DNA from: Candidatus Limnocylindrales bacterium
GTDB taxonomy: Bacteria > Chloroflexota > Limnocylindria > Limnocylindrales > CSP1-4
NCBI GenBank assembly: GCA_025450915.1
Contig: JANWLH010000119.1
Location: 1-33,740, forward strand
DNA: 33,740 nt
Direction: 5' to 3'
The notes beneath the pieces were generated by a model that was not told the origin of the DNA, did no database searches, and saw nothing but the letters and a program-made list of their open reading frames with translations. Shown here in pieces: positions 1 through 33,740 of this stretch. The position numbers and the translations under genes were made by a program. Each line of letters begins with the position of its first letter. The first letter of the stretch is position 1.

Positions 1-93
1 CAACTGACGGGAATGATCCCGAGCAAGGCGGGATCATCGACACGACGGGGTATCCTGTTGGGCCAGCCCCGAAGCGAGACTGCCGAAAGCCCG

Positions 94-1461
94 ATGACCA
101 CCCGAGATCAGGCCCGCCGTCACGCGGCCGAGGTTCGCTCCGACGCGGCCTCCCGCGGTCTGCCCCTGAGCAACCCGGTGGCGAGCCTGCCCGAACGCCT
201 GCTGACCGCCCGCGAGCGCAAGGGTGTCGACCTGTTCCGGGCAGAGCGCGACACGAAGATCCGCGCGCGCTACCTCGCGGCCCTCGAGCGCGGCGACTAC
301 CGGGAGCTGCCCGGCGCCGTCTATACGAAGGGCTTCCTGCGCAACTACGCCCTCTACCTGGGCCTCGACCCGGACGAGATCCTGCTCCAGTGGCGCCGCG
401 AGCGTGGCGAGGGGACCGCCACGGATCCAGTCCTGGTCGTGCCGCGGACCGTCACTGCTCCCCGCCAGGGGATCACGATCTCGCCAAAGGTCTTCGGTGG
501 CCTGCTCCTGGCCCTGGTGGTGGTCGTCGTGGTCGGCTACGTGGCCACCCAGCTCGTCCGCTTCTCGAAGCCGCCGACGGTGACGATGCTCGATCCGAGC
601 ACGGCCGTGGTCACGGTCGACGAGACCGCCACCACCTACACCCTGCGGGGCACGACGAGCGCCGGGGCGACCGTCTCGATCACGATCCCCGGCCGCGACC
701 AGCCCATCCAGGTGACGGCCGGCGCCGACGGCTCGTGGAGCTCGGACGTCGAGCTGCGCCGCGGCCGCAACCAGTTCAGCGTCACCGCGACCGATCCCGA
801 TACGGGCAAGCAGTCCGACACGCCCTATGCGCTCGTGATCAACGTCCCGATCTCGGCGATCGTGACGCCCAGCCTGACGATCGAACAGCCGGCCGACGGG
901 GCGAAGGTCGAGAACGGCGCGATCCTCGTCCAGGGCTCGGCGCCGAACGCGACCCAGGTCACCGTGACCGCGGCGTACACCGGTGCGACGACGCCGAGCG
1001 GCACGAGGCCCCAGCCAACCCCACCAGTTCCACCGGCCCAAACCGGGACGGTCGGCAGCGACGGGGCGTTCAGCGTGCCGTTCAACCTGACCGCCGGCAG
1101 GTGGACCCTCACGGTCTCGGCCGCCGGCAGCGACGGGAAGGCAACCTCGCTGACCCGCTCGGTCACCGTCAACTACCAGGGCGTCAACCTGGTCGTCTCG
1201 ATCCGGGGCGGCTCCGCCTGGCTGCTCGTCTGGGAGGACGGGGTCATCGACAAGAAGATCGGCGCCGGCGGCAAGACCGAGAAGAACGGGACGGTGCTGA
1301 CGTTCACCGCCACGAACACGATCGAGGTCCGGACGGGCAAGTCGAGCATCACGTTCTTCACGCTGAACGGCCAGTCGCTCGGTTCGCTCGGTGCCGCCGC
1401 CAACCCGGAGACGTGGCTGTTCGACCCGCCCGCCCCGCCGAAGAAGACCAACCATACGTGA
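94..1461 (+). CDS. RodZ-like helix-turn-helix membrane protein (HTH_25, TM, DUF4115)
   Basis: Probable cytoskeleton-associated or envelope protein of the RodZ type. A cytoplasmic Xre-like helix-turn-helix near the N-terminus (TARERKGVDL... then TKIRARYLAALERGDY and YTKGFLRNYALYLGL) is followed by one transmembrane helix at nt ~490-550 (Val-rich). Then come two Ig/glucodextranase-B-like repeats with a Pro/Thr linker and a C-terminal DUF4115-type beta domain (SAWLLVWEDGVIDKKIGAGG). RodZ proteins link MreB to the cell-wall elongation machinery. The internal Ig-like repeats make this one longer than the Proteobacterial form. I chose ATG 94; the frame is open to the window edge with another ATG at 13, so the true start could lie further upstream. 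It overlaps the next gene by GTGA, suggesting an operon with cinA and murC. Confidence 0.8.
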   Translation: MTTRDQARRHAAEVRSDAASRGLPLSNPVASLPERLLTARERKGVDLFRAERDTKIRARYLAALERGDYRELPGAVYTKGFLRNYALYLGLDPDEILLQWRRERGEGTATDPVLVVPRTVTAPRQGITISPKVFGGLLLALVVVVVVGYVATQLVRFSKPPTVTMLDPSTAVVTVDETATTYTLRGTTSAGATVSITIPGRDQPIQVTAGADGSWSSDVELRRGRNQFSVTATDPDTGKQSDTPYALVINVPISAIVTPSLTIEQPADGAKVENGAILVQGSAPNATQVTVTAAYTGATTPSGTRPQPTPPVPPAQTGTVGSDGAFSVPFNLTAGRWTLTVSAAGSDGKATSLTRSVTVNYQGVNLVVSIRGGSAWLLVWEDGVIDKKIGAGGKTEKNGTVLTFTATNTIEVRTGKSSITFFTLNGQSLGSLGAAANPETWLFDPPAPPKKTNHT

Positions 1462-1967
1462 CCGAGGGCGACCCCGAGGTCGACCTCCACGACCTTGCTG
1501 AGCGGCTCCAGGCCATCGCCCTGGCCAGCGGCATGACGGTCGCCACGGCGGAATCGTGTACCGGCGGCCTCGTCGCGCACGCGCTGACCGAGATCGCCGG
1601 CTCGAGCGGCTATTTCCTGGGTGGGGTGGTCGCCTACGCCGACGCGACGAAGCAGCACGCGCTCGGCGTGCCCGCGGAGCTGATCGCCCGGCACGGCGCC
1701 GTCAGCGCCCAGGTCGCCCGGGCGATGGCCGCGGGAGCACGCCGGGTGATCGGCTCGGACCTGGCCGTCTCGGTCACGGGCATCGCCGGCCCGGGCGGCG
1801 GTACCGCCGCCAAGCCGGTCGGCCTGACGTATATCGCCGTCGAGGGCCCCGCGGGCAGCGAGGTGCGCCGGTTCGTCTGGCCCCACGATCGATCCGCCAA
1901 CAAGCGCGCGAGCGCGGCAGCCGCAATCGAGCTGCTGATCTCCGTGGCCAGCCCCGGCCCGGCGTGA
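1458..1967 (+). CDS. pncC: CinA C-terminal / PncC-type nicotinamide-nucleotide amidase
   Basis: 169-aa stand-alone CinA C-terminal domain. Family members deamidate nicotinamide mononucleotide to nicotinic acid mononucleotide in pyridine-nucleotide salvage. The family signatures are all visible: the active-site AESCTGGLVAHAL segment, SSGYFLGGVVAYADATK, and VTGIAGPGGGTAAKPVG. The N-terminal MoeA-like half found in full CinA is absent, and the length fits the single-domain form. The GTG start overlaps the upstream stop codon (GTGA), so translation is probably coupled to the RodZ-like gene. A rodZ-like/cinA pairing is common in Gram-positive and Chloroflexota genomes (established pattern; the order here is seen directly). 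Confidence 0.9.
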   Translation: MTEGDPEVDLHDLAERLQAIALASGMTVATAESCTGGLVAHALTEIAGSSGYFLGGVVAYADATKQHALGVPAELIARHGAVSAQVARAMAAGARRVIGSDLAVSVTGIAGPGGGTAAKPVGLTYIAVEGPAGSEVRRFVWPHDRSANKRASAAAAIELLISVASPGPA

Positions 1968-1991
1968 CGAGGTGATCGTGACCCCCCGATC

Positions 1992-3572
1992 ATGACCCGG
2001 ACCAGCGAGGAGATCGGGCGCGGCCTGGAGCCGTCCCGGGAGGCGCGGCCCATCGTGGCGGGGGAGCGGATCCACGTGATCGGTGCGGCCGGCAGTGCCG
2101 CCGCGGCATCGCTGCTGCTGGGCCATGCGGCCGGCGCCCGGATGTCCGGGTGCGATGCCGGCGAGCCATCCGCCTACAGCCTGGGCGTCGAGGCCGCCGG
2201 GATCCCGATCACCTGGCACCACTCCGCCCGCCACGTGGTCGATGCGGATGGGCGCCCCGCGGTGGATCGGATCGCCGTGAGCAAAGCCCTGACCTCGGTC
2301 AACCCCGACCACCCGGAGCTCCTCGCCGCCCATGCCGCCGGGATACCCGCCACGAGCTGCCAGCAGCTCATCGCGGATGCCGCGGCGACGTTCGGCGGGA
2401 CGCTGCTTGCCGTCGCCGGGACGCATGGCAAGTCGACGACGACCGGCTGGCTCGTCCACCTGCTCAGCCGCGCGGGCCACGATCCGTCGGCCTTCGTCGG
2501 AGCCCTCCTGCCGGCCGAACTCGCGGGCGGCGATGCGCCGGCGGTCGTGCGGATCGGCCACGGCGGCCCGGCCGGCCGGTCGTTCGTCGTCGAGGCCGAC
2601 GAGTACGCCGGCAACTTCGATCCCTACCGGCCGGCGATCGGGGTGCTGCTGAACGCTGACTGGGACCATCCCGACGTCTTCCCTGATCGAGCGGCGGTCG
2701 TCGACACGTTCGAGGCCTGGATTCGCTGCTTTCCCGCGGGCTCGACGCTGGTGGCGAATGCCGGTGACGCCGGCGTGGCCACGCTCCTGCCAAGACTCGC
2801 TGATTGGCCGGGGTGGATCCTCGCGACGGCCCTCGGGTCGGACGGTGCCGACCCCGCGAACCTTGCCGCCGAGCTGCGGGCAGGGATCCGCTCGGCAGCC
2901 GGTCCCGCCGCGGCGCTGACCGCCACGTACCACGCCGCCGCGAACGGTGAGGCGCATCTCGTCGTCTTCGGCCTCGGCTCCGAGGGGACGAGGAAGGTCG
3001 ACCTCCAGCTCGTGGGGCGGCACAACGCCGCGAACGCGCTCGGGGCTGCCGGGGCCGCGCTGGCGTTTGGCCTGGAGCCGGCGGCGATCGCCGAGGGGCT
3101 CGCCTCGTTCGAGGGCGTCGGGCGGCGGTTCGAGCTGAAAGGGGAGGTCGGCGGGATCGTCGTGCTCGACGACTACGGCCACCATCCGACCGCCATCGCC
3201 GCGACCCTCGGGGCGGTGAAGCTGCGCTATCCGGGCCGGCGCCGCTGGGCGATCTACGAGCCGCTGACATTCCACCGGACCGCGGCCCTGCTCGAGCAGT
3301 TCGCGGAGATCCTGGCCACCGCCGATCGAGTGGCGATCGCCGACATCTTCGCGGTCCGCGATCCCGACCGGACGATCGTGTCGGCCGCCGACCTCGCCCG
3401 GGCCGTCGAGCGCCGGGGAACGCCGGCGATCGCCCCGGGCTCCGTGGAAGCGACCGCCGACGCGGTCCTGCCCCTCCTCGAGCCCGGTGACGTGGTGCTG
3501 GTCATGGGCGGCGGCCGCTCGACCGTGATCGCCGAACGGCTCGTTGGCGGACTCCGGGGGATGAGCGCCTGA
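1992..3572 (+). CDS. murC: Mur ligase, MurC-type (UDP-N-acetylmuramate--L-alanine ligase)
   Basis: 526-aa ATP-dependent amino-acid ligase of the MurC/Mpl branch, expected to add L-Ala to UDP-MurNAc in the cytoplasmic stage of peptidoglycan synthesis. Order seen: N-terminal Rossmann domain (IHVIGAAGSAAAASLLLG), P-loop GTHGKSTTT at residues ~143-151, the central motif EADEYAGNFDPYRP..LNADWDHPDVF, HNAANALGAAGAAL, and the MurC hallmark DDYGHHPTAIAATL at the start of the C-terminal domain. It is longer than E. coli MurC (about 490 aa), with an extra N-terminal stretch. Mpl (murein tripeptide ligase) is the main alternative, because the EADEY-F-Y-P motif is shared. It lies 24 bp after the cinA-like gene and ends 3 bp from the convergent Rieske gene. 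Confidence 0.8.
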   Translation: MTRTSEEIGRGLEPSREARPIVAGERIHVIGAAGSAAAASLLLGHAAGARMSGCDAGEPSAYSLGVEAAGIPITWHHSARHVVDADGRPAVDRIAVSKALTSVNPDHPELLAAHAAGIPATSCQQLIADAAATFGGTLLAVAGTHGKSTTTGWLVHLLSRAGHDPSAFVGALLPAELAGGDAPAVVRIGHGGPAGRSFVVEADEYAGNFDPYRPAIGVLLNADWDHPDVFPDRAAVVDTFEAWIRCFPAGSTLVANAGDAGVATLLPRLADWPGWILATALGSDGADPANLAAELRAGIRSAAGPAAALTATYHAAANGEAHLVVFGLGSEGTRKVDLQLVGRHNAANALGAAGAALAFGLEPAAIAEGLASFEGVGRRFELKGEVGGIVVLDDYGHHPTAIAATLGAVKLRYPGRRRWAIYEPLTFHRTAALLEQFAEILATADRVAIADIFAVRDPDRTIVSAADLARAVERRGTPAIAPGSVEATADAVLPLLEPGDVVLVMGGGRSTVIAERLVGGLRGMSA

Positions 3573-3575
3573 GGC

Positions 3576-5273
3576 TCAGTCCGAAGCTGCGCCCGCGGCG
3601 ACCGTTGCGCCGGCGCTTGCCGCTGCCGCTTCGAGGGCAGCCAGCTCCTCCGGAGTGAGGAGCCGGGCCGCGATCTCGTGGCCCTCCGACGTGAGGCATC
3701 GGCCGGTGGCGAGCTCGTACTGCCAGCCGTGGAGCGAGCAGGTCAGGACGCCCTCGTCGTCGATCGTCGCGAAGCGGGTCAGGTCGGCCTTCATGTGCGG
3801 ACAGCGCCGCTGGATCTCCCAGCCGTCAAGCACGAACGACCCTTCGGCCTTTGCCTTCTCGGCGTAGAAGCCCTCGGCGTACTGGAGCCGCTCGAGGTCG
3901 AGGCACTTGAACCAGGTGTACACGTACTCGTTGTAGGGACCCTTGCGGGCAGCCCGGAAGCGCATCGACAGGAAGAGCGAGTTGACCCAGTCGACCTCGT
4001 GCTCGCGGACGAGCACCTCGATCAGCGGCCGGTCGATCCGGAAGACGTAGCGCGGCGTTTCGACGCCATCCCACGGCCGGACGAGCTGGTCCACGAAATC
4101 GAGGACGATCCCCGGCGGCTGGCCAGCCGGGATCGCCGCCAGCCCCTGCGGGCCGCGCAGGTCGAGCAGCACCGGCGCCCCGATCCCGCTGCAGGTGAGC
4201 TCGCCGAAGCCCATCAAGGGCTCGAACCAGGCCTTCAGCTCGGCAACCAGGTCGAGCGGCTCGATCGGCTCGGGAGGTTCCGGCGCGCCGGCTTCGGGCA
4301 ATGGCGACCCGCCGCGGGCCCAGCGCGCGTGCTCCGCATCGAGCAGCGGCCGGACCCGGGCCTGGTAGTCGCGCAGGTAGGGCTCGCGTTCATCGAAGAT
4401 CCGGCGGACCTCGGCGTCGGCAACGGGGTGCGTGACGTCGAACGAGCCACGGCGGAGCTCGCCCGACGAACCGGGCAGCATCAGCCGCCCGCCGCTGATC
4501 CCGGCCTCGGACAGGTGGTCGAGGAAGACCTCCTGGTCCGGGAAGATGTTGGCCGGGTCGCGGTGGAGGTCGTTGTACGCGAAGAGGTCATCGTCGAGGA
4601 AGCACGGCGGTCCGGCGCTGGGCACGACGAACGCCGGATCGATGATCTCGATGTAGCGCTGGGCCCGGGCGAGCTGGACGACCCGCTTCTTGTGGGCGAG
4701 GGTGATCTTTGCCCGTTCCGGGAACTCGTAGACCATCGGGTACCAGATCGCCCCCGAGAACTGGAGGAACAGCAGGTCGATCGGCCCCAGTGCCAGCAGC
4801 TTGTCGGGGTCGGGCGGCCGCGAGTCGTTCATGTTCAGCAGGCGCGTCTCACCGTCGTCGACGAGCAGCGCCGAGTCGCCGATCGGGCCGTCGGTGGGTG
4901 CCGTGAGCGCCTCGATCATCACCCGCAGCCCGCCGGCCAGCTCGATCGGCTCGCCGTCGGCGGTCTCGACGAAGCGTCGGAACCCGAGCGCGTGGAGCTC
5001 GTGGCGGAGGTCGTCGATCAGGTAGTCGGGCAGCAGGACCGTGGCGTCCTTCGACACGTTGGCACTCAGCCAGGCCGGATCGAAGTGATCGTGATGGAGG
5101 TGCGAGATGTACAGGTACGTCGGCCTGGCGAGGAGCGCGGGATCGATGCCGTCGTTGGCCGGAAACGGGAACCAGGAGCCGAAGTAGGCGGGGCTGAACC
5201 AGGGATCGCAGAGGATGCTGCCGGCCCGGGTCTCGATGAACAGCCCGGCCTGGCCAAGGAAGGTGACGCGCAT
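3576..5273 (-). CDS. Metallo-beta-lactamase/Rieske protein, NamH/CMAH type (candidate UDP-MurNAc hydroxylase)
   Basis: 565-aa two-domain protein. The N-terminal metallo-beta-lactamase fold has an intact metal motif S57-HLHHDH-63 preceded by GSILCDPWFSPAYFGSWFPFP. The middle carries LQFSGAIWYPMVYE and PSAGPPCFLDDD. The C-terminal Rieske centre is C491-P-H493 and C512-S-L-H515. This architecture is that of CMP-NeuAc hydroxylase and of mycobacterial NamH, which oxidises the N-acetyl group of UDP-MurNAc to N-glycolyl. I recognise the NamH-like stretches from memory, without alignment. The convergent neighbour is a MurC-type ligase, which uses the same substrate. The ATG at 5273 is preferred over one 51 bp upstream: it begins the fold directly (MRVTFLGQAG) and has a TATCCT box six bases before it, suggesting a leaderless mRNA. 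The cellular substrate is inferred. Confidence 0.72.
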   Translation of the reverse strand: MRVTFLGQAGLFIETRAGSILCDPWFSPAYFGSWFPFPANDGIDPALLARPTYLYISHLHHDHFDPAWLSANVSKDATVLLPDYLIDDLRHELHALGFRRFVETADGEPIELAGGLRVMIEALTAPTDGPIGDSALLVDDGETRLLNMNDSRPPDPDKLLALGPIDLLFLQFSGAIWYPMVYEFPERAKITLAHKKRVVQLARAQRYIEIIDPAFVVPSAGPPCFLDDDLFAYNDLHRDPANIFPDQEVFLDHLSEAGISGGRLMLPGSSGELRRGSFDVTHPVADAEVRRIFDEREPYLRDYQARVRPLLDAEHARWARGGSPLPEAGAPEPPEPIEPLDLVAELKAWFEPLMGFGELTCSGIGAPVLLDLRGPQGLAAIPAGQPPGIVLDFVDQLVRPWDGVETPRYVFRIDRPLIEVLVREHEVDWVNSLFLSMRFRAARKGPYNEYVYTWFKCLDLERLQYAEGFYAEKAKAEGSFVLDGWEIQRRCPHMKADLTRFATIDDEGVLTCSLHGWQYELATGRCLTSEGHEIAARLLTPEELAALEAAAASAGATVAAGAASD

Positions 5274-5285
5274 CGACCGAGGATA
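5274..5285 (-). promoter_or_regulatory. Leaderless -10 box TATCCT for the Rieske gene
   Basis: On the minus strand TATCCT (5285-5280) lies six bases before the ATG at 5273, with no Shine-Dalgarno between. The same geometry recurs at many genes in the window. No good -35 is visible. Confidence 0.55.
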
Positions 5286-5339
5286 CCGGAGCGGGTACCA
5301 TTGGCGGCCGATCCCCCTCGACACTCACGGAGCGTGCTC

Positions 5340-5831
5340 ATGGCCGGTGACGTCTCGTTCGATGTGGTCAGCGATTTCGACGAGCAGGAGCTTCGGAACG
5401 CCCTCGACCAGGTCCGACGCGAGGTCCAGCAGCGATTCGACTTCAAGGGTGCCAAGGTCGACCTCGAGCAGGAGAAGACCGAGGTCATCCTGCTGACCGA
5501 TGATGAGTTCCGGGCAAAGGTCGTCAAGGACCTCATCGAATCGAAGGCCGTCCGGCGCAACCTGAGCCTCAAGATCTTCGACTGGGGCAAGGTCGAGCCG
5601 GCCGGCGGGAACACGGTCAAGCAGGTCATCACGCTCCGCCGGGGCCTCGCCGACGACACCGCCAAGAAGCTGACCAAGCTGATCCGGGACGAGTTCCCGA
5701 AGGTGAAGTCGCAGATCCAGGGCGACGCGATCCGCGTTTCGGGCAAGAACAAGGATGACCTCCAGCGGGTGATCGCCCGACTGCGCGACCTCGACATCGA
5801 GGTCCCCCTCCAGTTCCAGAACTACCGCTAG
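5340..5831 (+). CDS. yajQ: YajQ family nucleotide-binding protein
   Basis: 163-aa UPF0234/YajQ protein. Recognised throughout by SFDVVSDFDEQELRNALDQ, RFDFKGAK near residue 36, FDWGKVEPAGG, and the C-terminal SGKNKDDLQRVI..LRDLDIEVPLQF. The family has two ferredoxin-like RRM-type folds. It binds nucleotides or RNA, and in Xanthomonas binds cyclic di-GMP. Start: the ATG at 5340 has GGAG eight bases upstream; an in-frame GTG lies six bases earlier. It diverges from the Rieske gene across 66 bp and is followed after seven bases by a thiamine-diphosphate enzyme, probably on the same transcript. Confidence 0.93.
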   Translation: MAGDVSFDVVSDFDEQELRNALDQVRREVQQRFDFKGAKVDLEQEKTEVILLTDDEFRAKVVKDLIESKAVRRNLSLKIFDWGKVEPAGGNTVKQVITLRRGLADDTAKKLTKLIRDEFPKVKSQIQGDAIRVSGKNKDDLQRVIARLRDLDIEVPLQFQNYR

Positions 5832-5838
5832 GACGCTG

Positions 5839-7635
5839 ATGGAGACGGACGACCCGATCGTAGAGCCCCTCCCGGCGGGGGAGCCTGCCGTCGCGGCCGA
5901 GCCGGTCGCGGAGCCGGAGCAGAATGTCGAGCCCGCGCCGGAGCCCGTGGCCCAGGCGGAGCCCGAGCCTGTCGCGCCGCGGACCGTCGGGCGGCTGATC
6001 GCCGACGCCCTCAAGGCCGCCGGCGTCGACGTCGCCTTCACGGTTCCCGGCGAGAGCTTCCTGGGCCTGCTCGACGCCCTTCCGGAAGCCGGGATCCGGG
6101 TCGTCACCACCCGCCACGAGGGCGGCGCCGCGTTCATGGCGGAGGCCCACGGCCAGCTCACCGGCAAGCCCGCGGCCTGCCTCGGTACCCGGGCCGTCGG
6201 CGCGTCGAACCTGGCGATCGGGATCCATACGGCACGAGCCGATTCGACGCCGATGTTCGCGCTCGTCGGCCAGGTCGCCCGCGAGCTCAAGGGCCGCGAG
6301 GCCTTCCAGGAGATCGACCAGCCCGGCTCGATCGGCCGGCTTGCCAAGTGGTCGGTCGAGATCGACTCGGCCGAGCGCGCGGAGCCAATCATGCTCGAGG
6401 CAGTCCGCCAGGCGCTGGGTGGCCGGCCGGGGCCCGTCCTCATCTCGCTGCCCGAGGACCTCCTCGACGAGCTCGTACCCGGCCAGGCGGCGGACGCTCC
6501 GACCCACCGCGTCGCCCGGGTCGAGCCCGATGACCTGGCCGTCCGGCGCGTCCTCCAGCGGCTGACCGCGGCCCGCCGGCCGGTGATCCTCGCCGGCGCC
6601 GGCGTCCTGCGATCGCGGGGCACCGCAGACCTGGTCCGGCTCGCCGAGCTCCTCGAGGTCCCGGTCATGGCGTCATGGCGCCGGCCGGATGTCTTCCCCA
6701 ACGACCACCGCCTGTTCCTCGGGATGACCGGCTATTTCGCCGCCGACACTGTCAGGCCCCGCCTTGACGCCGCCGATCTCATCCTCGTCCTGGGCGCCCG
6801 CCTGAGCGAGGTCGCCTCATTCGGGTATGCGCTGCCCCGCGCCGATCAGCAATGGATCCACGTCGACCTCGAGCCGCGCGTTGCGGGCCAGGGCCTGCCC
6901 GGACCCAGCGAGTCCGTGGTGGCCGATGCACGCACCTTCCTGCGGGTGGCTCGCCGGCGGGTGTCGCTCGGGGTGCTGGCGGCCGAACCGTTCGATGACC
7001 GGCGGGCCGCGAATGGCGAGGACCGGGTTGCCTACGAGGCCGCTTCGATCGTGACCGACCAGCCGTGGTCCGGGCCCGGCGTCCACCCGGGACGGGTGAT
7101 CGAGACGCTCAATCGGCTCCTGCCGCCGCAGACCGTCGTCACGACGGACGCCGGCAATTTCGCCGGCTGGGCGGCTCGCGGCCTGCACTTCCGGCGGCCG
7201 GGCACGTTCCTCGGGCCGACCTCCGGCGCGATGGGCTTCGGCCTGCCGGCCGCGATCGCTGCCTCGATCGAGCATCCCGGCCGGCCGGTCGTGGCCCTGT
7301 GCGGTGACGGCGGCTTCGGGATGACGATGAACGAGCTCGCCACGGCCGCCCGCGAGCACGCGACGATCGTCGCCCTGGTCTTCGACAACGAGCGCTACGG
7401 CACGATCCGGATGCACCAGGACCGCCGCGGCACCGGGGCGGGGGAGTCGACGGACCTCGGACCGATCAATTTCGCGGCGCTCGCCGAGGCGCTCGGCCTG
7501 CGCGGCGTCCGCGTCGACGACGACGCCGCGTTCGAGCCCGCCCTCGTCTCGGCCCTTGCCGCGGGCGTGACGACCGTCATCCACCTGCCGATCGACCGGC
7601 GCTGGCGATCGGTCGACGTCCTCGACCCGGCCTGA
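5839..7635 (+). CDS. Thiamine-diphosphate-dependent enzyme, acetolactate synthase large-subunit-like
   Basis: 598 aa. Pyr, central and PP domains typical of the acetolactate synthase / benzoylformate decarboxylase superfamily are present. The catalytic glutamate sits in TRHEGGAAFMAEA (E94). The ThDP/Mg motif starts GDGGFGM at residue 489 and ends in DNERYG (N517), giving the expected GDG-x25-N spacing. The usual FAD-contact region is only loosely conserved, so oxalyl-CoA decarboxylase-like or other pyruvate/2-oxoacid chemistry is possible, and no small regulatory subunit gene is nearby. The first ~45 residues are an unusual Glu/Pro/Ala-rich run (EPLPAGEPAV, AEPVAEPEQ, AQAEPEPVAP) not needed for the fold. 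The gene starts seven bases after yajQ. Confidence 0.82.
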   Translation: METDDPIVEPLPAGEPAVAAEPVAEPEQNVEPAPEPVAQAEPEPVAPRTVGRLIADALKAAGVDVAFTVPGESFLGLLDALPEAGIRVVTTRHEGGAAFMAEAHGQLTGKPAACLGTRAVGASNLAIGIHTARADSTPMFALVGQVARELKGREAFQEIDQPGSIGRLAKWSVEIDSAERAEPIMLEAVRQALGGRPGPVLISLPEDLLDELVPGQAADAPTHRVARVEPDDLAVRRVLQRLTAARRPVILAGAGVLRSRGTADLVRLAELLEVPVMASWRRPDVFPNDHRLFLGMTGYFAADTVRPRLDAADLILVLGARLSEVASFGYALPRADQQWIHVDLEPRVAGQGLPGPSESVVADARTFLRVARRRVSLGVLAAEPFDDRRAANGEDRVAYEAASIVTDQPWSGPGVHPGRVIETLNRLLPPQTVVTTDAGNFAGWAARGLHFRRPGTFLGPTSGAMGFGLPAAIAASIEHPGRPVVALCGDGGFGMTMNELATAAREHATIVALVFDNERYGTIRMHQDRRGTGAGESTDLGPINFAALAEALGLRGVRVDDDAAFEPALVSALAAGVTTVIHLPIDRRWRSVDVLDPA

Positions 7636-7637
7636 CC

Positions 7638-8270
7638 GTGCGGCCGACCTACCACCTGGTCCCCGCCGAGACCTGGGCGGCCCGTGATCCAGGCAGCGCG
7701 TATGCCGCTCCGAGCCTGGCCGCGGAAGGCTTCATCCATTGCACCGACGGCGCGGCGGCGATGGTCGAGACAGCCAACCGCCACTATCGCGAGGACCCCC
7801 GGGCCTTCCTTGTCCTGACCGTCGACCTGGACGCGACCGGCTCGCCGTGGCGCTTCGACGATCAGGCCGGGCTCTACCCCCACATCTACGGGATGATCGC
7901 TCCGGCGGCCGTGCTTCGGACCCAGACCATCCCGCGGGCGGCCGATGGCACGTTCGAGCCGTTCGGCGGGGACGTCCCGGATGGTGTCCGCGTCGAGACC
8001 ATCTACGTCGTCGAGGCGACGTATGGCCCGGAGGCGGAGAAGCTGCGGCCCGCGGCGCGACCCGAGCACCTCGAGCACATCGGCGACCTGCTCCGATCGG
8101 GCCGGGTGATCGAGGCGGGCGGCTTCCTCGATTTCAGCAGCGCGATCCTCCTCGTCCAGGCGGCGAGCGAGGACGAGGCGCTGGACATGTTCCGCGACGA
8201 CGTCTACATCCGGACCGGCGTCTGGACGGACCTCCGCGCCCGGGCTTGGGGCCGGGTCGTCGCCGAGTAG
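7638..8270 (+). CDS. DUF952-YciI fusion protein
   Basis: 210 aa made of two small domains. Residues 1 to ~100 match the DUF952 family (TYHLVPAETWAA, AEGFIHCTDG, FLVLTVDLDA, LYPHIYGMI). Residues ~118-210 look like a YciI-type ferredoxin-like domain (IYVVEATYGPEAEKLRPAARPEHLEHIGDLLRSGRVIEAGGFLD..AILLVQAASEDEALDMFRDDVYIRTGVW). Neither family has a settled biochemical role; YciI-like proteins are small dimeric enzymes or sensors. The GTG start is two bases after the preceding stop, with no Shine-Dalgarno, so it is probably translated by coupling. It converges with the DUF885 gene 15 bp away. Confidence 0.83.
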   Translation: MRPTYHLVPAETWAARDPGSAYAAPSLAAEGFIHCTDGAAAMVETANRHYREDPRAFLVLTVDLDATGSPWRFDDQAGLYPHIYGMIAPAAVLRTQTIPRAADGTFEPFGGDVPDGVRVETIYVVEATYGPEAEKLRPAARPEHLEHIGDLLRSGRVIEAGGFLDFSSAILLVQAASEDEALDMFRDDVYIRTGVWTDLRARAWGRVVAE

Positions 8271-8285
8271 CGATCGCCGGCACGG

Positions 8286-9947
8286 CTACGCCGAGGCGGC
8301 CAGCCAGTCCCGGACGACGCGGTCGAGGGTCGTGAGCGGCAGGCTGCCCGATCCGAGGACGGTGTCGTGGAATGCCTTGATCTCGAATCGCTCGCCAAGC
8401 GCCGCCTCGGCATCCGCCCGGATCCGCTGGATCTCGAGCCGGCCGAGCATGTAGCTCAGGGCCTGGCCGGGCGTCACGATGTAGCGATCGATCTCGGCAC
8501 TCACGTGGCTCTCGCGCATCGGCGAGTTGTCGAGCATGTAGTCGATCGCCTGGCGGCGGCTCCAGCCGAGGGCATGGAGGCCGGTGTCGACAACCAGCCG
8601 GCAGGCGCGCATCGAATCGGCCGACAGCATGCCCATCCGGTCGAGCGGTGTCGTGTACAGGCCCATCTCGTCGGCGAGTCGCTCGGCGTACAGGCCCCAG
8701 CCCTCACCGAAGGCCGAGATGAACGCCCGCTTGCGGAACTCCGGGATCGTCGTGAGCTCACCGGCGATGGCGAGCTGGAGGTGGTGGCCGGGGATGCCCT
8801 CGTGGTAGGCGGTCGCCTCGATCTGGAAGCGGCCCCAGCCGGTCGGCTCGCTCGTGTTCATGAAGAACGTCCCGCCGCGGCTGCCGTCGAGCGCCGGCGA
8901 GAAGTAGTACGCGACCGCCCCGCTCGTCGCCGCCTCGACATCGCAGTCCGCCTGGGGCAGGATCCCGAACCAGCCGGTCATCGCACCCTTGGCCTTGGCC
9001 AGCGCTGCCTTCGCCGCGGCGACGACGTCGGCGCCATTCGTGTGGTGGAGCGCCGGGTCCGAGCGCAGCGACTCGAAGATCTGGTCGAGGTCCGCCGAGC
9101 CCGTCACCTGCGGTCCGAGGGCGCGATACTCCGCGGCGAGCGATTCGACCTGGGCAAGGCCGATCTCGTGGATCTGCTCGGCCGGCAGGGCCAGGGTCGT
9201 GTACAGCCGGATCGCCCGATCGTAGGCTTCGGCGCCGTCGGCCAGGTACGTCAGGCCGGCGCGCTCGTCCGGGCGGGCCTTCGGACGGACCTCGTCGCGG
9301 ATCACGTCGCGGTAGCGCTGGACTGCGGGCCGGACATCGGACTCGATGACCGCAGCGAGCCGATCCCGGCGGGCTGCGGCGTCCTTCACGTGCGGGGGGA
9401 GGGACACGTCGAGCAGCGGGTCCCGGGCGAGCGGCGTGGCCAGCCAGTCGTCGAGCTGGACGATCGTCTGGTCGACGGCGAACATCGCCGGCGTCCTCTC
9501 CGCGGCGACTCCTTCGCGCAGGCGACCGGCGAGCTCGTCGAACGCCCGCCCGACACCGCTCAGCTTGGCCGGCAGGGCGTCGGCGACTTCGATCGTCGGG
9601 AACGACAGCTTCGGGAAGCGGACGGGCAGCATGGCCTGCTGGCCCGAGATCGGGTTGACCCCGAGCTCGGCCATCCGGGCCTCGGCCAGGTCGGCCCGGG
9701 CGGTCGCATCCCAGGCCATCATCTCGCGGCTGATCCGATCCTCGGGAGCGAGCCCGTCGGCGTCGATCAGGAGGGCCTCACGGGCAAAGCGCCGGTCCTC
9801 GGCGATCTCGGCGTCCTCGGCCGAGCGGCTGTACTCCTCGAAGCTCGCCGCGAAGCGGTAGTCGCCGTCCATGTGGGCCGACGTCGGGGCCACGCGGTGG
9901 CGGAAGTCGTAGTACTCGGCGGCCAGGGTGTTGACGGCGTCGCTCAT
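8286..9947 (-). CDS. DUF885 family protein, putative metallopeptidase/carboxypeptidase
   Basis: 553-aa DUF885 protein. Members are predicted zinc-dependent peptidases. The signature AYHEGIPGHHLQ gives an HExxPGH-like motif with H382, E383 and H388. The downstream family blocks are present (FISAFGEGWGLYAERLADEMGLY; MRACRLVVDTGLHALGWSRRQAIDYM; DRYIVTPGQALSYMLGRLEI). No signal peptide is seen, so it is probably cytoplasmic. The start at 9947 is set by a good AGGAGA ribosome-binding site five bases upstream and by alignment to the fold (MSDAVNTLAAEYYDFR). The open frame extends 300 bp further upstream through non-conserved sequence, which I rejected. Confidence 0.88.
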   Translation of the reverse strand: MSDAVNTLAAEYYDFRHRVAPTSAHMDGDYRFAASFEEYSRSAEDAEIAEDRRFAREALLIDADGLAPEDRISREMMAWDATARADLAEARMAELGVNPISGQQAMLPVRFPKLSFPTIEVADALPAKLSGVGRAFDELAGRLREGVAAERTPAMFAVDQTIVQLDDWLATPLARDPLLDVSLPPHVKDAAARRDRLAAVIESDVRPAVQRYRDVIRDEVRPKARPDERAGLTYLADGAEAYDRAIRLYTTLALPAEQIHEIGLAQVESLAAEYRALGPQVTGSADLDQIFESLRSDPALHHTNGADVVAAAKAALAKAKGAMTGWFGILPQADCDVEAATSGAVAYYFSPALDGSRGGTFFMNTSEPTGWGRFQIEATAYHEGIPGHHLQLAIAGELTTIPEFRKRAFISAFGEGWGLYAERLADEMGLYTTPLDRMGMLSADSMRACRLVVDTGLHALGWSRRQAIDYMLDNSPMRESHVSAEIDRYIVTPGQALSYMLGRLEIQRIRADAEAALGERFEIKAFHDTVLGSGSLPLTTLDRVVRDWLAASA

Positions 9948-10290
9948 CGGGTCTCCTGGCAGGGCTGGTTCGTGGACTCGCATCGTAGCCCGACCTTGGA
10001 TTTCGCCAGGTCCAGGGCCCTGGGGCCGGGTTCTGGACCTTGAGCGCACTCGTCTCACCCAGAACGTCAAAGAGCCCTTTTGGATCGGGGCGCTGGTTGG
10101 ACATGCATGAACATACGCGCCGGCGCTGCTGGCAGCCGTTTGAGGTTGTATGCCGATGCGCGATTCGTGACGAAAGATCCACCCGTCGGCCCGGGTCCGG
10201 CGCTCGGGCCGGCGGAACGTGGCGTTTGTCTCACCAGGAACGACATTCGCCACCAGGGGGTCCCGCCGCCAGCGCCAGGCACTCAGCAGG
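9948..10290. other. Intergenic region between divergent DUF885 and pirin genes, with a degenerate direct repeat
   Basis: Most of a 410-bp gap with no gene that I can support. It contains two similar 18-mers in the same orientation, GTCTCACCCAGAACGTCA (10052-10069) and GTCTCACCAGGAACGACA (10228-10245), 15 of 18 identical. The second continues as TTCGCC and resembles one arm of the inverted repeat near 29.23 kb and the repeats at 27.53 and 27.60 kb. The function is unknown; this may be debris of a dispersed repeat family. Confidence 0.5.
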
Positions 10291-10293
10291 TAC

Positions 10294-10326
10294 TAGTTGT
10301 GCGTGCAACTACCAGTGTGCTACAGT
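10294..10326 (+). promoter_or_regulatory. Pirin promoter with MarR-type palindromic operator
   Basis: TTGTGC (10297-10302) and TACAGT (10321-10326), separated by 18 bp, form a plausible sigma-70-type promoter. The -35 is embedded in TAGTTGTGCGTGCAACTA (10294-10311), a perfect 6+6 bp inverted repeat with a 6-bp spacer. The TAGTTG/CAACTA form resembles operators of MarR-family repressors. Transcription would begin near 10333, leaving a short leader with an AGGA ribosome-binding site. Confidence 0.6.
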
Positions 10327-10358
10327 CCCGGCAAGACCCAAGAAGTCAGGAACAGCCC

Positions 10359-11363
10359 ATGCCAGCCGTCGTCGTCGAAGACATCACCGTCCTGCCGCGA
10401 ATCCCGGAACCGGATCCGATCGTGGCCCGCCAGCGCGCGGTCAAGAGCATCACCAACGCCCCGCGCGGCTATGAAGGGGAGGGCTTCCCGGTTCGACGAG
10501 CCTTCGCCGGGGTGGACCTGGCGGATCTCGACCCGTTCGTCCACTTCGACCAGATGGGCGAGGTTGAATATGCCCCCGGCGAGCCCAAGGGGACGCCCTG
10601 GCACCCGCATCGCGGCTTCGAGACCGTGACGTACATGATCGACGGCACGTTCGAGCACAGCGATTCGAACGGCGGCGGCGGCGTGATCACGAACGGCGAC
10701 ACCCAGTGGATGACCGCCGGCGCCGGGATCCTGCACATCGAGAAGCCACCGGAGGCGCTCGTTGCGAGCGGCGGCCTGTTCCACGGCTTCCAGCTGTGGG
10801 TCAACCTGCCGGCCGCCCAGAAATGGTCGGCGCCGCGCTACCAGGACCTGCGGGCGGCGGAAGTCGCGCTCGTCTCCTCGAGCGACGGCGGCGTCCTCGT
10901 CCGGGTGATCGCCGGTGACGTCGCCGGCCATGCTGGCCCGGGTTCGACATACACCCCGATGACCCTCGTCCACGCCACGCTCAGCCCGGGAGCCAGGCTG
11001 TCGTTGCCCTGGCGGGCCGACTACAACGCCCTCGTGTACGTCCTCGCCGGTTACGGCAGCGTCGGCGCCGAGGCTCGCCCGATCCAGACCGGCCAGCTGG
11101 CTGTCTTCGGCCCGGGCAATACCGTCACCGTCGCGGCGTCGATGCAGCAGGACAGCCGCAGCCCGCATCTCGATGTCATCGTTCTCGGCGGCCGGCCGAT
11201 CCGCGAGCCCGTGGCCTGGATGGGACCGTTCGTCATGAACACCCGCGAAGAGGTGATCCAGGCGATGGCCGACTACCAGGCCGGCCGGCTCGGGCAGATC
11301 CCGGCGATCCACAACGCTCCGACCACGATGATCGAATCGGCGAGGCCCGTCGACCCGGCCTGA
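10359..11363 (+). CDS. Pirin family protein
   Basis: 334-aa bicupin of the pirin family, a non-haem iron protein acting as quercetinase or redox-sensitive regulator in different organisms. The iron ligands of human pirin (H56, H58, H101, E103) have direct counterparts: H82-P-H84 in WHPHRGFETVTYM and H126-I-E128 in GAGILHIEKP. The N-terminal cupin (FDQMGEVEYAPGEPKG) and C-terminal cupin (LSLPWRADYNALVYVLAGYG) are complete, as is the C-terminal PFVMNTREEVIQAMADYQAGRLG. The ATG at 10359 is preceded by AGGA. The gene stands alone between a repeat-bearing gap and a secreted protein, with its own palindrome-containing promoter. This suggests control by a MarR-type repressor encoded outside the window. 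Confidence 0.92.
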   Translation: MPAVVVEDITVLPRIPEPDPIVARQRAVKSITNAPRGYEGEGFPVRRAFAGVDLADLDPFVHFDQMGEVEYAPGEPKGTPWHPHRGFETVTYMIDGTFEHSDSNGGGGVITNGDTQWMTAGAGILHIEKPPEALVASGGLFHGFQLWVNLPAAQKWSAPRYQDLRAAEVALVSSSDGGVLVRVIAGDVAGHAGPGSTYTPMTLVHATLSPGARLSLPWRADYNALVYVLAGYGSVGAEARPIQTGQLAVFGPGNTVTVAASMQQDSRSPHLDVIVLGGRPIREPVAWMGPFVMNTREEVIQAMADYQAGRLGQIPAIHNAPTTMIESARPVDPA

Positions 11364-11523
11364 GGGCCTTCCGGATCATCTCGCCGGGGGCGTGAATCGC
11401 CTGTCCGGAGCGAATCCAGGCGGCAGATGGCTCGCTCGACCGGGACTACCGTCGGGGTTCCAGGCGGCCGTTGGACGATCAGGCTGGGGCTCACAGCCCA
11501 CGATCGTCACTCCCGGAGATTCG

Positions 11524-12600
11524 ATGCCCGTTGCTTCTGCGCGCCGCGTCATGGCCGCCACGGCCCTGACCACGACCCTCGTCCTTGCAGGCCTCGCCGG
11601 GCCGGTGTTCGCTGACTATCCGGTCGTGCCGGCCTTCCTGAGCATGTGCCCTGGCGCGACGGCTACCGGGTCGTTCCCGATCGAGGCTCGGCGCGCGGAC
11701 CTCAACCCTCCGAACTTCCAGAACGGCGAAACGGTCACCTTCACCGTGTCGGGCAGCCCGAGCGTCAATGTCGGCAGTGGCACGGCGACGATCACGGATG
11801 GCAATCTGACCCTGCCGGCCGACTGGACCTCGAACCCGTTCGGTGTCTACGCGCCCGACAAGGGCGCGATGACGATCTCGTACACGGCGCCCTCGGACGC
11901 AACGTCGAGCACGTTCGTGTTCATGGAGGTGTACCTGAACGCCAGTGGCAACATGGGCTACGACAGCTTCAGCGAGCCCGAGTTCGTCGACGTGTTCATC
12001 GAGGACTGTGCTCCGCCCCCGACGCCGACTCCGACTCCTTCGCCTTCGCCTTCGCCGAGCCCGTCACCAACCCCATCGGCAAGTCCATCGGCAACCCCAT
12101 CGGCAAGTCCCAGCGCAGCTCCCTCGGCCAGCCCGTCGACGAGTCCTTCGAGCGCTCCGTCGAGCAGCCCCGTCACGATCGACGTCAGCGACTCGACAAC
12201 GGTCGTCGGCCAGAAGGTCACCGTCAGCGGGCACGGCGCAAAGGCCGGCTCGACGGTCGACCTGTGGCTGCACTCGGCTCCCGTTCACATCGGTTCTGCG
12301 GTGGCCGCGGGGGATGGGACGTACTCCGCCCTGGTGACCATCCCGGCTGGCACCGCCGCCGGTGCCCACACGATCACGGCCACCGGAACGGATCCCTCGG
12401 ACGAGGCGTTCTCGGTTGGTTCGGCGATCACCGTCTCGGACGCGACGCCACCGGCCACGTCGGCGATCGCCGACCAGTCGCCGAACGACGGCAGCGCGCC
12501 CATGGTCGTCCTCCTGGCGATCCTCAGCCTGGCCGCGGCATCGGGCCTGGCGATCTCCGTCGCGATGGACCGCCGCCGGCGCAAGGTTTCGATCCGGTAG
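11524..12600 (+). CDS. Secreted, membrane-anchored Pro/Ser-rich protein with Ig-like domain
   Basis: 358 aa, not recognised as a named family. A signal peptide (RR then a hydrophobic stretch ending GPVFA, cleavage near residue 30) leads into a beta-rich domain (~31-160) with cysteines at CPGATAT and EDCAPPP. A low-complexity Pro/Thr/Ser/Ala linker spans residues ~164-216. An IPT/Ig-like domain follows (VTIDVSDSTTVVGQKVTVSGHGAKAGSTVDLWLHSAPVHIGS). The end is a transmembrane helix (MVVLLAILSLAAASGLAISVAM) with a basic DRRRRK tail and no LPXTG sorting motif. It is therefore probably an extracytoplasmic protein tethered by its C-terminus. A GGAG ribosome-binding site lies just upstream of ATG 11524. 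Its role may be adhesion or surface structure (inference). Confidence 0.75.
   Translation: MPVASARRVMAATALTTTLVLAGLAGPVFADYPVVPAFLSMCPGATATGSFPIEARRADLNPPNFQNGETVTFTVSGSPSVNVGSGTATITDGNLTLPADWTSNPFGVYAPDKGAMTISYTAPSDATSSTFVFMEVYLNASGNMGYDSFSEPEFVDVFIEDCAPPPTPTPTPSPSPSPSPSPTPSASPSATPSASPSAAPSASPSTSPSSAPSSSPVTIDVSDSTTVVGQKVTVSGHGAKAGSTVDLWLHSAPVHIGSAVAAGDGTYSALVTIPAGTAAGAHTITATGTDPSDEAFSVGSAITVSDATPPATSAIADQSPNDGSAPMVVLLAILSLAAASGLAISVAMDRRRRKVSIR
12013..12171 (+). repeat. In-gene Pro/Ser/Thr/Ala codon repeat
   Basis: Imperfect tandem copies, first of CCGACT/TCGCCT hexamers and then of 12-mers such as CCCATCGGCAAG and TCCATCGGCAAC, encode the PS/PT-rich linker of the secreted protein. Such tracts are prone to copy-number change. 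Confidence 0.8.
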
Positions 12601-12651
12601 TCGTCGGTCGCGCGCCCGGCCCGATTCGCGTGGGCGGATCAAGATGGACGC

Positions 12652-13128
12652 ATGAACCAGCTGATCGTCATCGCCTTCGATCACTTCGCCGACGCTCGCC
12701 AGGCGATGAAGTCCTTGCGTGAGCTCGAGCACGAGAAGCGGCTCCGCTTCGAGGACACCGCGATCGTCGAGCGTGATCCGGACGGGACCGCGCACGTCAC
12801 CAACGAGGTCAGCGGCACGACCGAGACCGCGGCCGTGGCCGGCGCGATCATCGGCGGACTCCTGATGTTCGTTTTCCCGCCGGCGGGGATCGCGATCGGC
12901 GCCGCGCTGGGCGCCGTGGTTGGCATGTCCTTCGACAACGGCGTGAGCGGCGAGTTCGTCGACGAGGTCAAGAAGACCCTTCGCCCGGGCCGCTCGGCGC
13001 TGTTCCTCGTCGTCAAGCGATCCGACGCCGATTCGCTGATGGCCGTGCTCCGGCCCTATTCCGGCGACCTGATCCAGACGACGCTCGACACGGACGGCGC
13101 CGACGCCCTGCGGCAGGCACTCGAGTAG
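12652..13128 (+). CDS. DUF1269 family protein
   Basis: 158-aa member of the DUF1269 group. The N-terminal ferredoxin-like half starts MNQLIVIAFDHFADARQAMKSL. A central Gly/Ala-rich hydrophobic hairpin follows (AAVAGAIIGGLLMFVFPPAGIAIGAALGAVVG), then FVDEVKKTLRPGRSALFLVVKR and a C-terminal ALRQALE. The glycine-zipper-like hairpin suggests membrane association. The biochemical role is unknown; members are often stress-induced in actinobacteria. A CAAGAT box six bases upstream of ATG 12652 matches the leaderless pattern, more weakly than elsewhere. Confidence 0.82.
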   Translation: MNQLIVIAFDHFADARQAMKSLRELEHEKRLRFEDTAIVERDPDGTAHVTNEVSGTTETAAVAGAIIGGLLMFVFPPAGIAIGAALGAVVGMSFDNGVSGEFVDEVKKTLRPGRSALFLVVKRSDADSLMAVLRPYSGDLIQTTLDTDGADALRQALE

Positions 13129-13206
13129 CCCGATCGTCCTTGGCGCGCCCTGTATCACAACGTGGTCGCCACGTTCCGGGACCGCGCCGCGATCCGCCGA
13201 TATCGC

Positions 13207-13254
13207 TTGACATGGGCCGCGACCACGCCCATTCTTACCTCGCATAACGAGGTA
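13207..13254 (+). promoter_or_regulatory. padR promoter and perfect palindromic operator
   Basis: A consensus TTGACA -35 (13207-13212) precedes an ATTCTT-like -10 at 13231-13236 and then TACCTCGCATAACGAGGTA (13236-13254), a perfect 7+7 bp inverted repeat with a 5-bp centre. The right arm contains the GAGG that serves as ribosome-binding site nine bases before the padR ATG. Repressor binding or RNA folding could therefore each block expression. Probably the autoregulatory PadR site. Confidence 0.7.
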
Positions 13255-13261
13255 GTGATCC

Positions 13262-13615
13262 ATGTTCGACCGGCAGCGGATCCAGGCGCAGCTCCTCAAG
13301 GGAACGCTGCCACTCCTGGTTCTCGCGACGCTCCGTGACGGCGAGCTCCACGGCTACGAGATCGCGCGGCGGATCCGCGCCCGGAGCGGGGGAGCGTTCA
13401 CGCTGAGCGAGGGTTCGCTCTACCCGGCCCTGCATCGCCTCGAAACCGACGGCGCCCTCGAAGCGGCGTGGCGAGCCGGCGAGGGCGGACCGCGCCGCCG
13501 CTACTACTGCCTGACCCGCGCCGGCCACGCCGCCCTCGAGCAGGCCGAGCGCGAGTGGTCGACGTTCGCGTCCGGCGTCTCGCAGGTGGCTCTTGGGAGC
13601 GATCACGGTGGCTGA
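13262..13615 (+). CDS. PadR family transcriptional regulator
   Basis: 117-aa PadR-type winged-helix repressor. The motifs are LLKGTLPLLVLATLRDGELHGYEIARRI, the recognition region FTLSEGSLYPALHRLETDGALEAAW, and the wing GGPRRRYYCLTRAGHAALEQ. The C-terminal helix is short, as in the minimal PadR-s1 type. PadR repressors bind small molecules or drugs and usually control the adjacent membrane-protein gene and themselves. The perfect palindrome immediately upstream is the likely operator. The gene overlaps the next one by 8 bp, so the repressor and the HAAS membrane protein are translationally coupled. Confidence 0.92.
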   Translation: MFDRQRIQAQLLKGTLPLLVLATLRDGELHGYEIARRIRARSGGAFTLSEGSLYPALHRLETDGALEAAWRAGEGGPRRRYYCLTRAGHAALEQAEREWSTFASGVSQVALGSDHGG

Positions 13616-14828
13616 CCCGATCGACAGCTACCTCGACGAGCTGGAACGAAGCCTGAATCTCCCCTCCGCCGAGCGGGCGGCGATTCGCGAGGAGATCGCG
13701 TCGCACCTCCACGACGAGCGCTCGAGCCTGATCACCGAGGGCCTCGAGCCCGCCGCGGCGGCCACCGAGGCCATCCGCCGCCAGGGTGATGCGCCGGCCC
13801 TGGGCCAGGCCCTCACCCAAGCCCGGCAGACACGCCGGGCGCTCCTCGTCGCGGCCGGCGCCGGGACATGGGCCGCGGCCGGGGCAGCCGTCCGAGCCTG
13901 GATCCTGGGCGTCGCCGCGGTCGTTGCGACCCTCCTGGCCATCGGACTTGCGGCTGCGATACTCACTCGCGGCGGGACCAGCGGTTCGTGGCTGATCGAG
14001 GACGCGGGCTGGTACAGCGCGGTGGGCGCCACGACGTTCCTGGTTGCCGCGTGGGCCGCCGGTCGCATGTTCGTGACCGTCGCGGCGCGGGAGTCGCACC
14101 GCCCGGCGGGCTGGATTCGCCCGTGGATCGCGCTGTTCGGGGGCATCGTTGTCGCCTGGCTGGCCCTGGTCTGGCTGCGCGTCCCGCAGAACCTCGCGAG
14201 CGTGCTCGTCCTCGGATCCGTGCCGGTCTGCTTCGCCCTGGCCGCATTGACGGGATCAGATCGGCCGATTCTGCGCACCAGGCTCGCCCGTCGAGCGGGC
14301 CTGGCCCTGTTCGCGACAATGGCCTTCGGACTGCCGATCCTCGCGTTCGCGGGGACGACCCCCGTCGCGACAAGCCTGTCGGCCGTCGGGAGCGGGCCCT
14401 ACGCGTCGATGCAGGCCATGCTCCACGCCCTGGGCTTCGACATGGCCGGCCGCCTGCTGGTCCAGGAGCCCGACTTCGGAGATGAGTCCTGGAGCGCTTC
14501 CAACGGGGTCGCCACCATAAGCGTCGGCAATGCGGGCGCGATCACCGCGCAATGGCATGACCTGCGAATCGAGGCGTGGCGCGCGCTTCTCGACACGGGC
14601 GGGCTCGATCGCTCGTCGCCCGATCCGATTGCGACGGCGCCAGTGTCTGTCACCGCAGGCGACGCGCTCGTCGGCTCGATCCGGGTGGATGGCGTCCGGG
14701 GCGTCTCGCAATTCATGATCGTGCTGACCGGGGTCGCGCCGGACGGCCAGCGTGACTTCCTCACGAGCCTGGGCGGGACGAACACGACCTTCAACGGCAG
14801 CGCGCTCGACTGGCTGAGGGCCCCCTGA
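13608..14828 (+). CDS. HAAS-domain (DUF1700-like) multi-pass membrane protein
   Basis: 406 aa. Residues 1-75 form the helical HAAS/permease-prefix domain that typically partners PadR regulators (DSYLDELERSL..ERAAIREEIASHLHDE, TEAIRRQGDAPALGQAL). About six transmembrane helices follow at ~78-95, 97-120, 140-158, 175-198, 203-223 and 235-255. A soluble C-terminal part (~260-406) lies probably outside the cytoplasm. A PadR/HAAS pair is a recurrent two-gene module thought to sense envelope or metabolite signals; what this one senses is unknown. The start is GTG 13608, overlapping the padR stop; a TTG 15 bp upstream is possible. Confidence 0.8.
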   Translation: MADPIDSYLDELERSLNLPSAERAAIREEIASHLHDERSSLITEGLEPAAAATEAIRRQGDAPALGQALTQARQTRRALLVAAGAGTWAAAGAAVRAWILGVAAVVATLLAIGLAAAILTRGGTSGSWLIEDAGWYSAVGATTFLVAAWAAGRMFVTVAARESHRPAGWIRPWIALFGGIVVAWLALVWLRVPQNLASVLVLGSVPVCFALAALTGSDRPILRTRLARRAGLALFATMAFGLPILAFAGTTPVATSLSAVGSGPYASMQAMLHALGFDMAGRLLVQEPDFGDESWSASNGVATISVGNAGAITAQWHDLRIEAWRALLDTGGLDRSSPDPIATAPVSVTAGDALVGSIRVDGVRGVSQFMIVLTGVAPDGQRDFLTSLGGTNTTFNGSALDWLRAP

Positions 14829-14897
14829 GCCAGGTGCGGTAGCCACTTCAAGCATATCGCCCACCGGGGGGCTTGCCGCAAGTCCCGGGTCGTGCCG

Positions 14898-14911
14898 TAG
14901 AGTCGCTGGCG
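14898..14911 (+). promoter_or_regulatory. -10 box TAGAGT for the FAD monooxygenase
   Basis: TAGAGT (14898-14903) lies eight bases before ATG 14912, with TTGCCG 19 bp upstream as a possible -35 and no Shine-Dalgarno. Leaderless or near-leaderless start. Confidence 0.5.
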
Positions 14912-16402
14912 ATGACCGAGCATGCTGTGGTGATCGTCGGGGGCGGTCCGACCGGGTTGATGCTGGCAGGCGAGCTGGCCCTGGCCGGTGTCGATGTCGC
15001 GATCGTCGAGCGGCGGATCAGCCCTGAGCTCGCCGGCCGGCGTGCTGGCGGCCTCCATGCACGGACGATCGAGGTGCTCGATCAGCGCGGGATTGCCGAT
15101 CGGTTCCTCTCGCAGGGCCAGGTGCTCCAGATCGTCGGCTTCAACATGGTCCGCCTGGACATCAGCGACGCTCCAACGCGCCACAACTACGGCCTCGCGC
15201 TGACCCAGAACCACTTCGAGCAGATCCTGGCCGGTTGGGTCGACGAGCTGGGGGTGCCGACCTATCGGGGCCGTGAGGTGACGGGGTTCACCCAGGGCGG
15301 CTCCGGCGTCGAGGTCGCGCTCTCCGACGGCCGGTCGCTCCGGGCGGAGTACCTCATCGGGTGTGACGGCGGCCGCAGCCTGATCCGCAAGGCGGCCGGC
15401 ATCGCGTTTCCGGGCTGGGATCCGTCGACGAGCTGGCTGATCGCCGAAGCCGAGATGACCGAGGAGCCCCCGTTGGGGTTCCGCCGCGATTCGGTGGGGG
15501 TCCACGCGATCGGCCGGCAGGGGACCCAGGGAAAGCTGGGCCTGGTGCTGGTCGAGCGGCAGGTCGGGGCGACCGACGAACCCACCCTGGGCGACGTCAG
15601 CGAGGCGCTGGTCGGCATCTACGGGACCGACTTCGGGATCCACAGCCCCACCTACGTCTCGCGCTTCAGCGATATGACCCGCCAGGCTGCGACGTACCGC
15701 GACCGGCGCGTCCTGCTCGCCGGCGACGCAGCCCACGTGCATCCGCCGATCGGTGGCCAGGGCCTCAACATCGGCGTCCAGGACGCGGTCAATCTCGGCT
15801 GGAAGCTGGCCCAGGTGGTCAAGCGGACTTCGCCCGAGGGCCTCCTCGACACGTACCACGCCGAGCGCCACCCAGTTGCCGCCCGGGTCCTGCGCACCAC
15901 GATGGCCCAGAGCGCCCTCCGCCGGACGGATGAGCAGACGACCGCCTTGGGCGAGATCGTCTCGGAGCTCGCCGCCATGGATGGCCCCCGCCGCCGGCTG
16001 GCCGGTGAGCTGTCCGGGCTGGATATCCAATACGACCTTGGCGACGGGCATCCACTGCTCGGGCGGCGGATGCCCGATCTCGATCTCGACACTGCGAACG
16101 GCCCGCTGCGGGTCTTCAGCCTGCTGCACGAAGCGCGGCCGGTGCTCCTCAACCTCGGAGACTCCGGCCTCTTCGACATCTCCGCGTGGGCCGGTCGTGT
16201 CCGCCTGGTGGAGGCCCGCTATGCCGGGCCGTGGGAGCTCCCGGTCATCGGACCCGTCGCTGCCCCGACGGCGATCCTCATCCGGCCGGATGGCCACGTC
16301 GCCTGGGTCGGCGACACCATGCAGTCCAGCCTGCTCGATGCCCTCACCACCTGGTTCGGACCTTCAGCTCAGCCGAGAGGGCCTGCCGATTCCCAGATGT
16401 GA
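14912..16402 (+). CDS. FAD-dependent aromatic/polyketide hydroxylase (flavin monooxygenase, group A)
   Basis: 496 aa. N-terminal Rossmann motif VIVGGGPTGLMLAGELALAG binds FAD. The DG motif is in IGCDGGRSLIRKAAG and the GD motif at D272 in LLAGDAAHVHPPIGGQGLNIG..VNLGWKLA. A C-terminal thioredoxin-like domain (~390-496; RPVLLNLGDSG..ILIRPDGHVAWVG) is shared with PgaE, RdmE and rifampicin monooxygenase-type enzymes. It would use NAD(P)H and O2 to hydroxylate an aromatic compound; the substrate cannot be read from the sequence. Detoxification of an aromatic antibiotic is one option. Its 3' end overlaps the convergent Gfo/Idh gene by 34 bp. Confidence 0.88.
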   Translation: MTEHAVVIVGGGPTGLMLAGELALAGVDVAIVERRISPELAGRRAGGLHARTIEVLDQRGIADRFLSQGQVLQIVGFNMVRLDISDAPTRHNYGLALTQNHFEQILAGWVDELGVPTYRGREVTGFTQGGSGVEVALSDGRSLRAEYLIGCDGGRSLIRKAAGIAFPGWDPSTSWLIAEAEMTEEPPLGFRRDSVGVHAIGRQGTQGKLGLVLVERQVGATDEPTLGDVSEALVGIYGTDFGIHSPTYVSRFSDMTRQAATYRDRRVLLAGDAAHVHPPIGGQGLNIGVQDAVNLGWKLAQVVKRTSPEGLLDTYHAERHPVAARVLRTTMAQSALRRTDEQTTALGEIVSELAAMDGPRRRLAGELSGLDIQYDLGDGHPLLGRRMPDLDLDTANGPLRVFSLLHEARPVLLNLGDSGLFDISAWAGRVRLVEARYAGPWELPVIGPVAAPTAILIRPDGHVAWVGDTMQSSLLDALTTWFGPSAQPRGPADSQM

Positions 16403-17421
16403 CCCGCCGCGGGCACGACCTTGCCGGTGTCGATCGCCTGCTCGATGAGCAGGTCGAGATACCGGTCGTGGACCGCATCGGCCAGGCTGCACACGTCCGG
16501 CCCGCCGTCGATCGCCTCGGGCATCCTCGCCAGGCAGGTCGCAACGGCCAGCTCGTCGTCGGTGAGCCGGGCGGACGCGAACGAGTTGCGATAGACCCAC
16601 TCCGCGCCGGCGGTGATGCCTTCGAGGTAGAGCCCCTCGAGATTGCCGTCGTGGCCGGTGTCGTGACGCTCGAGGCTGACCCGCATGGGCAGGCCCTCCT
16701 CGTCGAGCCAGCGAACCTCCCGGCCGTCGATCTCGCCGTGGTCGCCGCGGACCAGCATCCGGAGCGCCCGGATCTTCGAGAAGTACTGCTCGTCGGCGAA
16801 GTCGAGGATGCCGAGGCGATCGCCGAAGTCAAGCGTCGCGAGGACCTGCGGGTCGGCGATCGTCCGCGGTTCCGCGGGCGGACCGGCACGACCAGGCCCG
16901 GCCACGACCGGCGAGACAAAGCGCCGGGCGGTGATCAACGCCGACTCATGGCTGACACCCAGGAAGCGCCGGATCAGGTCGATCCCGTGGTAGCCGTGGG
17001 CAACGGACGCCTGGACCTGGGTGATCGTGCCGAGGCGGCTGCCGGCGGCGATCGCCAGCCGCGCCGCGTGGAGCGGCTGGAACCGGTATTGCTCGGCGAC
17101 CTGGATCCGCGGCCCGGCCTTCGCAAGGGGCGCAAGGCGACGCAATCCGTCGATGTCGACCGCCGGCGGCGTCTCGGCGAGGATCGCAACGCGACGCTCG
17201 GTCAGCTCGAACAGGAGGGCCGGGGTCGCCTCGCGCGGGACGGCAAGCACGACGAACGCAGGTGCGCCTGCGACGAGCCGCTCGAGCGAGCCTGCCGTGC
17301 CGGGGACCCGGACCGAGTAGCGACCCGTGATCCGGAATCGCTCGGGGAGCACCGCCGCGACACGCTCGAAGAAGGCAGCCCGCCAGCCGCTACCGACCAG
17401 GGCGAACGGCACTGGCTCCAT
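16369..17421 (-). CDS. Gfo/Idh/MocA family protein with altered EKP motif
   Basis: 350 aa. N-terminal NAD(P)-binding segment is FALVGSGWRAAFF; the C-terminal half is the alpha/beta dehydrogenase domain of the family (VAHGYHGIDLIRRFLG with H145 and D148, LATLDFGDRLGILDFADEQY). The usual EKP motif, whose lysine is catalytic, reads E83-T84-P85 (ILAETPPAVD), so normal sugar-dehydrogenase chemistry may be lost or changed. The following AEQYRFQPLHAA is typical of the family. A TACCCT box six bases before the ATG indicates a leaderless message. Its 3' end overlaps the FAD monooxygenase by 34 bp, tail to tail. Confidence 0.8.
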   Translation of the reverse strand: MEPVPFALVGSGWRAAFFERVAAVLPERFRITGRYSVRVPGTAGSLERLVAGAPAFVVLAVPREATPALLFELTERRVAILAETPPAVDIDGLRRLAPLAKAGPRIQVAEQYRFQPLHAARLAIAAGSRLGTITQVQASVAHGYHGIDLIRRFLGVSHESALITARRFVSPVVAGPGRAGPPAEPRTIADPQVLATLDFGDRLGILDFADEQYFSKIRALRMLVRGDHGEIDGREVRWLDEEGLPMRVSLERHDTGHDGNLEGLYLEGITAGAEWVYRNSFASARLTDDELAVATCLARMPEAIDGGPDVCSLADAVHDRYLDLLIEQAIDTGKVVPAAGHIWESAGPLG

Positions 17422-17433
17422 CGTCGAAGGGTA
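17422..17433 (-). promoter_or_regulatory. Leaderless -10 box TACCCT for the Gfo/Idh gene
   Basis: Minus-strand TACCCT (17433-17428), six bases before the ATG at 17421, with no ribosome-binding site. Confidence 0.55.
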
Positions 17434-17463
17434 CCGGCACGGCGGCCACCGTGGACACGCTGC

Positions 17464-18252
17464 TCAGCGCCAGCGGGTCAGGATCGCCTCACGCTCGAAG
17501 AGCCGGACACCGAGGCGCAGGCCGAGGAGGCCGATCCCCGCGACGATCGCCGCGAGGATGAGGTAGCCCGAGGCACCCACCAGGAGTGTGCCCGTTGCCT
17601 GGAGGAGGGTGACGGCGATGATCGGGACGATGACCACGCCGCCGATCTGCTGGGCGACCCGCGGGTCGTTGACCCGGGCACTGACGATCACGCCGGCGAC
17701 CACCGAGACGAGACCGACCGCCGGTCCGAGCACGAACACGCCGGCCAGCCAGCTCGGATCGGAGACCACCACGAACAGGTGTGGTCCGTAGACGACCGAG
17801 GCCAGCGCGATGAACACGACGTAGGTCAGCCAGCCTGCGGCAACCCCCGGGATCAGCGCCGCGAGCGCCTTGCCGGCGAGCAGCTCCGAGGTCCGGATCG
17901 GCGCGGCGAGGACCGGCTCGAGGCTGCGTGCCTGCTTCTCGCCGATGATCGAGAACGTGGCGATCGCCAACGGGATGTAGGCGGGCATCAGCAGGAAGAA
18001 CGCCAGGAACTGCTGCACGGCGAACGCGCCGGCAAGCTCGGAGGGGCTGAAGCTGGCCCAGTCCGGCCGCTGGGCGATCACCGATTTGACGAGGTCGGGA
18101 GGCAGCGTGTGCGTTCCGATCGCGCTGCCGAGGAGGAGCGGGGCCACCGTCAGCAGCAGCGGCGGGACCAGGATCGTGGCCATCAGGAGGCGATTGCGGA
18201 TCGTCTCCGAGAATTCCCGGCGGAGGATCGTCGTGATGATCCGGCGGTGCAT
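17464..18252 (-). CDS. ABC-2 type transporter permease
   Basis: 262-aa membrane subunit with about six hydrophobic helices. After an N-terminal amphipathic start (MHRRIITTILRREFSETIRNR) comes the first helix LLMATILVPPLLLTVAPLLLGS, a loop, then FLAFFLLMPAYIPLAIATFSIIGEKQARSLEPVLAAPIRTSELLAGK, the conserved coupling segment of ABC-2/NatB exporters. Further helices end in a short basic tail. It pairs with the ATP-binding gene immediately upstream; the stop and start codons share one base (TGATG), so the two are co-translated. The exported substrate is unknown. No binding protein is present, which fits an exporter. Confidence 0.88.
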   Translation of the reverse strand: MHRRIITTILRREFSETIRNRLLMATILVPPLLLTVAPLLLGSAIGTHTLPPDLVKSVIAQRPDWASFSPSELAGAFAVQQFLAFFLLMPAYIPLAIATFSIIGEKQARSLEPVLAAPIRTSELLAGKALAALIPGVAAGWLTYVVFIALASVVYGPHLFVVVSDPSWLAGVFVLGPAVGLVSVVAGVIVSARVNDPRVAQQIGGVVIVPIIAVTLLQATGTLLVGASGYLILAAIVAGIGLLGLRLGVRLFEREAILTRWR

Positions 18253-19217
18253 CAGGCAGCCTCTCCGTTCGCGCCGGGCTGGACGCCCATCACCTCGAAG
18301 TAGACCGATTCGAGCGACGTGGCCGCCGGACGGACCTCGAGGATCGCCGCGCCTGCCGCGGCCAGGGCGCGAACGAGGCTTGGCGTCACCGACGCGGGAT
18401 CCGCGGCATCGACCATCAGGCGGTCGCCGTCGAAGTGCGCCGCGCCGACGCCGGCGATCCCGGTCGCGATCGTGAGCAGGCCGGCGTCGGCCGCCCGGTC
18501 GACGATCCGGACTTCCACCCGGCCACCGGCCAGCGACCCACGCAGCCGGGCGGGCGAGTCGATCCGCAGGAGACCGCCGCGGACGAACGCGACCTGGTCG
18601 CACAGCCGATCGGCCTCGTCGAGGTTATGGGTGGCGAGGACGATTGTCCGGCCGGCCTGGCGCAGGCGTTCGATCGCCTCGCGCACGACGTACGCGGCCT
18701 CCGGGTCGAGCGCCGCCGTCGGCTCGTCGAGGAAGATCAGGGCGGGGTCGTGGACGAGCGCCCGGGCGATCGCCAGCTTCTGCTTCATGCCCTTGCTGAA
18801 GGTACCGGCGACGTCGGACCGTCGGTCCCAGAGCGAGAACAGCCGCAGGTAGTGCTCGATCCGCGCCGCTCGCGTCGCCGCGTCGAGGCCGTAGAGGCGG
18901 CCGAAGAAGTCGAGGTTGGCCTGGGCCGAGAGCTTGTCGTAGAGGCCGGGCGTCTCGGTCAGGATCCCGACCCGGGCGCGAACCTCGTCCGGCTGGGATC
19001 GGACATCGAAGCCGTCGATCGTCGCCGTCCCCTCGGTCGGCTCGATCAGGGCCGTGAGCATCCGGACCGTGGTCGTCTTGCCGGCGCCGTTCGGGCCGAG
19101 CAGCCCGAGCACGCGCCCCCGGGGAACCTCGAAGTCCATCCCGCGGACGGCCCAGGCCGCCCCGAACTGGCGCCCCAGGCCGGTCGCCCGCAGGGCAATC
19201 GGGTCAGCATCGCTCAT
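18252..19217 (-). CDS. ABC transporter ATP-binding protein (ABC-2 exporter)
   Basis: 321 aa. Walker A GPNGAGKTT (41-49), Q-loop region (GILTETPGLYDKLSAQANLDFF), a non-standard signature FSKGMKQKLAIARAL at ~140 in place of LSGGQ (common in the DRA/Nat exporter branch), Walker B LIFLDEPTAALD at ~160-171 and H-loop ATHNLDEADRL. The C-terminal ~90 residues are the accessory domain seen in drug and Na+ exporters of this type. It is the first gene of a two-gene unit with the permease. Its start codon lies only 23 bp from the divergent hydrolase gene, and its own -10 (TATCGT) overlaps that of the neighbour. Confidence 0.92.
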   Translation of the reverse strand: MSDADPIALRATGLGRQFGAAWAVRGMDFEVPRGRVLGLLGPNGAGKTTTVRMLTALIEPTEGTATIDGFDVRSQPDEVRARVGILTETPGLYDKLSAQANLDFFGRLYGLDAATRAARIEHYLRLFSLWDRRSDVAGTFSKGMKQKLAIARALVHDPALIFLDEPTAALDPEAAYVVREAIERLRQAGRTIVLATHNLDEADRLCDQVAFVRGGLLRIDSPARLRGSLAGGRVEVRIVDRAADAGLLTIATGIAGVGAAHFDGDRLMVDAADPASVTPSLVRALAAAGAAILEVRPAATSLESVYFEVMGVQPGANGEAA

Positions 19218-19240
19218 CCGACCACGATACGATGCGGGCG
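19218..19240. promoter_or_regulatory. Divergent leaderless promoters with overlapping -10 boxes
   Basis: The 23-bp gap holds ACGATACGAT (19224-19233). Read on the minus strand it gives TATCGT (19229-19224), six bases before the ABC ATPase ATG. Read on the plus strand it gives TACGAT (19228-19233), seven bases before the hydrolase ATG at 19241. The two boxes share two base pairs, so polymerase cannot occupy both at once. Confidence 0.6.
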
Positions 19241-19930
19241 ATGGACATCGCTCTGGTCCACGGCAACTTCCACGGTGCCTGGTGCTGGGACCTGGTCCGC
19301 CCGGAGCTCGAGCGCCGCGGGCATCGCGTCTACGCGGTCAACCTGCCGATCACCGATCCTGCTGCGGGCGCCGCGGAATACGCCACGGTCATCGACAACC
19401 TCCTGCCTCCCGACTGCGAGCCGGTGATCGTCGGGCACTCGATGGGCGGCCTGATCACCCCGCTGGTGGCGGCTCGACGGCCGGTCCGCCGACTCATCTT
19501 CCTTGCGGCGCTCCTGCCCACGCCCGGGACCTCGGCGAACGAGCAGCGCGGTGTCGAACCGATCGACGGACTCGAGCCGCCCAGCGCGGTCGAGTGGGTC
19601 GACATGGGTGACAACGTGTGGGCCATCGGGCCGAACACGGCGACGGAGCTGTTCTTCCACGACGTGCCCGCCGATGTCACCCGCTGGGCCCTCGAACGCC
19701 TCCGGCCGCAGGCCTATCGAATTCTCGGCGAGCCGACGCCGCTCGAGGCGTGGCCGGACGTCCCGGCAAGCTCGATCGTCTGCCGTGGTGACCGGTCAGT
19801 CAACCCGGCGTGGGTCAGGACCGCGGCGAGGGAGCGCCTGGGCACCGAGGCCGTCGAGATCGAGGGCGGCCACTCGCCGTTCCTCAGCCGCCCGGCCGAG
19901 CTCGCCGCGCTGATCGACTCGCTGCTCTAG
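19241..19930 (+). CDS. Alpha/beta hydrolase (esterase-like)
   Basis: 229-aa alpha/beta hydrolase resembling plant methylesterase/salicylate-binding and EstC-type enzymes. The oxyanion loop is VHGNFHGAWCWDLVRPEL, the nucleophile elbow G-H-S67-M-G-G, the acid region VCRGDRSVNPAW, and the catalytic histidine lies in EGGHSPFLSRP (H211). No signal peptide, so cytoplasmic. The substrate is unknown. I chose ATG 19241 over the ATG nine bases upstream because it places a TACGAT box at leaderless spacing. The alditol oxidase begins six bases after this stop, so the two are probably one transcript. Confidence 0.87.
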   Translation: MDIALVHGNFHGAWCWDLVRPELERRGHRVYAVNLPITDPAAGAAEYATVIDNLLPPDCEPVIVGHSMGGLITPLVAARRPVRRLIFLAALLPTPGTSANEQRGVEPIDGLEPPSAVEWVDMGDNVWAIGPNTATELFFHDVPADVTRWALERLRPQAYRILGEPTPLEAWPDVPASSIVCRGDRSVNPAWVRTAARERLGTEAVEIEGGHSPFLSRPAELAALIDSLL

Positions 19931-19935
19931 GCCCG

Positions 19936-21207
19936 GTGAAGAACTGGGCCGGCAACCAGGCGTATCGTGCGGCCCGCCTGCTCGAGCCCGGCTCGCTGGA
20001 CGAGCTCCAGGAGATCGTCCGGGCCGGCCGGTCCCTGCGGGTTCTCGGTTCGCGGCACTCGTTCAACGACATCGCCGACACGACGGGTGACCACGTCTCG
20101 CTGGGCGCGATGCCCCGCATCTACCAGCTTGATCGGGGGGCGCGGACGGTCCGGGTGGACGGGGCCGTCCGGTACGGCGAGCTCGCCGTCCAGCTGCACG
20201 CCGACGGGTTCGCCCTCCATAACCTCGCCTCGCTGCCCCATATCTCGGTCGCCGGCGCCTGCGCCACCGCCACCCATGGCTCTGGGGATCGAAGCGGCAA
20301 CCTGGCGACGGCCGTCGTGGCCGTCGATGTGGTCACGGCGTCCGGCGAGCTCGTCCGCTTCGGCCGAGACATCGATTCGGAGCTCTTCGGTGGCGCGGTC
20401 GTCGCCCTGGGTGCGCTCGGTGTCGTCACGTCGCTCACGCTGGCGGTCGAGCCGACGTTCGAGATGCGCCAGGATCTCTACGAGAACGTGTCGCTGGCCC
20501 AGGTGGCCGGGCACTTCGACGAGATCACGTCTCTGGCCGACAGCGTCAGCCTGTTCACGGAGTGGCACGGACCTGGGTTCGAGCAGCTCTGGCTGAAGCG
20601 CCGCGTTGGTCGGAGCCCGTCAACCGAACGGCCATTCGCACCGCCGCCGACGATCTTCGGTGCCAGCCGGGCGACCGGGAAGATCCACCCAATCCGGCGG
20701 ATGCCCGCCGACGCCCTGACCGAACAGCTCGGCGTCCCGGGGCCATGGCACGAGCGGCTGCCCCATTTCCGGATGGACCACACGCCGAGTGCCGGCGCCG
20801 AGCTCCAGACGGAATGGCTCCTGCCGCGCGGCTCCGCGGTCGACGCGCTGATCGCCCTCCAGGGGCTGCGGTCCGTGATCGAGCCGCTCGTCCAGGTCTC
20901 CGAGGTCCGCACCGTGGCAGCCGATGCCCTGTGGATGAGCACGGCCTACGGCCGAGCGTCGGTTGCGATCCACTTCACCTGGCAGCCCGACTGGGAGGCG
21001 GTTCGCCAGGTCGTGCCACGGATCGAGGCGGCCCTCGCGCCGTTCGGGCCGCGTCCGCACTGGGGCAAGCTCTTCGCGATGGCCCCGGACATGGTCCGAG
21101 CGGCCTATGAGCGCCGTCCGTCGTTCGTTGCGCTGGCGGAGCGCCTCGACCCGGAGGGCAAGTTCCACAACGAGTTCCTCGAGCGCTACGTCTTCGGCGG
21201 TCGCTAG
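19936..21207 (+). CDS. Alditol oxidase-like FAD-linked oxidase (AldO/xylitol oxidase type)
   Basis: 423 aa, strongly resembling Streptomyces AldO, which oxidises xylitol and sorbitol at C1 with O2 to give aldose and H2O2. Seen: the N-terminal NWAGN, FAD domain LGSRHSFNDIAD with H41 at the position of the covalent flavin histidine, LHNLASLPHISVAGACATATHGSG, ALGALGVVTSLTL, and the cap domain (SVSLFTEWHGPGFEQLWLKRR; GVPGPWHERLPHFRMD; GAELQTEWLLPR; EVRTVAADALWMS). The end, HWGKLFAMAP..LDPEGKFHNEFL, is family-typical. The GTG start at 19936 places NWAGN at residues 3-7, as in AldO. It follows the hydrolase at five bases. Secretion is not evident. Confidence 0.9.
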   Translation: MKNWAGNQAYRAARLLEPGSLDELQEIVRAGRSLRVLGSRHSFNDIADTTGDHVSLGAMPRIYQLDRGARTVRVDGAVRYGELAVQLHADGFALHNLASLPHISVAGACATATHGSGDRSGNLATAVVAVDVVTASGELVRFGRDIDSELFGGAVVALGALGVVTSLTLAVEPTFEMRQDLYENVSLAQVAGHFDEITSLADSVSLFTEWHGPGFEQLWLKRRVGRSPSTERPFAPPPTIFGASRATGKIHPIRRMPADALTEQLGVPGPWHERLPHFRMDHTPSAGAELQTEWLLPRGSAVDALIALQGLRSVIEPLVQVSEVRTVAADALWMSTAYGRASVAIHFTWQPDWEAVRQVVPRIEAALAPFGPRPHWGKLFAMAPDMVRAAYERRPSFVALAERLDPEGKFHNEFLERYVFGGR

Positions 21208-21231
21208 ATCCGCAGCGTCGAGCCGCAAGCG

Positions 21232-22125
21232 CTAGCCGAGCTCGACTCCCGCGGCGCGGGCATCCTCGCTGAGCGAGATGAGTGCTTCGTCGGTGTTCGC
21301 CGAAGCGTGGATCAGGCCCATCGCCCGGCTGACACCAAGCTCGCGATAGCCGGCGAGGAGGTCGACCCGGGCGCTGCCGCCTGCCTCGATCGCTTCGGCC
21401 CAGACGTGGACCGAGACGGGCAACGTCGCGGGGTCGCGGTTGATCTCCTCGCAGCGGCTGCGAATGACGGGCAGGGCGGCAGCGACCTCGGCCGGGGTCA
21501 TCCCGTCCACGTTGAGCTCATCGGCCAGGCGTGCGGCGAGCCGCCAGGTCACGTTGGGCCCATTGCCGCCGACCATGATCGGGACGCGCGGCCGCTGGAT
21601 CGGCTTGGGCACGTTGATCGCATTCCGAACGTGCGAATAGCTGCCCTCGTACGTCGCATGTTCGTGCCTGTCGCCGGCCAGCATCGCGACGATCACCTCG
21701 AGGTCATCGCCCAGCCGGGCGAGTCGCTCGTTCGTCTCGGGGAAGCCGTAGCCGTAGGCCAGCCACTCGTCCCGCTTCCAGCCTGCGCCGATGCCCAGCT
21801 CCATCCGGCCGGCGCTGATCGAATCCATCGTCGAGATCATCTTGGCGGTGAGCGCCGGGTTCCGGAACGCGGTGCAGATCACGATATGGCCGAGGCGGAC
21901 GCGCTCGGTGATCGCGGCCAGGGCAGCCAGGGCGGTAAACGACTCGAAGGTGATCTCGTCCGACGGCCGGGGCACCGTGTGGAAGTGGTCGAAGAGCCAC
22001 AGCGACTCGAAGCCCAGCCGGTCCGCCTCGCGGGCGACCGCCACCGTCCGCTGCCATGCCTTGAGTGGATCCCAGCCGTCGAACTCGCCCTGCCAGCCCT
22101 GGGGAGCGATCGCTCCGATCTTCAT
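21232..22125 (-). CDS. LLM-class (probably F420-dependent) oxidoreductase
   Basis: 297-aa luciferase-like (bacterial-luciferase TIM barrel) flavin oxidoreductase. Typical elements are MKIGAIAPQGW, AREADRLGFESLWLFDHFHTV, TFESFTALAALAAITERVRLGHIV, RNPALTAKMISTMDSISAGRMELGIGAGWKRDEWLAYGYGFP and RPRVPIMVGGNGP. Many members of this subgroup in actinobacteria and Chloroflexota use coenzyme F420; the sequence alone does not separate F420 from FMN. The start at 22125 is supported by GGAGG eight bases upstream. It converges with the alditol oxidase (24 bp gap). Confidence 0.88.
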   Translation of the reverse strand: MKIGAIAPQGWQGEFDGWDPLKAWQRTVAVAREADRLGFESLWLFDHFHTVPRPSDEITFESFTALAALAAITERVRLGHIVICTAFRNPALTAKMISTMDSISAGRMELGIGAGWKRDEWLAYGYGFPETNERLARLGDDLEVIVAMLAGDRHEHATYEGSYSHVRNAINVPKPIQRPRVPIMVGGNGPNVTWRLAARLADELNVDGMTPAEVAAALPVIRSRCEEINRDPATLPVSVHVWAEAIEAGGSARVDLLAGYRELGVSRAMGLIHASANTDEALISLSEDARAAGVELG

Positions 22126-22272
22126 CGGTCCTGCCTCCGATCGTCGCTTGTTGTCGTCGCGATCATCATCGAGGATCGGGCCAACCTCGGCGCGGCCCAC
22201 GCGATCATCGCCAGGCGCCCCGCAACGTGGGCCCTCGGCGGCGACCCCGACCATGGACCGGTCCCGCCACGC

Positions 22273-22284
22273 TAGAGTCCGGGG
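22273..22284 (+). promoter_or_regulatory. Leaderless -10 box TAGAGT
   Basis: TAGAGT (22273-22278) is followed by CCGGGG and ATG 22285. An almost identical arrangement (GCTAGAGTCCG) precedes the methyltransferase at 26145. Confidence 0.6.
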
Positions 22285-22950
22285 ATGGTCGCGTCGCAGC
22301 GCTCGTTCATCCTGCGCCACACGAACCTCCAGCCCGTGCCGGGCCTCGAGGACATCCGCCTCCACCTGGCGGATGAAGCGCTGCCACTGTGGCACGCCGT
22401 CCAGGTCGAGACAGGGGATCCAGACACGCCCCTGCCGTACTGGGCGTTCGCGTGGGGCGGGGGACTGGCGATTGCTCGCTACCTCGGCGATCACCCCGAG
22501 GTGGCTGCCGGGCGGCGTGTCTTCGACCTCGCGTCAGGCTCCGGGCTGTGTGCCATCGCCGCGATGCGGGCCGGTGCCAGCGAGGCGATCGGGGCGGACA
22601 TCGATCCGTTCGCGGTGGCCGCGATCGAGCTCAACGCGAAGGCCAACCGATGCCGTATTTCGACGGTCCGGCGGGACGTCCTGGGCGACGAGCCGCCCGA
22701 TGCCGACCTGGTCCTGGCCGGCGATTGCTGGTACGAGGCGGGGCTTGCCGAGCGCGTCCTGCCCTGGCTCCGGCGGGCGGCTGATCGGGGACTCGCTGTG
22801 CTCGTCGGCGACCCGGGGCGCCGGTACCTGCCGGCCAGCGAGCTCGAGGAGGTCGCCTGCTACGACGTCCGGACGACGACCGATCTCGAGGACCTGGCGT
22901 TGAAGGAGGGTCGGGTCTACCGCCTGCGGACCGCCCGTCGCACCGCGTAG
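22285..22950 (+). CDS. Class I SAM methyltransferase, ETFB-lysine methyltransferase/Nnt1-like
   Basis: 221 aa. Motif I is FDLASGSGLCAIAAMRAGA, motif II GADIDPFAVAAIELNA, motif IV LVLAGDCWYE, and GDPGRRYLPASEL follows. The N-terminal PVPGLEDIRLHLADEALPLWHAV and YWAFAWGGGLAIARYL are the hallmark of the METTL20 (ETFB lysine methyltransferase) group and its bacterial homologues, related to Nnt1/PrmA-type enzymes. The likely substrate is a protein lysine, for example electron-transfer flavoprotein beta. No ETF gene is in the window, so this is inference from family. Confidence 0.82.
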   Translation: MVASQRSFILRHTNLQPVPGLEDIRLHLADEALPLWHAVQVETGDPDTPLPYWAFAWGGGLAIARYLGDHPEVAAGRRVFDLASGSGLCAIAAMRAGASEAIGADIDPFAVAAIELNAKANRCRISTVRRDVLGDEPPDADLVLAGDCWYEAGLAERVLPWLRRAADRGLAVLVGDPGRRYLPASELEEVACYDVRTTTDLEDLALKEGRVYRLRTARRTA

Positions 22951-22967
22951 AGCGACTCCCGCCGGGG

Positions 22968-22980
22968 TATCGTCAGCAGC
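22968..22980 (+). promoter_or_regulatory. Leaderless -10 box TATCGT
   Basis: TATCGT (22968-22973) followed by seven bases and GTG 22981. It supports the GTG start and an independent promoter for the three-gene unit that follows. Confidence 0.55.
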
Positions 22981-23634
22981 GTGGCGAAGAAACCGGAGGA
23001 CGATGGCTCGCTCAAGCGGCTCGGTGGCGGGCGGTGGCAGACGCGCGACGAGCGCTTCACGATCGAGCCCGAGTCGGGGACCTGGGTCGTCATCGATGCG
23101 CAGCAGACTGATGACCTCGGGCTCCCGCTGGTCCGCGGCCCGTTCGGCAGCCTGACCGCTGCGAAGGCCGCGATCGAAGGTGCGCGGACGTCCGAGCCGG
23201 CCGTCTCGCCACTGGCTGCCCAGGTCGAGGAGCATCGCAAGCGGCCGGTCGTCGGTCCGGCGCCGGCCAGGGCCGCGTCAAGGCCCGTGACGAAGCCGGC
23301 GCCGAAACCCGCGGAACCAAGCCTGCCACCCGCGCCGAAATGGATCCGGGACCTCGAACCAGCGGAGCGCCAGCGAGCCCTTGAGCTCATCGAACGACTC
23401 GTGAACGCCGGCGCACCTGACGCCGAGGACCTGGCCCGCCGCGAGATGAGCGGAACGCGGCCGGTCGTCGCGGGCTTCGCCGTCGCCCGGGCTCTGGCCG
23501 CGCTCGGACCCGGCGCGAAGCCGTCGGCCGCTGCTCGCCTGCTGGCGGCAGGCGAGGCACCCGACCTGGGGGTTCGCTGGCGCCTCGTTGACGACGACGG
23601 TCGACCGATCACGCTGGAGGAGATCGAGCCATGA
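22981..23634 (+). CDS. Uncharacterised 217-aa protein
   Basis: Not recognised. Residues 1-68 form a small beta-rich unit (RWQTRDERFTIEPESGTWVVID..PLVRGPFGSLTAAKAAIEGAR) reminiscent of a short single-strand-binding or SPOR-sized module. A Pro/Ala/Lys-rich linker follows (~70-118). A helical C-terminal domain (KWIRDLEPAERQRALELIERLV..APDAEDLARREMSG) ends with WRLVDDDGRPITLEEIEP. No signal peptide or membrane segment. Codon use matches the neighbours. The start is GTG 22981. It overlaps the DUF1801 gene by ATGA, so the two are co-translated. Confidence 0.75.
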   Translation: MAKKPEDDGSLKRLGGGRWQTRDERFTIEPESGTWVVIDAQQTDDLGLPLVRGPFGSLTAAKAAIEGARTSEPAVSPLAAQVEEHRKRPVVGPAPARAASRPVTKPAPKPAEPSLPPAPKWIRDLEPAERQRALELIERLVNAGAPDAEDLARREMSGTRPVVAGFAVARALAALGPGAKPSAAARLLAAGEAPDLGVRWRLVDDDGRPITLEEIEP

Positions 23635-24035
23635 AGATGAGTCCTGCCGAGGCCACGGCCTGGATCGATGCCCGGTTGGCGGAGCTGCCCGCCGATCAGC
23701 GCACGGCGCTCGAGGATCTGCGCGCGACGATCGCCGCCGCCGCGCCGGAGGCGACCGAGACGAAGAGCTACAGCATGCCTGCGTTCCACTACCACGGACG
23801 CGACCTCGTCTCGTACGACGCGTTCAAGTCGCACTGCTCGCTCTTCCCGATGGGCTCGGAGGTCATCGAGCGCCACGCCGCCAGGTTCGTCGATTTCTCG
23901 ACCAGCAAGGGCACGCTCCAGTTCACACCCGAGCACCCCATTCCCACGGAGCTCGTCGAGCTGATCATCCGGGAGCGGATGGCCTACATCGACGCGCGGA
24001 CCGCACCGCGAGCGCGAGTGGGCAGGTCGGCCTGA
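23631..24035 (+). CDS. DUF1801 family protein (YdhG-like)
   Basis: 134-aa DUF1801/YdhG-like protein with the typical SPAEATAWIDARLAELPADQRTALEDLRATI, ETKSYSMPAFHYHGRDLVSYDAFKSHCSLFPMG and STSKGTLQFTPEHPIPTELVELIIRERM. Bacillus YdhG/FrataXin-like proteins of this fold have been linked to iron delivery; many DUF1801 members have no known function. The ATG overlaps the upstream stop by 4 bp, and the HD-domain gene begins two bases after this stop. Confidence 0.88.
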   Translation: MKMSPAEATAWIDARLAELPADQRTALEDLRATIAAAAPEATETKSYSMPAFHYHGRDLVSYDAFKSHCSLFPMGSEVIERHAARFVDFSTSKGTLQFTPEHPIPTELVELIIRERMAYIDARTAPRARVGRSA

Positions 24036-24037
24036 CC

Positions 24038-24658
24038 GTGAACGCAGCTCATCCGTTGCCGCGCGCGATCGCCGGGATTGCCGTCCCGCAGGACGACGTC
24101 TCCGCCGCTACCTGGCATTGGGCACAGCGTTCGCTGCCGGACTACCTGCTCGGCCACTCGGTCCGGGCCTTCTGCTGGGGCGACGCGATCGCCACGGTGG
24201 AAGGCTGGACCTACGACCGCCAGGTCCTGTGGACCGCATCGCTCATGCACGACTTCGGCCTGACCCGGATCGCGAGGAACACCATGTGCTTCGAGGTCGA
24301 AGGCGCAGAGATCGCCCGGGAGTTCCTGGAGCGGGCCGGAATGGACCCGGAGGCGGCCGACCTGGCCGCGATCGCGATCATCCTCCACATGCGGGCGGGC
24401 GTGACCCTGGCCGACGGCGTCGAGTCCGTGCTCCTCGACCGGGCGACCGGCCTCGACGTTCGGGGCGACGGGTTCGAACTTGCCGATCGCGTCCGTCCCG
24501 GCGTGATGGCGGCGTTCCCGCGTGGATCCTTCGATCGCCACTTCCTCCGGGCGATCGAGCGCGAGGTCGCGGTCCGACCGGGCTGCGAGAGCTCGCGCCT
24601 GCTGATCGACAACGACCTCGCGGGCTGGATGGCCAGGTCACCCTGGACCAGGGTGTAG
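24038..24658 (+). CDS. HD-domain protein, cyanamide hydratase-like
   Basis: 206-aa HD-domain protein. Metal ligands are recognisable as H40 (LGHSVRAFCWGDA), H71-D72 (LMHDFGLT) and the downstream HMRAGVTLADGVESVLLDRATGLDVRG. The AAxxWxxxSLPDYLLGHSVRAF start is typical of the cyanamide hydratase/HD phosphohydrolase subgroup. The reaction is not predictable beyond metal-dependent hydrolysis. GTG 24038 follows the DUF1801 stop at two bases, ending a three-gene unit that closes with a 10-bp hairpin. Confidence 0.83.
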   Translation: MNAAHPLPRAIAGIAVPQDDVSAATWHWAQRSLPDYLLGHSVRAFCWGDAIATVEGWTYDRQVLWTASLMHDFGLTRIARNTMCFEVEGAEIAREFLERAGMDPEAADLAAIAIILHMRAGVTLADGVESVLLDRATGLDVRGDGFELADRVRPGVMAAFPRGSFDRHFLRAIEREVAVRPGCESSRLLIDNDLAGWMARSPWTRV

Positions 24659-24683
24659 CGCCGGCCCGGGCCTGAATCAAGGA

Positions 24684-24718
24684 GGCCACCCGTCACGCTC
24701 CTTGCGCAACGGGTGGCC
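24684..24718. terminator. Hairpin between convergent genes
   Basis: GGCCACCCGT (24684-24693) and ACGGGTGGCC (24709-24718) form a perfect 10-bp stem with a 15-base loop. It lies 25 bp after the HD gene and 26 bp from the end of the convergent glycine-zipper gene. There is no T-run, so it may be a bidirectional or Rho-assisted terminator. Confidence 0.6.
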
Positions 24719-24744
24719 CTGGAGCGACGGCCGTCAGGGCCGAG

Positions 24745-25053
24745 CTACCAGCTCTTCTCTTCCTTGGTGACGACGACCTCTTCGTCCTTGCGCTTGGAAT
24801 CGAGGGCACCCGCGGTGGCTCCGGCCGCGGCGCCGATCGCCCCGCCCACAACGGCTCCCACCGGGCCCCCGACGACGGCTCCGACGGCGCCGCCCGCGAC
24901 GGCCCCGCCGACGGTGCCACCGGCCTCTTCGTCGCCATGCGGCTCACCCTTCTCGAGGGTCTTCGTGGTCGTGATCGGCGCCGGGTTCGTCTCGATCGTC
25001 TCGTGGCGCTCGACGCCGTCTGTCGTGACGGTCTGGGTCTTCACTTCAGTCAT
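24745..25053 (-). CDS. Small glycine-zipper protein
   Basis: 102 aa. A hydrophilic N-terminal part rich in Thr/Glu (VKTQTVTTDGVERHETIETNPAP) leads to an almost uninterrupted Gly/Ala/Val zipper at residues ~45-85 with GxxxG/AxxxG spacing (GGAVAGGAVGAVVGG, AVVGGAIGAAAGATAG). A charged tail follows (SKRKDEEVVVTKEEKSW). Glycine-zipper proteins associate with membranes; this resembles small stress-linked envelope proteins, but I cannot name a function. A good AAGGAGA ribosome-binding site precedes the ATG. The 116 bp upstream, towards the EamA gene, holds nothing recognisable. Confidence 0.75.
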   Translation of the reverse strand: MTEVKTQTVTTDGVERHETIETNPAPITTTKTLEKGEPHGDEEAGGTVGGAVAGGAVGAVVGGPVGAVVGGAIGAAAGATAGALDSKRKDEEVVVTKEEKSW

Positions 25054-25169
25054 CGTGGTTCTCCTTGACGATGCGCTTCGTGCGCTTCAGGCCACGATGT
25101 CGGAGCCGACGGTCACACGGCCTTCGACCGCGAGCCTTCGTTCTTGCAACCGTGCATCAGTCGCAGGGA

Positions 25170-26075
25170 TCAGGGAGCGGCGGCGGCTCCGCTGGGCGCC
25201 ACGGCAGGCTCGCCGGCAGCGTCCCGCGGCCGGCGCGTCGCGAGGGTCGAGCCGAGGATGACCAGCGCGAAGCCGATGCCCATCGCGAGGGTGAACGTCT
25301 CGTTGAGGACCAGGACTCCCAGGACGGCAGCGACCGCCGGGTTGACGTAGGTGATCACCGTGGAGCGGACTGGGCCGATCTCCCTGATGAGCTCGGCGAA
25401 CAGGAGGAACGCCGCGGCGGTGCACAGGACCGCCAGGATCACGATCGCCGCAAGGACGTTCGTCGACGGGACCACCGCGGGCCATTGGAGGATCGCGATC
25501 GGCAGGTAGACCACGGCGCACAGACCGAGCGACAGCGCCATCACGCCGACTGCCGGCAACCCGCCGAGGCGGCGGGACAGGATGGCCGGGCCGATCGCAT
25601 AGCCCACGATGACGATCGCGATCTCCAGGAACGCCGTGGCATCCGAGGAGGCAAAGTCGGAACCGACGATGGCGGCGACCCCGACAAGTCCGAGGAGCAG
25701 GCCGAACAGGCCGGTCCGACTGGCGCGGTCTGTGCCGCCCGTGGCGAGGGCAATTGCCGTGCCCACGAGCGGAACCCCGGCAATGAGCAGGCCCGAGAGC
25801 GAGCTCGACAGGTGCTGCTCGGCGGATCCGAGGGCGACCCATGGCCCGGCGATCTCGAACGCGGCGAAGGCGACGACCCAACGCCAGCGCGCCAACACCG
25901 CTCGAAGGTCGACGCGAGCGATGGCGATCGGCAGGAGGATCGCCGTGGCGATCCCGGTCCGCGCGAAGACAAGCACGGCCGGCGAGATCTCGGCCACCGC
26001 CACGCGGATGAAGAGGTACGGGATTCCCCAGATCACGGCCATCAGGCTGAACAGGAGAATTCCGCGCCGGGTCAT
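25170..26075 (-). CDS. EamA/DMT family transporter
   Basis: 301-aa inner-membrane protein with about ten helices in two EamA repeats. The first begins GILLFSLMAVIWGIPYLFIRVAVAEISPAVLVFARTGIA; the second includes LCTAAAFLLFAELIREIGPVRSTVITYVNPAVAAVLGVLVLNETFT, the classic EamA C-terminal block. A short Pro/Ala tail follows. These are drug/metabolite or amino-acid exporters; the substrate is not predictable. The ATG at 26075 has a TACCCT box seven bases upstream and no Shine-Dalgarno. It diverges from the methyltransferase at 26145. Confidence 0.9.
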   Translation of the reverse strand: MTRRGILLFSLMAVIWGIPYLFIRVAVAEISPAVLVFARTGIATAILLPIAIARVDLRAVLARWRWVVAFAAFEIAGPWVALGSAEQHLSSSLSGLLIAGVPLVGTAIALATGGTDRASRTGLFGLLLGLVGVAAIVGSDFASSDATAFLEIAIVIVGYAIGPAILSRRLGGLPAVGVMALSLGLCAVVYLPIAILQWPAVVPSTNVLAAIVILAVLCTAAAFLLFAELIREIGPVRSTVITYVNPAVAAVLGVLVLNETFTLAMGIGFALVILGSTLATRRPRDAAGEPAVAPSGAAAAP

Positions 26076-26088
26076 GCCGAAAAGGGTA
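26076..26088 (-). promoter_or_regulatory. Leaderless -10 box TACCCT for the EamA gene
   Basis: Minus-strand TACCCT (26088-26083), seven bases before ATG 26075. Confidence 0.55.
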
Positions 26089-26132
26089 CAGGGCGAAACC
26101 GTTGCGGCGCCCATCGGCCGGACCCGAGGCGC

Positions 26133-26144
26133 TAGAGTCCGAGG
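26133..26144 (+). promoter_or_regulatory. Leaderless -10 box TAGAGT for the methyltransferase
   Basis: TAGAGT (26133-26138) is six bases before GTG 26145. The surrounding GCTAGAGTCCG is identical to that at 22271-22281. Confidence 0.6.
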
Positions 26145-26903
26145 GTGAGCTTCGATGTGGCGGCCACCGCCTATGACGATTTCATGGGCCGCTACTCGCG
26201 GCTGCTGGCCGAGCAGATGGCTGACCTGGCCGGCGTGCGCGCCGGTCAGCGGGCCCTCGATGTGGGCTCCGGCCCCGGCGCGCTCACGGCCGAGCTCGTT
26301 CGACGGCTCGGGCCGGAGCATGTCGCCGCCGTCGAGCCCTCGACACCGTTCGTGGCGGCCATGCGCAGCCGGTTTCCGGGCGTGGAGATCCTCCAGGCGT
26401 CGGCGGAGTCGCTGCCGTTCGCGGCCGGCTCGTTCGATGCGGCGCTTGCCCAGCTCGTGGTCCATTTCATGACAGACCCTGTCGCGGGCCTCGTCGAGAT
26501 GAAGCGGGTGACCCGGCCGGGCGGCGTTGTCGCGGCCTGCGTCTGGGATCACGGTGGCGGCCTCGGTCCGCTCGGCCTCTTCTGGCAGGCGGCCCGCGAG
26601 CTCGACCCGGAGGTCCATGACGAGTCGAGGCTCGCCGGAGCTTCCGAAGGTTCGCTCGCGTCGCTCTTCCGGGCTGCCGGTCTGCGCGACCTCCAGGAGA
26701 CCGTCGTGGCGGCGGATCTCGAGCACGAGTCCTTCGAGGAATGGTGGGCGCCGTTCACCCGGGGCGTTGGCCCGGCGGGCTCGTACACCGCCGGCCTCGA
26801 TCCGGAACGACAAGCCCGGCTGCGGGAAGCCTGCCGGCGCCTGCTGCCGGCCGGATCGTTCGTCCTGCCCGCCCGGGCCTGGGCGGTCAGCGGCGTCGCC
26901 TGA
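26145..26903 (+). CDS. Class I SAM-dependent methyltransferase (Methyltransf_11)
   Basis: 252 aa. Motif I LDVGSGPGALTAELVRRLG, motif II AVEPSTPFVAAMRSRF, then LQASAESLPFAAGSFDAALAQLVVHFMTDP and the post-motif VTRPGGVVAACVWD. The start FDVAATAYDDFMGRYSRLLAEQM is typical of the UbiE/COQ5-like small-molecule branch. The substrate is unknown. The GTG start is supported by the TAGAGT box at leaderless spacing. A large imperfect hairpin separates it from the convergent VOC gene. Confidence 0.88.
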   Translation: MSFDVAATAYDDFMGRYSRLLAEQMADLAGVRAGQRALDVGSGPGALTAELVRRLGPEHVAAVEPSTPFVAAMRSRFPGVEILQASAESLPFAAGSFDAALAQLVVHFMTDPVAGLVEMKRVTRPGGVVAACVWDHGGGLGPLGLFWQAARELDPEVHDESRLAGASEGSLASLFRAAGLRDLQETVVAADLEHESFEEWWAPFTRGVGPAGSYTAGLDPERQARLREACRRLLPAGSFVLPARAWAVSGVA

Positions 26904-26936
26904 GGACGAGAGGGACAGAGGTCCGGCACGAAGAGC

Positions 26937-26977
26937 CGGCGCCCGGCCGAGAGCCCCGGGAGTGCTGGCCGGCGCCG
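26937..26977. terminator. GC-rich hairpin between convergent genes
   Basis: CGGCGCCCGGCC (26937-26948) pairs with GGCCGGCGCCG (26967-26977) with one bulged C and an 18-base loop. It lies between the ends of the methyltransferase and the VOC gene. There is no T-tract. Confidence 0.5.
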
Positions 26978-27005
26978 TTCGTCCGGCTCGACCAGTCGGT
27001 GGTCG

Positions 27006-27365
27006 CTACATGTCCATCGGACTGAGGAGCTGGAAGTAGTTGCCGTCCGGGTCGGCCAGCGTCGCAATCGACGAGCCGGGCTGGCCTTCGAACTCGTACG
27101 GCGCCGTGATCACGATCGCGCCGGCCGCCTTCATCTTCTCGAACTGGCCCGCGACGTCCTTGGTCTCGATGTTCCAGATGAACCGGCCGGGCATCGTGTT
27201 GCGGCCGTGAACCTCCGAGTGGGGCGCGATCGTGATGTAGCCCGAGCCGATCTTCCAGCTGGTGTACGGGCCCATGACCATGCCCGGCTCACCGAGCACC
27301 TTGGTGTAGTAGTCGACCAATGCCGGGGCGTTGTCCGACCCGATCAGGATGCTGTTGAAGTCCAC
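27006..27365 (-). CDS. VOC family (glyoxalase/dioxygenase-fold) protein
   Basis: 119-aa single-chain vicinal-oxygen-chelate protein with two beta-alpha-beta-beta-beta units: FNSILIGSDNAPALVDYYTKVLGEPGM..GYITIAPHSEV and GRFIWNIETKDVAGQFEKMKAAGAIVITAPYE..IATLADPDGNYFQLL. The ADPDGNYFQLL ending is the family signature, and the final Asp/Glu-type ligand is not obvious. Members include glyoxalase I, fosfomycin resistance proteins and bleomycin-binding proteins; the role here is unknown. GTG 27365 is chosen because GGAGAG lies four bases upstream. TATCCT at 27408-27403 (minus strand) could be its -10. Confidence 0.82.
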   Translation of the reverse strand: MDFNSILIGSDNAPALVDYYTKVLGEPGMVMGPYTSWKIGSGYITIAPHSEVHGRNTMPGRFIWNIETKDVAGQFEKMKAAGAIVITAPYEFEGQPGSSIATLADPDGNYFQLLSPMDM

Positions 27366-27752
27366 TGCACTCTCCACTGGGCTGCGGTGTTGGCGTCGCT
27401 TCAGGATACCGAGGCAGGGCCCGATGGTCGCCCCCCGGCCGTGCCCTCTGCCCTGGCTGAGGGCACACATCCCATGCGGCGTGACAGAACGCCGGCTTGA
27501 TCCGCGCGCAGCCAATGGCGTGGAGCCGTGTCGCCACAGGAGAACAAGACGACCGAATCGCTTGTGCTTTGCGGGTCCGAACCGCCTGATTCCGCCGGTA
27601 TGGTCGCCCCAGGAGAACGTTTCGAGGGAATCCGGCTCGAGAGACTGCCCGCAGGTCCCCGAGTCCCGCCGTCTGTTCGCCCACGGCGAACGGCCACCCG
27701 AGCCCAGGAACGGGGGCGCTGGGCCGGGGCCCGGACGGAGACCGCCGATTGC
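27366..27752. other. 400-bp divergent intergenic region with hairpin and direct repeat
   Basis: No gene supported. Contents: a TATCCT box (27403-27408, minus) for the VOC gene; a perfect 8-bp hairpin, GTGCCCTC (27441-27448) with GAGGGCAC (27459-27466); and a direct repeat GTCGCCACAGGAGAAC (27530-27545) / GTCGCCCCAGGAGAAC (27603-27618), 15 of 16 identical and 73 bp apart. Those repeats resemble the GTCTCACCAGGAACG elements near 10.2 kb. Confidence 0.55.
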
Positions 27753-27765
27753 TATTCTTCGGCCG
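27753..27765 (+). promoter_or_regulatory. Leaderless -10 box TATTCT for the MFS gene
   Basis: TATTCT (27753-27758), seven bases before GTG 27766, with no ribosome-binding site. It favours this GTG over the one at 27772. Confidence 0.55.
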
Positions 27766-29001
27766 GTGCGAGTGACCGCCCGGATCGTTGAGGCCATCGC
27801 TCCGACCAGGCTCGGGCGCAAGTTCCGCTGGCTGCTCGCAGCGTCGATCGCCAACGGGATCGGCGACGGCGTCGTGGTCTCCGCCGGCCCGCTGCTCGTG
27901 GCATCCCTGACCCACGATCCGTTCCTCGTATCGCTTGCCCTTCTGAGCGAGTACCTGCCCGTCCTGCTCTTCGGGGTGATCGGCGGGGTCGCGGCCGACC
28001 GGTTCGACCGGCGACGGATGGTCATGATCGTGAACCTCGGTCGGACCTTCGTGCTGACCGCGCTCGTCGTCGTCATCGCCAGCGGTGCGGCAAGCATCGC
28101 GCTCGTCCTGGTCGCCCTGTTCGCGCTTGGGACGGGGGAGACGTTCGCCGACTCGGCGACCAGCACGCTCTTGCCCGGCCTGGTCGCCCGCGAGGACCTG
28201 GGCATCGGCAATGCCCGGATCCAGGGCGCCCAGCTGCTGACGAACCAGCTCCTGCTCCCGCCCGTCGGCGCGTTCCTCTTCGCGATCGGTCCGGGGATCC
28301 CGTTCGCGACGAACGCCATCGGCTTCGCGCTCGGCGCGGTGCTCATCTCGCGGCTCGCCACCGATGTCCGCCGGTCCCGGCCGGATCGAACCGGCGTGCG
28401 CAGCGAGATGGCCCGGGGTCTGCGCTGGCTCTTCGCGCATCCGCCGATGCGGACCCTGGCGCTGACGATCTTCACGTTCAACATCACGTTCGGCGCAGCC
28501 TGGTCGGTCCTCGTCCTGTACGCCGGCCAGCGGCTCGGGATGAACGCGGTCGGGTTCGGGCTGCTGACGACGGCCGTCGCCCTCGGCGGCGTGATCGGGA
28601 CCGTCTCCTACGGTCGCCTGGAGCGGCGCTTCAAGCTGTCGGACATCATGCGGGTTGGGCTGATCATCGAGACGTTCACCCACCTGGTCCTGGCCCTGAC
28701 GACCTCGGCGGCGATCGCCCTGGGCACCCTCGTCGTCTTCGGTGCCCATGCGTTCGTGTGGGGTACGACGTCCACGGTCGTGCGCCAGCGCGCGGTGCCC
28801 GACGAGCTCCTGGGCCGGGTAAGCGGCGTCTACCGGGTGGCGATTATGGGCGGGATCGTGATCGGGACGCCGATCGGGGGTCTCCTCGCCAAGCAGTTCG
28901 GGATCACGGCGCCGTTCTGGTTCGCCTTCGCCGGCTCGGCGTTCCTGGTCGTGGCGCTCTGGCGCCAGTTCGAGAACATCGTCCACTCGAGCGAGATCTA
29001 A
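27766..29001 (+). CDS. MFS transporter (EntS/Bcr-like exporter)
   Basis: 411-aa major facilitator with about 10-12 helices. The loop 2-3 motif is GGVAADRFDRRRMVMIVNLGRT; the second-half signature is YGRLERRFKLSD and the end VPDELLGRVSGVYRVAIMGGIVIGTPIGGLLA. It belongs to the MFS_3/EntS-like exporter branch (enterobactin or macrolide efflux relatives). The substrate is unknown. GTG 27766 is chosen from the promoter spacing; upstream in-frame sequence is not protein-like. The gene stands alone, bounded by two repeat-bearing gaps. Confidence 0.9.
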   Translation: MRVTARIVEAIAPTRLGRKFRWLLAASIANGIGDGVVVSAGPLLVASLTHDPFLVSLALLSEYLPVLLFGVIGGVAADRFDRRRMVMIVNLGRTFVLTALVVVIASGAASIALVLVALFALGTGETFADSATSTLLPGLVAREDLGIGNARIQGAQLLTNQLLLPPVGAFLFAIGPGIPFATNAIGFALGAVLISRLATDVRRSRPDRTGVRSEMARGLRWLFAHPPMRTLALTIFTFNITFGAAWSVLVLYAGQRLGMNAVGFGLLTTAVALGGVIGTVSYGRLERRFKLSDIMRVGLIIETFTHLVLALTTSAAIALGTLVVFGAHAFVWGTTSTVVRQRAVPDELLGRVSGVYRVAIMGGIVIGTPIGGLLAKQFGITAPFWFAFAGSAFLVVALWRQFENIVHSSEI

Positions 29002-29077
29002 GCGTCGCCCCTTGCCTGGCTCGGGCCGCCTTCGGTGCCCGTGTCCGGTGCTCGGGTTCGGTGCCCCGGGCGACGTC

Positions 29078-29244
29078 GGGACGATTGTCGCCACGAGACG
29101 CACTACCTCAACCCCGGGGTTGTTCGACCTGAATCTCGGGCCCAGCGGCCCGATTCCCTGCACGACCCTGCCTGCCGAGCTCGCCGAAAGGGCCCATCAA
29201 AGCCCGACCGTCGAGGTAGTGCGTCTCCCAGCGACATTCGTCCC
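29078..29244. repeat. Long inverted repeat with internal palindrome (MITE-like)
   Basis: Arms of about 32 bp at 29078-29109 and 29213-29244 match at about 28 positions. The core, GAGACGCACTACCTC (29095-29109) and GAGGTAGTGCGTCTC (29213-29227), is a perfect 15-bp inverted match. The outer ends read GGGACGA..TGTCGC and its complement. The spacer of ~103 bp begins with a perfect 14-bp palindrome CAACCCCGGGGTTG (29109-29122) and encodes nothing recognisable. No flanking target duplication is clear. It may be a miniature mobile element or a large RNA/cruciform structure. The rest of the 29002-29326 gap holds a direct TTCGGTGCCC repeat (29031-29040, 29057-29066) and the hairpin below. Confidence 0.7.
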
Positions 29245-29264
29245 AAGTCGCGCCCGACAAGAGT

Positions 29265-29293
29265 GATGGGCCGCCCAGATTGGACGGCCCATC
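29265..29293 (-). terminator. Hairpin downstream of the SEC-C gene
   Basis: GATGGGCCG (29265-29273) and CGGCCCATC (29285-29293) form a perfect 9-bp stem with an 11-base loop, 34 bp after the SEC-C stop on the minus strand and followed by TCTTGT. A likely terminator for the minus-strand operon. Confidence 0.6.
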
Positions 29294-29326
29294 TCGATCG
29301 ATCGCTGGTAGTCGTCTCGGTCGCGG

Positions 29327-29486
29327 TCAAAAGCGGCCCGAGCCGAGACAGCAGAGCTTGTAGCGCTTGCCCGACCGGCAAGGACAAGGATCATTCCGAC
29401 CGAGCTTCTCGATGGAAGCAACTCCTTGTCGCCATGCACGACCCGATCGGCTCCTGCGACTCGTAGTCGCGATGCTCGCGTGCCAT
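29327..29486 (-). pseudogene. Small SEC-C zinc-motif protein gene with apparent frameshift
   Basis: The minus strand encodes a clear C-terminal SEC-C motif, [19 protein letters not shown] then CC, ending LGSGRF and a stop at 29327. SEC-C is the zinc-binding CxC-x8-CC tail of SecA, also found on small proteins. An excellent AGGAGG ribosome-binding site six bases before ATG 29486 starts a different frame ([20 protein letters not shown]...) that hits TGA after 31 codons. Joining the two needs one +1 shift near 29410, which would give a protein of about 52 aa. A GTG at 29491 is in the SEC-C frame, but its N-terminus looks like a shadow frame and the codon lies too close to the ribosome-binding site. 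Either a real frameshift, a sequencing error, or an unusual start. It is 17 bp downstream of the DUF1810 gene. Confidence 0.6.
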
Positions 29487-29502
29487 GGCACACCTCCTCA
29501 AC

Positions 29503-29919
29503 TCAGCCCAGGAGCACGTCCGTCAGCGGATCGGGAAGGCCATCGTAATATCGGTCCAGGACCTGCTGGAAGAGCGGCTCGTCAGGTGCGGCTCGAAGAA
29601 ACAGCGTCATCGATGACCGGACCTTCATCGCGTCCAGCGCGCCGAAGATCTCGCCGGCGGTTCGGCCCTTCGTCGCCAGGAGGATCCCCGCGCATTCGCG
29701 GAGTCGGGCACCGAGCAGGGGATCGGCCAGGTACGCCCGGGCCTCGTCAAGCGATGTGATCGAGTACCGCTGGGACATCCAGCTGTGGCCGAGACCCGCG
29801 ATCTGCGGAAAGATGAACCAGATCCAATGACCGCCCTTGCGGCCCGCGCGGAGCTCCTCGACGATGCCCGGATACGAGCCCGCCTGCTCCGAGACGAAGC
29901 GGCCGAGGTCGTAGCTCAA
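29503..29919 (-). CDS. DUF1810 family protein
   Basis: 138 aa, fully typical of DUF1810: DLGRFVSEQAGSYPGIVEELRAGRKGGHWIWFIFPQIAGLG, RYSITSLDEARAYLADPLLGARLRECAGILL, IFGALDAMKVRSSMTLFLRA, and VLDRYYDGLPDPLTDVLL. These are small helical proteins with remote similarity to calpastatin-like and ADP-ribose-related (NADAR/DarT neighbourhood) families; their function is not established. The start appears to be TTG at 29919, since no ATG or GTG fits the conserved N-terminus. It begins 10 bp after the secreted-protein gene and is probably co-transcribed with it. Confidence 0.85.
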   Translation of the reverse strand: MSYDLGRFVSEQAGSYPGIVEELRAGRKGGHWIWFIFPQIAGLGHSWMSQRYSITSLDEARAYLADPLLGARLRECAGILLATKGRTAGEIFGALDAMKVRSSMTLFLRAAPDEPLFQQVLDRYYDGLPDPLTDVLLG

Positions 29920-29929
29920 GCGGCTGCGT

Positions 29930-31723
29930 TCACTTCAGCAGCGCGTAGCGGTACTTGAGTCGGACGTCGGCAACGTCGTAGTGGCCATAGCCCGTGTCGA
30001 GGACGACGCCACGAATGGTGTGGCCCAGCAGGTTGTACGCGAGGTTGCCGCTGATCGCCGTCCAGCCATACCTGGACGGCACCTCGTTGAGCGGCGAGAA
30101 GTAGTCGATGATCCACTTCGAGCCCGACGGCCAGTTGCCGAGCCGCTTGTCCTGGAGCCCAATGTCGACGACGCTGCCGCTCCCCAGGACCGAGAACGAA
30201 AAGCCGGAGTAGCGAGTCGCCGTCGGCAGCGAGAACTGGTAGCCCAGCGCGTAGAACTCGGGACCCATGATGAACGGGAGGGTCATCCGGGCACCGCCTG
30301 CATAGACGGGGCTGGCGGTGACCTTGCCGGCACTGCCGCCGCGGGCCGTGAATCGGTCTCCGGCCACGGTCTTGGTCACCGAGTACCACACCAGCTTCTT
30401 GAGGGAGACGGTCACCTTGTCCGTGAACGTGACGTGCGCGCCGAGCTCGTCCGTGACGACCGTCGTGATCCGGTAGACACCCGCCGGGACCGTCGAGCCG
30501 GCGGTCGTACGACCATTCCAGACGACGCTGTAATCACCGACGTCGCGCATGGGCACTGCCAGGCGGCGAACCACGCTGCCATGAGAGTTTGTGATCGCGA
30601 CCGCGACCGATTCCGGTTCGTCAAGCTCGCCCCTGATCGAAACGGTGTCGACGAAGCCATCGACTACGGGGTAGAAGGTTGCGTAATTCGGACCGAAGTC
30701 GATCGCGTGAGCGAAGTCCGTGACGATTGACATTTCCAGTGGAGCGCTGGTGGACGGGCTCGCGATACTCGTCCCACTCCAGACCGCGGTGATTTCGTGA
30801 GTTCCGACGGTATTCAATGTCGCAAAGACGACGGCGGTCCCGAAACGACCATCGAGGTTCTCGGCCGGGGCTGATCCGATGTCGGTGGTCCCGTCGAAGA
30901 ACGTTACCGTGCCGGTCCCGATTACCTGCGCGTCGTGAACCGGCGAGGACACCTGGGCCTCGAAGGAGGTCTGAGTCCCTGCCTCCAGCTCAGTCGTGGA
31001 CGTGCTGACGACGATCGTGGTCGGAATCAGGCCAACCTGGAAGTCCACCGGGCCCGAGGTTGCATCCTCGTTCGAGAAGCTCTCGCTGTAGTCAGCCTCG
31101 AACTCGAAGGTGCCTTGGCTCTCGACGCCGAGGTTGACGTCTGCTCCACAGGCGAACGTGCCGTCGTCATTCCGGATCAGGCTGGCCGCGACGTCCTCGA
31201 TTGGGCCGCTGGGAAGCTGCTGGATGGCGAAGCCACCGTCACAATCCGCAGCGGCGACTCGAGCGTGGAGGCGCATCTCGTCGAGCGTGGTGACAATGCT
31301 CGAGCCCGATGGGCTCCCCGCGGTGAGGCTCACCGTGACCGAGTGGCGGTTGAAGTCGACTTCAACCGTGTTGCTCGTGACGGACGCATAGGTACCGTTG
31401 TCGGTCGAGACCACGTAAAAGAAATGTGGGCCGATGTACTGCATCGTCGAGGGCCGGAAGCCCCAGTCCAGGACGCCGGAAGACGTTGTGACCCCGAACG
31501 CATCGAGGCTCGAGGCGGTGTCCAGGAGTCGGACCTCGATCCCTGCAACGGCAGGACTCACCGTCAGGGTCAGGTCCAACGGAATGTCGCTGAACTGATT
31601 GGTGGCGCTGGCCGAGAGGCTGAGCGTCAGGTCGGTTGACGCCTGGACGGCAGCCGGCATCACGAGCCCGACAACGAATAGCACACCGATCGCGACCGAC
31701 CAGCGCGAGCCCCCGCGGTGCAT
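29930..31723 (-). CDS. Large secreted protein with Ig-like and FlgD-type domains
   Basis: 597 aa, not a named family. A signal peptide (basic RGGSRW, hydrophobic VAIGVLFVVGLVM, cleavage after VQA near residue 28) is followed by several beta-sandwich units. One is a Big_3-like repeat (TGTVTFFDGTTDIGSAPAENLDG..GTHEITAVWSGTS). Another is a FlgD-Ig unit (YSVVWNGRTTAGSTVPAGVYRITTVVTDE). The C-terminal ~160 residues form a jelly-roll-like domain. There is no anchor or sorting signal, so it is presumably released or wall-associated; adhesion or polymer binding is possible (inference). GGGAGGGG precedes ATG 31723. An insertion sequence begins 19 bp upstream of the start, so the original promoter has been displaced. 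Confidence 0.78.
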   Translation of the reverse strand: MHRGGSRWSVAIGVLFVVGLVMPAAVQASTDLTLSLSASATNQFSDIPLDLTLTVSPAVAGIEVRLLDTASSLDAFGVTTSSGVLDWGFRPSTMQYIGPHFFYVVSTDNGTYASVTSNTVEVDFNRHSVTVSLTAGSPSGSSIVTTLDEMRLHARVAAADCDGGFAIQQLPSGPIEDVAASLIRNDDGTFACGADVNLGVESQGTFEFEADYSESFSNEDATSGPVDFQVGLIPTTIVVSTSTTELEAGTQTSFEAQVSSPVHDAQVIGTGTVTFFDGTTDIGSAPAENLDGRFGTAVVFATLNTVGTHEITAVWSGTSIASPSTSAPLEMSIVTDFAHAIDFGPNYATFYPVVDGFVDTVSIRGELDEPESVAVAITNSHGSVVRRLAVPMRDVGDYSVVWNGRTTAGSTVPAGVYRITTVVTDELGAHVTFTDKVTVSLKKLVWYSVTKTVAGDRFTARGGSAGKVTASPVYAGGARMTLPFIMGPEFYALGYQFSLPTATRYSGFSFSVLGSGSVVDIGLQDKRLGNWPSGSKWIIDYFSPLNEVPSRYGWTAISGNLAYNLLGHTIRGVVLDTGYGHYDVADVRLKYRYALLK

Positions 31724-31742
31724 GTCCCCTCCCGATGTCAAA

Positions 31743-31764
31743 TGATGCCTATGGACGCTTCCAC
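31743..31764 (+). repeat. Left terminal inverted repeat of the insertion sequence
   Basis: TGATG followed by CCTATGGACGCTTCCAC. It matches the reverse complement of 33718-33739 at 21 of 22 positions. Confidence 0.88.
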
Positions 31765-31823
31765 TTTCGCGGCGCGAGGCGAGTCGAGTCTCAGCCCGTC
31801 TGCGAGTCCAGCGTAGCGACGCG

Positions 31824-32291
31824 TCAGGTCTCGTCTGGCAGGGATCCGGGCGGGAGGCGCTCTCGTGCCTCGGTCCCCGAGCCATGCCAGAAGCGCATGA
31901 GGTCGTCCCACGCCGCGAGCGACGCCGGGCCGAGTAGCGCCCGGACATCTACGAGCCGGACTCGGCCCTCCGACTGCAAGCAGGCGTTCTGGAAGTCCTC
32001 GAGCAGGCCGACGACCATCAGTTCGCTCGTGTAGGCGTCGCCCGATTCGATCGTCGTCTCGGCTACATCGAGGATGGCTTTGACTTCGTCCCACTTGCCG
32101 ATCTCGGCGCGGCTGGTGAGATGCCACGCGAGGGCCGCGATCCGGATGTAGCCAAGAGGCCCGTCGTTGTCCTGCCACTGCTCGGCTCCGTCGTCATCGA
32201 CGGCAACAAAGGAAGGGACGATCTCGCGAGCGCGGACGAAGAATCGCTCCGCGTCTGCCGTGTAGTTCGATGGAGAAGTTGGCTCGGCCAT
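31824..32291 (-). CDS. Passenger gene of the insertion sequence, uncharacterised 155-aa helical protein
   Basis: 155 aa, mostly helical and acidic: NYTADAERFFVRAREIVPSF, WQDNDGPLGYIRIAALAWHL, EIGKWDEVKAILDVAETTIESGD, ELMVVGLLEDFQNACLQSEG, and LGPASLAAWDDLMRFWHG. The layout (a helix with an ESGD turn, then VVGLLEDFQN and a GPxSLxAWDDL end) recalls small helical proteins of unknown function of the DUF7674 type; this is a weak recollection, not a search result. No DNA-binding motif or membrane segment. It starts 14 bp after the transposase stop and lies wholly within the terminal repeats, so it moves with the element. An accessory transposition factor or a resident protective protein are both possible. 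Confidence 0.75.
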   Translation of the reverse strand: MAEPTSPSNYTADAERFFVRAREIVPSFVAVDDDGAEQWQDNDGPLGYIRIAALAWHLTSRAEIGKWDEVKAILDVAETTIESGDAYTSELMVVGLLEDFQNACLQSEGRVRLVDVRALLGPASLAAWDDLMRFWHGSGTEARERLPPGSLPDET

Positions 32292-32305
32292 CAGGTGGTC
32301 GGAGC

Positions 32306-33661
32306 CTACGCTGCTTGCGACCCAGAAGGAAGGTCGCGAGCGATCGACTTCCGCACCCGCTCGATCACCCAGGTCGCCTCGAACTTGGCGTTGTCGAGAC
32401 CGCGCCAAGGCAGTCGCTCGAACTCCGGCGACTCGAGCGCGTCGATGAGGGCGTCCGTGTAGGCCGACGCAAGGTCTTCGCGGTTCGTGTGCGCGGCGAT
32501 CAGGGCGAGCCGGAGGTCGAGCCGAGTCAGGTTTCCGACCCGTCCGCGCCCGACCGAGAGCGCCTTTCGCACTCCTGCGAGATACCGCTCGATCGCACCA
32601 GTCGAGTAGGGTCCCTCACCTTGGAGCCGGGCCTGGATCGTGTCGCCCTCGGCATCGAGGAAGCGCTTGACCGACGGCGTCGCGTCCTTCATCGCGCGGA
32701 TCCGCCATGCCCGGAAGAGGTCAGGGTCCCCGAGCGCGGCCTCGCCGTCGGCGACGAGGCTGTCGGTTCCGGGGTAGCGACGGGCTTTGTTGAACCGACG
32801 CCGGAGGAGGTCCCACGTGTGCCAGGTCGAGGCGCGCACCTCGATGCCAGGCCAGACGAACTCGGCCGCGGCGATCAGATCCTTCCATCGGTCCGCGAGG
32901 ACGACCTTCGGGCGGCCTGGGAGACTCTGGAAGAACGCGACCCACGAGTCGAAGCCGTCGTCGGGAACCGCGCGGGCATGCACCACATGGAAGCCCCGCT
33001 TCGTCCCGATGCCGCCCGCAAGGACCGCGAAGCCCCAGTCGCCGCCGCGCTTAGGCTGCCCTGCCTGCGGCGTTCCGGCGGCGTAGAGCGACGAACGCTT
33101 GAACTTCGTCGCATCGACGACGAGCGCCTTGTCCGACGGCCATTCGCGGTCGGCGGTCGCCGCGACGAGCAGCGCGCCAAAGCGGTCTAGCCAGTCCTCC
33201 GCGAGCCTGCCGTCCTCCTCGGGTCGGATGATCTCCCACTGCCGACCAGCCCACGGGCGATGGCGGAACTTCGGCTGGGCGGGGAACGCCGGCGGACGCG
33301 GGATGCCGGTGATCAGCGCTCGTCGGTCGAGGCGGTCGTGGCGGATCTCGCGGACTTCGCGCATCGACTTGCCGAGGCTCAATCCTTGCCCGAGGTAGCG
33401 AAGGAACGAGATGACCTGGTCGAGGTGATACCACGCGTGTTCGGCGACCGCATAGCCATGATCCCAGTCGCGCTCGCAGGCGACACAGATCCCGAGCAGG
33501 TCCTCGGTGATGGCGCGCCGCGCCGTGTGCGGGGCTGCTGGATCGGCCAGACACACCAGCCGCGCCCGGCGAGAGTTCGGCTCCTTGCCTCGTGCCTCGA
33601 CTGGGGCGTCGGGATGGTCAGCGCATCGGCGGCTGGTGTTGTTCTCGTGGGCTTCGACCAT
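32306..33661 (-). CDS. DDE transposase
   Basis: 451 aa. An N-terminal zinc-finger-like cluster (C13-x2-H16, C37, C59-x2-C62) is followed by the RNase H-like core. The catalytic triad is probably D183 (LVVDATKFKR), D257 (VVLADRWKDL) and E358 (STGAIERYLAGVRKAL), with WHTWDLLRRR before the helical insertion. The end of the core (STGAIE..VRKAL) resembles IS1249/IS256-type transposases, in which the glutamate follows an S/T-x-A/x-E motif. The protein appears intact. The ATG at 33661 is preceded by its own promoter inside the right end of the element. Confidence 0.87.
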   Translation of the reverse strand: MVEAHENNTSRRCADHPDAPVEARGKEPNSRRARLVCLADPAAPHTARRAITEDLLGICVACERDWDHGYAVAEHAWYHLDQVISFLRYLGQGLSLGKSMREVREIRHDRLDRRALITGIPRPPAFPAQPKFRHRPWAGRQWEIIRPEEDGRLAEDWLDRFGALLVAATADREWPSDKALVVDATKFKRSSLYAAGTPQAGQPKRGGDWGFAVLAGGIGTKRGFHVVHARAVPDDGFDSWVAFFQSLPGRPKVVLADRWKDLIAAAEFVWPGIEVRASTWHTWDLLRRRFNKARRYPGTDSLVADGEAALGDPDLFRAWRIRAMKDATPSVKRFLDAEGDTIQARLQGEGPYSTGAIERYLAGVRKALSVGRGRVGNLTRLDLRLALIAAHTNREDLASAYTDALIDALESPEFERLPWRGLDNAKFEATWVIERVRKSIARDLPSGSQAA

Positions 33662-33696
33662 GCCTCCACGCTACGGCCGCCAGTCGGTCGGCACAA
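33662..33696 (-). promoter_or_regulatory. Transposase promoter, leaderless
   Basis: Minus-strand TTGTGC (33696-33691), 17 bp spacer, TAGCGT (33673-33668), then six bases to ATG 33661. The best complete promoter in the window, and it lies within the insertion sequence. Confidence 0.65.
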
Positions 33697-33717
33697 TGGC
33701 CCGATCGGGTCAAATCT

Positions 33718-33739
33718 GTGGAAGCGTCCATAGGTATCA
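33718..33739 (-). repeat. Right terminal inverted repeat of the insertion sequence
   Basis: Reads inward on the minus strand as TGATA followed by CCTATGGACGCTTCCAC, matching the left end except at one base. Confidence 0.88.
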
Positions 33740-33740
33740 A

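Follow-up and report, generated by a model that had tools for sequence, protein, structure and literature searches.

Why should a metallo-beta-lactamase (MBL)/Rieske protein be encoded tail to tail with a MurC-type ligase in a member of the Chloroflexota? The window, i.e. the whole stretch of DNA that was analysed (33,740 nucleotides), comes from a Candidatus Limnocylindrales bacterium, and a first-pass annotation had likened the protein to NamH, which makes UDP-N-glycolylmuramic acid in mycobacteria. As commonly described, N-glycolylmuramic acid is characteristic of mycobacteria and related genera. The two genes converge as annotated, 3 bp apart, in the following arrangement.

13-1461, forward strand: RodZ-like HTH/Ig-domain protein, an upstream neighbour that is conserved in the order (Pfam HTH_25; synteny)
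1458-1967, forward strand: CinA C-terminal-type protein, conserved upstream neighbour (PF02464, E 1.3e-52; synteny)
1992-3572, forward strand: MurC (UDP-N-acetylmuramate--L-alanine ligase), 526 aa (TIGR01082 268.7 bits vs Mpl 158)
3573-3575: 3-bp gap between the converging murC and namH stop codons (sequence and ORF coordinates)
3576-5273, reverse strand: apparent namH orthologue, predicted UDP-MurNAc N-acetyl hydroxylase (PF25451, identity, tree, model, fold matches)
3687-3812, reverse strand: Rieske [2Fe-2S] domain (PF00355, residues 505-546, above the curated cut-off)
3729-3740, reverse strand: Rieske ligand motif CSLH (Cys-x2-His; Cys and His invariant in a 34-row alignment)
3795-3803, reverse strand: Rieske ligand motif CPH (Cys-x-His; invariant in the same alignment)
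3858-4250, reverse strand: SCP2-like domain, Rv3818 type (PF25451, full profile length)
4455-5273, reverse strand: MBL-fold domain, limits approximate (weak PF12706/PF13483 matches and fold search)
5085-5102, reverse strand: HLHHDH metal-binding motif (HxHxDH; three His and the Asp invariant in 34/34 homologues)
5325-5831, forward strand: YajQ/DUF520 family protein (open frame), conserved neighbour beyond namH (PF04461 and NF003819 above cut-off; synteny)

The source genome is a metagenome-assembled genome (MAG) of 2.48 Mb in 170 contigs, 69.6% complete. Its size and the GC content of the window (69.8%) are close to those published for Ca. Limnocylindria, on average 2.39 Mb and 68.9% GC (PMC10608941). 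We rejected a chimeric contig because this one has the order's usual RodZ-CinA-MurC-YajQ-TPP arrangement, with a fitting GC content. The open frame of namH runs from 5324 to 3576 on the reverse strand (GTG, 582 aa), and homologues support the ATG at 5273 as the start.

The gene facing murC encodes an apparent NamH orthologue

The product of 5273-3576 belongs to the NamH family and appears, from its sequence, to be an orthologous hydroxylase to that encoded by mycobacterial namH; Rv3818 is the M. tuberculosis namH homologue (PMC3605390). The Pfam domain SCP2_Rv3818 takes its name from this protein. In Pfam searches the product comprised an N-terminal MBL-fold region, an SCP2-like domain and a Rieske domain. 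SCP2_Rv3818 (PF25451) matched residues 359-489 above its cut-off (E 7e-43), whereas the MBL match was weak. The sequence and fold traits of the NamH family were present, i.e. the PF25451 domain, a C-terminal Rieske C-x-H/C-x2-H pair and an N-terminal MBL fold with HxHxDH. The metal and Rieske ligands, located in HLHHDH (75-80), CPH (508-510) and CSLH (529-532; 582-aa ORF numbering), were invariant in a multiple alignment of 34 diverse homologues from several phyla, which contained invariant columns in all domains. The complete Rieske ligand set claimed by the first-pass annotation was thus found, as were the three NamH-like blocks that it had quoted, which contain many family-invariant columns.

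Full-length homologues shared 48-85% identity with the window protein. Identity to the Nocardia, Rhodococcus and Tsukamurella proteins was 50-52% in the full-length multiple alignment, and a tblastn search of plasmids returned full-length homologues (46-49%) in the same three genera and a split copy in Microbacterium. Compared with genus mates, the gene showed dN/dS values of 0.038/0.453, 0.072/0.575 and 0.092/0.534 (about 0.08-0.17) and is therefore under purifying selection within the genus. Since full-length homologues exist and these ratios are low, the homologue family is real and not a chance similarity. A pseudogene was rejected on the intact frame and the low dN/dS.

A sequence search of the PDB with the protein gave no match. 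The structure prediction that the first-pass annotation had proposed as a check yielded a confident AlphaFold2 model from the 34-row alignment (mean pLDDT 89.5, pTM 0.85), with an MBL fold class. Its best PDB fold matches were the diiron beta-hydroxylase CmlA and FrsH, with TM-scores of only 0.32-0.38 over about 320 columns in the MBL part; MBL-fold hydrolases were mixed in with these and then followed. The model is no less compatible with an O2-activating hydroxylase than with a hydrolase.

The neighbouring ligase is a divergent MurC

The ligase scored 268.7 bits against TIGR01082, compared with 158 against the Mpl model and less than 130 against any other Mur ligase model. Among solved structures, those closest to it in sequence are of MurC, and the P-loop GTHGKST and an HHPT motif are conserved. 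Mpl or another ligase was rejected on the scores, and the earlier assignment to the MurC type was borne out. The score is below the curated TIGR01082 cut-off of 335.1 bits; as none of the 121 genomes of the order that were searched passes this cut-off, with or without NamH, the shortfall reflects an order-wide divergence and not a different enzyme. The remaining Mur-type ligases found in the genome were classed as other enzymes (MurF, MurD, a partial MurE, a MurT-like protein, FolC and two cyanophycin synthetase-like proteins), so the window gene is the only MurC found, a second copy being possible in a MAG that is 69.6% complete.

NamH and MurC stay adjacent while their neighbours move

NamH was present in 29 of the 126 genomes of the order, with 16/19 in family f2, whose genomes are about 1.1 Mb, and 13/107 in family f1. 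One MAG of the sister family f2 is labelled Candidatus Aquidulcis, a genus that NCBI places in Ca. Limnocylindria, Chloroflexota. From coordinates and the loci read, MurC lay immediately 3' of NamH, in convergent orientation, in 26 of the 28 testable NamH-containing genomes of the order, G058 being left out as not testable. The two exceptions were G394, where MurC is elsewhere, and G468, where almost 3 kb after NamH contain no MurC.

Three local orders were observed: RodZ-CinA-MurC-NamH-YajQ-TPP (the window, its genus, L237 and L127/L242), RodZ-CinA-YajQ-TPP-MurC-NamH (L048, L238, L239 and L240) and RodZ-YajQ-MurC-NamH (f2). The MurC-NamH adjacency has therefore been kept while YajQ and TPP moved. 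Most of the NamH-less relatives that were read retain RodZ-CinA-MurC-YajQ-TPP without NamH, and since most f1 genomes have no copy of the gene, NamH is dispensable in this family. As the pair is convergent and does not form an operon, the linkage could in part be an inherited position.

Outside the order, queries with MurB and MurC alone revealed no MurC beside NamH in the loci read; the only hit was murB on pYYL1.1, which makes the MurC link specific to the order. On this conjugative plasmid of R. ruber, murB (UDP-MurNAc dehydrogenase) is divergent from the plasmid's NamH gene. The murB product makes UDP-MurNAc, and this linkage is independent of that with MurC. The NamH copies of Tsukamurella and of R. 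ruber pmega_4 lie in a HAD hydrolase/acyltransferase/serS neighbourhood, which may correspond to the M. tuberculosis Rv3818 region.

The NamH proteins of the order form one clade

In a maximum-likelihood tree of 81 sequences, from which a verified Rv3818 sequence was absent, the window protein grouped with its genus mate (100/100) within a Limnocylindrales clade (100/100), itself nested among sequences from Mycobacteriaceae, Nocardiaceae, Micromonosporaceae and Glycomycetaceae. The divergent MBL-Rieske relatives L066 and L073 formed a distant outgroup on very long branches. A grouping with other MBL-Rieske proteins, which the first-pass annotation had regarded as evidence against NamH, was thus not observed; together with the PF25451 match, the identity values and the invariant ligands, the position of the protein inside the family upholds its NamH-like assignment. 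Relatives were also found in Ktedonobacterales, Thermomicrobiales, Thermoleophilia, Nitriliruptorales and Sulfobacillus.

When mapped on a MurC tree, the presence of NamH required 4 changes, compared with a mean of 14.7 in shuffled data (0/500 as low), and the carriers were f2 and early-branching lineages of f1. This pattern, with the single clade formed by the order's NamH proteins, suggests as the simplest reading that NamH was ancestral in the order and was lost later.

The family label follows wall chemotype in Actinomycetota

PF25451 was present in 97/101 genomes of Micromonosporaceae, in 13/150 of Streptomycetaceae and in 117/151 of the GTDB family that holds Mycobacterium. The muramic acid of Streptomycetaceae is mostly N-acetylated. 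Embleya is a published exception in that family; N-glycolated muramic acid is described for Mycobacteriaceae, Nocardiaceae, Gordoniaceae and Micromonosporaceae, and N-acetylated muramic acid for Corynebacteriaceae and Kribbellaceae (PMC6113628). The negatives listed in the Mycobacterium-holding family were mostly small genomes of 1.9-3.7 Mb, with three of 4.8-4.9 Mb, as expected if most of these negatives are Corynebacterium, and the domain was not found in the control genomes of C. glutamicum, E. coli and B. subtilis. Judged by this domain, the presence of the family appears to follow the published N-glycolyl chemotype in Actinomycetota.

Among 400 Chloroflexota genomes, 36 contained PF25451, 34 of them above the cut-off. 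MurC (E <= 1e-30) was detected in 35 of these 36, compared with 355/400 overall; many of the 45 genomes without MurC at this threshold are small and complete. The co-occurrence across the phylum is in the expected direction and is statistically weak because MurC is common. In open-licence PubMed Central papers we found no report of N-glycolylated murein or of the acyl type in Chloroflexota, nor biochemical or mass-spectrometric data for any member of the phylum. The descriptions of Ktedonobacter racemifer and Dictyobacter halimunensis give the wall amino acids and not the acyl type.

A predicted role at the UDP-MurNAc stage

The best overall explanation, to which we assign a probability of about 0.82, is that the namH orthologue makes UDP-N-glycolylmuramic acid (UDP-MurNGlyc) for MurC and that the wall is at least partly N-glycolylated. 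Electrons, provided by presumed partners, would pass from the Rieske [2Fe-2S] domain to a metal site in the MBL-fold domain, most likely iron, which would activate O2. The N-acetyl methyl group of UDP-MurNAc, bound in a pocket probably shaped by the SCP2-like domain, would then be hydroxylated with O2. If the convergent MurC takes the resulting UDP-MurNGlyc as its substrate, the cell would therefore build peptidoglycan that is at least partly N-glycolylated. In genomic terms, the linkage with MurC speaks for action at the UDP-MurNAc stage.

The exact step is the main doubt. That the enzyme acts before MurC is not certain, because Rv3818 interacted only with MurF in a protein-interaction assay, and the authors of that work suggested UDP-MurNAc-pentapeptide as the substrate (PMC3605390). 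If a NamH-type hydroxylase acted later, on this pentapeptide or on a lipid-linked precursor, the wall would still be N-glycolylated, but MurC would not use the glycolyl sugar. We consider this unlikely here: the linkage to MurC and that to murB on the Rhodococcus plasmid both flank the UDP-MurNAc step, and the murF gene of the window genome is on another contig.

We also considered the possibility that a NamH-family oxygenase had shifted to a different N-acetylated compound, for example another UDP-sugar or the precursor of a surface polysaccharide, leaving peptidoglycan N-acetylated. Identity between the Chloroflexota and the actinobacterial homologues is only about 50%, and the acyl type was found for none of their carriers. 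Yet the columns that are invariant across phyla are in all domains, the linkage to MurC is conserved, and the family distribution in Actinomycetota follows the N-glycolyl chemotype, which makes such a shift quite improbable. Although the MBL and the Rieske domain are each common on their own, and the genome encodes several other Rieske proteins, an unrelated MBL-Rieske protein accidentally placed beside MurC is scarcely credible given the PF25451 match, the tree and the position next to MurC in 26 of 28 testable genomes, rearranged loci among them.

Significance and comparison with known systems

The first-pass annotation had stressed the occurrence of NamH outside mycobacteria. Its presence there stands; it is not new in itself, since several families of Actinomycetota are described as having N-glycolated murein (PMC6113628), and what is new here is the phylum and the linkage to MurC. 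A NamH gene beside the sole murC in this order, with 16/19 in a streamlined freshwater family (about 1.1 Mb), predicts an N-glycolyl wall in Chloroflexota, which can be tested in cultured NamH-containing relatives. Walls of the N-glycolylated type probably occur more widely than is usually stated. We lean, with some reserve, towards an old trait distributed across Chloroflexota (Limnocylindria, Ktedonobacteria, Thermomicrobia and others), deep Actinomycetota and some Bacillota (Sulfobacillus), instead of a mycobacterial speciality, and coupled in Limnocylindrales to an unusually divergent MurC.

In mycobacteria, N-glycolylation is reported to raise resistance to beta-lactams and lysozyme (PMC10050696). 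By analogy, it may have such a role in Limnocylindrales; the effects on lysozyme resistance and Nod2 recognition that had been proposed for this lineage may likewise follow from the predicted wall. The Limnocylindrales NamH proteins also offer a non-pathogen source of the enzyme for study.

The closest known system is NamH/Rv3818 of mycobacteria and related Actinomycetota, which shares with the window protein the MBL, SCP2-like and Rieske architecture, the invariant ligands and the presumed pathway step, in a colinear full-length alignment with about 50% identity. The window protein differs from actinobacterial NamH in its Chloroflexota host, in the position of its gene, which is beside murC instead of in a HAD/acyltransferase/serS setting as in Tsukamurella and Rhodococcus, and in a C-terminal tail that is longer than those of the Nocardia and Rhodococcus proteins. 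CmlA and FrsH, natural-product MBL-fold proteins, resemble it as the best fold matches of the model. They have no Rieske domain, and their substrates are carrier-protein-bound amino acids. CMP-Neu5Ac hydroxylase (CMAH), set beside the window protein by description, has Rieske and MBL-type domains. Its chemistry is the same in outline, the conversion of an N-acetyl to an N-glycolyl group on an activated sugar (PMC6481270), but its substrate is CMP-sialic acid and its hosts are animals.

NamH homologues in other phyla and on plasmids

Sulfobacillus (Bacillota) encodes NamH homologues of about 50% identity, at loci from Sulfobacillus harzensis and an S. acidophilus MAG (L170 and L164), and N-glycolyl murein would be expected in these bacteria. 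In Streptomycetaceae, the SCP2_Rv3818 domain (PF25451), a marker of the NamH family, is found in a minority of genomes (13 of 150; see also loci L161 and L150). Copies or relatives were also encountered on plasmids, in other Chloroflexota families and on a MAG contig labelled Acidobacteria:

L124 2751-5551: NamH and a murB-type gene, Rhodococcus ruber plasmid pYYL1.1 (NZ_CP024892.1)
L120 4040-5797: NamH, Microbacterium plasmid (NZ_CP072877.1)
L121 3995-5428: relative of the N-terminal half of NamH, haloarchaeal plasmid (NZ_CP119990.1)
L066 8259-9848, L073 8757-10355, L074 7428-9026: divergent NamH-like subfamily of full-length proteins, other Chloroflexota families
L172 5866-7566: NamH, contig of a MAG labelled Acidobacteria

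On pYYL1.1, which is conjugative, the murB-type gene is divergent from NamH and a CHAP-domain protein comes next after NamH; this set could possibly constitute a mobile wall-modification module. The Microbacterium copy is split, three annotated reading frames sharing it, which indicates either a broken gene or a sequencing error. The three divergent Chloroflexota proteins score weakly against PF25451, yet mostly retain the metallo-beta-lactamase and Rieske motifs.

Suspect and fragmentary copies

The NamH of the contig labelled Acidobacteria groups within Mycobacteriaceae and has neighbour families in common with mycobacteria; this contig is therefore probably a contamination or part of a mislabelled bin. 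Two further copies are incomplete. One (L248, on contig C102 of genome G147) is a piece with internal stops, the remaining piece lying on a separate contig of the same genome, and the other (L244, on contig C81 of G058) aligns only through two end pieces. Both are possibly decaying genes or assembly faults.

MurC and other wall and ligase genes

The divergence of MurC extends across Limnocylindrales, independently of the presence or absence of NamH: in all 121 genomes searched of this order, including the window (1992-3572, plus strand), MurC stays below the cut-off of the MurC profile TIGR01082. MurC scores far higher with this profile in most genomes sampled from other families of the same class. 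Elsewhere in the window's MAG we found:

L070 1757-3232 (contig C98): MurT-like protein, 200.9 bits against NF045635, under its cut-off
L068 16475-18247 (C56) and L069 587-3493 (C103): a pair of cyanophycin synthetase-type proteins, of which one is full length (1133 bits) and the other aligns with the C-terminal half of the model alone

The MurT-like protein suggests that wall D-isoglutamate is also amidated in this organism.

Comparison with haloarchaeal relatives

Plasmids of Halobaculum and Halolamina encode relatives of the N-terminal half of NamH, and the Rieske motifs are absent from the one at L121. Archaea of this type have no murein, so the role of these proteins must differ from that of NamH.
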